A stretch of 64,000 nucleotides of DNA from Bacteroidales bacterium (GTDB lineage: Bacteria > Bacteroidota > Bacteroidia > Bacteroidales > F082). This document shows positions 1 to 64,000 of this stretch, one piece after another (positions within the stretch are counted from its first letter, which is position 1; each line of letters starts with the position of its first letter). The stretch lies in assembly GCA_015491905.1 (NCBI GenBank), contig WGGC01000031.1:1-64000 (forward strand). Direction: 5' to 3'. Both the position numbers and the translations under genes were made by a program. The notes under the pieces were generated by a model. That model was not told the DNA's origin. It did not search any database and saw only the letters and a program-made list of their open reading frames with translations.

Positions 1-2
1 AA

Positions 3-2186
3 ACAAAAGAAATTGCTTTACAAGGAGGAAAAGGATTTCGAGGAATACCTGCAAAATTAAGTATTAACGGTGTAACTATTAACCTTCGTTATGGAGCTAA
101 GGATATTAAGCTTCCTTTTTCTATTAAACTAAGAAATTTTCAACTAGAAAGATATCCGGGATCCAGAAGCCCTTCGAGTTATGCCAGTCAAATAACAGTT
201 ATAGACACTAAAGATAATAAAACTTTTCCTTATCATATATATATGAACCACGTTTTGAATTACAAGGGATACCGGTTTTTCCAATCTTCATATGATCAGG
301 ATGAAAAAGGCAGTATCTTGTCAGTAAATCACGATTACTGGGGAACATTTTTTACTTATGCCGGATACATTTTGCTTGCATTGGGTATGTTTTTATCACT
401 TTTAAACAAGAACAGTTATTTTGCATTTTTAGGAAGATATTTGAAAAAAATTAATTCAGGCGGCAAAAAAGTGAAAACCTTACTTATACTATTGTCAATT
501 ACCACTTTTACCGGAGTTTCAATAAATGCTCAAAACCCTCATTCTCATTTTTCACAAGAAACACCTGTAGCAATAAATAAAGAACAGGCAAAAAAATTTG
601 GGGAGTTATTGGTACAAACCACCGGAGGACGTGTAGAACCTGTTAATACACTAGCGAGTGAAATATTAAGAAAAATCACCCGGAAAAGTAGTTTTAAAGG
701 TATGAATCCTGACCAGGTTCTGCTTGGAATGCTCAGCCAACCAATGACATGGCAAACTGTTCCTATGATAAAGGTTAGTGATAAAAAACTTGCTAAACTG
801 ATTGGAATAAAGGGTAAATATGCATCGTATCTGAATTTCATTAACATGAAAAACGGAACCTATAAATTGCAGAAATATGTGGAACAAGCCTATGAAAGAC
901 AACCCGCACACCGGGATATGTTTGACAAAGAAGTTATGAAGGTCGATGAAAGGATGAATATCGCATACATGATATACACAGGCAAGCTGCTTAAAATGAT
1001 ACCTGATCCGAAAGACGCAGAACACCCCTGGTATTCACCGGCATCTAAGGTTTCCGGATTAACAGGTCGTGATTCATTAATGGTAGTTAGTGTAATACCT
1101 GAATATTTAAAAGCTTTAGCTCAAGGAAAATATGGCCTTGCCAATGAACTTTTAACAGCATTTTCGCAGTATCAAAGAAAATTTGGAGCATCAATAATTC
1201 CTTCTGAATCAAAGATAAAGGCAGAATTATTATATAATCGGTTATTGATATTTTTCAGATTAGCAATGTTTTACGGACTAATAGGTTTTGTTTTACTAAT
1301 TTTAGTTTTTGCCGATATTCTTAAACCTTCTAAGGTCTTACGCTTTATAATGCGAATTTTCTTTTGGGTTATTGTTGTTTCTTTCTTATATCAAACTTTT
1401 GGATTGGCATTGCGCTGGTATATTTCAGGTCATGCTCCATGGAGTAACGGTTATGAATCTATGATATATATTGGATGGGTTACCATGCTTGCAGGAATAT
1501 TATTTTCCCGTAAATCAATGATGACCGTAGCAGCAACCACATTACTGGTTTCTATAATATTATTCGTTGCACATTTAAGCTGGATGGATCCTGAAATTAC
1601 TAATTTGGTACCCGTTCTGAAGTCATACTGGTTAACTATTCATGTATCTGTAATTACGGCAAGTTATGGGTTTTTGGCTTTAGGAGCTTTATTAGGGTTT
1701 TTCAATATGATTCTTATGATTTTAAAAAACCCAAAAAATTATTCACGTATTGAAGAAAAAATAGGCCATTTAACAGCAATTAGCGAAAGGACTATAATTG
1801 TAGGATTGTATATGCTTACAATAGGAACATTTTTAGGTGGCGTATGGGCAAATGAAAGTTGGGGGAGATACTGGGGCTGGGACCCTAAAGAAACATGGGC
1901 ATTAGTAAGTGTGCTTGTGTATAGTTTTATTGTTCACATGCGGTTTATTCCGGGTTTAAAATCACGATACACTTTTAATCTTGCTTCTGTTATTGGATAT
2001 TTCTCAATTCTTATGACTTATTTTGGTGTAAATTATTATTTATCAGGTATGCATTCCTATGCAAAAGGCGATCCTGTTCCAATACCCGACTTTGTTTATT
2101 ATACAATTGGCATAATAATACTTATTGCAATAGCTGCATATAATAAAGAGGAAAAAGTGAAACGTTGGAAAGAAAAAGAAGTTTAA
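3..2186 (+). CDS. Cytochrome c biogenesis protein, ResB/CcsA (CcsBA-type) fusion; 5' end truncated by window start
   Basis: The reading frame stays open upstream of the listed ORF start (243) to position 3. The C-terminal half is multi-TM with the CcsA/CcmF-type WGxxWxWDPKE motif (WGRYWGWDPKETWALVS). Confidence 0.92.
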   Translation, partial: TKEIALQGGKGFRGIPAKLSINGVTINLRYGAKDIKLPFSIKLRNFQLERYPGSRSPSSYASQITVIDTKDNKTFPYHIYMNHVLNYKGYRFFQSSYDQDEKGSILSVNHDYWGTFFTYAGYILLALGMFLSLLNKNSYFAFLGRYLKKINSGGKKVKTLLILLSITTFTGVSINAQNPHSHFSQETPVAINKEQAKKFGELLVQTTGGRVEPVNTLASEILRKITRKSSFKGMNPDQVLLGMLSQPMTWQTVPMIKVSDKKLAKLIGIKGKYASYLNFINMKNGTYKLQKYVEQAYERQPAHRDMFDKEVMKVDERMNIAYMIYTGKLLKMIPDPKDAEHPWYSPASKVSGLTGRDSLMVVSVIPEYLKALAQGKYGLANELLTAFSQYQRKFGASIIPSESKIKAELLYNRLLIFFRLAMFYGLIGFVLLILVFADILKPSKVLRFIMRIFFWVIVVSFLYQTFGLALRWYISGHAPWSNGYESMIYIGWVTMLAGILFSRKSMMTVAATTLLVSIILFVAHLSWMDPEITNLVPVLKSYWLTIHVSVITASYGFLALGALLGFFNMILMILKNPKNYSRIEEKIGHLTAISERTIIVGLYMLTIGTFLGGVWANESWGRYWGWDPKETWALVSVLVYSFIVHMRFIPGLKSRYTFNLASVIGYFSILMTYFGVNYYLSGMHSYAKGDPVPIPDFVYYTIGIIILIAIAAYNKEEKVKRWKEKEV

Positions 2187-2209
2187 TGACCTAAGAGAAT
2201 ATAAAGTCA

Positions 2210-2752
2210 ATGGAAATTATTAAAACAAAAATCCCGGATCTGGTAATAGTAAAACCAAAAGTTTTTAAAGATGCCAGAGGATATTTCTTTGAATCCTATA
2301 ACAAACATTCATTCAATGAAATTGGGTTAGATGAATTGTTTGTTCAGGACAATGAATCTAAGTCAATGAAAGGTGTTTTAAGAGGTCTTCATTTTCAGAA
2401 CCCTCCATATACCCAGGGAAAGCTTGTAAGGGTAATAAAGGGTGCTGTACTTGATGTAGCGGTTGATTTAAGAAAAGAATCATCAACTTATGGAAAATGG
2501 GAAGCCGTAGTACTTGATGAGGAAAATAAACTTATGTATTGGGTGCCTCCCGGTTTTGCACATGGATTTTTAACTCTTGAGGATAATACCATTTTTTCAT
2601 ATAAATGCACTCAAGTATATAATAAAAACTCTGAAGGAAGCATTAGATGGAATGATCCGGTTTTAAATATTAATTGGGGAAATATATCTCCTATTTTATC
2701 TGAAAAGGATAAAGATGCACCGTTATTCTCAAATTTTAATTCCCCTTTTTAA
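2210..2752 (+). CDS. rfbC: dTDP-4-dehydrorhamnose 3,5-epimerase
   Basis: 180 aa; DARGYFFESYN, GVLRGLHFQ, GKLVRVIKGAVLDVAVDLR, PPGFAHGFLTL motifs of the RfbC family. Confidence 0.95.
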   Translation: MEIIKTKIPDLVIVKPKVFKDARGYFFESYNKHSFNEIGLDELFVQDNESKSMKGVLRGLHFQNPPYTQGKLVRVIKGAVLDVAVDLRKESSTYGKWEAVVLDEENKLMYWVPPGFAHGFLTLEDNTIFSYKCTQVYNKNSEGSIRWNDPVLNINWGNISPILSEKDKDAPLFSNFNSPF

Positions 2753-2814
2753 TACTTTTTTATTTTTTTATGATGATAACCGTTATCTTTTTAAAGTAAG
2801 ACAAAAGATATGAT

Positions 2815-2822
2815 TACTTTTG
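2815..2822 (+). promoter_or_regulatory. Bacteroidota-type -7 element (TACTTTTG) upstream of uvrA
   Basis: Matches TAnnTTTG consensus 32 bp upstream of the uvrA ORF. Confidence 0.5.
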
Positions 2823-2853
2823 CACCGCTTTAAAACAGGAGATTATTTGCATA

Positions 2854-5715
2854 TTGTCCATGATGAAAAATAAGGAAAAAATACTACAAAATGATGAAGT
2901 CATGGAGAGTGAATATCTGGAAATTAAGGGAGCCAGAGTTCATAATCTGCAAAATATTGATTTATCGATACCTCGTGAGAAGTTAGTGGTTATAACCGGC
3001 TTAAGTGGAAGTGGAAAGTCTTCTTTGGCTTTCGACACAATTTATGCAGAAGGACAACGACGTTATATGGAAACTTTTTCTGCATATGCCCGTCAATTTA
3101 TGGGTAATATGGAACGTCCTGACGTAGATCAAATTCACGGATTAAGTCCTGTTATTGCCATCGAGCAGAAGTCAGTAAGCAGGAATCCACGTTCTACCGT
3201 AGGAACAATTACAGAAATATATGACTTCCTGCGTCTTTTATTTGCCAGGGCATCAGATGCTTTTTCCTATAATACAGGTGAAAAGATGGTTCATTATACC
3301 CGCAATCAAATTGTGGATATGATTATCAATAGCTACAAGAATAAAGACATATTAATTCTTGCACCTATGGTAAAAGCCAGAAAAGGACATTACCGTGAGC
3401 TTTTCGAACGTATTATGCAGCAAGGCTTTTTGCGCGTTCGCGTAGATGGGAAAATTATACCTATCGAACCGGGAATGCATCTTGACAGATATAAAGTGCA
3501 TGATATAGAAGCTGTAATAGATAGATTAACTATCAAACAAGAATCTCAGAGGTTAAATAAATCTGTTGATACCGCATTAAAATTAGGGAAAGGAGTCCTG
3601 ATGATTTTAGATGATGCAGATGGTATTATAAAGCATTTCAGCCTGAAAATGATGTGCCCTACAACAGGTATTGCTTATGAGGAACCTGAACCAAATTTAT
3701 TTTCATTTAACTCTCCTTATGGTGCCTGCCCGCATTGCAATGGACTTGGGGAGGTAAATGAGATAGATATGGACAAAATTTTTCCCGATAAGGATAAGAC
3801 AATTAGAAATGGAGGAATTGCACCACTTGGAGAATATAAAAATACATGGGTATTCGAGCAAATAAAAAATATCGGATTAAAATATAAATTTAACCTTAAT
3901 ACTCCAATTAAAGATATACCTCCTCGTGGTTTGAAAGCCATACTTAACGGAACAGAAGAAACTGTAGAAATAAAAAAAGAATACCTTGGAGTAACATCAT
4001 CCTATTCTCTTTCTTTTGAAGGCCTTATCAGTTATATAAACAGATATAATACCCCCGAGGCTTCATCTTCATCAAGAAAATGGGCAGAAGGGTTTATGAA
4101 TCGCAAAGAATGCCCGGTTTGTCATGGTACACGTTTGCAAAAGCAAGCCCTATTTTTTAAAATTGACAATAAAAATATTTCGGAACTTTCCGTAATGGAT
4201 CTGAAAGAGTTAAAACAATGGCTCACTGGTTTAGAAGAAAGGATATCAGATCGCCAAAGGAAGATTGCAAGTGAAATTTTAAGGGAGATAAGAACCCGTC
4301 TGAATTTTCTGCTGGATGTTGGTATTGATTACGTTAATCTGAACCGACCTGCAAAAACTTTATCAGGTGGTGAAGCACAGCGCATTCGACTGGCTACACA
4401 AATAGGATCAAAGCTTACAGGAGTAATGTACATTCTGGATGAACCCAGTATAGGACTTCACCAACGCGACAACCACAAACTTATAGAGTCGTTAACCGAA
4501 CTTAGGGATATTGGGAATTCTGTTATTGTTGTAGAGCATGACAAAGACACTATACTTTCTGCTGATTATGTTGTAGATATTGGTCCCGGTGCCGGGCGAC
4601 TGGGAGGTAATATTGTTGCTGAAGGCACGCCCGAACAAATAAAGCAATCAAAAACTATTACTGCCCAATACCTTACAGGTGAAAAGCAAATAAATATTTT
4701 AGAAAAAAGAAGAAAAGGAAACGGCCAAAACATATTACTTAGAGGTGCAACAGGCAATAATTTAAAAAATGTTGATTTTCTTCTGCCGCTTGGCAAATTC
4801 GTATGTATCACCGGCGTTTCCGGAAGTGGAAAATCAACATTAATTAATGATACCCTATACCCCATTTTAAGTCAGCATTTTTACAGATCAGTTAAAGATC
4901 CTCTGAAATATAAGTCTATTGAAGGAATAAAGTATATCGACAAAGTTATTGAAATAGACCAAAATCCTATTGGCAGAACCCCACGTTCTAATCCGGCGAC
5001 ATACACAAAAGTATTTGATGAGATCAGAAAGCTATATGGTCAGTTACCCGAATCGAAAATAAGAGGTTATAAGCCCGGCAGGTTTTCCTTTAATGTAAAA
5101 GGTGGCCGCTGTGAAATATGTAAAGGAGCCGGAGTACAAACCATTGAAATGAATTTTCTTCCGGATGTATATGTCGTATGCGAAGCATGTCAGGGAAAAA
5201 GATATAACAGAGAAACTCTGGAAGTACGGTACAAAGGAAAATCTATCAACGACGTTCTAAATATGAGTATTCGTGTGGCAGCTGAATTTTTTGAAAACAT
5301 TCCGTCCATTGCCCAAAAATTAAAAACTTTAAAAGATGTCGGACTAGGGTATCTAACCCTAGGACAATCATCTACAACTATTTCAGGTGGTGAAGCACAG
5401 CGTATTAAACTGGCCACAGAGTTATCAAAAAAAGACACCGGAAAGACTTTATATATTCTAGATGAGCCTACAACAGGTCTTCACTTTGAAGATGTTAAAG
5501 TTTTACTTGATGTTTTAAATAAGTTAGTCGATAGAGGAAATACGGTTTTGGTAATAGAACACAACATGGAGGTAATAAAAGTTGCAGACCATATTGTTGA
5601 TTTAGGCCCTGAAGGAGGAAATCGTGGTGGAATGATAATTGCTGAAGGTACCCCTGAGCAAATCATTAAAAACACAGAAAGCTATACTGCCCACTTCCTT
5701 AAAAATGAATTATAA
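2854..5715 (+). CDS. uvrA: Excinuclease ABC subunit A
   Basis: 953 aa; two Walker A motifs ([28 protein letters not shown]), two [18 protein letters not shown] signatures, zinc-finger CxxC motifs. Confidence 0.98.
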
Positions 5716-5718
5716 AAA

Positions 5719-6567
5719 TTATCTATTATTTTTTTGATGATATTGTATTAATCCCTCCATTGGAGAGCGATAGATAACGCCGGTATTTAAATGATAATGT
5801 TCCATAACTTTAAGTAACTGTGGTTTAAAAAACCAGGAAATAGATCCTACAAATGAAATCTTTTCATTTTGATAACCCATATATTTTGATAACTGATTTT
5901 TAACAAAATCTTCAAAATTTTGTAAAACTATTTTTTCCATTTCAGGATGAAGAATATTTTCACTTATAAAAACAGATAATCCTGCTAACCAACGATTTCC
6001 ATCGTCATAATTATAAATACGCTCCTGAATTTCATGAATATTCATTTTTATGCTATCATGGAAATCTTCTGTGAGTTTTTTATCTAATTCATTTCTTAAA
6101 ACCTTCCTCAATAACATCTTACCCAAATAGGTAGCGCTACCCTCGTCACCCAGTAAATATCCTAAAGAAGGTATATTATTAACTATCTTTTTACCATCCC
6201 ACAGGCATGAATTCGAACCTGTTCCTAAAATGCAGGCTATTCCCCTATCTCTCCCAAGTAAAGAAACGGCAGCAGCATATAAATCATGATTAACTGAAAT
6301 ATAACCTGCTCGAAAATAATGTTTCAGAATAGATTGTATTATATTGCAATTCTTCTCAGATGAACAACCTGTCCCATAAAAATGAATTTCATTAATAGTA
6401 TAGTTAAATAAATCTTTCGACAACTGGGATACTATAATATTCTTTATTTGCTTTTCGGTTGCATAATAAGGGTTAAACCCTTCTGTTTCTATATTATATA
6501 TCATATCTTCGCCTTCCAAAAACACCCAATGTGCTTTCGTACTTCCACTATCTATAATTAATTTCAT
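5719..6567 (-). CDS. BadF/BadG/BcrA/BcrD ATPase family, N-acetylglucosamine kinase-like
   Basis: DSGSTKAHWVF phosphate-1 motif, GTGSNSCLWDG, GYLLGDEGSATYLGK motif. Confidence 0.88.
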   Translation of the reverse strand: MKLIIDSGSTKAHWVFLEGEDMIYNIETEGFNPYYATEKQIKNIIVSQLSKDLFNYTINEIHFYGTGCSSEKNCNIIQSILKHYFRAGYISVNHDLYAAAVSLLGRDRGIACILGTGSNSCLWDGKKIVNNIPSLGYLLGDEGSATYLGKMLLRKVLRNELDKKLTEDFHDSIKMNIHEIQERIYNYDDGNRWLAGLSVFISENILHPEMEKIVLQNFEDFVKNQLSKYMGYQNEKISFVGSISWFFKPQLLKVMEHYHLNTGVIYRSPMEGLIQYHQKNNR

Positions 6568-6608
6568 AAACTTTTATCTCTTTTTTATTCTGGAAAAATC
6601 ACTAAAAT

Positions 6609-7025
6609 TTATATAATAGCAATTATTTTAGGAATGAATATAATTAAACCGATTATTGCTGCTGCAATAGCAAGAATTAAGACAGCTCCGGCAGCAAGGT
6701 CTTTAACAAGGCCGGCTTCAGGGTTAACTTCCGGACTGGCAATATCTGTTAGTTTTTCAATAGAAGAATTAAAGGTTTCCGCTGCTAAAACCATTCCAAA
6801 ACAAATAATAATAATCAACCATTCCGTCGTACTTATTGATAACCATATACCTGCAATAACAACCAGAAGTGCTATAACAACATGAATACGGAAATTATGT
6901 TCCCTTCGAAACATATATTCAATTCCATTTCCGGCATATTGAAAACTTTTTAATCTTTTTTTAAATGAAAAACTTTCTTTTGCTGCTGTTTTTTTTTCCG
7001 GGGATTCCATCCTCTTTTTTTTCAA
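6609..7025 (-). CDS. Diacylglycerol kinase family protein (DgkA-like)
   Basis: AETFNSSIEKLTD motif, three TM segments, 138 aa. Confidence 0.9.
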   Translation of the reverse strand: MKKKRMESPEKKTAAKESFSFKKRLKSFQYAGNGIEYMFRREHNFRIHVVIALLVVIAGIWLSISTTEWLIIIICFGMVLAAETFNSSIEKLTDIASPEVNPEAGLVKDLAAGAVLILAIAAAIIGLIIFIPKIIAII

Positions 7026-7122
7026 AAATAATTAAAATTATATCATATTACATAATCATATTGGATGATATTCCCAAAAAAAGTAGCTAACACAATTGAG
7101 TTATACAAATTTCAAGAATATA

Positions 7123-7416
7123 TTAACCTTTCCAACCTTTGGTTTCGAGTTCTAAAAAACGAGATTTTTCACTTTCAGTCATAACCCTGGTTTCATATTT
7201 AAATTCATATCCCATTCCTTTTAAAGGGTCTTTTACCGAAGATATAATCGCATCTGCAATAGGAATTTCAGGAAAAGGGAAGACAAAAGTAGCCGATACT
7301 ATATTATCATTCACATCAATATCCTGAAGAATACCTAATTCTACCAACGAAAAATTGATAGATGGATGCCCTACCTGAGACATAGCATCGATTAAATTTT
7401 CTTTTGAAATATTCAT
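7123..7416 (-). CDS. MIP18/DUF59 family iron-sulfur cluster assembly protein
   Basis: 97 aa; VELGILQDIDV motif and overall DUF59 layout. Confidence 0.7.
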   Translation of the reverse strand: MNISKENLIDAMSQVGHPSINFSLVELGILQDIDVNDNIVSATFVFPFPEIPIADAIISSVKDPLKGMGYEFKYETRVMTESEKSRFLELETKGWKG

Positions 7417-7577
7417 TTTATTATTTATTAAACTATCAACTTATATATATTGCAAAAGTAAATAAATAAAGAATAATAATGAGAACAATATCTATTACAA
7501 TTTTTTTATAATTAATCAAAAAATATAATTTTTTAGCTAATTTTGAAATTGACAATCAGTTTTTTACATTTATAATT

Positions 7578-8477
7578 ATGAATATAATTAATAAGTCTCT
7601 CACAGCCTTTCATTTCTATTTTAAGCCATGGCTTAAAATAAAAGAGGATATTGCTAACTCCAATTTTAAAGATTTTGATTTTTGGATAGATTCAGAAGAC
7701 ATAATTAATTTTACAAATGCAATAAAAACAGATAAGGAGGGAAAAAAACACGAAATAGATAAACCTATACTTCATCCACTATATTTTTCCAAAATCAGCT
7801 GGCAAATAATCAGTAACCTGAATAATTATTTAGACTATAAATTAGATAAAAAAATTTTAAACCGGATGATTCATACATCAGAATCTATAATCCTTTTAAA
7901 AAAACTACATATTCCTGCTAAAATCTTGGTTAGAACTAAGATAATAAATCTTATGCCCCACAAAAAAGGAACAAAAATAAGCATCCAATTTAATTTCTTT
8001 CATAACAATGAATTAATTGCAACAGAAATTTCAGATGCTCTGTTTTTACATGTTAGATATGATGGAAAAAAAGACAATTCACAAAAAACTCATAAATTCA
8101 AAACAAATAATTTACAAATATTATGGGAAAAAGAAATTGATATAAAACCAAATCAACCATATAAGTATGCCGAAAAAGCAAATATTGACGCACCTGTACA
8201 TACAAATATAAAATATGCCAAATCGATGGGGTTACCGGGAGTTATTTTACAAGGAACTTGTACTTTGGCAATGGCGATAAGTATGATATGTAAAATAGAA
8301 CTTTTTGATGATTTTTCTCTAATCCATAGTTTATCTGCAAAATTTACAGGAATAGTCGTTCCTCCAAATAAAATTTTTGTCCGTTTGTTAAAAAAAGACA
8401 AAAAATCCTTATATTTTGATGTTGTAAATAAAAAGGGAGAAATTATAATAAAAGGAGGCAAAATACAATTACGATAA
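7578..8477 (+). CDS. MaoC-like (double) hotdog-fold acyl dehydratase-like protein
   Basis: C-terminal DAPVHTNIKYAKSMGLPGVILQG resembles the MaoC/hydratase-2 motif (DxNPIHxDxxYAxxxGFpgxIlHG). Confidence 0.65.
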   Translation: MNIINKSLTAFHFYFKPWLKIKEDIANSNFKDFDFWIDSEDIINFTNAIKTDKEGKKHEIDKPILHPLYFSKISWQIISNLNNYLDYKLDKKILNRMIHTSESIILLKKLHIPAKILVRTKIINLMPHKKGTKISIQFNFFHNNELIATEISDALFLHVRYDGKKDNSQKTHKFKTNNLQILWEKEIDIKPNQPYKYAEKANIDAPVHTNIKYAKSMGLPGVILQGTCTLAMAISMICKIELFDDFSLIHSLSAKFTGIVVPPNKIFVRLLKKDKKSLYFDVVNKKGEIIIKGGKIQLR

Positions 8478-8582
8478 TTATATTTCTAGTTGTATTACAG
8501 GTGCTTATAAATCAATTATTACTTTTTATTAATATAAACTTAGAATCGTATTTATCTATTTTTTATATAAAAACATACTGTC

Positions 8583-10289
8583 ATGGAAAAAAAAGAATGG
8601 AAACTTCCACTGATAAATAATTATCTTGACAAATGGGCAAAACAATCTCCTAAGGATTTAGCTATTATTCAACACGAAGATGACAGGTATATTTCATACA
8701 AACAACTTCACTCCCTTTCAGATTATTTTGCATTACGCCTTTTAGATTTGGGAATAAAAAAGGGAGATATTATAGCTACGCAACTTGCTTTATTTCCGGA
8801 ACATATTGCCTTAATGTATGGATGTTTAAAAATAGGAGCCATATTTTCTCCTTTAGATTTAAGACTAAAGAAAGAAGAAGTTTTTAGGTCACTTAAAAAA
8901 ATAAAACCTAAAATGTTTTTCTTCTTAGGTAAAACACCTGTTATTGACTTTAATGAAATAGGAGAATATATTAGAGATAACTGCCAAGATGTAAAATATC
9001 TCGTTCAGGTTCTAAGCAACCCCAAGGAAGAGAAACCCATCACTCGTGCAATTTCAATTCAGCAGATGATGTCAAAGGGAACGATAATAAAATTAAAACT
9101 AAAAGATCTGATTTCCGGTAAATTAAAAAGAATATATCATTCACTAAACACAAATCTTCCTGCCATTATCATTTTTACCACCGGAACTACCGGAGAACCA
9201 AAACCGGCTTTATTAAGTCATGAGAATGTTATTATTCAAAATGAAATTTTGTCCAGAGGGGTTCAGATGGATAAAGACAACAGAACACTAATTAATTTAC
9301 CACCCAGTCATGTGGGTTGTCTTACAGAAACACTGCTAACAACTTTATATAAAGGAGGGACAGCTGTTTTTCTTAAAATTTTTGATGTAAAATTATCATT
9401 AGAAGCCATTCAAAAGCATAAAGTTAAAACCCTTGGACAGATTCCCACTCAGTTTAGAATGATGTGGGCTCATCCGGATTATAATAAATATGACCTTTCG
9501 AGTTTACATATTGCTGTATATGGTGGGTCTGCCGTGGATGTGGAATTTCTGAAAAAGCTGTCAACAATGGCTCCCAAGTTTGGCACTGGAATGGGAATGA
9601 CAGAAACTGCAGGGTTTACAACTTTTACACCTCCGGATATTTCTATAGAAGAAATGGCCGGTCAGGTAGGCACTTATTATAAAGACCTGGGTAAAATTAC
9701 AATCCGAAAGCCTATGAATAATGACAGAACAGCAGGTGAGGAACTTCCTGATGGTGAAATAGGTGAAATTTGTTACCACCCCCCAATTGTATTTTTAGGG
9801 TATTATAATTTTCCCGAAGCTACACAAAAAGCAATTTCAAAAGAAGGAATTTTATATAGTGGTGATTTAGGCCATTTTAAAAACATGGGTAACTATAGGG
9901 CTTTATATTTATCCGGAAGAAATAAGTTTGTTATAAAACAAAAAGGATATCAGGTATTTCCTGATGAAGTACAAGCATTCCTTGCTGAATATCCGAAAAT
10001 AGATGAAGTTGATGTAATAGGAATGAAACATAGAATTTATGGTGAAGGAATATTTGCTTTTGTTAAACCTAAACCCGGTACAGATGTTACTGAAAAAGAA
10101 ATAATGGATTATTGTAAAAATATAGCTGCTTATAAAAGGCCACAGCATATTGAGTTTTGGCCTGCAGATAAACCTTTTCCTCTTACGCGTAGTACGAAAG
10201 TAGATAAAATGGAATTAAAAAAAATTGCTGAACCTATAATTGAAGAATTACGAAAAAAAGGGAAATGGGACACGCATAAAGTTAAGTAA
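8583..10289 (+). CDS. AMP-binding acyl-CoA synthetase / ligase
   Basis: IIIFTTGTTGEPKPALLSHEN (AMP-binding motif), GMGMTETAGFTT, YSGDLGHF, C-terminal YKRPQHIEFW. Confidence 0.93.
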   Translation: MEKKEWKLPLINNYLDKWAKQSPKDLAIIQHEDDRYISYKQLHSLSDYFALRLLDLGIKKGDIIATQLALFPEHIALMYGCLKIGAIFSPLDLRLKKEEVFRSLKKIKPKMFFFLGKTPVIDFNEIGEYIRDNCQDVKYLVQVLSNPKEEKPITRAISIQQMMSKGTIIKLKLKDLISGKLKRIYHSLNTNLPAIIIFTTGTTGEPKPALLSHENVIIQNEILSRGVQMDKDNRTLINLPPSHVGCLTETLLTTLYKGGTAVFLKIFDVKLSLEAIQKHKVKTLGQIPTQFRMMWAHPDYNKYDLSSLHIAVYGGSAVDVEFLKKLSTMAPKFGTGMGMTETAGFTTFTPPDISIEEMAGQVGTYYKDLGKITIRKPMNNDRTAGEELPDGEIGEICYHPPIVFLGYYNFPEATQKAISKEGILYSGDLGHFKNMGNYRALYLSGRNKFVIKQKGYQVFPDEVQAFLAEYPKIDEVDVIGMKHRIYGEGIFAFVKPKPGTDVTEKEIMDYCKNIAAYKRPQHIEFWPADKPFPLTRSTKVDKMELKKIAEPIIEELRKKGKWDTHKVK

Positions 10290-10341
10290 AAATTTGCCGA
10301 AAAAGTGTATTTTTACTTCGAATATTAAACATTAAATTTTT

Positions 10342-11109
10342 ATGCGAATAACTACCTGGAATGTAAATGGCATCAGAGCTATTATAAAAAAAGACTTTGA
10401 CATTTCCATTGAAAAAATAAACCCTGATATTTTATGCCTGCAAGAAACAAAGGCTCAGGATAACGAAGTTGAAAAAGCATTAAACCATTATAAGAATCAG
10501 TACCATTTATATATTGATTCGGCAGAAAAAAAAGGTTATTCAGGAACTACTATTTTAACTAAAACAGAGCCTGAAACTATTAGTAAAGACATTGATGATC
10601 CTGAATTCAATAAAGAAGGTCGAATTTTAACTGCTGAGTATCCTGACTTTTTTCTAGTTAATGTTTACACCCCAAACGCAGGTCAGCAATTAAAACGACT
10701 AGATTTTAAAGAAAGATGGAACGAACTTTTCCAACAACATCTTGAAGCGCTTCACAAAAAAAAGCCGGTAATAGCTTGCGGTGATTTTAATGTAGCACAC
10801 CATGCCATAGACTTAAAAAATCCTAAATCAAATTACAATAAAACCGCCGGGTATACCCAAGTTGAAATTGACGGGATGGATAGTTTACTTAATGCCGGAT
10901 TTGTGGATGTTTTCCGTAAGCTGCACCCCGATGAGGTAGCTTATACTTATTGGGGATATCGTTTTAATGCCCGGGCCCGCAATGCCGGTTGGCGTATAGA
11001 TTATTTTATTGTAAGCCCGGAGATTATGAAACATATAAAAAATATTACTATTCATAATGAAATAATGGGTTCAGACCATTGTCCGGTAAGTTTGGACGTT
11101 ATATTTTAA
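10342..11109 (+). CDS. xth: Exodeoxyribonuclease III
   Basis: TWNVNGIRA, LCLQETKA, CGDFNVAH, GWRIDYFIVS, SDHCPV motifs of ExoIII/AP endonuclease family. Confidence 0.96.
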   Translation: MRITTWNVNGIRAIIKKDFDISIEKINPDILCLQETKAQDNEVEKALNHYKNQYHLYIDSAEKKGYSGTTILTKTEPETISKDIDDPEFNKEGRILTAEYPDFFLVNVYTPNAGQQLKRLDFKERWNELFQQHLEALHKKKPVIACGDFNVAHHAIDLKNPKSNYNKTAGYTQVEIDGMDSLLNAGFVDVFRKLHPDEVAYTYWGYRFNARARNAGWRIDYFIVSPEIMKHIKNITIHNEIMGSDHCPVSLDVIF

Positions 11110-11148
11110 TATTATCTAAAAATAAAATAAAATTATTGAAATAAATAT

Positions 11149-11156
11149 TATTTTTG
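11149..11156 (+). promoter_or_regulatory. Bacteroidota -7 element (TATTTTTG) for tRNA-Gly
   Basis: TATTTTTGC located 16 bp upstream of the tRNA 5' end. Confidence 0.55.
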
Positions 11157-11172
11157 CATTTCTATAAATACT

Positions 11173-11248
11173 GCGGCAGTAGCTCAGTTGGTAGAGCATC
11201 AGCTTCCCAAGCTGAGGGTCGTGGGTTCGAGTCCCATTTGCCGCTCCA
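11173..11248 (+). tRNA. tRNA-Gly(CCC)
   Basis: GCGGCAG...TTGCCGC acceptor stem, D-arm GCTCAGTTGGTAGAGC, anticodon loop TTCCCAA (anticodon CCC), T-arm GTGGGTTCGAGTCCCAT, encoded CCA, U73. Confidence 0.95.
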
Positions 11249-11278
11249 AAAAAATCCTATTTACATAGGATTTTTTTA
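11249..11278 (+). terminator. Intrinsic terminator after tRNA-Gly
   Basis: aaaatcctat-ttac-ataggatttttttatttttt hairpin followed by T-run. Confidence 0.85.
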
Positions 11279-11309
11279 TTTTTTTGATGAAAGAATGCTT
11301 TCAACCAAT

Positions 11310-11344
11310 TAAAAAATAAAAAAAGCTGTTCCAATGGAACAGCT
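11310..11344 (-). terminator. Hairpin with A-run on + strand (minus-strand terminator)
   Basis: aaaaaaagctgttcc-aat-ggaacagct; read on minus strand, AGCTGTTCC/GGAACAGCT followed by T-run. Confidence 0.6.
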
Positions 11345-11607
11345 AAATACATTTATCTCTTTTCAATTTTCTTATTTGTACCCCTTGCTCTAAATTGTGT
11401 ACAAAACAGAATTCTCAGACAAATGCAAAACACCTAAATTTAGTATTTTTTCAATAATATATTTTTCTTAATAAAAATAAAATACCGGTTTAAGAAGAAT
11501 CAAATTTTAAAAACTTAAAAATAAAATTACCATATAAACATTGAATCAAAAAACTTGAATTCGTTAAAAACGGCTTTGAATTCGTTTATATTTCTAAAGA
11601 ATATGTT

Positions 11608-11640
11608 TAAAAAAAACCAGTCTGTCTCCAGACTGTTTTA
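11608..11640 (-). terminator. Intrinsic terminator downstream of the T9SS-cargo pseudogene
   Basis: Minus strand ACAGTCTG-gaga-CAGACTGGTTTTTTTT. Confidence 0.75.
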
Positions 11641-11662
11641 AACCAAAAGAAGTATTTCTCTA

Positions 11663-12324
11663 CTATTTATTTATAAATAATTTCCTGGTTTGCACTCCGT
11701 ATTTTGATAAAATACGGGCAAAATAATATCCGGCAGGCAGTTTGGCAACATTCAACTGAAGGTTGTTGCCACCTCTGGAACTGTTTGTTTTTAGCGGTTT
11801 CATTACGAGATGTTCGCATACGTTTAACAGGTCAATGCGAATACTATTACTTTCTGGCGAATAATAGTTTACATTGATCTGATTTTTGGCAGGGTTAGGG
11901 AAGATTCGGTATTGCATTTTATTGCCTTTACCAAAATGGTATATGAAAAAATGCCACTTTCTGTATCTGTACCTTTCCAGTGAACATTGAAGTTTTTATT
12001 CATTGTTACCGCCGGAAGGGATTCCACAGCACTTTGGGGAGTTGAGTTATCAGCAGTATTATAACACCAGTTAGTTGGTATTGAGTTGTTCCAATCGAAA
12101 ACTATATGAGCAGAATTATTGATAATTGTCCCATCTGCCAAGCCGGACAACGGAGAAACAGAATAAACTAGGTTCCCCTACCTTTGTGGTGATTTTTGTT
12201 GAGATACAGAAAACCGGCATTAACATTCTCAACCAATTGATAAGTATTTGGATCATCTTTTGAAGAGATATAAATCGAGGAAGCTCTTCCTGAGGGGTCA
12301 AATTTGGCACAAGGATTTTTTTAA
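11663..12324 (-). pseudogene. Remnant of a large T9SS-exported surface protein, with C-terminal sorting domain
   Basis: Three consecutive minus-strand frames carry collinear pieces. Frame 1, 12168-12321: NPCAKFDPSGRASSIYISSKDDPNTYQLVENVNAGFLYLNKNHHKGRGT*. Frame 2: NLVYSVSPLSGLADGTIINNSAHIVFDWNNSIPTNWCYNTADNSTPQSAVESLPAVTMNKNFNVHWKGTDTESGIFSYTI. Frame 3, 11663-11917: FPNPAKNQINVNYYS...LPAGYYFARILSKYGVQTRKLFINK (Por/T9SS sorting domain). Confidence 0.82.
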
Positions 12325-12625
12325 TTCCAATAGCATCATTCAAATTTGAATCCTTCTATACTTTTAATGCATTTTAAAAGATTTATCTATTACTATTTTT
12401 TATTAAAGTTTTAGAAATTATTTTAAAATAATCATAAACTAAATAAGTAAACCACACTTTGCTTTGTTTAAATTTAAATGAAAAAGCATAATAGTTATAA
12501 AGGTAATTCAGCCGCATAAAATACTTTCCTTATAACTTTTAGTTATAGAATATAACAATTTGAATACTGAACTATTCAATGAAGTTAGATATTTTTGCAA
12601 AAAATAAATAATCAGTGCTATTATT

Positions 12626-12997
12626 ATGACAAACTACATAAAAGAATTAAATGTTGAAGAGGCTTTCAGGAAAATAAAAGAAGGAGCAATATTAATAGAC
12701 ATAAGAAATGAAGAAGAGTTAGAAGTGTTTTCATTTGACATTCCAAATGTTATACATATCCCTCAAAATATGATTTACGATCAATTATATAAAATTCCTA
12801 AAGACAAAACAGTTATTTTAGGCTGTAATAGTGGAGCGCGAAGTTACTTTATGACTCAAATTTTATCCGAAATGAATTTCAAAAATATATACAACCTTAG
12901 AGGGGGAATATTAGACTGGGTTGAAAAAGGTTTACCTGTTATATGGGATAATTATAAAAAGGAAAATAGCAATCAGCATAAATCAAAGCAACAATAA
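12626..12997 (+). CDS. Rhodanese-like domain protein
   Basis: ILIDIRNEEELEVF and active-site-like VILGCNSGARSYFMTQIL; LRGGILDWVEKGLPV. Confidence 0.92.
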   Translation: MTNYIKELNVEEAFRKIKEGAILIDIRNEEELEVFSFDIPNVIHIPQNMIYDQLYKIPKDKTVILGCNSGARSYFMTQILSEMNFKNIYNLRGGILDWVEKGLPVIWDNYKKENSNQHKSKQQ

Positions 12998-13023
12998 ATA
13001 GTATATTTACAAAAAAACAGCAC

Positions 13024-13794
13024 ATGAATTTGTCTTACTTATATGCATTAATTAGTGGTATTTTATCGGGAGGAGCCTTAGGTTTAACCGGAGGAGGAGG
13101 ATCAATTTTAGCTGTTCCATTATTGGTATATCTGGTAGGCGAGAATGTTCATTTGGCTATTGGCACCTCTTTGATAGCTGTTGGAGTTACTTCATTAATT
13201 TCATCAGCAAGTTATATGAAGCAATCGCTTGTAAATTTTAGAATCGGGTTATTAATGGCTGCTCCAGGGTTAGTAAGCACATATCTGGGAGCTTTATTAA
13301 ACAAACAAGTAAAAGGTCCGGTGTTGTTACTGGCTTTTGCATTATTAATGGTTTATATTGGTTATCTGATGGCCAAAAAAAAATCTCCGGAAGGAAAAAA
13401 TAAAAATAATGATTTAAATATTAACTATTGGCGTATTATTATATTAGGATTTATAACAGGTTTGGCAAGTGGTTTTTTTGGTGTTGGTGGAGGTTTTTTA
13501 CTTGTTCCGGCATTATATTTAGGGGCCAAATTAAAAATGAAAGAAGCCATTGGAACTTCCCTGTTTATTATTTTTTTATTTGGATTATTTGGCTTGGGAA
13601 GCTATATTATTCAGGGAAGGCCTATAAATTTATTAATTAGTGGCGTTTTTGTTGTTGGAGGTGCTGTAGGAGGTATAACGGGAGCATATTATGCCAAAAG
13701 AATTAACCAACAGGTTTTGCGCCGGATTTTTTCTTATTTTATCATTGCTATAGGGCTAGCCATGTTCATACAAAATTTAATAAAAATTATTTAA
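13024..13794 (+). CDS. Sulfite exporter TauE/SafE (TSUP) family membrane protein
   Basis: Two GGG(S/F) repeats (GALGLTGGGGSILAVPLL; GLASGFFGVGGGFLLVPAL) typical of TSUP permeases. Confidence 0.93.
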   Translation: MNLSYLYALISGILSGGALGLTGGGGSILAVPLLVYLVGENVHLAIGTSLIAVGVTSLISSASYMKQSLVNFRIGLLMAAPGLVSTYLGALLNKQVKGPVLLLAFALLMVYIGYLMAKKKSPEGKNKNNDLNINYWRIIILGFITGLASGFFGVGGGFLLVPALYLGAKLKMKEAIGTSLFIIFLFGLFGLGSYIIQGRPINLLISGVFVVGGAVGGITGAYYAKRINQQVLRRIFSYFIIAIGLAMFIQNLIKII

Positions 13795-13810
13795 TAAATT
13801 AATAGCATTT

Positions 13811-14470
13811 TCACTTTATTCCTTCCCATTCATCATAAAATTCATTTAGAAAGTTTTCCATAAATAAATGACGATGTCTGGCAATTTCCTTTCCAGCATT
13901 TGTATTCATCATATCTTTCAGAAGTAATAACTTTTCATAAAAATGATTTATGGTCGGGCCTTTGGCAGCTTTATATTCGGCTTTACTCATATTAGTATTA
14001 GGATTTTGTTCCGGGTCATATAAAGGGCGCCCCTTAAAACCGCCAAAATTAAATGCTCTTGCTATTCCAATTGCACCTATAGCATCCAGCCTATCAGCAT
14101 CCTGTACAATCTGTAATTCTTTAGAAACCATCTCAGGCATTTCATTTCTATTTTTGAATGAAACATAGCGAATGATTTTTACAATATGGTCTATATCATC
14201 ATCCTTAACCATAACACTATGCAAAAACATACGTGCTTTTTCCGGACCTATATCCTCATTGCCATTATAAAATTTAGCATCTGCAATATCATGTAAAAGA
14301 GCCGCAATATTTACTATAAACAAATCTGCCTTTTCTATTTTAGCAATATGAATTGCTGTTTTCCAAACTCTGTAAATATGAAACCAATCATGACCCCCTT
14401 CAGCATCTGACAACTCTTTTCTTACAAAAGCAATTGTTTGAGTAATTATTTCCTGTTGTTTTTTATCCAT
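13811..14470 (-). CDS. HD domain phosphohydrolase
   Basis: HDWFHIYRVWKTA, ALLHDIADAKF, IVQDADRLDAIGAIGIARAFNFGG. Confidence 0.93.
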   Translation of the reverse strand: MDKKQQEIITQTIAFVRKELSDAEGGHDWFHIYRVWKTAIHIAKIEKADLFIVNIAALLHDIADAKFYNGNEDIGPEKARMFLHSVMVKDDDIDHIVKIIRYVSFKNRNEMPEMVSKELQIVQDADRLDAIGAIGIARAFNFGGFKGRPLYDPEQNPNTNMSKAEYKAAKGPTINHFYEKLLLLKDMMNTNAGKEIARHRHLFMENFLNEFYDEWEGIK

Positions 14471-14474
14471 ATTA

Positions 14475-15572
14475 TTAATTATATTTTACCGCAGCATAAC
14501 CAACCCAATGATGGTTATTTGCCGGCGCGGTAACCCCCATTTTTAAATCATTTACAGGAATTTGTTTTCTCTCAATGCTGGAAGAATAACCTATTACCCG
14601 TCCTCTGAGAGGCTCATGATATAAGTCTTCATTAAGATCATTTACTGTTAACAATCCCATTGGTACAGAATAACGTCCACACCATGTCCATTTATATTTA
14701 CGGAAATCATCAGGTTGAACAGTCATATCAAAGAAATTATGTATTTTCCCTGAGCTTAAGTTTCCACTAATAGAATGAAGAATTTCCAGTTCATGACCTT
14801 TAACATTGGCATAACTGGAACAGGACGTTCCATAATAAGCAAAATTTTTACCGCCCCATCCCTGATCTCCATAATGAACTGCGTCCGTAGAAATAACAAA
14901 TGCATAGTCTTTTCCCCAATTCATATTTCTTGATTTAGCAATTTTAGCAATGGCTGAAGACAAATCAGCAGCTATTTTTTGCATTTTTTTAAACGGCATT
15001 GCAGGCACCAAAATAGAAACGATCTGTATATTTCTATCGAAATATTGAAGCCATGGAATTTCAGCTTCTACCGAATGTTCAATAGATTGCATTGAATCGT
15101 TTACAATGTAATCATCCTTAGGCAGCATCTTAATTATTTCATTTCTCAAGGGTGAAACTTTTATCATTCCATAAGGCCCTTTCCATTCCGTAAAAGAGTC
15201 AAATATTATTTTATTTTCCAAATGCAGTCTGGCAGCTTTATGAGCAACACCAAAAATAAAAATTGTTTTAGCTTTTATCTGACTTAATGTTGCCGGATAT
15301 AAATAGCCAACATAAGTATAATCATCATGTGGAGTTACAACGGCCTTAGCCGGAATTTTCCCTAACTTTTCCATTGTTTCATTTAGTAACTTTCCCTGAT
15401 ATTTATTTATACGATTCATTAAACTATCCATTTGCCATGGATATTGGGCAAACCCAACCGTGTCTACTAAATTAGTTCTGGCTTTCATTTTTACAGCTTT
15501 ATTATTGCAGGAACTGCTAAATAAAAACACCGCAAACAGTATCCCGGCAATGGTATATAAACTCTTTTTCAT
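14475..15572 (-). CDS. MEMO1 / AmmeMemoRadiSam system protein B family, predicted lipoprotein
   Basis: N-terminal lipobox LFSSSCNNK; VTPHDDYTYVGYLY, FGVAHKAARL, SIEHSVEAEIPWLQYF, VISTDAVHYGDQ match MEMO-family motifs. Confidence 0.87.
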   Translation of the reverse strand: MKKSLYTIAGILFAVFLFSSSCNNKAVKMKARTNLVDTVGFAQYPWQMDSLMNRINKYQGKLLNETMEKLGKIPAKAVVTPHDDYTYVGYLYPATLSQIKAKTIFIFGVAHKAARLHLENKIIFDSFTEWKGPYGMIKVSPLRNEIIKMLPKDDYIVNDSMQSIEHSVEAEIPWLQYFDRNIQIVSILVPAMPFKKMQKIAADLSSAIAKIAKSRNMNWGKDYAFVISTDAVHYGDQGWGGKNFAYYGTSCSSYANVKGHELEILHSISGNLSSGKIHNFFDMTVQPDDFRKYKWTWCGRYSVPMGLLTVNDLNEDLYHEPLRGRVIGYSSSIERKQIPVNDLKMGVTAPANNHHWVGYAAVKYN

Positions 15573-15591
15573 AATTAAAATATTATCTTCA

Positions 15592-15599
15592 CAAATGTA
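15592..15599 (-). promoter_or_regulatory. -7 element (TACATTTG) upstream of the MEMO-family lipoprotein
   Basis: Minus strand TACATTTG 20 bp upstream of the ATG. Confidence 0.45.
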
Positions 15600-15687
15600 A
15601 AAAATAATGGAACATTTTTATTCTTTATTTATTAAAAACAAACAAGGAAAACTATAAATTTGATAACTTTGATAAAAATTTACAACT

Positions 15688-17049
15688 ATGTTTAAAAGTA
15701 TAGATCCATATTCCGGAAAAGTTATTGGAAATTATAAAACCCATACTAAAAATGAGTTGAAAGAAATTATTGAAAAAAGTCATTCTGCATACCATAACTG
15801 GAAAAGAAACAATTTTTCTTCCAAAGGAAAATTATTTCTTCATTTAGGAGAATTATTACGCAATAATAAAGAAGAATATGCTCAGTTAATTACCCGGGAA
15901 ATGGGTAAAATAATTTCTGAATCAAGAGCAGAAATAGAAAAATGTGCCTGGCTATGTGATTATTATGCTAATTATTCCGAATCAATGCTACAACCTGAAT
16001 ATTTTAATACAGATGCAGGTAAAAGTTATGTAATTTTTGAACCTATAGGGATAATATATGGCATTATGCCCTGGAACTTTCCTTTCTGGCAAGCTTTTCG
16101 TGCAGCAGTTCCCACTATCATGGCTGGAAATACTTTTATATTAAAACATGCTCCTAATGTTACAGGAACAGCCTTATTAATTGAAAAGCTTTTTTTAGAA
16201 GCAGGATTTCCTGAGAATGTCTTCAGAACTATTGTTATTCCAGTAGAATTATCGGAATCAGTAATTGCCCATCCTTATATTGAAGGCATTACCCTGACAG
16301 GAAGCCAACGGGCAGGTGCAGCTGTTGCTTCACAAGCAGGTAAGCATTTAAAGAAAAGTGTAATGGAATTAGGCGGATCAGATCCATATATCGTGTTAAA
16401 AGATGCCGAATTTAACCAAAGTTGTAAGACAGGAGTTTGTTCCCGGATGATGAATGCCGGTCAGGTATGTATTTCTGCTAAACGCTTTATTGTTGAAGAG
16501 CCTGTGCTGGAACAGTTTATTGAGGAGCAAAAAAGATTGCTTGAGAATATGGTTTTAGGCAACCCATTAGAAGAAAATACGGATATGGGACCAATGGCAC
16601 GTATTGATTTACTAGAAAATATAGAATCTCAAATTGATAAATCTGTTGAAATGGGAGCTACCGTTATAACCGGAGGGAAACGTTTAAATGATAAACAATT
16701 GTTTTATGCTCCTACTTTACTAACTGATATAACCAAAAAAATGCCGGTATGGAAGGAAGAGACTTTCGGACCTGTTTCTGTAATTATTCCTGCAAAAGAC
16801 GCCGAAGATGCAATTAAAATAGCCAACGACACCTCATTTGGTTTAGGTGCCAGTTTATGGACACAAGATTTGGAACTGGCTGAAAAAATGGCAAAAAAAA
16901 TAGAAGCAGGAGGTGTGTTTATCAATGGAATGACAAAATCAGATCCTCGTTTACCATTTGGGGGGACTAAAAGATCAGGATATGGAAGAGAACTGTCATA
17001 TCTGGGAATCAGAGAATTTACCAATGCTAAAACTATTTGGATTGCCTGA
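15688..17049 (+). CDS. NAD(P)-dependent aldehyde dehydrogenase, succinate-semialdehyde dehydrogenase-like
   Basis: ALDH motifs: IMPWNFPFWQ, VMELGGSDPYIV, NAGQVCISAKR, WKEETFGPV, PFGGTKRSGYGRELS. Confidence 0.92.
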   Translation: MFKSIDPYSGKVIGNYKTHTKNELKEIIEKSHSAYHNWKRNNFSSKGKLFLHLGELLRNNKEEYAQLITREMGKIISESRAEIEKCAWLCDYYANYSESMLQPEYFNTDAGKSYVIFEPIGIIYGIMPWNFPFWQAFRAAVPTIMAGNTFILKHAPNVTGTALLIEKLFLEAGFPENVFRTIVIPVELSESVIAHPYIEGITLTGSQRAGAAVASQAGKHLKKSVMELGGSDPYIVLKDAEFNQSCKTGVCSRMMNAGQVCISAKRFIVEEPVLEQFIEEQKRLLENMVLGNPLEENTDMGPMARIDLLENIESQIDKSVEMGATVITGGKRLNDKQLFYAPTLLTDITKKMPVWKEETFGPVSVIIPAKDAEDAIKIANDTSFGLGASLWTQDLELAEKMAKKIEAGGVFINGMTKSDPRLPFGGTKRSGYGRELSYLGIREFTNAKTIWIA

Positions 17050-17092
17050 TAACTAAAAAACTTGTAATTAATATCATTTATCTATGAAATAT

Positions 17093-18442
17093 TCAACCCA
17101 GATGAAAAACATATCCCGCAAGGGTAAAATAAATTAATAAACCTGTTGAATCCACTACAGTGGTAAGCAACGGACTGCTAATTACTGCCGGATCAAGTTT
17201 GAAACGCGTTAGAATAATGGGTAATAAACTTCCCAATAAGTTGGACCAGATGGTAATGGCAAACATGGACATGGCTACTACCAATCCAATTGTAGGGCCT
17301 CCTCTCCAGAAAAAGCCGCGTACATACAATATAATCCCCAAACTTAATCCTATCATAATACCTACTACCAATTCTTTTTTAACTACCAGGAACCACTTTT
17401 TTACTGTCAACGAACCTGTTGCCAACGCCCTGATAATTAATGTGGAAGACTGCGCCGCAATATTTCCTCCACTATCAATTAAAATAGGAATGAAAAACGC
17501 CAAAGCAATTACTGCCTTAAGCGAATCCTGATAATGAGCAATAATAGTAGATGAAAAGAAATCAGTAAGTAAAAGTATCATCAGCCAACCAATACGTTTA
17601 GTATATAAACGAAAAACCGAAGCTGTGTAATATTTTTCTTCTACAGGAACAATAGCAGAAGATTTCTGAAAATCTTCTGTTGTTTCTTCCTCTAAAACAT
17701 CTAAAATATCATCTACTGTAACAATACCTATTAATATACCTTCGTTATCTATAACAGGCAAAACATTTAAATCATACTTTTTAATTATTTTATAAGCTTC
17801 TTCCTGATCATCATCAGCATGGAGACAAACAAATTCTCCATCCATAATATCACTAACTTTTGACTTGCTCTCAGCCAACAAAAACCTACGGATTGGAATA
17901 TCATCAAGTAATTTTAAATTATCATCTTCAACATAAATCATATTAATGGTTTCTGCATCCGCTCCTACTTTCTTGATATGTCTGATTGCCTTTTCTACTG
18001 TCCAGTCAGGTTTCACCACAACATAATCAGGAGTCATTAATCTACCAACACTATTTTCGGGATAACCCAGTAAAGCCAATGATTCTTTTCGTTCCTCAGG
18101 AGAAAGCAGATTTAATAATTTCTGTTTTAGTTGCCCAGGAATTTCCTCAAAAACGGAGGTTCTGTCATCAGGGGGCATTTCCTCCAATAATTCCTTGATA
18201 TGGCTATCAATAATATGTGTTAGAATATACTCTTGTTGAGCAGGATCAAGCTCAGCTAAAACATCCGCAGCCTTATCTTTAGGTACTAACCTGAAAGCCA
18301 CGACAACATTTGTAACAGATAAACTTTTTAAAATGTCAGCAATATCTTCAGGTTTATTTTGTGCCCAAATCTGCTTTATTGATTCCCATTTTTTTTGATC
18401 AATGAGCTCATCAATATTTTGTAATAAGTTGTTATCCACCAT
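17093..18442 (-). CDS. mgtE: Magnesium transporter MgtE
   Basis: N-terminal MgtE_N helical repeats (EEMPPDDRTSVFEEIP), CBS pair, C-terminal TM domain (DSGGNIAAQSSTLIIRALATG). Confidence 0.95.
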   Translation of the reverse strand: MVDNNLLQNIDELIDQKKWESIKQIWAQNKPEDIADILKSLSVTNVVVAFRLVPKDKAADVLAELDPAQQEYILTHIIDSHIKELLEEMPPDDRTSVFEEIPGQLKQKLLNLLSPEERKESLALLGYPENSVGRLMTPDYVVVKPDWTVEKAIRHIKKVGADAETINMIYVEDDNLKLLDDIPIRRFLLAESKSKVSDIMDGEFVCLHADDDQEEAYKIIKKYDLNVLPVIDNEGILIGIVTVDDILDVLEEETTEDFQKSSAIVPVEEKYYTASVFRLYTKRIGWLMILLLTDFFSSTIIAHYQDSLKAVIALAFFIPILIDSGGNIAAQSSTLIIRALATGSLTVKKWFLVVKKELVVGIMIGLSLGIILYVRGFFWRGGPTIGLVVAMSMFAITIWSNLLGSLLPIILTRFKLDPAVISSPLLTTVVDSTGLLIYFTLAGYVFHLG

Positions 18443-18576
18443 GATTTTTGTTTTTGGTGAAAGTAATTTTAAAATGCAAAATAAGCCTTTTTGAACAGAA
18501 CAAACAAGGATTTCATTTTTTATATAGATATATTTATTACTTTAAAATGAAAATTTATAATTTTGCCTGAAAAGCT

Positions 18577-19479
18577 ATGGGAGAACATCATCATCATGAT
18601 CATGGAAATTTAAGAGGCAGAAATTTATTCCTTACTGTTCTGTTAAACATTATTATTACTGTAGCACAATTAATTGGAGGAATTATCTCCGGAAGTATGG
18701 CACTCCTATCTGATGCATTGCACAATTTTAGCGATGTCCTTTCCTTACTCATAACATATATTGCAAACAGATTAGCTCTAAAAAAAAATACACCTAAACA
18801 AACATTTGGATATCAAAGAGCAGAAATTCTTGCTGCATTTATAAATTCTGCAACACTTATAGGAATTGCTGTTTTTTTAGGTGTTGAAGCTGTAAACCGG
18901 TTTATTACTCCGGAGCCGATAAAATCAAATATTGTTATATGGCTGGCTACGGCTTCAATTATAATCAATGGTTTAAGTGTATTATTACTTCAGTCGGGTA
19001 CAAAAAGCAGCATTAATATAAAATCAGCTTACCTTCACTTGCTAACTGACATGTTAACTTCTGTTGCTGTGCTAATTGGAGGTATATTAATGAAATATTT
19101 TAATGTTTACTGGGTGGATAGTTTAATAACACTTTTAATAGCCATATATTTGGTTTATGCAAGTTGGAATCTGTTTACGGAGACTATAAAAATAATCATG
19201 CTATTTACCCCTCCACATATTAACATAGATAATTTAACAAGTCAAATTGAGTCTATTCATGGCATTAAAAATATCCATCATTTACATTTATGGTCTTTAA
19301 CGGATAATAAAATAAATATGGAAGCTCATATAGATATTTCCGAAGATCAACCTATTTCTGAATTTGAGAAACAATTAAAGCAAATACAGGATATTTCTGT
19401 AAAGATGGGTATAACCCACATTACTATCCAACCGGAATATACAATTAAAGACAACAAAGATTTAATAAACAACAACTAA
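18577..19479 (+). CDS. Cation diffusion facilitator (CzcD/ZitB-like)
   Basis: N-terminal His cluster HHHHDHG; GSMALLSDALHNFSDVLSLL; HLLTDMLTSVAVLIGG; HHLHLWSL. Confidence 0.94.
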   Translation: MGEHHHHDHGNLRGRNLFLTVLLNIIITVAQLIGGIISGSMALLSDALHNFSDVLSLLITYIANRLALKKNTPKQTFGYQRAEILAAFINSATLIGIAVFLGVEAVNRFITPEPIKSNIVIWLATASIIINGLSVLLLQSGTKSSINIKSAYLHLLTDMLTSVAVLIGGILMKYFNVYWVDSLITLLIAIYLVYASWNLFTETIKIIMLFTPPHINIDNLTSQIESIHGIKNIHHLHLWSLTDNKINMEAHIDISEDQPISEFEKQLKQIQDISVKMGITHITIQPEYTIKDNKDLINNN

Positions 19480-19599
19480 AACAATTAGTTAAGTTTATAT
19501 GTTAACATTAAGCTTGGATATAAATTATTCCTATATACTATTTTATTGATAATAAATAAAATAAGAATTTTATTCACCCATGAAACTGTTTTACTCTCC

Positions 19600-19686
19600 C
19601 ATGAATTTTTTTAATCATTTTCCTTGCCCTGTGAAATAGCAAAAATTTCATAGGGTGAATGTAATTTATGATTAACAAAATTCATG
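19600..19686. repeat. Fold-back element, copy A (family with 53400-53487)
   Basis: Outer arms CATGAATTTTTTTAATCAT / ATGATTAACAAAATTCATG (one mismatch) enclosing CCTTGCCCTGTGAAATAGCAAAAATTTCATAGGGTGAATG. Confidence 0.8.
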
Positions 19687-19855
19687 ATTGTTTTATTAAA
19701 GCTTATTTAAAAAAAATCAATCAAACTTTTTAATCTTATATCTAAATAAAAATCTTTCTGAAACTCAACAAACTTAAACAAGTACTTTAAAAAAATTAAG
19801 AAATACACATTTTTAATTTTAACTAATTTATATATAAAAGTAATTAACTGTTTTG

Positions 19856-19863
19856 TAGTTTTG
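19856..19863 (+). promoter_or_regulatory. -7 element (TAGTTTTG) directly abutting the trmD start
   Basis: TAGTTTTGCATTATG: element ends 4 bp before the ATG at 19868. Confidence 0.55.
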
Positions 19864-19867
19864 CATT

Positions 19868-20545
19868 ATGCGTATAGATATAATTACATTATTTCCTGAA
19901 ATGTTTGAAGGCCCTTTCAATCATTCTATAATTCAGAGGGCAAAGAAAAAGAATTTAGTAGAAATTTATATTCATCAACTTCGTGATTTCGGAATAGGAA
20001 AGCATAAACAAGTTGATGATTATGCTTATTCAGGAGGAGCCGGTATGGTAATGATGATAGAACCTATAGCTACTATAATAGAAAGTCTTAAAAATGAAAG
20101 AGCTTATGATGAGATTATTTATACAAGTCCGGATGGTAAATTATTGGATCAGCCAATGGCTAACAAGCTCTCTACTTTTCAAAATATAATAATTTTATGT
20201 GGTCATTATAAAGGAATTGATGAAAGGATAAGGGAACATTATATTACAACAGAAATATCAATAGGAAATTATGTTTTATCAGGTGGAGAGCTGGCAGCAG
20301 CTGTTATTACGGATAGTATGGTACGATTAATTCCGGGAGTTTTAGGAAATGAAGTGTCTGCATTAAGCGATTCTTTTCAAGATCAATTAATTTCACCACC
20401 TGTATATACCAGGCCGAGGAATTTCAAAGGGTGGGAAGTCCCTGATATTCTTCTTTCAGGAAATGAGAGAAAAATATCAGAATGGAAACTTGACCAATCT
20501 TTAAAAAGAACACGAGAAAGAAGACCAGATTTACTTAATGAATAA
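19868..20545 (+). CDS. trmD: tRNA (guanine-N1)-methyltransferase
   Basis: [48 protein letters not shown]. Confidence 0.97.
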
Positions 20546-20580
20546 AGTCTCCCGTAATAAGTTAACCGGGAGACTTTATT
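20541..20580. terminator. Bidirectional intrinsic terminator between convergent trmD and trpB
   Basis: aataaagtctccc ... gggagactttatt perfect 13-bp inverted repeat. Confidence 0.85.
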
Positions 20581-20597
20581 ATATAATAATATTAATT

Positions 20598-21803
20598 TTA
20601 TACATCAGGCAAACCATATTTATCCACCACAAAATCAATATCTTTATCTCCTCTCCCACTTAAGTTTACCAGAATTGATGAATGCCTGTTTTCCTGAGCC
20701 AATTTAAAAGCATAAGCAACAGCATGTGCACTTTCTAATGCAGGAATAATTCCTTCCAGCCTACTTAGTTCATAAAAGGCATCTATAGCCTCTTTATCCC
20801 CAACAGAGACATAATTCACCATTCCTAAATCTTTCAGCATACTGTGTTCCGGGCCCACTCCAGGATAATCCAGTCCACTTGCGACACTGTACACCGGCAA
20901 TGGGTTACCATCGTCATCCTGCAAAACATAGCATTTAAAACCATGAATAATCCCGGGCTTACCTAAAGTCATGGTTGCGGCATGTTCACCGGTTTTAAAA
21001 GATAAACCGGCAGGTTCAACGCCATATAATGTAGCAGCTTCATCCTCTAAAAACCCGGAAAAAATTCCCATTGCATTACTACCTCCTCCAACACATGCTA
21101 CGACATTATCAGGCTGTTCTCCTGTCATTTCAAAAAACTGCTCTTTAGCTTCCACTCCAACAACCCTTTGAAAATCACGAACCATCATGGGAAAAGGATG
21201 AGGGCCTACAACTGATCCGATACAATAAAGAGAATTTTCAAAATCCTGCACATAAGCATCAAAAGCCGAATCAACAGCTTCTTTAAGAGTTTTTAAACCA
21301 TGAGAAACAGGAATTACTTTTGCTCCTAATATTTCCATTCTAACTACATTGGGATGTTCCTTATGCATATCAACTTCCCCCATATGGATCTCACATTCCA
21401 GGCCAAAATATGCAGCAGCTGTTGCTAAAGCAACACCATGTTGTCCGGCACCTGTTTCAGCTATCAGTTTCTTTTTTCCCATATATTTAGCCAACAGGGC
21501 TTCTCCCATACAATGATTTAATTTATGAGCACCTGAATGATTAAGGTCTTCTCTTTTTAAATATATTCGTCCACCATATTTTTCTGATAATCTGTTGCAA
21601 TAATAAACAGGTGTTGGTCGACCCTGATAATGTTTACGGATACTTCTAAGCTCCGAAATGAATTTATGTGATTTACTGATTGCAAAATAAGCATCATTAA
21701 CTTTATTCATTTCCTTTTCCAAATGGGGAGGCAGGAAACTTCCGCCAAATTCCCCAAAATACCCTTTTTCATTTGGGTATTCTTTAAAATAACTTTTTGG
21801 CAT
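20598..21803 (-). CDS. trpB: Tryptophan synthase beta subunit (stand-alone)
   Basis: [28 protein letters not shown] (PLP lysine), [11 protein letters not shown] (catalytic Glu), [17 protein letters not shown]. Confidence 0.93.
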
Positions 21804-21898
21804 AAATTGATAGATTTAGATATGGTGTAAATGTAAAAAAATATTGAAAACCACAAAAGCAAAAGGAGAGATAAAGAAATTTATGGAATAAAAAGTTG

Positions 21899-22798
21899 TT
21901 ATTTTAAAACCGACTTGTATTTTTCGCTATTAGCAGGATCAACAGCACTCATTATTCGAATCATTTGATTTTTTTCATTTATTGGAGCCTGAGAAAAAAT
22001 CTGTATTATTTCATTTCTTTTAGCTTCTATAATAAGCTGTAAATCATATAATCCCGGTCTTTTATTATATACCTGCAATAAATATGGTAAAGAAGAGAGA
22101 ATCTCTTTTCGGCCATCATTTGTATTTTCATACATTTTATCCAGCCCTAGCCTGTCGTACCGGTATAAGAACATTCTCAGAGGCTCATAAGCTTTATTTA
22201 ACAATCCTTCAGCAAAATGATACCTGTTTTTTTGACTTTCAAAGGCTTTCCAACCCGGTTCAGGAGAATTTTGAGCAGACTGAACAATATTCATAGCTTG
22301 TTGGTAAAATGATGTTCCGCCGTTTCTGGCAAATGAGTCAAAATCCATACCTATCATCATATAGGCATAAAAAGCTAATAATGAAGTTAAATTATTAGTA
22401 AAAGTATTTGAAACAAAATCCAGGCGCTGGCCGGGATTATATTTAAACTGAATACTCTTATCCACCATGTTTAACAGAGGTGTTCTATATGAAGATTGAA
22501 AAACCGGTCGTTCAAGTACCCAGTGAAAGTTTCCTGTAAAATAATCTGAAGATGAAAGTTTAGAAATAGTAAACAATAAGGTACAGTTAATTTTCTCCTC
22601 CTGTTTAAATTTATAATTTGTCCACTTTCTATTATTCAGAAAACCTGTAATTGCTGTTTTTAGTTCTCTTATCACCTGCTGATCAAAGCCTTGTATTTGT
22701 TGAGTATTAATTTCAACATTGCAATTTAACTCCTGACCGTTAGTACGAGATATTAACAGAAAAAAAAGAGGTAACAGGAAGAAGAACAGTTTGTTCAT
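21899..22798 (-). CDS. porD: T9SS-associated PorD/DUF4835 family protein
   Basis: N-terminal signal then QELNCNVEINTQQIQG...RELKTAITGFLNNRKWT; typical DUF4835 sequence and synteny with coaBC. Confidence 0.85.
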   Translation of the reverse strand: MNKLFFFLLPLFFLLISRTNGQELNCNVEINTQQIQGFDQQVIRELKTAITGFLNNRKWTNYKFKQEEKINCTLLFTISKLSSSDYFTGNFHWVLERPVFQSSYRTPLLNMVDKSIQFKYNPGQRLDFVSNTFTNNLTSLLAFYAYMMIGMDFDSFARNGGTSFYQQAMNIVQSAQNSPEPGWKAFESQKNRYHFAEGLLNKAYEPLRMFLYRYDRLGLDKMYENTNDGRKEILSSLPYLLQVYNKRPGLYDLQLIIEAKRNEIIQIFSQAPINEKNQMIRIMSAVDPANSEKYKSVLK

Positions 22799-22826
22799 TT
22801 ATAATAATAAATTTAATTCATTATTT

Positions 22827-24038
22827 TTATGACTTTATCATTTTTTTAATTTCACCTACAATTTCTTGTGCAATCATTTCTTTAGAATTCAACGGAATTT
22901 CTATCTCATTATTGTCTTTAAATATCAAAGTAACTTTATTGGTATCCACACCGAAACCTGCTCCAAAATCTTTTAGTGAATTCATTACTATCATATCCAG
23001 ATTTTTTCGCTTCAGTTTATGGCGTGCATTATTCAATTCATTATCGGTTTCAAGGGCAAATCCGATTAAAATTTGATTTGATTTTTTTATTTTGCCAAGT
23101 TTTGCTAAAATATCTACTGTCGGTACAAGTTCTATTTGAGGAAAAGAAGTTTCTTTTTTAATTTTAGATTTGGCAGGATTTTTCGGGGTAAAGTCAGACA
23201 CTGCAGCTGCCATTACGGCAACATCCGATTTAGGAAATAATTCAGAACATTTGAGATCCATTTGAGCTGCCGTTTCTACAAAATACAAATTCAGATTATC
23301 CTTTTCTTTTACAGGAAATGCCACCGGGCCGATTACCAGATCGACAACGGCACCAAGTTCTATAAATGCATGCGCAAGTGCAATTCCCATTTTCCCGGAG
23401 CTTCTGTTGCCAATAAAACGAACCGGATCTATAGGCTCATATGTAGGACCAGCACTTATTAATACCCTTTTACCCGATAATGTTTTTTTTTTAGAAAAAA
23501 AGTCAATTAAAATATTAGCTAATTCCTCTGGTTCTTTTAATCTTCCGGCACCTTTCAGTCCACTGGCAAGGTCACCTTCATCAGGAGGGATATAAATATA
23601 TCCGAGCTTTTTCAGCTTTTTAATATTTTCCTGTGTAACTGCATGATAAAACATATCCAGGTCCATGGTAGGAGCATAAAAAACAGGGCATCTTGCTGAA
23701 AGAATCGTTGTTGTCAAAAGATTATCGGCTATGCCTACAGCCATTTTAGCCATAGTATTGGCTGTAAGTGGCGCCACAATAATAGCATCTGCCCATAATC
23801 CTAAATCAACATGACTGTTCCATTCACCGTTTTTCTCATCGAAAAAGGAGGATAAAACCGGTTTTCCTGAAACTGTGGAAAGAGTAAGAGGTGTTACGAA
23901 TGCCTTTGCGAAATCGGACATGACTACCTGTACTTCTGCACCTTCTTTAACCAAATAACGAATAAGCAAAGGAATTTTGTAGGCAGCTATTCCACCGGTA
24001 ATTCCTACAATAATTTTTTTTCCTTTAAGCCTATTCAT
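22827..24038 (-). CDS. coaBC: Bifunctional phosphopantothenoylcysteine decarboxylase/synthase
   Basis: GITGGIAAYKIPLLIRYL, APTMDLDMF, ISAGPTYEPIDPVRFIGNRSSGKMG. Confidence 0.96.
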   Translation of the reverse strand: MNRLKGKKIIVGITGGIAAYKIPLLIRYLVKEGAEVQVVMSDFAKAFVTPLTLSTVSGKPVLSSFFDEKNGEWNSHVDLGLWADAIIVAPLTANTMAKMAVGIADNLLTTTILSARCPVFYAPTMDLDMFYHAVTQENIKKLKKLGYIYIPPDEGDLASGLKGAGRLKEPEELANILIDFFSKKKTLSGKRVLISAGPTYEPIDPVRFIGNRSSGKMGIALAHAFIELGAVVDLVIGPVAFPVKEKDNLNLYFVETAAQMDLKCSELFPKSDVAVMAAAVSDFTPKNPAKSKIKKETSFPQIELVPTVDILAKLGKIKKSNQILIGFALETDNELNNARHKLKRKNLDMIVMNSLKDFGAGFGVDTNKVTLIFKDNNEIEIPLNSKEMIAQEIVGEIKKMIKS

Positions 24039-24062
24039 TTTAATATAACTTTGTAAGGAGAT

Positions 24063-24398
24063 TTAAAAGTCTGTAGCTTTTTCCTTATGAGGGTTTCTGA
24101 AATATATATCACCATCCAAAAATTCCTGAATAGCAAGTAAAGTAGGTTTAGGGATTCTTTCGTAAAATTTAGCAATTTCTATTTGCTCCCTGTTTTCAAA
24201 AACCTCTTCAAGGTTATCACTTGAACTGGCAAACTCCGAAATTTTTTGATCCAACTCTTGTTTTAATTCTTTTTCAATCTGATTAGCACGTTTAGATAAC
24301 ACTACTGTTGTTTCATAGATATTACCAGTCTGTTTGTAAAAGTCATCTTTCTGACGAGTTACCGCCGTAGTTTCAGTTCTGATTTTTTTGTAATCCAT
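24063..24398 (-). CDS. rpoZ: DNA-directed RNA polymerase omega-like subunit (RpoZ, Bacteroidota type)
   Basis: Small protein between bamD and coaBC with IYETTVVLSKRANQIEKELKQEL. Confidence 0.75.
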   Translation of the reverse strand: MDYKKIRTETTAVTRQKDDFYKQTGNIYETTVVLSKRANQIEKELKQELDQKISEFASSSDNLEEVFENREQIEIAKFYERIPKPTLLAIQEFLDGDIYFRNPHKEKATDF

Positions 24399-24408
24399 AA
24401 TTTACAAT

Positions 24409-25203
24409 CTATTTTAAAAATTTTATAGCTTTTTCACTTAATGGTTTCAATTCTTTTAAATATTGGCTTTTAGGATATAAATAAAGTAAATTATTATATG
24501 CTTCCACCATTTTCTCAAATCGTTCTTTTTGTTTCTCAGGGATACTTTTCTCAGCGTAAATGTAATATGTTTTAGCGATATAATAAAGATAAAGTTCCTT
24601 ATTTTTCGAGTTTGGGTATTGATTTAATAAATTTTCGAATGAAGTAATCGCTGCCTGATAACTTCCGGTTTTATAATACAATAAAGCTATATCATAGTCT
24701 TTTTTTTCTAATTTATCGTTCAAATCCTTAATAAGTTCCCGGGCTTTGGCAACCTTTGGACTATCAGGATAACGGTCAATAAATGAATTAAGTTGTATTA
24801 TAGCTTTATAGGTCATAGTTTGATCTAATTCAGATCTTGGCGACTGCAAATATGAACAATACGCTTCCAAAAAAGCAGCATCTTGAGCATTTTTACCTTT
24901 TGGATACATTTGTTGATACTGCTTAAAATAATATCCTGCAAGTTGGTAATCCTTAGTCTGAAAATAAGAATTAGCAGTATAATAAGTAATCTTCTCTCCT
25001 TTTTTCGTTCCTTGATAATAGGTTCGTACCAAGTCAAAAAACTCAAGAGCTTTTTTAAAGTGACCACTTTGATACAAATCAACACCTGTTTTATATTTCA
25101 GGTTATTATCAGGACTTTTTATAAGTTTTGAATAATTCTTACACCCGGCATTTAGAACAATCAATCCAATTACCAGTAAATATAAATGGGCCTTTTTTAG
25201 CAT
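24409..25203 (-). CDS. bamD: Outer membrane assembly lipoprotein BamD
   Basis: Lipobox LNAGCKNY, TPR repeats (LYQSGHFKKALEFFDLV, ARELIKDLNDKLEKKDYDIALLYYKTGSYQAAITSFENLL). Confidence 0.9.
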   Translation of the reverse strand: MLKKAHLYLLVIGLIVLNAGCKNYSKLIKSPDNNLKYKTGVDLYQSGHFKKALEFFDLVRTYYQGTKKGEKITYYTANSYFQTKDYQLAGYYFKQYQQMYPKGKNAQDAAFLEAYCSYLQSPRSELDQTMTYKAIIQLNSFIDRYPDSPKVAKARELIKDLNDKLEKKDYDIALLYYKTGSYQAAITSFENLLNQYPNSKNKELYLYYIAKTYYIYAEKSIPEKQKERFEKMVEAYNNLLYLYPKSQYLKELKPLSEKAIKFLK

Positions 25204-25483
25204 GGGGCAAAATTATAATAAAATATCGAACAACAAAACGAAAATTCATTGATATAAGTATCATTAATAATACTTTTTATTAAAAAAATTTAAATTTAAA
25301 TATTATTATTATTTCCACTGTATTTCAACATATTACATTTACTTAATCAATTTAACACAAGAAAAAATAATTAAATAAAACTAATTAGAATGAATTATTA
25401 GTTTAAAAAGATCATATATTAACTTCTGATTTTTCATTAAAGGCTTTCAGAATCCTTTAAATTTCCTTAATTTTGCACATTAA

Positions 25484-26752
25484 ATGATTAAAAAAAATTC
25501 AATGGACGTATTTGACAAATGTGAAGCCAATATGGGACATCTTGGGATGTATGCAGATGAATCTGAAGGCTATTATATGTTTCCAAAACTGGAAGGTGAA
25601 ATTGCTAATCGCATGATCTTTGACGGAAAAGAAAGGCTTGTATGGAGTTTAAATAATTATTTAGGTCTTGCCAACCATCCAAAAGTAAGAGCTGCAGATG
25701 CTCAGGGAGCTAAAGATTGGGGAATGGCATATCCCATGGGGGCTCGTATGATGTCGGGACATACCAAATATCATGAGGAGTTGGAACAGCAATTGGCTTC
25801 ATTTGTTGGAAGACCGTCGGCATATCTGCTTAATTATGGATATCAGGGAATGGTTTCCATTATAAGTGCCATGGTAAACAGAAATGATGTAATAGTATAT
25901 GATTCTGAAGCTCATGCATGCATTATCGATGGAATGCGTTTACACTTTGGAAAGAGGTTTGTATATCCTCATAATGACATGGCCAAATTAGAGCGGGAAT
26001 TGGAAAGAGCAACAAAACTTGCCCGGAAAACCGGAGGTGGTATTTTACTAATAACAGAAGGTGTTTACGGAATGGCCGGAGATTTGGGAAATTTACCTGA
26101 AATTGTAAAACTAAAAAAGAAATATAAATTCAGAATACTTATTGATGATGCCCATGGTTTTGGAACTATGGGGCCAACAGGTGCCGGCACTGATGAACAT
26201 TTTAATGTTCAGAAAGATATAGACCTTTACTTTGGCACCTTTGCCAAATCTATGGCCGGAATTGGCGGGTTTGTTGCAGGAGATGAAAAAGTCATTAAGT
26301 TTCTTAAATATAATATGCGTTCACAGATTTTCGCAAAATCTCTTCCCATGCCAATGGTTATAGGGGCTATGAAAAGACTTGAAATGTTAAGAGATGAACC
26401 GGAACACAGAGAAAAACTCTGGACTATCGTTAATGCATTACAGAAAGGATTAAAAGAAGACGGCTTAAGCATTGGAAATACAGCATCACCTGTTACTCCT
26501 GTTATGCTGAACGGTACTATTCCTGAAGCTACACAGATTACTTATGAATTAAGAGAAAAATATGATATTTTCTGCTCTATTGTTGTTTATCCTGTTGTTC
26601 CAAAAGGCACAATATTATTAAGGTTAATTCCAACTGCAGTTCATACTTTAGAAGATGTACAATATACAATTAAAGCTTTTAAAGAAGTAAAAAGAAGACT
26701 GGACAATAAAGAGTATCCTAATGAATTTAAGATAGGAAAACTGCATTCATAG
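25484..26752 (+). CDS. Alpha-oxoamine synthase family PLP enzyme; serine palmitoyltransferase-like
   Basis: SLNNYLGLANHPKV, GARMMSGHTKYHEELE, LIDDAHGFGTMGPTGAG, FGTFAKSMAGIGGFVAG. M at 25502 is a possible alternative start. Confidence 0.85.
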   Translation: MIKKNSMDVFDKCEANMGHLGMYADESEGYYMFPKLEGEIANRMIFDGKERLVWSLNNYLGLANHPKVRAADAQGAKDWGMAYPMGARMMSGHTKYHEELEQQLASFVGRPSAYLLNYGYQGMVSIISAMVNRNDVIVYDSEAHACIIDGMRLHFGKRFVYPHNDMAKLERELERATKLARKTGGGILLITEGVYGMAGDLGNLPEIVKLKKKYKFRILIDDAHGFGTMGPTGAGTDEHFNVQKDIDLYFGTFAKSMAGIGGFVAGDEKVIKFLKYNMRSQIFAKSLPMPMVIGAMKRLEMLRDEPEHREKLWTIVNALQKGLKEDGLSIGNTASPVTPVMLNGTIPEATQITYELREKYDIFCSIVVYPVVPKGTILLRLIPTAVHTLEDVQYTIKAFKEVKRRLDNKEYPNEFKIGKLHS

Positions 26753-26771
26753 TCTTTACAAATTAAAAGTT

Positions 26772-26817
26772 AAAAGGGGATTTAATTATTTACAAGATTA
26801 AATCCCCTTTTTTATTT
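26772..26817. terminator. Intrinsic terminator downstream of the SPT-like gene
   Basis: aaaaggggatttaat-tatttacaag-attaaatccccttttttattt. Confidence 0.85.
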
Positions 26818-26845
26818 ACATGATATTGCTTACCAAAATAATAAT

Positions 26846-28540
26846 TTAATTTTTAAGAATTATTTTAATAATAACAACACGGTTATTATAATGTATTTTA
26901 GCTATATATATTCCTTTAGGTAAAGATGAAACATTCCATTTTTCATTATTTATTAGTGTTTTTTCAACAACTTTTCTTCCTGAAATATTAAACAACTGAA
27001 TTTTTGAAGATGTTGACAAACCCGTAAATGACAAATAATTTATAGCAGGGTTTGGAAAGGCTCTGACATTTTTATCAGAAATTCCATTAACATCCGAAGA
27101 AACAGGTTTCAAGTTTATTATTATTTTATTTCCGGAAATACTATCGAACAAAATTTCTTTTATATAAGGCTCATAACCCTCAGAACTTACCTTGACAATA
27201 TATTTTCCTTTATAAAGTGGGCGAAAAAACACACCTGTAATTGAATCAGAATATACTTGAGAATTATGATTATCATGGTTCTCTATAAGAATTTCAGCCT
27301 TTACTCCATTACCTGAAATACTATCTTTTACTAACCCATACAACCCATGCTTAGCTTCTTTTAAATATTGTATTAAAGACCTGAAATTATAATTCCAAAA
27401 ATTTGGTAAAACTGTCGGATCAGGCATTTTAACATGTGACAATTCAAGGGTGAACTCGCGGTCATAATGGAAATAGTTCATATAATCTTGTCTGCCGCCT
27501 GTAATACTATACCAGGCATAGCCATTTGTAATGCCATTATCGAGATCAGTAAAATATCCTTTGAGGCTATATTTGTGAACAGTATCTGCATATTTCCGGC
27601 TAACGTTAACCCACCAGTCGTTATCGGCAGGAAGAAATGCCCAGGTATCCCATGGATAGTTAACAACTTCGGCACCGGTATGTAAGACTGCAGATAATAC
27701 AAAATGATGTTTTTGTGCGAAATTCATAAATGCTATTGTTTCCGGCTGCCATGAATTACCATCCGGATGATCTCCGGCAGCAGGATCAGGGAAATTTCGA
27801 TTTAAATCAATATGATTAGCATTAAAACGGGTTGCACCATATACGGAAGTATCTCCTGCAGCATAAGTTCCATCAGGATTTGCCAAAGGGTTTATCCAAA
27901 TATCAAAACTATCTACCAATCTAGTAATTTCGGGAACTTTATTATAATTGCTAAGAAGATAATCTATCATATGAAGCATTAAAATATACCCGGTGGTTTC
28001 GTCACCATGAATTGTAGCAGAATAAGTAACCGAAGGTTTAAAAATAACATTATTATTCACTGAAATATGTGCAAACAATAGTTCTCTGCCTTTAACAGAT
28101 TTACCAATGGAGATAACCTTGCAAAGAGAAGGGTACTTTCTCCCGAAGTTATCCATAATTGCCAAATACTGATTATAACCGGGATAAAAATCCCACTTTA
28201 AAGAGTTTTTCTTTCCACTTACCATTAACTGTTTTTTGGAAAGCAACATAGAAGGTGGAACAAGAAAAGAAACTGGAACTTTTATTTTATTTAAAAATTT
28301 ATACCCATTGTTATTAATATAAGCAAAAACAGAGTCATTAACTATTTTATCAAAAGAAATAATGCGTGATAAATACTTTATATTTTCTTTGGATATATCA
28401 TTTTCAGAAAACGAAATGTAAGATTCTCCGCGTTGATTAAATAAACCTATTAAAGAATCCTGATTAAATGAATTTTGTCCATTTACAAAAGAATACATTC
28501 CCCAACAAAAGATTAAAATTAATATTGTCAGGCGTTTCAT
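26846..28540 (-). CDS. M14 family zinc carboxypeptidase with T9SS C-terminal sorting domain
   Basis: Signal peptide; HGDETTGYILM (HxxE zinc motif), NPLANPDGTY, ELSHVKMP; C-term AFPNPAINYLSFTGLSTSSKIQLFNISGRKV...LPKGIYIAKI. Confidence 0.93.
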   Translation of the reverse strand: MKRLTILILIFCWGMYSFVNGQNSFNQDSLIGLFNQRGESYISFSENDISKENIKYLSRIISFDKIVNDSVFAYINNNGYKFLNKIKVPVSFLVPPSMLLSKKQLMVSGKKNSLKWDFYPGYNQYLAIMDNFGRKYPSLCKVISIGKSVKGRELLFAHISVNNNVIFKPSVTYSATIHGDETTGYILMLHMIDYLLSNYNKVPEITRLVDSFDIWINPLANPDGTYAAGDTSVYGATRFNANHIDLNRNFPDPAAGDHPDGNSWQPETIAFMNFAQKHHFVLSAVLHTGAEVVNYPWDTWAFLPADNDWWVNVSRKYADTVHKYSLKGYFTDLDNGITNGYAWYSITGGRQDYMNYFHYDREFTLELSHVKMPDPTVLPNFWNYNFRSLIQYLKEAKHGLYGLVKDSISGNGVKAEILIENHDNHNSQVYSDSITGVFFRPLYKGKYIVKVSSEGYEPYIKEILFDSISGNKIIINLKPVSSDVNGISDKNVRAFPNPAINYLSFTGLSTSSKIQLFNISGRKVVEKTLINNEKWNVSSLPKGIYIAKIHYNNRVVIIKIILKN

Positions 28541-28551
28541 AAGGGTTCTTT

Positions 28552-29445
28552 TTAGGAACTTGTATTTTCATAACCTGCCAGCAATTTTTCCAATGCCAGA
28601 TGAACAGATTTATTTACTTTCACCATTGGCAGCCGGAGGTTATTTTTTATTAAACCCATAATTTCCATAGCAGCTTTAATACCTGCAGGATTTCCATCAG
28701 CAAATAATTGGTGGATAATAGGTAGTAACTTATAATGTATTTCCCTGGCTGCCGCAACATCACCTGATTTAAACAAACGAACCATATCAGAGAAATCTTT
28801 GGGAAATGCGTTTGCAACAACAGAAATTACACCATCAGCCCCCAGTGCCATAAGTGGAAATGTAAGGGCGTCATCACCGGAAAATAATTTAAAGTCCTCA
28901 GGTTTATTTCTCAGAATCTCCATAACCTGCAATAAGTCACCGGATGCCTCTTTAACGGCAACAATATTATCAAAATCGTTAGCAAGTTTTAAGACTGTAT
29001 CTGCTGAAATATTTGATGCTGTACGTCCGGGAACATTATATAAAATTATTGGCAGATCTGTTGAAGAAGCAATAGATTTAAAATGAGAGTATATCCCTTT
29101 CTGATTAGGTTTATTATAATAAGGTGTAACTGAAAGTATTGCGTCGATATTTCTATCTTCAATTTTTTTTAATTTTCCTACTACTGCCCGGGTACTATTT
29201 CCTCCAACTCCCATTACAATAGGGATTCTGTTATTAACATTATCTATAATAACATCCATTACAGCTTTTTGCTCATCTTCGGTCATTGTAGCAGGCTCTC
29301 CGGTAGTGCCAAGTCCAACAATAAAGTCAACACCACCATTAATAATATGGTTAATTACTTTTTCCAGGCTTCCAAAATCAATGGTTCCATAATTATGAAA
29401 AGGTGTAACAACAGCAACACCTGTACCATTTAAATTTGTTTTCAT
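28552..29445 (-). CDS. dapA: 4-hydroxy-tetrahydrodipicolinate synthase
   Basis: GTGVAVVTPF, GTTGEPATMTEDE, YYNKPNQKGIYSHF, LYNVPGRTASNIS, VKEASGD. Confidence 0.96.
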   Translation of the reverse strand: MKTNLNGTGVAVVTPFHNYGTIDFGSLEKVINHIINGGVDFIVGLGTTGEPATMTEDEQKAVMDVIIDNVNNRIPIVMGVGGNSTRAVVGKLKKIEDRNIDAILSVTPYYNKPNQKGIYSHFKSIASSTDLPIILYNVPGRTASNISADTVLKLANDFDNIVAVKEASGDLLQVMEILRNKPEDFKLFSGDDALTFPLMALGADGVISVVANAFPKDFSDMVRLFKSGDVAAAREIHYKLLPIIHQLFADGNPAGIKAAMEIMGLIKNNLRLPMVKVNKSVHLALEKLLAGYENTSS

Positions 29446-29517
29446 TATAGTTTTAATTTGGTTTATATTTACAACTCTTTAGTTTTTTATTTACTAATTT
29501 TTTATAAAATAATCTAG

Positions 29518-30051
29518 TTAAATATTTCCAACAAAATTTATAAAATATGGATTCAACTTTTCATAATACTCAATATAGTTAATGTTACTTGTTTTATTTT
29601 TCAATATAACATTAAAAATTTGAATATCATTTGAATTTTCCATTCCAAATTTAATTTTAGCATTTATCACAGAAACAATCTTTTTCCCTTTTTTACTTAA
29701 CTTCCCGCTAAAACTAATCAAAAACTGACAACTTTTAGATGATAAATACTCCAACAAATTATTACGTGGTTTACCAAAAAAGGTGAAATCTTTTTTGGTA
29801 ATAACTTTGTAATCTTCTAAAATATTATCAATTTTTTCTATATCAGTAATAAACAATATAATCTCAAGATTATCAATAGAAGGGCGCAATTCTTTTATTA
29901 ACTTCTGTATATCTGAATATTGTTTGTTATTATTTATCTCAAAATATAAACACAATGAATTAATTGTTTTGGGAAATATTTTCTCTTCATTCATTGTATT
30001 AGTTTTTATGGAAAATTCTGTTTCACCGATTCCTTTTATACTATTTCCCAA
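29518..30051 (-). CDS. Uncharacterised protein, possibly DUF6913 family
   Basis: 177 aa ORF behind dapA; NSLCLYFEINNNKQYSDIQKLIKELRP and FTFFGKPRNNLLEYL resemble DUF6913-type proteins. Confidence 0.6.
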   Translation of the reverse strand: MGNSIKGIGETEFSIKTNTMNEEKIFPKTINSLCLYFEINNNKQYSDIQKLIKELRPSIDNLEIILFITDIEKIDNILEDYKVITKKDFTFFGKPRNNLLEYLSSKSCQFLISFSGKLSKKGKKIVSVINAKIKFGMENSNDIQIFNVILKNKTSNINYIEYYEKLNPYFINFVGNI

Positions 30052-30164
30052 TCCGAAAATTTTATTACCATCAAATTTTTCTGATGCGTAAAATTAATAA
30101 AGTTTTTCAATTTGTGAAATACAAAAATAAAATACCTTTGACATAAATTTGAATATTTAAAAGT

Positions 30165-30926
30165 ATGGAGGTTACTTTCTTAGGTACAGGCACTTCACAA
30201 GGAGTACCAGTAATAGCTTGCCAATGTGACGTTTGTCAGCATGGACGAAAAAAAGATCATCGATTGCGCACCTCTGTTATGATAACAGAAGGTGATACAC
30301 AAATTAATATAGACGCTGGGCCTGATTTCAGGTATCAAATGCTTCGTGAAAAAGTGCAAAAACTAGATGGAATTCTTATAACACACTGCCACAAAGATCA
30401 TATTGCAGGACTTGATGATGTGAGAGCATTTAATTATCAAAGCAAAAAAGCAATGAAAATTTTTGCTACCCAGCGTGATAAAGAAGCTATACAAAGGGAG
30501 TTTGCATATGCCTTTGATGAAATGCGATATCCGGGAACTCCAAAAATGGACATTATAACTTTAACAGAATCAGCTTTTACAGTAAAAAATATAAATGTAC
30601 TTCCCCTTCCCGCTTTGCACATGAAAATGGAAGTTATGGGTTTTCGTATTGGTGATTTTTCTTATGTAACAGACACAAATTATATTCCCGGAGAAACATT
30701 AGGTAAAATGCTGGGGAGTAAGGTTATAGTTCTTAATGCCCTAAGAAAAGCCCCACACCCTTCTCATTATAATCTGGAACAAGCTGTTAAAGTATTAGAA
30801 TTTTTAAGACCGGAAAAGGCCTACCTAACTCATATTAGTCATTTAATGGGATTTCATGATGAAGTTAGTAAGGAATTACCCGACTTTATTGAACTTGCTT
30901 ATGATGGGCTAAAAATTAAAATATAA
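30165..30926 (+). CDS. MBL-fold metallo-hydrolase (PhnP-like)
   Basis: FLGTGTSQGVPVIACQCDVC, ITHCHKDHIAGLDDVRAFN, YVTDTNYI, LTHISHLMGFHDEV. Confidence 0.93.
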   Translation: MEVTFLGTGTSQGVPVIACQCDVCQHGRKKDHRLRTSVMITEGDTQINIDAGPDFRYQMLREKVQKLDGILITHCHKDHIAGLDDVRAFNYQSKKAMKIFATQRDKEAIQREFAYAFDEMRYPGTPKMDIITLTESAFTVKNINVLPLPALHMKMEVMGFRIGDFSYVTDTNYIPGETLGKMLGSKVIVLNALRKAPHPSHYNLEQAVKVLEFLRPEKAYLTHISHLMGFHDEVSKELPDFIELAYDGLKIKI

Positions 30927-30946
30927 ATCAAATAATATATTTTACA

Positions 30947-32818
30947 CTATTCGATAACTATAGTTATTCTGCGGTTTTTTATTTTATTTATGTCAGTATT
31001 TCCTTTTAGCTCTCCGAACCCTCTGCAGGTTATCCTTTTAATATTTATTCCTTTAGATAAAAGATATCTGCAAACAGAATCAGCTCTTTTTTCAGACAAT
31101 TTCTGATTATACGTTTTAGTGCCGCTTTCATCGGCATAGCCAGCAATCAGGATATTTATGGATGGGTTATTTTTTAAAAAATATACCAGATTATTCAGTT
31201 CTGGAATAGCTGTTTTTTTAATTTTATATTCGTTTACATCAAACAAAATATTTTTAAATTGTATTTTTTTTCCTTTTTTAACAGGATACAGTAACCATTT
31301 TTTATAAATAGTTTTGTTTTTTTCAGAAGTGTTTAGTTCTTTATTTAAAATAAAATATCCCTGTTTTACAATTTGTATATTACAAACTGCATTATATGGC
31401 AAAATCAACCTGAAGTCTCCATTTTCAGAACTATAAATTGTATCCGATACGGTTTTTTTCGAACATTTTTTAAAAAATATATTTGCTTTTAAAGGTGTTC
31501 CATTTTCAGCATCTAAAATTTTTCCGGATACAATAATAATATTTTCCGGCTGTATTTTTTTATATAAATCGAAACGAAAAATATCATATCCCTTTCCGGA
31601 AGTTCTGTTAGAAGAAATCCAACCTTGTTTCCCATCCATACCTACAACAATATTTTTCTCACTAAACCTCGAATTCACCGGAACACCTAGGTTTCTTGCC
31701 TTCGTCCATCTGCTTTTTTCATCTTTTCTGGACATAAACAAATCAAATTCGCCAAGACCAGGCCAGCCATTAGATGAAAAAAACAAAGTTTTATTATCGC
31801 TACTTAAAAAAGGAGCCATTTCATCACCGGAGGTATTAATGCTATCTCCCAAATTAACAGCACTTTTCCAATTACCACTTTCATCTTTTTTCATCATCCA
31901 TATATCTGATCCTCCCTTCCCTCCTTTTCTTTTAGATGCAAAATATAAACTCCTGCCATCGGGAGAGATAACTGCCTGTGATTCCCAACCCGCTGAATTA
32001 ACATATCTTCCCAACGTAACAGGTTTATTCCATTTTCCATTACTAAAAATGCTTTTGTAAATATCGCAACTACCAAAACCTCCGGGCCAGTAACAGCCGG
32101 TAATAAACATCTCCTTTCCAAACAAAGAAAAACTAACAGCTCCCATATCAAGATTATCAGCCCAGGGTAAAATTAAAGGTTTGGGATTTTCCCATTTCTC
32201 CCCAAACTTTTTGGAATACAATACACTCTCACTATATTTTTTATATTTATTACCTTTTATTACTGGAAATTTACGTGTAAAAAAAAGCAATTTTTCATTT
32301 TTAGAAATGTAATTTACAAACTCATCATATTTAGAATTGATATTTTCCGGTAAGGAACTCAAGTTAACCTGATATGGATTGTGTATTGCCCATAAAGAAT
32401 ACTTTGCAGAATTAAATATTTTATGACTTAAAGAAATTAAGTTTTCATTCTCCGTTTTTAGTGATAGAAATAGTTTTATATAATGAATTGAAAGGTAATA
32501 ATTTCCCAACAGGTAATTTAATTTCCCCATTGTAAAATAAATTAACGGATATTTTTTTCCGGCAAGTTTACTGACCTTTTCATATGCGAGAAGTGATTTT
32601 TTATATTTTGCCAATGATAAATAAATCTCACCCTTTAGCAGATAAGGCTCAGGATATAAAGGTGCGATTTTAATACTTTTGTCAAGTAGTTTTACGGATT
32701 TTAAGGTATCTCCATTATGATATTCGGCCAATGCCTTTTGAAATATCAATTCAGCTCTTTTCCGGGGATGAATATTTTGGGATGTTCCTGTTTTTGATAA
32801 AAACAAGAACAGCAACAT
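30947..32818 (-). CDS. OmpA family protein with TPR and WD40-like (PD40) repeats
   Basis: N-terminal TPR, repeated SPDGRSLYFASKRKGGKGGSDIW / SSDNKTLFFSSNGWPGLGEFDLF, C-terminal OmpA motif NILIAGYADESGTKTYNQKLSEKRADSVCRYL. Confidence 0.93.
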   Translation of the reverse strand: MLLFLFLSKTGTSQNIHPRKRAELIFQKALAEYHNGDTLKSVKLLDKSIKIAPLYPEPYLLKGEIYLSLAKYKKSLLAYEKVSKLAGKKYPLIYFTMGKLNYLLGNYYLSIHYIKLFLSLKTENENLISLSHKIFNSAKYSLWAIHNPYQVNLSSLPENINSKYDEFVNYISKNEKLLFFTRKFPVIKGNKYKKYSESVLYSKKFGEKWENPKPLILPWADNLDMGAVSFSLFGKEMFITGCYWPGGFGSCDIYKSIFSNGKWNKPVTLGRYVNSAGWESQAVISPDGRSLYFASKRKGGKGGSDIWMMKKDESGNWKSAVNLGDSINTSGDEMAPFLSSDNKTLFFSSNGWPGLGEFDLFMSRKDEKSRWTKARNLGVPVNSRFSEKNIVVGMDGKQGWISSNRTSGKGYDIFRFDLYKKIQPENIIIVSGKILDAENGTPLKANIFFKKCSKKTVSDTIYSSENGDFRLILPYNAVCNIQIVKQGYFILNKELNTSEKNKTIYKKWLLYPVKKGKKIQFKNILFDVNEYKIKKTAIPELNNLVYFLKNNPSINILIAGYADESGTKTYNQKLSEKRADSVCRYLLSKGINIKRITCRGFGELKGNTDINKIKNRRITIVIE

Positions 32819-32901
32819 TAACCAGAATATGTAATTTAATTTTTTCAGCTTTTTTTAACAAAACTAACAAAGAATCAATAAAAAGAAAAATTAATTCATA
32901 A

Positions 32902-33534
32902 TTATGGAATTCCCATATATTTATGAGTTTGTAATGAAATCCTCCAACGGGGATTATCCATAACATATTGGGTTAATTTATCCATTATTTGTTTAGAAAC
33001 ACTCCATTCAGGCTGTAAGAACAAATGACATGATGAAGAAACCAAAGCGGCATTTTTTTCAGCCCATTTTAAATCGCTGTCTTTTTGAATAATGACTTTC
33101 AGTTCATCTGCCCTATTATAAATTTCTTTTACAGGAGGAGAATTTTTTTTAGGTGAGAGGCATATCCAGTCCCATTCGCCCGTTAAATGATAAGCCCCGG
33201 AGGTTTCTACCATAGTTGTAATACCTTCTGATTTCAATTCCATTGTAAAGATTTCAAGAGGATATGCAGAAGGTTCTCCTCCGGTAACAACAATTGTTTT
33301 AGCAGGTTGATTAGCAACTCTTTTAACAACTTCATGTACAGGTACAGGCGGAAAAAGCTCTGCATTCCATGTTTCCTTACTGTCGCACCAGGCACAACCA
33401 ACATCACAACCACCAATCCTTACAAAATAAGCAGCTTTACCTGTGTTATACCCTTCTCCCTGTAAGGTATAAAACTCTTCCATAACAGGAAGTTTATTAC
33501 CTCCTTCCAACAGTTCTATTTCTTTATATACCAT
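32902..33534 (-). CDS. queE: 7-carboxy-7-deazaguanine synthase
   Basis: Radical-SAM-type YTLQGEGYNTGKAAYFVRIGGCDVGCAWCDSKETW; TIVVTGGEPSAYP. Confidence 0.93.
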   Translation of the reverse strand: MVYKEIELLEGGNKLPVMEEFYTLQGEGYNTGKAAYFVRIGGCDVGCAWCDSKETWNAELFPPVPVHEVVKRVANQPAKTIVVTGGEPSAYPLEIFTMELKSEGITTMVETSGAYHLTGEWDWICLSPKKNSPPVKEIYNRADELKVIIQKDSDLKWAEKNAALVSSSCHLFLQPEWSVSKQIMDKLTQYVMDNPRWRISLQTHKYMGIP

Positions 33535-33626
33535 AGTCTTAGCAACAATAATACAACTAATAATTTAAACAACGGCAAAAGTACAATGAATTTTGACTTC
33601 GACAATAATAAATAAATCTCAAGCAA

Positions 33627-34571
33627 TTACTTTAAAAAAGGTTTCCTGGAAGAAAGGTCAAAACGAAACAATACCGGATAAGTAACTGAAGTTTCTTCAG
33701 CGCTTATATATCCTTTCCATCCACTTGTAAATGCAACACCTTCTGTTTGTGATGCTATCCTTTGAGGCATATCGACACGTACTTTTTTGCCGGAAAAAAA
33801 ATCATCTCCTTTAAAATGAGATAAAGCCCACATAAACGGAATCCAATCGCCTTTAGTGTAACCCAATAAAATAATATTTCCCTCCTGATATTCTCCGGCA
33901 GCTGCAGTTATCAACCCTCCTACATCAAAGCTACCAACAAATGTGGCTTTATAATTACCTGGATTTTTAGACAGTCTATAAAAACGGGTATGTTGGTTTT
34001 TCCAATCTTTAGTAAAAACATATAAATGATTTCCCCATGACAATAACGCCTCACAATCAAAAGGGGTAGCATCCCATTTTTTTGGCACGCTTCTTTTATC
34101 CGGAAAATCAAAATTTATAGTTTGCGGTATAACCCTGGCATTGCCATTTTTAGGAATCCGACTTTTTTTAATTTTATACACCGTAAATTTATGTCGTTTT
34201 CCACGGTTATTTCCAACATCTCCAACATAAATATAATTTTCATCCTGTGTCAGAGCTTCCCAATCTTTATTTACTGCACCTTCAATACTAATTTCCTGCA
34301 AAATTTTTCCGGTTTTAGCATCTACTTTATAAATCACCGGTTTCCCACCGCTATCATTTATAGTCCATAAACCGCTTCGCCAGAATATCAATCCGGAAGT
34401 CTCTTTCAGTATTTTAGGTAAATTGGTAACAATTTTGGGATTATATAAAACTGTTTTTACAGTATTTACTTTATTTTTTTGAGAAGACAATAAAATACCT
34501 TGTTTCTCAACATTTCCGTTATACTGAAAAACAGAAATCAGGAAATAAAACAAAACCAACAGATTGGTCAT
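33627..34571 (-). CDS. Secreted beta-propeller-like protein of unknown function
   Basis: Signal-like N-terminus; propeller-like blades (EISIEGAVNKDWEALTQDENYIYVGDVGNNRGKRHKFTVYKI). Confidence 0.6.
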   Translation of the reverse strand: MTNLLVLFYFLISVFQYNGNVEKQGILLSSQKNKVNTVKTVLYNPKIVTNLPKILKETSGLIFWRSGLWTINDSGGKPVIYKVDAKTGKILQEISIEGAVNKDWEALTQDENYIYVGDVGNNRGKRHKFTVYKIKKSRIPKNGNARVIPQTINFDFPDKRSVPKKWDATPFDCEALLSWGNHLYVFTKDWKNQHTRFYRLSKNPGNYKATFVGSFDVGGLITAAAGEYQEGNIILLGYTKGDWIPFMWALSHFKGDDFFSGKKVRVDMPQRIASQTEGVAFTSGWKGYISAEETSVTYPVLFRFDLSSRKPFLK

Positions 34572-34583
34572 AATTAATTAAGA

Positions 34584-35483
34584 TTAGGAGTAGAATTCCT
34601 TTTTGTGAGCCAAGAGAGTATTTTTCAATAACATTGCAATAGTCATTGGTCCAACGCCTCCAGGCACAGGAGTTATAAATGAAGCCTTTTTATATACATC
34701 TTTAAATAAAACATCCCCTACAAGCCGATAGCCTTTTTTTGCAGAATCATCTCCAAGACGATGTATTCCGACATCGATAACTACGGCACCTTCTTTAACC
34801 ATATCTCCTGTAATAAATTGTGGCTTTCCGATAGCACAGATAAGAATATCGGCAGAAAGAGTTATTTCTTTAAGGTTTTTCGTTTTACTGTGGCAAAGAG
34901 TTACAGTTGCATTACCGGGATTTCTTTTTTGTGACAGCAAAATACTAACAGGCCTGCCTACAATATTTGACCTGCCCACAACCACACAATGCTTTCCTTC
35001 GGTGTTAATTTTATATGCTTTAAGGAGTTCCATAATACCATAAGGAGTAGCTGGCAAATAACCGGGACGGTTTAAAACCATATTTCCAATATTAACAGGA
35101 GTAAAACCGTCAACATCTTTGGAAGGATGTATTGCACTTATAATATGATCTTCATTGATATGTGCCGGCAAGGGCAGTTGAACAATAAAGCCATCTATTT
35201 CATCATCATTATTAAGAAATTCGATAACTTCAAGTAATTCATTTTCGGTGATATCCTCAGGGTAGCGATAAGTAGAAGAAATGATTCCTACTGAATGAGC
35301 AGCTTTTTCTTTGGCGGCTACGTATGTCTGGCTAGCCGGATCATCGCCAACCAAGACTGCTGCCAGGTGAGGTGAAGAATCTTTTTTATCAATTAAATCA
35401 GCTACTTCTTTTTTGATCTCATCTTTAATTTTCTGCGAAACCACTTTCCCGTCTATTAAAACAGGTTCCTTCTTCTTTGCCAT
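34584..35483 (-). CDS. folD: Methylenetetrahydrofolate dehydrogenase/cyclohydrolase
   Basis: VGDDPASQTYVAAKEKAA, GFIVQLPLPAHI, VVGRSNIVGRPVS, TPVPGGVGPMTIAMLL. Confidence 0.97.
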   Translation of the reverse strand: MAKKKEPVLIDGKVVSQKIKDEIKKEVADLIDKKDSSPHLAAVLVGDDPASQTYVAAKEKAAHSVGIISSTYRYPEDITENELLEVIEFLNNDDEIDGFIVQLPLPAHINEDHIISAIHPSKDVDGFTPVNIGNMVLNRPGYLPATPYGIMELLKAYKINTEGKHCVVVGRSNIVGRPVSILLSQKRNPGNATVTLCHSKTKNLKEITLSADILICAIGKPQFITGDMVKEGAVVIDVGIHRLGDDSAKKGYRLVGDVLFKDVYKKASFITPVPGGVGPMTIAMLLKNTLLAHKKEFYS

Positions 35484-35523
35484 TTTACTTATTTTATAAA
35501 GAGATAACTATTGAAATAAATTA

Positions 35524-36852
35524 TTAACGACGACCACCCATCATCCTCATCATATTTTTCCCTTTTCCAGAGGACATCATTTTCATCATTTTACTGGTTT
35601 CGCTAAACTGTTTTATAAGGCGGTTAACTTCCTGTATTGTTGTACCACTGCCATCAGCAATTCTTTTTCTCCGGGAACCATTAATAATTTTCGGATTACT
35701 TCTTTCTTCGGGTGTCATGGAGTGAATAATAGCTTCAATACCCTTAAAGGCATCATCATCAATATCCACATCTTTTACAGCCTTACTCATCCCCGGTATC
35801 ATACCCATTAAATCCTTTACATTACCCATTTTTTTGATTTGCTGAATTTGTTTCAGAAAATCATCAAAGCCGAATTGATTTTTAGCAAGTTTCTTTTGGA
35901 TTTTACGGGCTTCTTCTTCATCAAATTGTTCCTGTGCTTTTTCCACCAGGGTAACAATATCACCCATTCCAAGAATACGATCTGCCATTCGGGAAGGATG
36001 AAATAAATCAAGGGCATCCAGCTTTTCACCTATCCCGACAAATTTAATAGGCTTTTCAACTACCGACCGTATTGTTAATGCTGCACCACCACGGGTATCA
36101 CCATCAAGTTTTGTTAGTACTACGCCATCAAAACCTAACTGATCGTTAAATGCTTTTGCTGTATTTACAGCATCCTGCCCCGTCATTGCATCTACAACAA
36201 ATAATGTTTCCTGAGGATTTATTGCTTTTTTTACAGCGGCAATTTCTTTCATCATAACCTCATCAACAGCAAGGCGACCTGCTGTATCGACGATAACAAT
36301 CTGCTTACCTTTATCGCGGGCGTATTTAATAGCATTTTTAGCTATTTTAACAGGGTCGAGATTACCTTCTTCACTATAAACCTCTGCACCAATTTGTTCT
36401 CCAAGAACTTTTAACTGATCGATAGCAGCAGGCCTGTAAACATCACCGGCTACAAGTAATACTTGTTTTCCTTTTTTTGATTTAAGATAGTTAGCCAGTT
36501 TTGCCGAAAATGTTGTTTTTCCCGAACCTTGCAAACCTGCAATTAAAATTACAGCCGGACTTCCTTTTATATTAATATCCACCTGCTCACCGCCCATAAG
36601 TTTGGCAAGTTCATCATGAACAATCTTCACCATTAACTCACCCGGCTTTACTGCAGTAAGCACATGCTGACCCAATGCTTGTTCTTTTATTTCATTAGTA
36701 AACTGTTTAGCAATTTTATAACTAACATCAGCTTCAATAAGTGCTCTTCTAATCTCTTTTATAGATTCGGCAATATTAATTTCAGTAATCCGGCCTTGTC
36801 CTTTTAAAACTTTAAACGACCTGTCCAGCCTGTCACTTAGTCCTTCAAACAT
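35524..36852 (-). CDS. ffh: Signal recognition particle protein
   Basis: GLQGSGKTTFSAKLA, VAGDVYRPAAIDQL, DTAGRLAVDE, TKLDGDTRGGAAL; methionine-rich C-terminal M domain. Confidence 0.98.
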   Translation of the reverse strand: MFEGLSDRLDRSFKVLKGQGRITEINIAESIKEIRRALIEADVSYKIAKQFTNEIKEQALGQHVLTAVKPGELMVKIVHDELAKLMGGEQVDINIKGSPAVILIAGLQGSGKTTFSAKLANYLKSKKGKQVLLVAGDVYRPAAIDQLKVLGEQIGAEVYSEEGNLDPVKIAKNAIKYARDKGKQIVIVDTAGRLAVDEVMMKEIAAVKKAINPQETLFVVDAMTGQDAVNTAKAFNDQLGFDGVVLTKLDGDTRGGAALTIRSVVEKPIKFVGIGEKLDALDLFHPSRMADRILGMGDIVTLVEKAQEQFDEEEARKIQKKLAKNQFGFDDFLKQIQQIKKMGNVKDLMGMIPGMSKAVKDVDIDDDAFKGIEAIIHSMTPEERSNPKIINGSRRKRIADGSGTTIQEVNRLIKQFSETSKMMKMMSSGKGKNMMRMMGGRR

Positions 36853-37076
36853 AATCTGTTATTTTTTTTAACGGTGCAAAAATAAGAAAAACTAAGATTC
36901 TATTTTCAAATACATTCATCTTGTTTTATTATTTAAACTTAAATATTTTTTTTATTTAATAATCCTGTATTTGTTCATTTATATTTAATATTAATATACA
37001 ACTTACACTAATCAAGTATATTATATATCAATTTATTCATTATATTTGTTCAATTCATTAAATTAACTTATTTTGT

Positions 37077-37784
37077 ATGAAAAATTTAACTGGGGTTCTT
37101 TTCATTATTTTATTTTCACTTGGCATTTCATTACAAGCTCAAAATAATAATTTTCTTAATCTGCCATATATAGAAGTAAGAGCCAGCGCCGACACGCTAG
37201 TTACTCCCGACAATATTTATATCTCAATAAATATTTTGGAATCCGACACAAAGGGAAAAGTTCCTGTAGAAGAACTGGCACATAAAATGGTGAAAAGGCT
37301 AAAAGCTTTAGGAATTAAAACAGAAAAACAATTGGTTTTAAATGACTTTTCCAGTAATTTCAAAAAATACTTTTGGAGGGGAAAAGAAATTCTAAAATCT
37401 AAATCGTACACTTTGATGGTACATTCAGCTGTAATGGCAGGAAAAGTTCTTATCGCCTTAAAAGAAACCGGTATTGGTCATGTAGGGATTCAGAAAGTTA
37501 TTTATTCCAAAGCAAAGCAGATGAATTTAATTTTAAACCGTTTAGCTGTTAAGAATGCACTTTTACAGGCAAAAGCAATGGTAAAACCTTTAGATCAACA
37601 GGTTGGAAATGCACTTTTTATTACTGAAGTTGGAAATTTTTCTCCCATGCCTGTGTTAAAAAACGCCCGTATCTTTTTAGCTGAGGCAGCTTCACCGTCG
37701 CCACAGCCGGTAAAAATCCAGTTTCAAAAAATTAAACTGGAAAGAAGCGTTAATGTACGTTTTGCTTTATTACCGGCAAAATAA
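37077..37784 (+). CDS. SIMPL domain (DUF541) protein, secreted
   Basis: Signal peptide then LPYIEVRASADTLVTPDNIYISINILE, typical SIMPL N-terminus; 235 aa. Confidence 0.75.
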   Translation: MKNLTGVLFIILFSLGISLQAQNNNFLNLPYIEVRASADTLVTPDNIYISINILESDTKGKVPVEELAHKMVKRLKALGIKTEKQLVLNDFSSNFKKYFWRGKEILKSKSYTLMVHSAVMAGKVLIALKETGIGHVGIQKVIYSKAKQMNLILNRLAVKNALLQAKAMVKPLDQQVGNALFITEVGNFSPMPVLKNARIFLAEAASPSPQPVKIQFQKIKLERSVNVRFALLPAK

Positions 37785-37809
37785 TTTACTTAGAAGATAT
37801 CTCCACAAG

Positions 37810-38679
37810 TTATCCAAAAGCAAATAAAAGTTCCAATGCTTCTTCAATATGCCCAATAGAAATTAATTCTTTGGCTTTTTGATGAACTACGAATCTATCA
37901 GCATATTTAATTCCCAACTCTTTATTATTTTGTAATGATCTTATGCGGTCAAAATCAGGAATTTTTTCAATATTCCCCAATATCCCCAAATCATTCCCCG
38001 ATAAAACTTTACTGAGCCTGACAGTATCCGGTAAAGCATCTACACCTATTCCATGTGTAAGCAAAGGTTTTGGCACATGAAAAAGGGCATCTCCGGAGGC
38101 ACGGACATAAACATCCTCTCCCATGCGCCCTACCAAATCCAGTTTCTCTGTCTGCAATTTATTATTTCCATCGAGGAATTTTTCATTTATATGAATTTTT
38201 AAAATTTCACAAATTACAAGATTTGCTGACCCGCCTTGTTTTCCGGTTTCGATAACGTCCCTCACCTTACATTCGAAATGCAGTGGAGACTCTTTCACAC
38301 GAAATGGTTTTACAGCAACGGAAGGGATAGCTGTAAATCCTGATTTTTTAAATTCATTTACCCATTTTTCATATTCTGTACTTGAAAGACTGGTTTGCTG
38401 AACCATATCATATGTAACAGCATGAATTACCACCTCCGGGACTTCTTTTATATTTTCATAGGTATGTTTAACAGTATTATCTCTTCCGCGCCGCGAAGGT
38501 GAAAAAATCAATGTGGTGGGATTAACGCCGAAAGCATTATAAAAACTAAAAGGTGAAAGGTTTGGGTTTCCTTCTTTATCTATTGTGCTCACCAGTGCAA
38601 TGGGACGTGGAGCAATGCCAGCAAGCAAAATGGATGAAACATCGCGGGAGGCCATTAAAAGTGGATCAAATTCTTTCAT
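37810..38679 (-). CDS. Flavin reductase-like (FMN-binding split barrel) protein
   Basis: ILLAGIAPRPIALVSTIDKEGNPNLSPFSFYNAFGVNPTTLIFSPSRRG. Confidence 0.9.
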   Translation of the reverse strand: MKEFDPLLMASRDVSSILLAGIAPRPIALVSTIDKEGNPNLSPFSFYNAFGVNPTTLIFSPSRRGRDNTVKHTYENIKEVPEVVIHAVTYDMVQQTSLSSTEYEKWVNEFKKSGFTAIPSVAVKPFRVKESPLHFECKVRDVIETGKQGGSANLVICEILKIHINEKFLDGNNKLQTEKLDLVGRMGEDVYVRASGDALFHVPKPLLTHGIGVDALPDTVRLSKVLSGNDLGILGNIEKIPDFDRIRSLQNNKELGIKYADRFVVHQKAKELISIGHIEEALELLFAFG

Positions 38680-38705
38680 TTATTAATGATTTTATATTTC
38701 ATGTA

Positions 38706-39992
38706 TTAATATTTTACAGCGGGTAATATTTTTGTTTTAACCTCTCCAAAACCTATACGTAATCCATATTTTTCAGCATGTGCGCGCATCACAATGGTGT
38801 CATTGTCTTCGATAAATGTCCGGGAGACACCGCCTTTTAATGAAACAGGTTTTTTTCCACCCCACGATAGTTCCAGCAAAGAGCCGAATGAAGACTCATC
38901 TTTTCCGGAAATAGTACCGGAAGCATACATATCACCGGGACGGATATTACAACCATTTACAGTGTGATGCGCCAGTTGCTGGTTCATACTCCAGTACAAA
39001 TATTTCGTATTAGACCTGCAAACAATATTTTCCAATCCGTTTTCCGGAATTATACTAACCTGAAGTTTAATATCGAAATTATTTTTTCCTGATAATCGCA
39101 AATAAGGTAAAACTTCAGGCTTTTGTTCAGGGCCAGCAATACGGAATGGTTCCAGTGCTTCCATTGTAACTATCCATGGAGAAATAACAGATCCAAAATT
39201 TTTACCCAGAAAAGGCCCCAAAGGCACATATTCCCATTTTTGTATGTCGCGTGCCGACAAGTCATTGAAGATAACCATGCCAAATATATACTTTGATGTT
39301 TCTTCAATGGGAATAGGCTGGCCCAAAGTATTTTCCTTACCGGTGATAAAAGCCATTTCCAATTCATAGTCCAGTTTTTGTGTAGCTTCAAAAACAGGAT
39401 TTTCCTGCTCCGGTAACTTTATCTGCCCTTTTGGGCGCACGATATTTGTTCCTGACACCACAATTGACGAACTTCTTCCATGGTAACCTACAGGCAAATG
39501 TTTCCAGTTGGGAAGCAATGCATTTTCCGGATCACGAAACATTTTACCGACATTGGCAGCATGTTCAATACTGGAATAAAAATCAGTATAATCACCTATA
39601 TCAACAGGTAATAAAACCTCAACCGAGCCGGCAGTATAAAAAGCTGTTTCCAGGAGATCTTTTTGATTTTGTAATTCTGTATTTCCTTCAGAGAAAAGCT
39701 CTATAAGCCGTTCTCTTACCGGGACAGTATATTTTTTTCCCAAAGCAATAAAATCATTCAATACCGGACTGTAAAAGGCAGTCAAATCGTCAATCCCTAA
39801 TTGATCGAAAAAACCAAAGTCTGCCAATTCCGACAAATCTATAATTGTATCTCCAACCCTTGTTGCCGGTCGTGGAGTTTTATTTTCAGGTGCAATAATA
39901 CCAAAAGGAATATTTTGTAAAGGAAAGTCACTATTTTCCGGCACTTCGATCCAGGATTTACCTTGATTTATATTTTTCAAATTATTTGCCAT
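38706..39992 (-). CDS. fahA: Fumarylacetoacetase
   Basis: DFYSSIEHAANVGKMFRDPENALLPNWKHLPVGYHGRSSSIVVSGT, FNDLSARDIQKWEYVPLGPFLGKNF. Confidence 0.97.
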   Translation of the reverse strand: MANNLKNINQGKSWIEVPENSDFPLQNIPFGIIAPENKTPRPATRVGDTIIDLSELADFGFFDQLGIDDLTAFYSPVLNDFIALGKKYTVPVRERLIELFSEGNTELQNQKDLLETAFYTAGSVEVLLPVDIGDYTDFYSSIEHAANVGKMFRDPENALLPNWKHLPVGYHGRSSSIVVSGTNIVRPKGQIKLPEQENPVFEATQKLDYELEMAFITGKENTLGQPIPIEETSKYIFGMVIFNDLSARDIQKWEYVPLGPFLGKNFGSVISPWIVTMEALEPFRIAGPEQKPEVLPYLRLSGKNNFDIKLQVSIIPENGLENIVCRSNTKYLYWSMNQQLAHHTVNGCNIRPGDMYASGTISGKDESSFGSLLELSWGGKKPVSLKGGVSRTFIEDNDTIVMRAHAEKYGLRIGFGEVKTKILPAVKY

Positions 39993-40130
39993 CTGTTTAT
40001 AATCTTGTAATTAGCTGTAATTTAATATATTTTTTAATCAATGGTGTAAACAAATTATCTTATACTTTGTTTTTTACCAGCAAAAAGCTTTCATAAAGCT
40101 TGTAAAATTTGTGATCTGTATTATTTAGTT

Positions 40131-41225
40131 TTATAATGTTCCTCTATTTTCCTGTTCTCTTTCAATAGCCTCAAATAAAGCTTTAAAGTTACCTTTTCCA
40201 AAGGATTTAGCACCTTTACGCTGAATAATTTCGAAAAAAAACGTTGGCCTGTCCTGAACAGGTTTAGTAAACAATTGCAGAAGATAACCATCTTCATCCC
40301 TGTCGATTAAAACGTTATTTTTTTTCAGTAATGACATGTTTTCATCAATAGTACCAACTCTTTCTGTTACAGTGAGGTAATAGCTATCGGGTACCATTAA
40401 AAAATCCACTCCCCTTTCACGCTGTGCTTCAATGGTTTTAACAATATCATCAGTAGCCATAGCAACATGTTGCGGGCCCGGGCCGACATAAAAATCAAGG
40501 TATTCATCAATTTGTGATTTTTTCAATCCCTTTGCCGGTTCATTAATAGGAAATTTTATACGTAAATTTCTACTTGCTACCACCTTACTTTTTAATGCCG
40601 TAAAATCAGTAGAAATATCTTTATCATCGAAAGAAATCAGTTGCTCAAAGCCCATAACAGTACGGTAAAAATCCACAACCTTATCCATATTTCCTTCTTC
40701 CACATTCCCGACGATATGATCTACATAAAGCAGTCCGGTACTTTCAGGGTTATATTTGGGTTCCCATTTAATAAATCCGGGTAAAAAAGTTCCTTTATAA
40801 TTTGTACGTTCCACAAAGGTATGAATTGTTTCACCGTATGTTTTAATAGAGGCCACTTTAACAGTACCCATATCATCTTCCATAATTTCAATATCAGATA
40901 TAACTTCGGCACCGCGTTTTCGGAGTTCATTTAGGGTTTTTTCAATATCATCTACCCAAAGGGCTATCACTTTTACACCGTCGCCATGTTTTGCCTGATG
41001 TTTTGTTACAGGCGAATCCGGTGTTAACCCGGCGGTAAGTACAAAGGTAATTTTCCCCTGGCGAACAACATAAGATGAGCGGTCTTTTAATCCCGTTTCC
41101 AGTCCGGCATAAGCAACCGGCTGAAAGCCAAAAGCAGATTGATAATAGTGGGCAGCCTGTTTAGCGTTTCCCACATAAAATTCAACATAATCAGTACCAT
41201 TTATAGGCAAAAAATCATTTTTCAT
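40131..41225 (-). CDS. hppD: 4-hydroxyphenylpyruvate dioxygenase
   Basis: DYVEFYVGNAKQAAHYYQSAFGFQPVAYAGLETG, DHIVGNV, GPGPQHVAMATDDI, FFFEIIQRKGAKSFGKGNFKALFEAIEREQ. Start placed at MKNDFLPING, because the longer ORF (to 41312) overlaps hmgA. Confidence 0.96.
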   Translation of the reverse strand: MKNDFLPINGTDYVEFYVGNAKQAAHYYQSAFGFQPVAYAGLETGLKDRSSYVVRQGKITFVLTAGLTPDSPVTKHQAKHGDGVKVIALWVDDIEKTLNELRKRGAEVISDIEIMEDDMGTVKVASIKTYGETIHTFVERTNYKGTFLPGFIKWEPKYNPESTGLLYVDHIVGNVEEGNMDKVVDFYRTVMGFEQLISFDDKDISTDFTALKSKVVASRNLRIKFPINEPAKGLKKSQIDEYLDFYVGPGPQHVAMATDDIVKTIEAQRERGVDFLMVPDSYYLTVTERVGTIDENMSLLKKNNVLIDRDEDGYLLQLFTKPVQDRPTFFFEIIQRKGAKSFGKGNFKALFEAIEREQENRGTL

Positions 41226-41265
41226 TTTAGTTCTGTTTTTTTGTAATTGTCTTGATAATTGCATG

Positions 41266-42420
41266 TTACAGCCATGATTTATAGTAATCGGGAACTTCAA
41301 TTCCGGCGGCATATTTTGTTAATTTCAATGGTTGAAAAGTATCCACCATAACAGCATATTCGTTTGTTTCTTTTTTCCCAATACTTCTTTCTACGGCTCC
41401 CGGCTGAGGGCCATGAGGAATACCCATCGGATGCAGTGTTATCTGTCCCTTTTCAACATGGTTTCTGCTCATAAAGTCGCCATCGACATAATACAATACT
41501 TCATCAGAATCAATGTTACTGTGACTGTATGGTGCCGGAATTGCCTTAGGATGATAATCGTACAAACGTGGCACAAAAGCACACATTACAAAAGCATCGG
41601 TTTCGAAGGTTTGATGCACCGGCGGTGGTTGATGTATTCTCCCTGTTATAGGTTCGAAATCGTAAATGGAAAAAATATAAGGATACAGATAACCATCCCA
41701 ACCTACAGCATCAAAAGGATGATTTGCATAAGTATATGAAAAGTAACTATCTTTTCTTTTAATCATAATATGAAACTCACCGTTTTCATTAGTATGAGTT
41801 TCCAGTTGAGGTATTTTTATATCTCTTTCATAAAGCGGTGCACTTTCGAGTAGTTGTCCACTGATATTTACATATCTTTTTGGGAAACGCAGCGGACTAA
41901 AAGACTCCACAATAAACAGACGGTTATCGTTTGTATCAAAATGCAGTTGATAAACAGTTCCTTTAGGAATTACAAGATGATCGCCGGGTTTAAATTGTAA
42001 ATTACCATAAACAGATTTCATTACACCTGTTCCCCGGTGAATAAATATCATTTCGTCTGCCATTGCATTTTTAAAAAAATATTCCTCCATCGATTGCGTA
42101 GGAGCAGCCAGAATAATTTCAATGTTATCGTTAAAAAGCATTACTTTACGACTATTAATATAGTCTTTTTCCGGTTTTACCATAAAACCTTTAAAAGCTC
42201 TGTTTTGCATATTTTCTGCAACCCATGTTTTCTTATCAACTTTTGCTGCTGACTCAGCTTTTATCACTCTGGTAGGGGGAAATTCATGGTAAATTAAAGA
42301 ATAAATACTGGAAAAACCTTCTGAAGACACTAACTCTTCGGTATATAAATCTCCATTTGGCTTAGTAAACTGTGTATGACGCTTATGAGGAATGTTTCCT
42401 TGTTTATGATAATAAGGCAT
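41266..42420 (-). CDS. hmgA: Homogentisate 1,2-dioxygenase
   Basis: PPPVHQTFETDAFVMCAFVPRLYDYHPKAIPAPYSHSNIDSDEVLYY, TLHPMGIPHGPQPGAVERSIG. Confidence 0.95.
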   Translation of the reverse strand: MPYYHKQGNIPHKRHTQFTKPNGDLYTEELVSSEGFSSIYSLIYHEFPPTRVIKAESAAKVDKKTWVAENMQNRAFKGFMVKPEKDYINSRKVMLFNDNIEIILAAPTQSMEEYFFKNAMADEMIFIHRGTGVMKSVYGNLQFKPGDHLVIPKGTVYQLHFDTNDNRLFIVESFSPLRFPKRYVNISGQLLESAPLYERDIKIPQLETHTNENGEFHIMIKRKDSYFSYTYANHPFDAVGWDGYLYPYIFSIYDFEPITGRIHQPPPVHQTFETDAFVMCAFVPRLYDYHPKAIPAPYSHSNIDSDEVLYYVDGDFMSRNHVEKGQITLHPMGIPHGPQPGAVERSIGKKETNEYAVMVDTFQPLKLTKYAAGIEVPDYYKSWL

Positions 42421-42518
42421 TTTTATTTGGATTGTTTAAAAATAAGAAAACAAAAGTACAGAAAAAGAATGATTTTAAAGGTATAAATAAAAACTTTTTA
42501 ATGGGGAGGTTTCATAAT

Positions 42519-42663
42519 GCGGCAAGGATAGAAACGGCAGCCCGCCACAGCGAAAAACGATTGGCTGCCTGCCGGAGGGTGCGACAGGGGAGCGCCCCGC
42601 AGGCAGTAACTGCCAACGTTTTTTGCTGTGGTGGCTATAGTGGATAGCCTGGTTCAGCCGCCC
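42519..42663 (+). repeat. GC-rich structured element E1 (diverged member of the E1/E2/E3 family)
   Basis: CCGCCACAGCGAAAAACG pairs with CGTTTTTTGCTGTGGTGG; nested TGCCTGC/GCAGGCA and GGGTGC/GCGCCC stems. Shares ATAGAAACGGCAGCCCGC and GCCGGAGGGTGCGAC blocks with the other copies. Confidence 0.7.
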
Positions 42664-42730
42664 AAAATATTAATTTCTTTATGGAAACATTATTATAAAA
42701 CCCGTAGGAAGAATCTGGATTTTCTTTTCT

Positions 42731-42738
42731 TATCTTTG
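42731..42738 (+). promoter_or_regulatory. -7 element (TATCTTTG) for smpB
   Basis: TATCTTTGC 18 bp upstream of the preferred smpB ATG. Confidence 0.55.
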
Positions 42739-42756
42739 CAGTTCATTATTACAAAT

Positions 42757-43209
42757 ATGAATCAGAAAAATATCCGGATAAAAAATAAGCGTGCAAGTTT
42801 TGAATATTTTATTTTAGAACGATATGTAGCAGGTATTGTGCTGACGGGAACTGAAATTAAGTCGATTAGAAACGGAAAAGCGAATTTAGCTGACTCCTAT
42901 TGTTTATTTGAAAACGGGGAGCTTTTTGTGCGTGGGATGCATATTTCGGAATATAGTTTTGGTAGTTACAACAACCATATTGCCAAGCGCGACAGGAAGT
43001 TACTGTTAACAAAGAGGGAGTTGAAAAAGTTACAAACCAAGGTTAAAGAAAAGGGGTATACGCTTGTGCCTACAGTTTTATTTTTAAATGACAGGGGGCT
43101 GGCTAAACTGGAAATAGGTCTGGCACGCGGGAAACACTATTACGACAAGCGGCAGGATATAAAGAAACGTGACTCAGACAGGGAAATAAGCCGGCATTTA
43201 AAGAGATAG
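42757..43209 (+). CDS. smpB: SsrA-binding protein
   Basis: [40 protein letters not shown]; start set at [12 protein letters not shown] (the ORF-track start at 42628 lies in element E1 and precedes the promoter). Confidence 0.95.
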
Positions 43210-43233
43210 CACTACTGTTGCCGGCTATAAATA

Positions 43234-44142
43234 TTATTTTATTCCTCTTTCTTTTTTAATCAGGTCGTAGGCATCGTTGACATTCCGGAATTTTTCTTCT
43301 GCAGCTTTTTTCACTTCTTCGCCAAGGTGAGCCACCTTATCGGGATGATATTTTTTCGCCATCTCGCGATAAGCCATTTTCACTTCTTCATCGGATGCCG
43401 ACTTTTGAATTCCCAGGATAACATAAGCATTATCAGTATCCTTTACAAACATAGCTTTAATAGACTGGAAATCGGCATTTCCAAGGCCCATTGCAGCGGA
43501 AATACTATCGATAATATCTATTTCCGGTTGACTTACGGCGCCATCGGCCTGTGCAATTCCAAACAAATAATGCAACAACTGTAACCGCGAAGCATAATCC
43601 ATATATTGGCCAATTTGACGACTCACATCCACAACGCTATAATTTTGCTCCAGAATTTTCTTTAAAATCTGTATATCCCGTTGTGCAGCCTCTTTTCCAA
43701 AATTAGCAACAAAAAAATGTTTTACATAATCCAGTTCCGATTTGGTTACCTTACCATCGGCCTTCATAACTGCCGCTGTCAGCACCAGCAAGCTAACATT
43801 AAAGTCGCCCGACTGCGTTGGAATTCCCTGACGGTATGCCGTTTTTCCGCCTCCCTGAAACATCGAGCCGAGAACAAATCCCATAATTCCGCCTATAGGG
43901 CCTCCAAAAGCCCATCCCAGTCCACCGCCAACCCATTTGGCATAACTGTTTTTGCCATTTGAAGATGTTTGTTGACGGTAAGCATTTCCGGAAGCACTAT
44001 ACGGACCGGCATCCTCATTATAGGCATTACCGTTATTTGGTCTTGTTTTGTTTTGTGAGTTATTGGAATTTCCCGGTGTTTGCCATTTAAAAAAGTAATA
44101 AATTGCCATTCCGACCAGAAAAATCAAAAGAATATAAATCAT
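43234..44142 (-). CDS. TerB-DnaJ domain co-chaperone (DjlA-like)
   Basis: N-terminal TM, TerB-like helical region (LLVLTAAVMKADGKVTKSELDYVKHFF), C-terminal J domain with HPD (MAKKYHPDKVAHLG). Confidence 0.9.
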   Translation of the reverse strand: MIYILLIFLVGMAIYYFFKWQTPGNSNNSQNKTRPNNGNAYNEDAGPYSASGNAYRQQTSSNGKNSYAKWVGGGLGWAFGGPIGGIMGFVLGSMFQGGGKTAYRQGIPTQSGDFNVSLLVLTAAVMKADGKVTKSELDYVKHFFVANFGKEAAQRDIQILKKILEQNYSVVDVSRQIGQYMDYASRLQLLHYLFGIAQADGAVSQPEIDIIDSISAAMGLGNADFQSIKAMFVKDTDNAYVILGIQKSASDEEVKMAYREMAKKYHPDKVAHLGEEVKKAAEEKFRNVNDAYDLIKKERGIK

Positions 44143-44151
44143 TTTATTATA

Positions 44152-45495
44152 CTAAGAATTATCAACTAAATATTCCACCTCTTTAAATTTAATTCCCAGG
44201 GTTTCCAGTTCATCGAGAATAGGTTCATACATATCTTTATCAACGGGACGATGAATACCTGTTTTTTTAATTTTACCAGTAAGAAGTAATTTGGTAGCAA
44301 TGCCAAGAGGCAGTCCCACAGTTTTAGCCATTGCTGTTTTTTCCTGGTCTTCACCAATGAGGGCCATAGAGGAGATTATCATTTTTGTCTCATTACCATG
44401 AACATATTTAAATTCGTGTTGCATCACGAGGAGATCTTTATCGTCGGGGTCAAGCTTCCATTTTTCCTGTATAAGTTTTTGCAAAATTTGTGCAGGGGTA
44501 GCATTTTTCAATCCTATTTTCCTTTTATCGAAAACCCCCAGCCATTTTAATTTTTCGAGCACTACAGGATCAGCAGCATTATCGCAGTAGTTCTGTAATT
44601 TAATTTCAACAGGAACATTAGGCTCAAACTGCATAAACGAATTAATAAAATCGCGATAGGTCATATTTTCCGAATCCTCCATAGTATATGAATCATCGGT
44701 GGCACCTAATTTAACAAATACATTCCACGCTTTGGCATATCCGGGTCGTCGCAGAGTACCCCGGTACATAGTAGGAATATCTTTTAAATTATAAATTTCG
44801 CGGTACGACAGTGAGTCGCGATTCGGATACGCTTCAAATTCGCCAAGGTCGAGGATTTTACGAGATAACAACCGGTCGAACAACCGAAAATAAGGAATAT
44901 ATTTATACCGTCCCTCCTGAATAAATTTTGATACTCCGTTACCTGCCATTACAACATTTCTGGGATTCCATGTTAACTTATAATTCCACGGGTTGTTATC
45001 ACTTTCAGGAGCCACCAAACCACCGGTAAAAGAATGAAAAGAATTTATCTCTCCTCCTTTTTCCTTAATTTCATTAATAACACGCATTGCCGACATATGA
45101 TCTATACCGGGGTCGACGCCTAACTCCATCAAAATTGGGATGCCGGCTTTTTTTGCCAGTTCATCATATTTTTTTATCTCATCGGAAACATAGGAAGCTG
45201 TAAGCATAGGCTTACGAAGATCAATACATTTTTTAGCAACAAAATGATGCATAAAAGCTGGCAGCATAGAAATAACAACATCAGCTTTAGCAATAGTCCT
45301 CCAGCTTTCCAGATCGTCATTAATATCAAAGGTGATAGCTTTCCCTCTGGGGTTTCCGTTTACTTTTTGCTGAGCCAGTTTCTCATCAATATCGGCAACT
45401 GTAATATGCCAGTCAAACTCTTCCGAATGATCTAATAAATATTGAATTAAATATGTAGTTGAAAGGCCTGCACCAAGAACTAATATATCAGTCAT
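44152..45495 (-). CDS. Saccharopine dehydrogenase (SDH-domain homologue of AASS)
   Basis: ILVLGAGLSTTYLIQYLL, VISMLPAFMHHFVAKKCIDLRKPMLTASYV, MELGVDPGIDHMSAMRVI, GGLVAPESDNNPWNYKLTWNPRNVV. Confidence 0.9.
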   Translation of the reverse strand: MTDILVLGAGLSTTYLIQYLLDHSEEFDWHITVADIDEKLAQQKVNGNPRGKAITFDINDDLESWRTIAKADVVISMLPAFMHHFVAKKCIDLRKPMLTASYVSDEIKKYDELAKKAGIPILMELGVDPGIDHMSAMRVINEIKEKGGEINSFHSFTGGLVAPESDNNPWNYKLTWNPRNVVMAGNGVSKFIQEGRYKYIPYFRLFDRLLSRKILDLGEFEAYPNRDSLSYREIYNLKDIPTMYRGTLRRPGYAKAWNVFVKLGATDDSYTMEDSENMTYRDFINSFMQFEPNVPVEIKLQNYCDNAADPVVLEKLKWLGVFDKRKIGLKNATPAQILQKLIQEKWKLDPDDKDLLVMQHEFKYVHGNETKMIISSMALIGEDQEKTAMAKTVGLPLGIATKLLLTGKIKKTGIHRPVDKDMYEPILDELETLGIKFKEVEYLVDNS

Positions 45496-45519
45496 AATTA
45501 TTTTTTTAAGGGTTTTATA

Positions 45520-46854
45520 TTATTTTTTATTAGTAATAAATTCACTCATATATGTATAATCAGGTGTAAAAGCACCATGATATAAAATCATTCCTCTTTT
45601 TAAGGGACCGGGGATTTCCAGATTATCAAAAGAAACAGAAAAATCAGCAGTAGCCAATTGCGGTAAAAATGGCATTAAAGCACTACTAAAAGCCATTGAA
45701 GATTCACGTGGCAGTTCGCTGGGTAAAATATCTACAGCCATCACCAGGACACCCTCGCCATCGAAACCCATTGTATGTTTTCCTGTTTCCGGGTTATAAA
45801 CAAACACCGGATCTTCAATAGGAGTACCTTTAAAAGTAATTTCTACAGAACCTTCCGGATCGCATGTTATATCGCCAATAACTTCAGGAATAGAGATACC
45901 GTTATCCCATGCTTTTTTTAGGAATTTTTTTGTAATAATACGCGGATATCTTTCATCCCAGTACATACAGTTCATTAGTATTTTTAAATGAGGAATGTAT
46001 TGTTCAAAAATACCTTTATACATATCCGGGTGATGGTAATACTCTTCAAGACTAAATGAATCAGGATTTTCTATTCTTTTCACCAGGTCTTTTTCTTTAA
46101 ACACAACCTTGTAAATAAAATTTCCCGGTTTTGATTTTTGCTTTTTTATTCCGGCTAATTCCTCAGGAGAAATTTCTCTTACAGGCAGTAATTCCAGAAT
46201 CTCCTGGGCTCCTTTGGAAACATGGCCATAACCGGTAATACCTATGGTTAATGGTGTTAGCTCTGATGGCAACCCTTTTAATCTGATTTCATCTCCGATT
46301 TCTTTCACCACAGCTTTAGCCTCTTCGAGGGAATTATAATTATGTGTTTGTTTTAATTTTTTAAAAGGTGTCTCTATACCTTTTTTTTCCATTCTTACAC
46401 CCAGAGACCATAGTGAGTTAATCATCCCTGCCAAACCTGCAAAGCGTCCGAAAAATATCAATCTCCTCCCCTGTTCATCAACAATACGTTCGTAATCTAT
46501 TAAGTTAATTTTATGGTCAATCATATTTTGAAGCAAAGGCATATTATAAGGCTGGCCTTTAATGGTGTGACTAAAGAAGATGTAGGTATTACCTTCTTTA
46601 AAATAATCTATTGGCATCTCTTTAACACCTAATATCAAAGAAGCATTTAAAGGTTCCGGTTTTAGTACAGCTCCGGATTTAACATATTCTTCATCTTTAA
46701 AAATTCTCTTTTCCGATGGTACGACCTCCACTTTAAAGCCGGCATCTGTAAGCTGCTTAACATGTTCAGGAACAAGTGCGACTCTTTTTTCCATCAGGTA
46801 CTTATCTTCATAGCGAATTCCTATTATTTGCTTCATCGTTTTAATTTTTGGCAA
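45520..46854 (-). CDS. Lysine-ketoglutarate reductase-like protein (LKR-domain homologue of AASS / AlaDH-PNT fold)
   Basis: EKRVALVPEHVKQLTDAGFKVEVVPS, LILGVKEMP, YIFFSHTIKGQPYNMPLLQNMIDHKINLIDYERIVDEQGRR, GYGHVSKGAQEILELLP, NCMYWDERYPRIITK. Confidence 0.85.
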   Translation of the reverse strand: MPKIKTMKQIIGIRYEDKYLMEKRVALVPEHVKQLTDAGFKVEVVPSEKRIFKDEEYVKSGAVLKPEPLNASLILGVKEMPIDYFKEGNTYIFFSHTIKGQPYNMPLLQNMIDHKINLIDYERIVDEQGRRLIFFGRFAGLAGMINSLWSLGVRMEKKGIETPFKKLKQTHNYNSLEEAKAVVKEIGDEIRLKGLPSELTPLTIGITGYGHVSKGAQEILELLPVREISPEELAGIKKQKSKPGNFIYKVVFKEKDLVKRIENPDSFSLEEYYHHPDMYKGIFEQYIPHLKILMNCMYWDERYPRIITKKFLKKAWDNGISIPEVIGDITCDPEGSVEITFKGTPIEDPVFVYNPETGKHTMGFDGEGVLVMAVDILPSELPRESSMAFSSALMPFLPQLATADFSVSFDNLEIPGPLKRGMILYHGAFTPDYTYMSEFITNKK

Positions 46855-46926
46855 ACTTAGTAATTTGCATTGAAACCACCCAAAAAAGGCACCTCAAAAA
46901 AGCAAAACAAAAAAGGACTTTATCTC

Positions 46927-46976
46927 ATGGTAATAAAGTCAGAATCATAAATCAATAACCGGAAATTTATTACCAT
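46927..46976. repeat. Inverted repeat in divergent intergenic region
   Basis: ATGGTAATAAA (46927-46937) / TTTATTACCAT (46966-46976), perfect 11-bp arms. Confidence 0.6.
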
Positions 46977-47107
46977 AGAAGATAAAAAAACAACATTCGC
47001 AAACGATTGTGAACCATTATTTTTTACATTATTTCATTTTAAATTTTCTTTTGATGATTATTAACAATTGTAATGAAACGAACCCACTATAACTCATCAC
47101 TTTTTAT

Positions 47108-47115
47108 TATCTTTG
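47108..47115 (+). promoter_or_regulatory. -7 element (TATCTTTG) for ppdK
   Basis: TATCTTTGTGC about 50 bp upstream of the ATG. Confidence 0.5.
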
Positions 47116-47166
47116 TGCTTCCAAAAAAATGGAATAAATTTTTTAACTATAAATTATAAATAAAAA

Positions 47167-49917
47167 ATGGCTAAAGCAAAGTATGTTTATCTCTTTGGAA
47201 ATCGACAAGCCGAAGGGAATGCAAAAATGAAAAACCTTTTAGGTGGTAAGGGTGCCAACCTTGCCGAAATGAATTTAATTGGCGTTCCGGTTCCTCCGGG
47301 ATTTACTATTACCACTGAACTTTGTACATTGTACAATGATAAAGGACAGGATTATGCTGTTGATTTGATTAAAGATGAAGTAGAAAAAGGCATTCATCAT
47401 GTAGAAAACATTATGGGAACCAAATTTGGTGATGAAGAGAATCCCTTGTTAGTTTCAGTACGCTCCGGTGCCCGTGCGTCTATGCCCGGAATGATGGATA
47501 CCGTTCTTAACCTGGGTTTAAATGACAAAGCCGTTACAGGTATTGCCAACAAGTCGGGTAATGCTCGATTTGCATGGGATTCGTATCGAAGGTTTGTACA
47601 GATGTATGGCGATGTGGTTTTGGGTATGAAACCCGAATCGAAAGAAGCTGAAGATCCTTTTGAAGTTATTATTGAAGAAGTGAAAAAGAAAAAAGGCGTT
47701 AAACTTGATACCGAGTTAACTCCTGACGATTTAAAAGAACTTGTTACTTTATTCAAAGCTGCTGTTAAAAAGCAAACCGGAAAAGATTTTCCTGAAGACC
47801 CATGGGAGCAACTCTGGGGAGCTATTATGGCTGTTTTCGACAGCTGGATGAACGAAAGAGCTATTCTATACAGGAAATTAAATAAAATTCCTGATGAATG
47901 GGGAACGGCTGTTAATGTTCAGGCAATGGTATTTGGTAATATGGGCGAAAACTCCGCCACCGGTGTTGCCTTTACAAGAGATGCTGCAACGGGAGAAAAT
48001 ATTTTTAACGGTGAATACCTTATCAATGCTCAAGGTGAAGATGTTGTTGCCGGAATTCGTACTCCACAGCAAATTACCAAAGAAGGCTCTATACGCTGGG
48101 CAAAACTTGCCAATGTTTCAGAAGAAGAAAGAGCTACAAAATATCCTTCTCTGGAAGAGGCTATGCCTGAAGTATATAAAGATTTATATGAAGTTCAGGA
48201 TAAACTTGAAAAACATTATCGCGACATGCAGGACATGGAATTTACCATTCAGGATGGTAAACTATGGTTACTGCAAACCCGTAATGGTAAACGTACCGGT
48301 GCTGCTATGGTGAAGATAGCCATGGATATGCTTCGTGAAAAACTCATTACCAAAGAAGAAGCATTAATGAGGGTAGAACCCGAAAAACTTGATGAACTGT
48401 TGCATCCTGTCTTCGACAATCAAGCTATTAAAGAAGCAAAAGTTATGACCAAAGGTCTTCCTGCTTCTCCGGGTGCTGCTGCCGGTGAAATTGTTTTCCA
48501 CGCCGATGATGCAGAGGAAGAGGCTGCCAAAGGTAAAAAAGTTGTGTTGGTACGTATCGAAACTTCTCCTGAAGATTTAAAAGGTATGAACTCTGCCGAA
48601 GGTATTTTAACAGCCCGTGGCGGAATGACTTCCCACGCTGCTGTTGTTGCCCGCGGAATGGGTAAATGCTGTGTTTCAGGTGCCGGAAGTATCCGTATCG
48701 ATTACAAAACCCGTACTCTGGAAATGAATGGCAAAACTTACAAAGAAGGTGATTATATTTCATTAAACGGATCTACAGGTGAAGTTTATGATGGCTCTAT
48801 AAAAACCGTTAAACCTGAAATGAGCGGTGATTTTGGTAAGTTAATGAAACTCGCCGATAAAAAAGCTAAACTATACGTTCGTACAAATGCCGACACTCCC
48901 CACGATGCTCAGGTAGCACGCGATTTTGGAGCTCAGGGTATAGGCTTATGCCGTACAGAACACATGTTTTTCGGTGGCAACAAAATTATTGCAATGCGTG
49001 AAATGATTCTTGCTGAAGATGAAACCGGAAGAAGAAAAGCTCTGGAAAAATTACTTCCCATGCAACGAACCGATTTTGAAGGTATCTTTGAAGCTATGGA
49101 AGGTCTTCCAGTAACCGTTCGTCTCCTGGATCCTCCATTGCACGAATTTGTTCCTCATGATGACAAAGGACAAGAAGAAATGGCAAAAGTAATGGGCGTT
49201 TCTGTTGATGTTATCAAAGAAAAAGTAGAAGAACTTAGCGAAGTAAATCCTATGCTCGGTCACCGTGGCTGCCGACTGGGAAATACATACCCTGAAATTA
49301 CAGAAATGCAGGCTCGCGCCATTATAGAAGCTGCCTTAAACCTGAAAGACAAAAAGGTAAAAACTCATCCTGAAATTATGGTTCCTTTAACAGGTACTCT
49401 GGCAGAAATGAAAATGCAGGAAAAAATTATTCGTGATACCATTGAAAAAGTTTTTGAAGAAAGAGGTGAAAAAATTGACTTTATGGTGGGTACCATGATA
49501 GAAGTTCCCCGCGCGGCTTTAACAGCGGATAAAATCGCCGAATCTGCAGAATTTTTCTCCTTTGGCACCAACGACCTTACTCAGATGACTTTCGGTTATT
49601 CTCGCGATGATGCCGGTAAGTTCCTGCCAATATACATTGAAAAGGGAATTCTGAAAAATGACCCGTTCCAGGTACTTGATCAGGAAGGTGTTGGACAGCT
49701 TGTTGAAATGGCCGTTAAAAAAGGTCAGAAAACAAGGAAAAAAATCAAACTGGGAATTTGTGGTGAACATGGTGGTGAACCAAGCTCCATTGAATTTTGC
49801 CATCGTACCGGCCTGCATTATGTCAGTTGTTCTCCTTATCGTGTTCCTATTGCACGTCTGGCTGCAGCACAAGCTGCCATTATGAATAAAAAAAGCTGGA
49901 AGAAAAGTCATAAATAA
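47167..49917 (+). CDS. ppdK: Pyruvate, phosphate dikinase
   Basis: [57 protein letters not shown] (phospho-His), [41 protein letters not shown]. Confidence 0.98.
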
Positions 49918-49940
49918 ATATGATATTCTTCTGTAATTCT

Positions 49941-49975
49941 AAAAAAGCCGGTATAAAAATTTATACCGGCTTTTT
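49941..49975. terminator. Intrinsic terminator downstream of ppdK
   Basis: aaaaaagccggtataaa-aat-ttataccggcttttt, usable in both directions. Confidence 0.88.
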
Positions 49976-49992
49976 ATATGTCTCTTAATTTG

Positions 49993-51600
49993 TCAGACTG
50001 AAAAACGACGACTATCAAATTTATAAGACAGTTGCCGTGCTTCTTCAACTAAAGACTTGGGATAACCATTAATTTCCAGTATTTTAATTGCATTTCGTGA
50101 TTTTAATATCCCCTCTTTAATTTTGTAATCGAAAGATATAGTATGCTCCTGAACTTCTTCACTAAAATGATATAAATTATATTCTTCCTTTAGTAAATCC
50201 GGGAGCTCAATATCATGGGTGCTAATAAATACAATGTTTAAACCACGATTTAACCACGATAAAACAGCTTTACCTCCTGATATCCTTTCTATTGTATTTG
50301 TCCCTTTAAAAATCTCATCCAAAAGGAATAAATGCGGTTTTCCCGCCATACTTTTATCAATCATTTCTTTTATGCTGAGCACTTCCTCCATATAAAAACT
50401 TTTACTGTTCATTAAATCATCATTTCTCAGTATAGCACTATAAATATGTAACCATGGCGCTGTATATTCGCGTGCAAAACATGTATTTAATGTCTGAGCC
50501 ATTAAACTGTTCATTCCCACAATACGCATAAAAGTAGTCTTCCCCGACATATTGGAACCGGTAATCAAAATAGATTTTTTGCTAATATCAAGTGTATTTG
50601 AAACACAAGATGTTATAATTGGCACATAGATATCTTTAAACCGCATTTCCTTTTTAGGAGAAATAAATTCTGGTATGCAATAATATGGTAAACCATATCG
50701 TAAAGACGAAACCGATAAAGCCATTTCTATACTTCCCATAAACTCAAAAACCTCTTGTAAATCTGTTTTATGGATTTCAATTCGCTTTAAACTTCTAAAT
50801 AAAGCAATTGGCTCAACAAGAAATACTATTTTAAGTAATTCAAATATAGCATATATTAATCCCGTTGGGTCACCCTGCAATATTTTACTGACGTTAAAAA
50901 CCCAAAGCTTTTTTTGTATCTTTCGTAATCTTGTTACTGACCTATATGGTATCTTATTGGTGTGCTGAATATATTTTTTCGTTATCATTCTGTATGAAAC
51001 ATCCGATAAAACAGATAATTGCGGAAAAGAATATAAATAGGTAAATACATTTTTTTTATTACTGTAATGCAAAACAGTATTTACAATTGTCAAAAATAAA
51101 AATAGCAGAACATATTGTGGGGTGAAAATTATTAATATCAAAGACAGTATATTGGTCAAAGACAGAACATATGCCAAACCCAGCCATTTTGGTGGTTTTA
51201 CTTGGTCCGACTGAAAAAGGTCACATAAATAATAGCTATCTGCATTTTTTAATTTATTTAATTCATAATGAATTTTGGTGCGATATGGTTCCTGTTTTTG
51301 AAATTCAGATACTAAATATTCAAAATCACTAAAATAGTTCGCTCCCTCCGGCACCTTACGCATTCTGTTATACATATATTGTTGTCCCACAGGACTTACG
51401 GTTCTGTCAACATATTTAAAAAGATCTTCAAAATTTAAATCACCACATACTTTTTCTGAAACATCCTGAGAACACTTTTCAGCATTATTTCTATCATAAT
51501 ACCGTCGGATTAATTCGAAAGAAAAATCTTCATCTTTCAGTTTTCCGTAATTTTCGCGGATTTTTTTCTTGGCTTTCTTCTTTTTGCTAAAGCGGTACAT
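49993..51600 (-). CDS. MutS-family ATPase with predicted transmembrane segments
   Basis: C-terminal MutS ATPase: ILITGSNMSGKTTFMRIVG, FLLDEIFKGTNTIERISGGKAVLSWL, VFISTHDIELPDLL. Hydrophobic stretch WLGLAYVLSLTNILSLILIIFTPQYVLLFLFLTIVNTVL. Confidence 0.88.
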   Translation of the reverse strand: MYRFSKKKKAKKKIRENYGKLKDEDFSFELIRRYYDRNNAEKCSQDVSEKVCGDLNFEDLFKYVDRTVSPVGQQYMYNRMRKVPEGANYFSDFEYLVSEFQKQEPYRTKIHYELNKLKNADSYYLCDLFQSDQVKPPKWLGLAYVLSLTNILSLILIIFTPQYVLLFLFLTIVNTVLHYSNKKNVFTYLYSFPQLSVLSDVSYRMITKKYIQHTNKIPYRSVTRLRKIQKKLWVFNVSKILQGDPTGLIYAIFELLKIVFLVEPIALFRSLKRIEIHKTDLQEVFEFMGSIEMALSVSSLRYGLPYYCIPEFISPKKEMRFKDIYVPIITSCVSNTLDISKKSILITGSNMSGKTTFMRIVGMNSLMAQTLNTCFAREYTAPWLHIYSAILRNDDLMNSKSFYMEEVLSIKEMIDKSMAGKPHLFLLDEIFKGTNTIERISGGKAVLSWLNRGLNIVFISTHDIELPDLLKEEYNLYHFSEEVQEHTISFDYKIKEGILKSRNAIKILEINGYPKSLVEEARQLSYKFDSRRFSV

Positions 51601-51746
51601 TGATTATATTTTTTAACATTAAAGCAATAAAATCGAAACATATAAAATTATGTTTTTCGCAGAAATAAATTATTATTAGGTTTTTAAACATCAAGTTATT
51701 ACAATACCAAAATAGCTTGCCAAACCCATGAATATATCCTACAGGA

Positions 51747-53144
51747 TTAAATTTTCTTCATGGCAGCAAAATAGCTATTTGTTTCTTTTACTACCACACC
51801 CGATAGCATCAGCAAGGCTATTAAATTAGGAATAGTCATAAAGGTAATTACCATGTCCACAAAATGCCACACAATATCAATTCCCCATATAGAACCAAAG
51901 AAAACAAACAATCCATACATCAAGTAATAAGGTTTAACCGAACGCTCCCCAAACAAATAGTTCGCTGCCCTTGAACCGTAATACGACCAGCTTATCACCG
52001 TCGAAAAGGCAAACATCATCAAACCCCAGGTAATAATATGCTTACCGAAATCCTTTAAACCTATTCCTGCAAGACCGTCATTCATAGCCTGAATGGTCAT
52101 CCCCACACCTTTGATTCCCGAATGCCATGCATCAGTGGTAATTATCATCAAACCTGTCATTGTACAAATAATAAGAGTATCTACAAGTGGTTCCAGCGAT
52201 GCCACAAGGCCTTCACGGGCGGGGAAATCTGTTTTCGCCGCCGCATGAGCAATAGGCGCTGATCCCTGTCCGGCTTCATTGGAAAACAACCCTCGTCTTA
52301 TTCCCCAAATCATAGTCATCATAATGGTAGAACCCACAAAACCGCCTGTCGCTGCCGAACCTGTAAAAGCTCCTTTAAAAATCATGGCAAAAGCAGGTAA
52401 AATATGTCCCGACATATCAATAAGCACAATGGTAGTTGCTATTAAATATGTTATCGCCATCACCGGCACCAGCCGCGCCGTAACATCAGCAATACGTTTT
52501 AAACCTCCCAATATAATCAACAACACCAAACCGGTAAGTACCAATCCAACAATCCATGTCGAAAAACCATAAGTAGTATGCAATGCATCTGCCATACCGT
52601 TAGCCTGCGCCATATTTCCCGTTCCCAGTGAAGCCAGAATGGTAGCAACAGCAAAAATCCATGCCAGCACTTTCGCAAATACAGGCATATTATATATCTT
52701 CCCAATGGCATCACGAATATAATACATCGGCCCGCCCGATACCGTTCCGTCCGAATTAAAAACACGGTATTTATGCGATAACGTACACTCGGCATATTTC
52801 AATATCATTCCCAGAAAACCCGTAACCCACATCCAAAATAATGCTCCGGGACCGCCTAAGTACACCGCCAGTGCCACTCCTACAATATTACCCGTTCCTA
52901 TTGTCCCCGAAAGCGCCGTCGTAAGTGCCTTAAAATGATTCACATCGCCCTCATCTTCCTTCCGGTCGTATTTCCCGGCCACTACCAGCACCGAATGCCA
53001 CAGCTTGGTGACATTCAAAAATTTTAACCTGATAATAAAATAAAGACCTGTCGGAATAAGTAAAAATAAAATCGCATAACCACCGATATAATCGTTATAC
53101 CAGACTATTACGCTGTCAATAGCTTGTAATATATCATTAAACAT
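51747..53144 (-). CDS. Alanine/glycine:cation symporter (AGCS) family protein
   Basis: ALSGTIGTGNIVGVALAVYLGGPGALFWMWVTGFLGM, GGPMYYI, RRGLFSNEAGQGSAPIAHAAA. Confidence 0.95.
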   Translation of the reverse strand: MFNDILQAIDSVIVWYNDYIGGYAILFLLIPTGLYFIIRLKFLNVTKLWHSVLVVAGKYDRKEDEGDVNHFKALTTALSGTIGTGNIVGVALAVYLGGPGALFWMWVTGFLGMILKYAECTLSHKYRVFNSDGTVSGGPMYYIRDAIGKIYNMPVFAKVLAWIFAVATILASLGTGNMAQANGMADALHTTYGFSTWIVGLVLTGLVLLIILGGLKRIADVTARLVPVMAITYLIATTIVLIDMSGHILPAFAMIFKGAFTGSAATGGFVGSTIMMTMIWGIRRGLFSNEAGQGSAPIAHAAAKTDFPAREGLVASLEPLVDTLIICTMTGLMIITTDAWHSGIKGVGMTIQAMNDGLAGIGLKDFGKHIITWGLMMFAFSTVISWSYYGSRAANYLFGERSVKPYYLMYGLFVFFGSIWGIDIVWHFVDMVITFMTIPNLIALLMLSGVVVKETNSYFAAMKKI

Positions 53145-53210
53145 AAACGTGTGTTGGAAAAAGATACAAATATGGAAAAATTCTTTTAACCATACAAATT
53201 ACTGTTTTTT

Positions 53211-53370
53211 GGGCGCCACCCGTCCAAAAACGGGTCGGGCTGTACACTGCAAGTCCACGTCCAAAAAGCCGGGTGCGGCTAACCGTTTTTGGTGGCTCCT
53301 AAAGTCGCCCCACCTCCGGCAGCCTGCCACGGCTTTTGGCCTGCGGGCTTTCCGCTTCCATCCCTGGCGC
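53211..53370 (-). repeat. GC-rich structured element E2 (same family as 62629-62776)
   Basis: Minus strand GGAAGCGGAAAGCCCGCAGGCCAAAAGCC...GCTGCCGGAGGTGGGGCGACTTTAGGAGCCACC...ACGGTTAGCCG...GGCTTTTTGG...GGACTTGCAG, collinear with E3. Confidence 0.8.
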
Positions 53371-53399
53371 AGAAAAAAAGAAAAATAAAGGATGAAACG

Positions 53400-53487
53400 A
53401 CCATAATTGAATAATTATTAAATCACATTCACCCTGTGAAATTTTTGGTATTTCACAGGGTAAGGTAAATGATTATTCAATTATGGT
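53400..53487. repeat. Fold-back element, copy B (family with 19600-19686)
   Basis: ACCATAATTGAATAATTATT ... AATGATTATTCAATTATGGT outer arms; inner ACCCTGTGAAAT / ATTTCACAGGGT; reverse complement of the core matches copy A over about 50 bp. Confidence 0.85.
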
Positions 53488-53759
53488 AAGCGCCATAGAT
53501 GAAGGAATTTTTATTTTCTTTATTATCAGTAAAATAAAGAATTTTAAACATATAATAACTATATTAAAAATAAAGATTTTTATAATTGTTTTTATGTTAT
53601 TTTTTTTATTTTTACAAATTTAAACCTATAAAATTGTGCTTTACAATTTTTTAATTAAAGTTATAAATAAAAACAGAATAACTTATTTATAACTTTATTA
53701 TTTTATGAATACCATTATTAAAATACTATTTTAATTTTTATGTAACTTAAACGCTTAAA

Positions 53760-56657
53760 ATGCCGATTATTAGAAATACAACTACAGCTCTTTTATTTTT
53801 AATTATTTCTCTTATTCTGGTAGCCGGTATTAACTGGTATGCCATCGAAAATGTTAGCACTTTAATGAATAAGGAAAAATGGGTAAGTCATACCCGTGAG
53901 GTAATGCAAAAAACTGAAATAGCAGAAAAACTAACTGCACGTATGAATACAGGTTATACAGGTTATTTATTAACCAATAACAAAAAGTATTTAACCCCTT
54001 TTATAGAAAACATTCCGGCACTGAAAATTGCAATTGCCAATCTTAAAACGATTACCTCTGATAATCCTCAACAGAAAAAAAACATAGAAAAACTTAGCAA
54101 ACTAATTAAAAAACTTACTGCCTATGCCAATAATCTTATAAACATCTATGATGAAAAAGGGATACAAAATGCTAAAGTTCTTATAAACAGTAATATTGAA
54201 AAAAATATTTTGAAAGATATACAGCAACAGTTTTTTATTATTGAACAAGAAGAAAACCGGTTACTTGCCGACAGGGCAGAGATAGTAAGACAAAAAGCTC
54301 GTTTGGTGTATTGGATTCAGATTATAGGCACATTATTGATATTTATTTTACTGCTGCTGGCTTACCGGCTAATGAAAAGAGAACTGATACGCAGAATAAA
54401 AGCCCAAAAAGAAACCATACATACTGCCGAAGAGCTGGACAGGTATTTTTCACTAACTCCGGGATTATCATTAATTTCAGATTTCAATGGCAAAGTGCAT
54501 AAACTAAACTACCGCTGGCAAAAAGAACTGGGATATTCCAAAGAAGAATTGGATACTATCAGATTTTATAAACTTGTTCATCCTGAAGACCGGCAAAAAG
54601 CCGTTGAAGCTGTAAAATCTTTGTTTATCGGAAAAAATGTTAACGATCTTCAAGTACGCATGCTAAATAAAAAAGGAGAAGCTAAATGGTGGGCATGGGC
54701 TGCTGCTGCCGATAGTAAGCGTAAACTAATTTATACTACTGCTCATAATATTCATGAGTTAAAAACCACAAAAGAAAATCTTAGTATGCTAACAGAAAGG
54801 TTTCAGTTAGCTACCCGTATCGGAAAAATTGGAATATGGGATTGGAATCTAAAAACCAATAAACTGATTGTTGACAGTATCCTGAAAGACATATACGGGA
54901 TCGGATCCGAAGAAAAAAACCTTACCTTGTTTTGGACTGAAAGACTACATCCGGAAGACCGGAAATATATGCAACAAAAAATAAGAGAAAGCATCTCTAA
55001 ACATACAGAATTTAATGAAACCTTCCGCATTATACATCCTGTTAAAGGAATAAAATATATCCAAACCATAGGAAAAGTCTTTTATGGTGAAAACGGTAAG
55101 CCACAACGGATGTTGGGAGTTAACTGGGATATTACCGAAAAAATAAAAACAGAAAGAGAGTTAAAGAAAGTCAAAGAAAAAGCAGAAGAAGCCACAAGGG
55201 CAAAAAGCCTGTTTCTTGCCAATATGAGCCATGAAATAAGAACTCCTATGAACGCTGTTTTAGGTTATATTGAGGTATTATCACGCAAACTAACAGACCC
55301 CGTTCAAAAAGAATACCTTGCTTCTATGCAGAGCAGTAGCAATGCCTTACTTAATTTAATTAATGATTTACTGGATTTTTCAAAGGCTGAATCAGGAAAA
55401 CTGACACTAAACAAGCAAAGTGCGGATATACGATATATTGTTCATGATATAGAAAGTATTTTCAGGTTAAAAGCCCAACAAAAAAACCTGGAATTTGTGG
55501 TAGAAATTGATAAAAATATTCCGGATAGTATGTTGCTGGATGAACTAAAAGTCCGCCAGATACTATTAAACTTAACATCAAATGCCATTAAGTTCACTGA
55601 TAAAGGATATGTAAAGATAAAAGTAAGTTCACAAAACATCGATTCAAAAAAGGCTGACCTAATCCTGGAAGTAAAAGATACGGGTAAAGGGATACCGGAG
55701 GAACACCATAAAAAGATATTTCAGCTTTTTGAACAGGAAGACAAAGGAATAACACGTAAATATGGCGGAACCGGATTGGGGTTGGCTATTACCATGCAAA
55801 TTGTAAAATTAATGCATGGCAGGGTTATCCTCGACAGTAAAGAAGGATCAGGCAGTACTTTCAGGATAATACTGCCGAATATTTCTATTACCGGTAAAAT
55901 GGATGTTCCTGAAAAATTAAAAGGATTTCATCTTGATAACCTTATTTTCAATCCGGCAACAATACTCATCGTAGACGATACGCCTTCTAACATTGAAGTC
56001 CTTAAAGCAATGCTCGAACCTCAGCCATTTATATTTTTAGAGGCTGCAAATGGAAGAATAGCTTTGGAAATTTTGAAACACAACAAAGTAGATTTTGTAT
56101 TCATGGATATCCGGATGCCTGAAATGGATGGTATTACAGCCATTCACGAAATAAGAAATCATGAAGACTGGTCACATATTCCAATTGTTGCGCTGTCTGC
56201 TTCATCTACTGATTTTGACTCATCACAATTAAAAAAGCATGGATTTAATGATTATGTACGGAAACCTGCCACCGAAAGTGAAATTGCCGGTGTACTGGTG
56301 AAATATCTGAAATACGAAGTTAAAAATCAGGTTAAAAATGAAGAACAACAAGAATTAAGTAAAGAAACAATCAGTAATTTTGATAATATTATATCTGAAA
56401 TCCAAAAAGAAATTATTCCTCTTCAAAAGAATTTACTGGGACTTCGTCCTCGTGCCGAAGTTAAAAATATGGCCATAGCAATTATCGATATTGGCAAAAA
56501 ATTTAAATCTGATGAAATCCTGTTTTATGGAGAAAAGCTTTTAACAGCCAATGAAAACTTCCTTTTCGAAAAAGAAAAAGAACTAATTGAAAAGTTCCCC
56601 GATTTTATTAACAACCTACAATCATTATACAATGAACACAAAAGAAAACAAAAATAA
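53760..56657 (+). CDS. Hybrid sensor histidine kinase/response regulator (CHASE3-like, PAS, HisKA-HATPase, REC)
   Basis: Two N-terminal TMs flanking a CHASE3-like region, PAS repeats, FLANMSHEIRTPMNAVLGY (H-box), YGGTGLGLAI, REC with VFMDIRMPEMDG. Confidence 0.93.
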   Translation: MPIIRNTTTALLFLIISLILVAGINWYAIENVSTLMNKEKWVSHTREVMQKTEIAEKLTARMNTGYTGYLLTNNKKYLTPFIENIPALKIAIANLKTITSDNPQQKKNIEKLSKLIKKLTAYANNLINIYDEKGIQNAKVLINSNIEKNILKDIQQQFFIIEQEENRLLADRAEIVRQKARLVYWIQIIGTLLIFILLLLAYRLMKRELIRRIKAQKETIHTAEELDRYFSLTPGLSLISDFNGKVHKLNYRWQKELGYSKEELDTIRFYKLVHPEDRQKAVEAVKSLFIGKNVNDLQVRMLNKKGEAKWWAWAAAADSKRKLIYTTAHNIHELKTTKENLSMLTERFQLATRIGKIGIWDWNLKTNKLIVDSILKDIYGIGSEEKNLTLFWTERLHPEDRKYMQQKIRESISKHTEFNETFRIIHPVKGIKYIQTIGKVFYGENGKPQRMLGVNWDITEKIKTERELKKVKEKAEEATRAKSLFLANMSHEIRTPMNAVLGYIEVLSRKLTDPVQKEYLASMQSSSNALLNLINDLLDFSKAESGKLTLNKQSADIRYIVHDIESIFRLKAQQKNLEFVVEIDKNIPDSMLLDELKVRQILLNLTSNAIKFTDKGYVKIKVSSQNIDSKKADLILEVKDTGKGIPEEHHKKIFQLFEQEDKGITRKYGGTGLGLAITMQIVKLMHGRVILDSKEGSGSTFRIILPNISITGKMDVPEKLKGFHLDNLIFNPATILIVDDTPSNIEVLKAMLEPQPFIFLEAANGRIALEILKHNKVDFVFMDIRMPEMDGITAIHEIRNHEDWSHIPIVALSASSTDFDSSQLKKHGFNDYVRKPATESEIAGVLVKYLKYEVKNQVKNEEQQELSKETISNFDNIISEIQKEIIPLQKNLLGLRPRAEVKNMAIAIIDIGKKFKSDEILFYGEKLLTANENFLFEKEKELIEKFPDFINNLQSLYNEHKRKQK

Positions 56658-57816
56658 CAGAATACTTATTGTTGACGACAACCCACGTAACGTCGAAGTT
56701 GTTGCCAGTCTGCTCTCTGCCGGTAATTATGACTTTGAATTTGCAGGTACCGGTGAAGAAGGATTACAATGGCTTGATAGAAAATCATTCGATTTAATTT
56801 TAATGGACGTAATGATGCCGGGAATGAATGGTTATGAGACTTGCCGTATTATAAAGAAAAGAGAAGACTACAGCGAAGTTCCGGTAATTTTTCTTACTGC
56901 AAAAACAGATACAGAAAGCCTTTCCAAAGCCTTTGAAGCTGGGGGTGTAGATTATGTATCAAAGCCTTTTCGTCCTGAAGAACTAATGGCAAGAGTGGCC
57001 ACCCATCTGGAACTGAAACAACGCCGCGAAGAGTTAAAACAACTAAATGCTCAGTTGGAAGATAAGGTGAAAGAAAGGACATTAAAATTAGAAGAATCCA
57101 ATAAAAAACTAACTATCGCTTTAAAAGATCTGCAAGAACTTGATCAGGTAAAAACCGACTTTTTACACATGGTAAGTCATGAACTTCGTACCCCGTTAAA
57201 CGGTATTATGGGAGGGATATCCCTGATAAAAGACAGTGAGATTTCGGAAGAAGTAAATGAATATTTTCAGATTTTGGAAGAATCGGGCAAAAGGCTGGAA
57301 GCTTTTTCCATTCAGGCACTAAATATTACTCAATTACAAACTAAAGGATCATCGGCACTAAAACGGGAAAATTTCTCCCTTTCAGACTTTCTAAATTCTT
57401 TTAAGAAAGAATATGCACAAGACAATAAGTTGCCGGCCGGTCAAATAAAAATAAAAAGTAATACTTCCGGAGAAATATTTGCTGATAAGGAGTATGTTAA
57501 AGAAATATTTAAAATTCTACTGGACAACTCTTTTCGCTACGCCGGAAAAGACAAACCAGTAGAAATAGAAATAAATGATGCTGATGATACTGTTAAATGT
57601 ATCATTACTGACCATGGAAAAGGCTTTCCTGATAAAATGCTAAAGCCCAGCATGCTAAATTATACTCCGGGTGTAGAGCATCAGGATAAACGTACCGGTT
57701 TAAATTTGCATTTTTGCACCTTAACTATGCATCTGCACAATGGAAATCTTGAATTATCAAATGTTCAAAATAATGGTGCCAGAGTTATATTAACTTTTCC
57801 AAAGAAAAAAATATAA
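56632..57816 (+). CDS. Response regulator-histidine kinase hybrid (REC, coiled coil, HisKA, HATPase)
   Basis: RILIVDDNPRNVEVV, LILMDVMMPGMNG, FLHMVSHELRTPLNGIMGG, LLDNSFRYAG. Start at MNTKENKNN; overlaps the upstream kinase by 26 nt. Confidence 0.92.
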   Translation: MNTKENKNNRILIVDDNPRNVEVVASLLSAGNYDFEFAGTGEEGLQWLDRKSFDLILMDVMMPGMNGYETCRIIKKREDYSEVPVIFLTAKTDTESLSKAFEAGGVDYVSKPFRPEELMARVATHLELKQRREELKQLNAQLEDKVKERTLKLEESNKKLTIALKDLQELDQVKTDFLHMVSHELRTPLNGIMGGISLIKDSEISEEVNEYFQILEESGKRLEAFSIQALNITQLQTKGSSALKRENFSLSDFLNSFKKEYAQDNKLPAGQIKIKSNTSGEIFADKEYVKEIFKILLDNSFRYAGKDKPVEIEINDADDTVKCIITDHGKGFPDKMLKPSMLNYTPGVEHQDKRTGLNLHFCTLTMHLHNGNLELSNVQNNGARVILTFPKKKI

Positions 57817-58023
57817 TATTTTTAAAATAACAGGCATAAAAATTAATTAAATGTTATTTAATTAGCATATAAAGCACTTTAAAAAACATATTCATAAATT
57901 TTTTATTTCGTTTTGTATTTTATTATAAAATTAATCATAAACCTATAAATTTCAATTGTAACAACTAAAGCATATTATAACATCATAGATCTTATAATAT
58001 GCTAATAATTTAATAAACAGATA

Positions 58024-61000
58024 ATGGATAATAACAGCATCAGTTATAAATACTGGGAAGAAATATTAAATCATCTACCTGTTATAATATTTGAGACAGA
58101 CATAACAAATAAACTCACATATTTAAGTGATAATATTTCTAAAATATTGGGGTACAGTAAAAAAGACTTACTTGGAAAATACGCAATTGAACTATTCCAT
58201 AAGGAAGATCGTGAAAAGCTACTTGAAAATATAAAAAAAAAACTATCAAAAAACAATTCTGAAACATACCATTATCGCATAAAAAGAAAAAACGGAACCT
58301 ATGCAACTGTAATTTTACGTTCAACTGCATTGTGGAAAAACAGAAAACCCACAGGTTTATTGGGAATTGGATTAGACATATCTAAATCCGAAGCATTAAA
58401 AAAAGATTTGGCAGACAGCGAAAATCGTTATAGAAGTTTATTTATCAATGCCGGTATCGGCATTTACCGTACTACCCCCGAAGGTGAAGTTGTAACTGTT
58501 AACCCTGCAATGCTGGAAATATTGGGATATGATTCGGCAGAAGAATTAACAGGGAGAAATTTTATAAAAAAACAAACTGAAGCAGGGTACAATAGAAATG
58601 AATTTAAATCACTGCTGGAAAATGAAGGAGAAATTTCAGGATATGAATCTGTCTGGAAAAGAAAAGACGGAAAGAAAATTTGGATTCGTGAAAATGCAGT
58701 TGCCATTAAAGATAAAACAGGCAAAACATTATTTTATGATGGCACAATAGAAGATATCACTTTTCAGAAGCAAGCTGATTTTTTATTACAAAAACAACAG
58801 CATTTATCACTGATTAGTGAACAAATGGCAAAATTGGGCAGTTGGGAAGAGGATTTAGAAACAGGCACCGTTATTTGGTCGCCGGAAGAATACCGTATCT
58901 TTGAGATACCGCAAGGAACTATCCCGTCAGAAGAATTATTTTTCAGTAAAATTCACCCTGCCGACAAACAGAAATTGATGGTTCGCGAAAAATTACTTTC
59001 CTCAAGGTCAGGAAAAATTGAACTTGAATACCGGATTATTGCAAATGGAAAGGTAAAATGGATTCGTTCTATTATGGACAGTCACCGAAATAAAAAAGGG
59101 AAAGTTTCTGTTTTATTTGGTGTGGATATGGACATAACCCGGCAGAAAGAACAGGAAGAGCAGTTAATGAGACAAAAAAACTTACTGGAACAAGCACAGG
59201 AGATAGGTAAAATTGGCAGCTGGGAACTTGATATTAAAACAAATAAAGTTTATGCTTCCCCTCAGCTTGCAAGTATGTATGGAGTTAAAATAAAAGATAA
59301 TTATAGTTTAGAAGATTTTACCAAACAAATATATCCGGCTGATATTAAAGACAGAGGCATTGCACGTGGTAAGTGGGACGTACTAAAAAAAGGGACATTT
59401 GACAGCACCTACCGTATTGTAATCAATAATAATATAAAATGGATTAATGCAAAAGGGAAAGTTTTATATAGTGATACCGGCGAACCTTTAAAAATAATTG
59501 CAGCTGTTCAGGATATTACCAGGCAAAAACAAAACGAAGAAGACCTGAAAAATCTGGAACGCCAAAAAACAGCTCTCTTAAATGCAATTCCTGATATGAT
59601 ACTTTTAGTAGACAAAGAAGGAATTATTTTAGATTATATAGAAGGAAAAGATGTAAAGGAGAAAAGGGGAAAAGCTATCATAGGAAAAAAACTGATAGAG
59701 ATATACCCCTATAATGAAGCACGGAGACGACAAGCTATATTACAAGAATCTATTACTAAAGGAGTTATTTTATCTGAGATTCTTACCATGCAATTTAAAG
59801 AAAACACCAGACACTTTGAAGTAAACATTAGTCCTGTAGATGATAATAAAGCCGTAGTATCCGTTAGAGACGTAACCGTTAAAGAAGATACACACCGGGA
59901 AATACTCAAATACAATGAACAATTAATGGTTTACGCCAAAGCTTTGGAAGAGAGTCCGGTATCGATAGTTATTACTGATGCTAATGCTACTATAGAATAT
60001 GTTAACAAACATATCACAAAAAATTCCGGTTATTCAGCTGAAGAATTAATTGGAAAACATACCCGCATTTTTAAATCCGGTTATTATGATAATAACTTTT
60101 ATGCAGAATTATGGGAAACCTTACTGTCAGGGAAAATATGGAAAGGAGAATTTTTAAATAAGAAAAAAAACGGAGAATTATATTGGGAGTCTGCTTTAAT
60201 ATCGCCAATAAAAAATAAATCCGGGAATATAATACATTTCGTTGCTGTAAAAGAAGATATTACCAGACGCAAAAAAGAATACCGGTTATTACAGGAAAGA
60301 GCTGCCATTGTTAATTCTTCCAATGCAATAATATTAAGTAAAGACCTTAATGGTATAATTACCAGCTGGAACCGGGGAGCAGAAAAAGTATTTGGTTATA
60401 AAGAGGAAGAAATGATAGGAATGCCAGTCAATATCATTATGCCGCCTTCTTTAAAAAAAGAATTAAATGAATTTACAAAAAGCATAGTAGAAGGTAAAAT
60501 TATAGAAGATTTTCAAACCAAAAGAATTTGTAAAAATGGAAAAGAAGTAGATGTATCACTTAATCTTTCCGGAGTTAAAAATGAAAAAGGAGAGCTCACG
60601 GGTATTGCCTATGTAGGGCACGACATAACAAAACAAAAACAACTTGAAAAAGAAATTACTGCCGCTAAAGAGAAAGCGGAAGAATCTACCCGTATTAAAA
60701 GTTTATTTCTTGCCAATATAAGTCATGAAATACGTACTCCTTTAAATGCTATATTAGGATTTTCAGATATTTTATCCAAACGATTGAAAGATCCTGTAGA
60801 AAGAGATTATGTAAATTCAATGCAAAGCAGCGGAAAAGCACTGTTAAGTCTTGTTAACGACTTACTGGACCTTTCAAAGGCAGAAGCTGGAAAAATGGAA
60901 TTAAACTGGCAAACCACCGACATACGTTTTTTAGTATACGATATAGAAAGTATCTTCAGACTAAAAGCAAACCGGAAACAATTAGATTTCAAAATCATTA

Positions 61001-62127
61001 TTGATAAAGATATTCCCAAAGATTTGTTTATTGACGAATTGAAAATAAGACAGATTTTATTAAATTTAACCTCCAATGCTATAAAATTTACAGAAAAAGG
61101 GTTTGTTAAAATAACAGTAAAAGCAATAAACATTGAAGAAGACACTACCGATTTAATCCTTGAAGTTAAAGACAGCGGAAAAGGTATCCCATCACAATAC
61201 CACAAAAAGATATTTAATCTTTTTGAACAAGAAGATGAAGAAATAAGTACCCGTTATGGAGGTACCGGGCTTGGATTATCGATAACCAATCAGATAGTTA
61301 CGCAAATGCATGGAAAAATTGAATTGGAAAGTGAAGAAGGAAAAGGCAGTACCTTCAGGGTGATACTACCAAATATTTCAATGACAGGAGAAAAGCCGGT
61401 AAAAAAAACTTTTGAAAAAGAAGTAGAAGCTCCAATAGTTTACAAACCTGCTACTATTTTGATAGTAGATGATACAGAAAATAATCGTAAGGTATTACGA
61501 GGATTTCTGGAAGATTTTCCATTTACCATTTTTGAAGCTGAGGATGGTAACATAGCACTTAAAAAGCTATCTGAAAACAAACCAGACCTTGTTTTTATGG
61601 ATATTCGCATGCCTGGGATGGATGGAATTACTGCTGTAAAAAAGATTAGGGAAAATGAGGAATGGTCACATTTACCGGTAGTAGCACTCACAGCATCTTC
61701 AAGTGAATATGAAGGAAGAAAACTAAAAGACAAAGGATTTACTGCCTATTTAAGAAAGCCCGCTTCTCCCAAACAAATTGAAAAAACACTACAGGAATTC
61801 CTGCCATTTTCAACAAAAACCGAAAAAAAACCCGCTCCGTTGACAGCTAAAACAAAGGAAAATATTGAAGCAATATACATTACTTTACAAGAAAAGGTGA
61901 TCCCACTGCAAAAAGAATTGTTGGGAATAAAACCCCGCCGGCAGGTGAATGAATTAGCCCGGATTATTATTAAAATTGGGAAATCGTTATCTTCTGAAGA
62001 AGTAAAACGGTATGGCGAGAAACTATTATCAGCCAATACCAATTTTCAGATAACCAAAGAAAAGGAATTGATAGATAACCTGCCATTTTGGATAGAACAG
62101 TTAAAGAAAAGAGCACAGGAAGATTAA
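58024..62127 (+). CDS. Multi-PAS hybrid sensor histidine kinase/response regulator (1367 aa)
   Basis: About seven PAS/PAC-like repeats, FLANISHEIRTPLNAILGFS, YGGTGLGLSI, REC with LVFMDIRMPGMDG. Confidence 0.93.
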   Translation: MDNNSISYKYWEEILNHLPVIIFETDITNKLTYLSDNISKILGYSKKDLLGKYAIELFHKEDREKLLENIKKKLSKNNSETYHYRIKRKNGTYATVILRSTALWKNRKPTGLLGIGLDISKSEALKKDLADSENRYRSLFINAGIGIYRTTPEGEVVTVNPAMLEILGYDSAEELTGRNFIKKQTEAGYNRNEFKSLLENEGEISGYESVWKRKDGKKIWIRENAVAIKDKTGKTLFYDGTIEDITFQKQADFLLQKQQHLSLISEQMAKLGSWEEDLETGTVIWSPEEYRIFEIPQGTIPSEELFFSKIHPADKQKLMVREKLLSSRSGKIELEYRIIANGKVKWIRSIMDSHRNKKGKVSVLFGVDMDITRQKEQEEQLMRQKNLLEQAQEIGKIGSWELDIKTNKVYASPQLASMYGVKIKDNYSLEDFTKQIYPADIKDRGIARGKWDVLKKGTFDSTYRIVINNNIKWINAKGKVLYSDTGEPLKIIAAVQDITRQKQNEEDLKNLERQKTALLNAIPDMILLVDKEGIILDYIEGKDVKEKRGKAIIGKKLIEIYPYNEARRRQAILQESITKGVILSEILTMQFKENTRHFEVNISPVDDNKAVVSVRDVTVKEDTHREILKYNEQLMVYAKALEESPVSIVITDANATIEYVNKHITKNSGYSAEELIGKHTRIFKSGYYDNNFYAELWETLLSGKIWKGEFLNKKKNGELYWESALISPIKNKSGNIIHFVAVKEDITRRKKEYRLLQERAAIVNSSNAIILSKDLNGIITSWNRGAEKVFGYKEEEMIGMPVNIIMPPSLKKELNEFTKSIVEGKIIEDFQTKRICKNGKEVDVSLNLSGVKNEKGELTGIAYVGHDITKQKQLEKEITAAKEKAEESTRIKSLFLANISHEIRTPLNAILGFSDILSKRLKDPVERDYVNSMQSSGKALLSLVNDLLDLSKAEAGKMELNWQTTDIRFLVYDIESIFRLKANRKQLDFKIIIDKDIPKDLFIDELKIRQILLNLTSNAIKFTEKGFVKITVKAINIEEDTTDLILEVKDSGKGIPSQYHKKIFNLFEQEDEEISTRYGGTGLGLSITNQIVTQMHGKIELESEEGKGSTFRVILPNISMTGEKPVKKTFEKEVEAPIVYKPATILIVDDTENNRKVLRGFLEDFPFTIFEAEDGNIALKKLSENKPDLVFMDIRMPGMDGITAVKKIRENEEWSHLPVVALTASSSEYEGRKLKDKGFTAYLRKPASPKQIEKTLQEFLPFSTKTEKKPAPLTAKTKENIEAIYITLQEKVIPLQKELLGIKPRRQVNELARIIIKIGKSLSSEEVKRYGEKLLSANTNFQITKEKELIDNLPFWIEQLKKRAQED

Positions 62128-62217
62128 TTTATTTGAAAAAAAGTCATAACCCGGATAAAAAAGCCTGAAAAATGCAATTTTATTGCTTTTTGCAACAATG
62201 TTGCAACACATGAAAAC

Positions 62218-62252
62218 AAAAAAACCCTCTAAATCGAATATTTAGAGAGTTT
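62218..62252 (-). terminator. Intrinsic terminator after tRNA-Met
   Basis: Minus strand AAACTCTCTAAAT-attcg-ATTTAGAGGGTTTTTTTG. Confidence 0.75.
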
Positions 62253-62258
62253 AATTTG

Positions 62259-62332
62259 TAGCGAGACCGAGAATTGAACTCGGGACCTCCGGGTTATGAA
62301 TCCGACGCTCTAACCAACTGAGCTACCTCGCC
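62259..62332 (-). tRNA. tRNA-Met(CAT), elongator-like (Ile2 not excluded); CCA not encoded
   Basis: Minus strand GGCGAGGTAGCTCAGTTGGTTAGAGCGTCGGATTCATAACCCGGAGGTCCCGAGTTCAATTCTCGGTCTCGCTA. Confidence 0.93.
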
Positions 62333-62628
62333 AGAATTGAGGGTGCAAAATTAAAAAAATTCGTCAAACTACAAGGGATTATTATAAATATTTGATAAAA
62401 TATTTAACGTACAAAGTATAAGAAATACAGTCCGGGAAAAAGTGCAAATAACAACTTAGGTATAATGAGAGGTTAATATTTCTATAAAAGCAAATTCTTC
62501 GATTCCTTCCCCTACCCTCTTATTCAGTGGGGAGGCCATAGGCTAACAATTTAATAATGTTCGTGAATCTTATCCTTCTGACGTCATTTTACTTCATCAC
62601 TCATAGGTAATGTGGTACATGTTATGTG

Positions 62629-62776
62629 TTGCGGCCGTAATAGAAGTGAAAAGCCCACAGGTTAAAGGCCTATGGAGGCTTCCGGATGCGGGGCGACCTT
62701 GGAAGCCACCGCATACGGTTAGCCGGTCAGGGGCTTTAACCGAGGACTTGTAACGGATAGTACGAAATGTCCGCCC
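62629..62776 (+). repeat. GC-rich structured element E3 (same family as 53211-53370)
   Basis: AATAGAAGTGAAAAGCCCACAGGTTAAAGGCC...GCTTCCGGATGCGGGGCGACCTTGGAAGCCACC...ACGGTTAGCCG...GGGGCTTTAACCGAGGACTTGTAACGGATAG. Confidence 0.8.
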
Positions 62777-62854
62777 TGAAAAATATAAATTTTACCATTC
62801 ACCCATGGATAAATGTCATTATTTTTTTTGTTCGGAAAGTAAAATCCCACATCA

Positions 62855-63610
62855 TTAAGCTCGTTTTTTCCAAACGGTATGTGCTGTTACACAGGCTTTA
62901 TTAGTTGATAAGTCGAAAACGGTATGTGAAAATTCCTGATTTTTTTTTATAATTTTAGTGTAAATAAGTAGTTGATCGCCATAATTTGCTTCATTGAGAA
63001 AACGCCCTTCTATTTCGTGTAAAATATTTTCTTTCATCACTTTATTTGGGATTACCTCTATAAGCCATTGAAAATAACGAATATTGTTGACATGTTTGTT
63101 GGCATCGATATCGAACTTTTTCACTTTTATAATATCCATAAACTCACCGTCATTAAGAACCGGTAGTTTTTTTGCCGGGTCAAAATCAATTGAAACCTGA
63201 GGATTTAAGCCCCAGCCCGTTTTAAATTTTTCCGGAATAGACAACGGCCGGCGATTTTTAATATCAAAAAACAACCAAAGGCCTTTTGCCCTGCCAATAA
63301 TATTATTTTCTTCATCGAGAATATAATTTTCTCTAACGCCTCTAATTGATTTATACTGTGAAAGCCAGGTACGAATAGTTATTTTTTCTTTATATTTTGG
63401 ATACCGGTCAAATTGCATTTTTCCTGATAACAAAACCCAGCCTAAATTTTTTCGGTATAAATCAATTATATTTTCACCAACAGGCAAATGATGGTTCCCG
63501 GCTGTTTCCTGTAATAACCGCAACATTGCCATTGGTGTTGCCTCTTCATATTGCGATAAATCATAGAAATCTGTTATAAATTCGCTTTCAAAAATATTAT
63601 TATCAGTCAT
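62855..63610 (-). CDS. Acyl-ACP thioesterase
   Basis: MAMLRLLQETAGNHHL, NLGWVLLSGKMQFDRYPKYKEKITIRTWLSQYKSIRGVRENYI, DIDANKHVNNIRYFQWLIE. Confidence 0.92.
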   Translation of the reverse strand: MTDNNIFESEFITDFYDLSQYEEATPMAMLRLLQETAGNHHLPVGENIIDLYRKNLGWVLLSGKMQFDRYPKYKEKITIRTWLSQYKSIRGVRENYILDEENNIIGRAKGLWLFFDIKNRRPLSIPEKFKTGWGLNPQVSIDFDPAKKLPVLNDGEFMDIIKVKKFDIDANKHVNNIRYFQWLIEVIPNKVMKENILHEIEGRFLNEANYGDQLLIYTKIIKKNQEFSHTVFDLSTNKACVTAHTVWKKRA

Positions 63611-63642
63611 TTATAATTTTATATTTCATGGGTCACATGGAA

Positions 63643-63669
63643 CTTACCATAATTGAATTATTATTTACC
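63643..63669 (+). repeat. Partial fold-back arm (copy C)
   Basis: CTTACCATAATTGAATTATTATTTACC versus reverse complement of copy B, CTTACCATAATTGAATAATCATTTACC (two mismatches). Confidence 0.65.
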
Positions 63670-63684
63670 AGCATGTTTTAATGG

Positions 63685-63999
63685 CTATGCCATCAAAGAC
63701 AGTTCATATTTATTTTCTTCCTGAAGGTACTCCTTTTTTATACTGTCGAAGGTTTCTTTAACGGTAGTAATTTTTTCTGCCATATAAGCCTTTGTACCTG
63801 CAAAGGAAAATCCCTGTTGAAAATTTCCCTGAGTGGCATTATAAAGTGCTTCTGCAACACAAAACTGTACTTTTTTGTAGTCGCAGGTTTTTAAACATTT
63901 CCATGCGCACTTTACCGGTTTTTGTTTTCCTTGCTTAATCTCCTCTACAAAATCATTGGTAATTACTCTGCCGGGAAGACCTACGGGACTGCTTATGAG
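63685..63999 (-). CDS. C-terminal part of nitronate monooxygenase / NAD(P)H-dependent flavin oxidoreductase family protein (truncated by window end)
   Basis: Translated by hand from the minus strand: LISSPVGLPGRVITNDFVEEIKQGKQKPVKCAWKCLKTCDYKKVQFCVAEALYNATQGNFQQGFSFAGTKAYMAEKITTVKETFDSIKKEYLQEENKYELSLMA*. Absent from the ORF track because it has no start in the window. Confidence 0.85.
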   Translation of the reverse strand, partial: LISSPVGLPGRVITNDFVEEIKQGKQKPVKCAWKCLKTCDYKKVQFCVAEALYNATQGNFQQGFSFAGTKAYMAEKITTVKETFDSIKKEYLQEENKYELSLMA

Positions 64000-64000
64000 T

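Follow-up and report, generated by a model that had tools for sequence, protein, structure and literature searches.

Flavo-1 (Rfam RF01705) was described as a candidate RNA that is not cis-regulatory (Weinberg et al. 2010, PMC2864571) and ranks as one of Rfam's most abundant sRNA families (reviewed in PMC9029176). In RNA-seq of Flavobacterium psychrophilum, Flavo-1 copies were found sense or antisense alike, many of them outside transcribed regions, and this dedicated Flavobacterium transcriptome study assigned the family no function (PMC9723704).

Several DNA elements also bear comparison with the GC-rich elements described here, termed the long form below. Like MITEs, these are short, apparently non-autonomous and dispersed in intergenic DNA with sharp ends; MITEs, however, have fixed inverted repeats read as double-stranded DNA, whereas the long form has no target-site duplication and a terminal stem that varies between copies yet stays complementary. 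REP/REPIN elements with their RAYT (TnpA-REP) transposases are likewise dispersed, strand-specific intergenic hairpins without target-site duplication, and the structure-based recognition in trans known from them is what we propose for the long form. The latter differs from them in its length (145 nt vs 20-40 nt), in lacking a GTAG foot and in not residing at RAYT genes. The integron attC site is a long imperfect hairpin in which the stem sequence is free to vary, its pairing and certain fixed unpaired features being conserved. The long form preserves both in the same way while its stem varies, but occurs as single dispersed copies and not in cassette arrays.

Elements of the window and the E2 locus

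The window is a stretch of 64,000 nucleotides from an uncultured Bacteroidales bacterium; Bacteroidales MAGs are the closest named relatives for a protein encoded in it. A sequence-only reading of it had pointed out two GC-rich islands on opposite strands, E2 and E3, collinear and with several sequence blocks in common. Our analysis agrees on all of these points, while the exact ends proposed for the islands did not hold: the structural units span 53213-53372 (minus strand) for E2 and 62629-62774 (plus strand) for E3, scoring 139.0 and 149.8 bits with the covariance model R1 described below. The covariation seen by that reading in the long stem was recovered, GGCCAAAAGCC/GGCTTTTTGG in E2 standing against GGTTAAAGGCC/GGGGCTTTAACC in E3, as was the lack of a credible ORF, none of at least 80 aa covering E2 or E3. 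Read on its own strand, E2 begins with CT and P1 (GCGCC), and closes with P1' (GGCGC), a small additional hairpin, GACCCGTTTTTGGACGGGT, separating P2' from P1'. E3 extends from TT and GCGGC to TCCGC, followed by CCT. R1 detected a third copy in the window at about 42517-42661 on the plus strand (68.0 bits), with a Flavo-1-like basal variant, GGCAGCC / GGCTATAG, P1 being GCGGC/GCCGC and P2 AGG/CCT.

The 3' end of E2 is abutted by CC and a conserved A-rich tract, CCAAAAAACAGTA (53200-53212, minus strand). The predicted -7-type promoter box CATATTTG (53167-53174, minus strand) of a symporter-like (sodium/amino-acid) gene at 51747-53144 lies 38 nt past that end, which places E2 outside the symporter mRNA. 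This box is common to orthologous upstream regions devoid of the element: E2 is missing from the orthologous loci of eight congeners, and CATATTTG is present upstream of the symporter gene in most of them. On the other side, about 20 nt off the 5' end of E2, lies an AT-rich palindromic repeat at 53392-53496 (ACCATAATTGAATAAT...CACCCTGTGAAAT..ATTTCACAGGGT...ATTATTCAATTATGGT) with a partner arm at 19612-19668. The genome contains about 20 copies of it, most of them 86-93% identical, and as a true MITE-like repeat it forms a contrast case for the long form.

Copy number and relation to Flavo-1

In the assembly from which the window was taken (G000; 3.02 Mb, 204 contigs), 24 places match E2 by blastn. 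A covariance model, R1, was constructed from 23 copies, and a search with it revealed 76 copies in this genome, nearly all intergenic by ORF analysis, with a size of roughly 145 nt (range 142-180 nt). A sequence-only profile retrieved the identical 76 copies and just three fragments; structureless relics are consequently rare. All 12 searched genomes of the genus carry the element, with 3 to more than 70 copies each, while R1 matches are sporadic across the family and order. Phage collections, plasmid collections and IMG/VR yielded no match. Seven pairs of copies lie less than 2 kb apart in the window's assembly (contigs C156, C196, C68, C107, C173, C153 and C145), and all seven show a minus-plus arrangement in which the 5' ends face each other, where chance would predict one in four. 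The gaps measure 41-246 nt in five pairs and 1094 and 1634 nt in the other two. Proteins encoded between inverted pairs of copies are products of ordinary genes, with no transposase seen.

At Rfam gathering thresholds the whole window returned two tRNAs and nothing else. Under relaxed thresholds RF01705 matched E2 (26.4 bits, E 0.0026) and E3 (30.1 bits, E 0.0002), neither reaching the gathering cut-off of 42 bits; the alignments cover model positions 1-76, and both islands have 90-91 nt inserted at the tip. Membership of a known Rfam family had been named beforehand as a finding that would speak against the sequence-only reading, and such a match exists in part, below the cut-off. A filtered whole-genome search gave one place above the RF01705 cut-off, outside the 76 copies. 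This place, locus L025 (G000:C200:54415-54522, minus strand), scores 43.2 bits to Flavo-1, has a short apical hairpin and is unseen by R1, which indicates that short and long forms coexist in the genome.

We sampled canonical Flavo-1 from other Bacteroidota, where 40 of 299 genomes were positive with up to at least 15 copies each, and compared the basal architecture in 66 copies of the window's genome, 70 congener copies and 35 canonical copies. The succession of P2, a 1x1 mismatch, 2 bp, a 3x3 loop, 2 bp, a second 3x3 loop and a stem is common to all sets. Canonical copies have an AGC/GCT outer stem followed by CC where the long form has a 5-bp P1 followed by C(C/A), and both are A-rich at +3 to +15; the A·G mismatch and GNA loops also recur, and the canonical P2 shows compensatory variants of its own (CCCG/CGGG, CCTG/CAGG, CCAG/CTGG). 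The multi-copy intergenic habit is shared as well. The long form diverges from Flavo-1 in its roughly 90-nt apical domain, whose conserved GGCGAC-NNN-AGGAGCC hairpin replaces the short apical hairpin of a motif of near 76-82 nt, in its 5-bp P1, in its score under the Rfam cut-off and in its host, a Bacteroidales genus as opposed to Flavobacteriaceae-type genomes. Since the basal architecture agrees while score and length do not, we treat E2 and E3 as a long-form subtype, and it is highly probable that they have the Flavo-1 architecture. The sequence-only reading had tentatively mentioned GGACTTGTAGCGGATAG-type islands in other Bacteroidota, which fits Flavo-1.

Fold, covariation and strand

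With the ends trimmed to a common position, almost all copies fold individually into the same rod. At its base, P1 (5 bp) and P2 (3 bp) are followed by an A·G mismatch; above this, a GNA/GNA loop is flanked by 2 bp on either side, and beyond a second 3x3 loop a long stem leads to an apical GGC-GA-C-loop-G-GA-GCC hairpin. Among the 76 copies 95.6% of paired cells are complementary, compared with 70.1±0.6% after shuffling and 37-46% with the partner displaced by 1-3 alignment columns. Two-sided change affects 31 of the 34 pairs, doubly changed cells number 587 (146±11 in shuffles) and the covariation score reaches 0.667 (0.189±0.008 shuffled). The covariation is overwhelming and far beyond chance.

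Because the 76-copy alignment was fitted to R1, the basal domain was recounted free of the model by means of sequence-motif anchors, the far arm of P1, unlike the other helices, being placed partly by complementarity. In the 66 copies read in this way, 768 of 792 pairs are Watson-Crick, 13 are G·T and none is A·C. P1 is varied in sequence (GCGGC, GCAGT, GTGGC, GCATG, CGGCC and others) and its far arm changes along with it. The GNA loop is present on the 5' side in 64 of the 66 copies and on the 3' side in 63, while 54 copies have A·G at the 1x1 mismatch and 10 have the reverse, G·A, which is thus a covarying non-canonical pair. These basal-domain results were repeated in the congeners, in which 70 of 84 copies could be parsed. 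We rejected the idea that the pairing arose by quasipalindrome correction, since the internal loops are unpaired with conserved sequence and complementarity ends at P1 with no extension beyond it.

A fold selected on one strand tolerates G·T there but not A·C. Outside P1, G·T cells number 67 and A·C cells 10 in the model-fitted alignment, and together with the anchor counts (13 vs 0) this indicates that the annotated strand is the one that folds. Such strand specificity argues against a symmetric cruciform and would be compatible with RNA and single-stranded DNA alike. The wobble rate of the basal domain, 1.6%, may lean weakly to DNA.

Promoters, ends and flanks

Promoters were sought with the Bacteroidota -7 motif TAnnTTTG, expectations being obtained by shuffling. 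The orientation of the copies is mixed: in the window's genome the upstream neighbour is opposite in 38 cases and same-strand in 32, and the downstream neighbour same-strand in 45 and opposite in 31. Upstream on the same strand the motif shows no excess within 200 nt in this genome (6 vs 12.9 expected), and 11 occurrences were found within 150 nt in the congeners, where 8.5 were expected. It is in excess downstream on the same strand (37 vs 10.7; congeners, 50 vs 7.8) and upstream on the opposite strand (25 vs 10.6; congeners, 11 vs 5.6), which means that promoters point away from the element. The downstream boxes cluster near 45-80 nt. Where the downstream gene lies on the same strand, a -7 box stands between element and gene, within 150 nt, in 27 of 42 copies; in 3 of the 42 the box precedes the element. 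These proportions speak against a 5' leader or riboswitch, E2 itself being outside the symporter promoter, and no consistent position as leader or terminator was found relative to the copies. The lack of an upstream excess is evidence against a self-promoted sRNA, as judged by the promoter criterion alone. The 35 canonical Flavo-1 copies exhibit a weak pattern (downstream 10 vs 3.4, upstream 9 vs 4.9), so that the location outside promoters is established for the long form only.

The ends of the copies read YT...C(C/A), with C at +1 in 99% of copies. Positions +3 to +15 of the 3' flank are about 62% A vs 22-27% T whatever the gene orientation or lineage, which makes the A tract a part either of the element or of its target. 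In the congener G009 the element has spread recently: identity reaches 94-96% between copies whose sites are unrelated, and their similarity usually breaks off no more than about 2 nt from the 5' end and, on the 3' side, 5-15 nt past the element. In the window's genome, copies C22 and C38 are 96% identical and have 71 nt of 5' flank in common and nothing 3'. Across 151 copies no excess of direct repeats, as expected of target-site duplication, was detected. No clean pair of empty and occupied sites was found, including by means of a 270-nt repeat in the congener G010, which itself occupies 55 places. Older copies persist at three sites whose flanks are still alignable between congeners. Pairing is kept there while the stems have changed (for example P2 GGG/CCC vs GCG/CGC, or a wholly rewritten apical stem), which may suggest function in place or gene conversion.

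Other repeats adjoin the element. The 270-nt repeat of G010 (L088, L322-L351; about 55 places) often stands directly before Flavo-1 copies or before 5' halves of Flavo-1 that are fused to a further repeat, TTCACCCTGAAAGGGTGAAATATATGTAGCACCGTACG. Three loci of the window's genome (L011, L054 and L061, on contigs C38, C86 and C179) carry the same insert of about 270 bp at an identical position of the Flavo-1 copy, after GATAG, two of them at contig ends; with its terminal inverted repeat AACCTGA..TCAGGTTA, it seems to be a MITE-like element targeting Flavo-1. A short contig of another congener (G002:C216, L084) is 99.5% identical to contig C95 of the window's genome over 400 nt, the two genomes being otherwise about 70-75% identical, which is a case of mis-binning or recent transfer.

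RNA gene or mobile DNA

The sequence-only reading had called the islands a structured RNA or a non-autonomous repeat. Its conserved structure stands, and the repeat half is upheld by the sharp ends, by recent copies that are nearly identical though their sites are unrelated, by copy numbers that differ between lineages and by the absence of the element from the orthologous site in eight congeners. The usual forms of structured RNA fare poorly, considering the lack of an own promoter signal, of a consistent leader or terminator position and of a consistent link to transcripts in the F. psychrophilum RNA-seq (PMC9723704). A multi-copy structured non-coding RNA, every copy of which would be transcribed and bound, for example, by a protein through sheared G·A loops, would nevertheless suit the strong strand-specific covariation, the fixed purine-rich internal loops, the few decayed copies, the compensated evolution at orthologous sites and the slight upstream motif excess of canonical Flavo-1. 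We consider it rather unlikely: besides that RNA-seq, same-strand upstream motifs at or below chance, promoters directed away from the element, mixed orientation relative to neighbouring genes and the scarcity of wobble pairs in the basal domain speak against it, and the 3' flank is A-rich and not U-rich, so no terminator follows the element. The position upstream of core promoters could instead reflect a DNA element acting in place, for example by insulating, by absorbing supercoils as a hairpin or by binding a protein. This agrees with the frequent -7 box at 45-80 nt, the downstream excess in congeners and the copies kept at the same site between species, and the adjoining A-rich tract would resemble UP-like sequence. 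However, the greater part of free intergenic DNA is upstream of promoters in any case, the downstream neighbour is convergent for 31 of 76 copies, neighbouring genes at the inspected sites have no common feature, and E2 is absent from the orthologous site in eight congeners with a conserved promoter; action in place is accordingly improbable in our estimate.

Neither enzyme that might be expected to move such elements is supported, which counts against a mobile reading. A REP-type satellite of a RAYT (Y1 HUH) transposase would explain why a copy lies nearby at a few Y1 loci, but it is largely refuted and very improbable: most RAYT loci have no Flavo-1 match, RAYT genes of the genus are flanked by short unlike palindromes such as CAAGCGTCCGCTTG, the window's genome holds its 76 copies alongside partial RAYT genes only, G009 with its fresh copies has no RAYT-type match, and the GTAG/GTGG foot is lacking at ends that read YT...C(C/A). 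A SINE-like retroposon with a fixed 3' end and an A-rich tail, inserted by target-primed reverse transcription, would account for the A-rich 3' flank in all lineages and for the C22/C38 pair, with its common 5' flank. It is disfavoured, and just as doubtful, given that no reverse transcriptase (PF00078, E up to 1e-5) was found in the incomplete assemblies G000 and G009 or in eight other congeners, that target-site duplications were not found and that 5'-truncated copies are practically absent by the sequence-only profile. GTTRRRY/RYYYAAC boxes were absent from the element ends on inspection of 160 copies. No lagging-strand bias was observed in the complete genome G004 (20 leading, 22 lagging copies), with origin and terminus set by a coarse GC-skew scan.

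The RAYT-like Y1 genes encountered in these searches (about 182 aa; L241, L242, L249-L251, L253, L260 and L261) have several short flanking palindromes that differ between genomes (CAAGCGTCCGCTTG, GGCGCGCGAAT..TTCGCGTGCC, GGATTTGCAATCC), apparently the REPs of Bacteroidota RAYT subclass 2.6. At L246, sub-threshold matches to RF01687 (the Acido-Lenti-1 'sRNA') at 1109-1156, 1937-1984 and 2168-2215 surround a Y1_Tnp gene (1501-1839), so RF01687 may be a transposase-associated DNA hairpin.

The element is probably mobile, and more probably mobile DNA than an RNA gene. We put at about even the chance that E2, E3 and their 74 sisters are an enlarged Flavo-1 subtype of non-autonomous mobile elements recognised by their single-strand fold. 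The annotated strand, folded and more likely single-stranded DNA than RNA, would be bound by a protein supplied in trans, which would copy or join it into AT-rich intergenic DNA; copies unable to fold would cease spreading and then be lost. Whether the element acts as single-stranded DNA rather than RNA is itself evenly poised, sequence being unable to separate the two folds. Copies kept at their sites with compensated stems suggest more than simple mobility requires.

Tentatively, and with less confidence, the whole Flavo-1 family may consist of mobile elements that a predicted enzyme reads in the form of folded single-stranded DNA. Such a class would be distinct from REP/RAYT, IS200/IS605 and attC, and the long form would represent one lineage. 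For the long form the fold is resolved down to single mismatches, the ends are sharp, and the strand and the position in the genome are given; none of these features resembles an RNA gene. If Flavo-1 is RNA after all, the conserved GNA/GNA loops would indicate where to seek its partner. If it is mobile DNA, an Rfam family labelled sRNA since 2010 would need relabelling, and there would be a structure-reading enzyme to be found.
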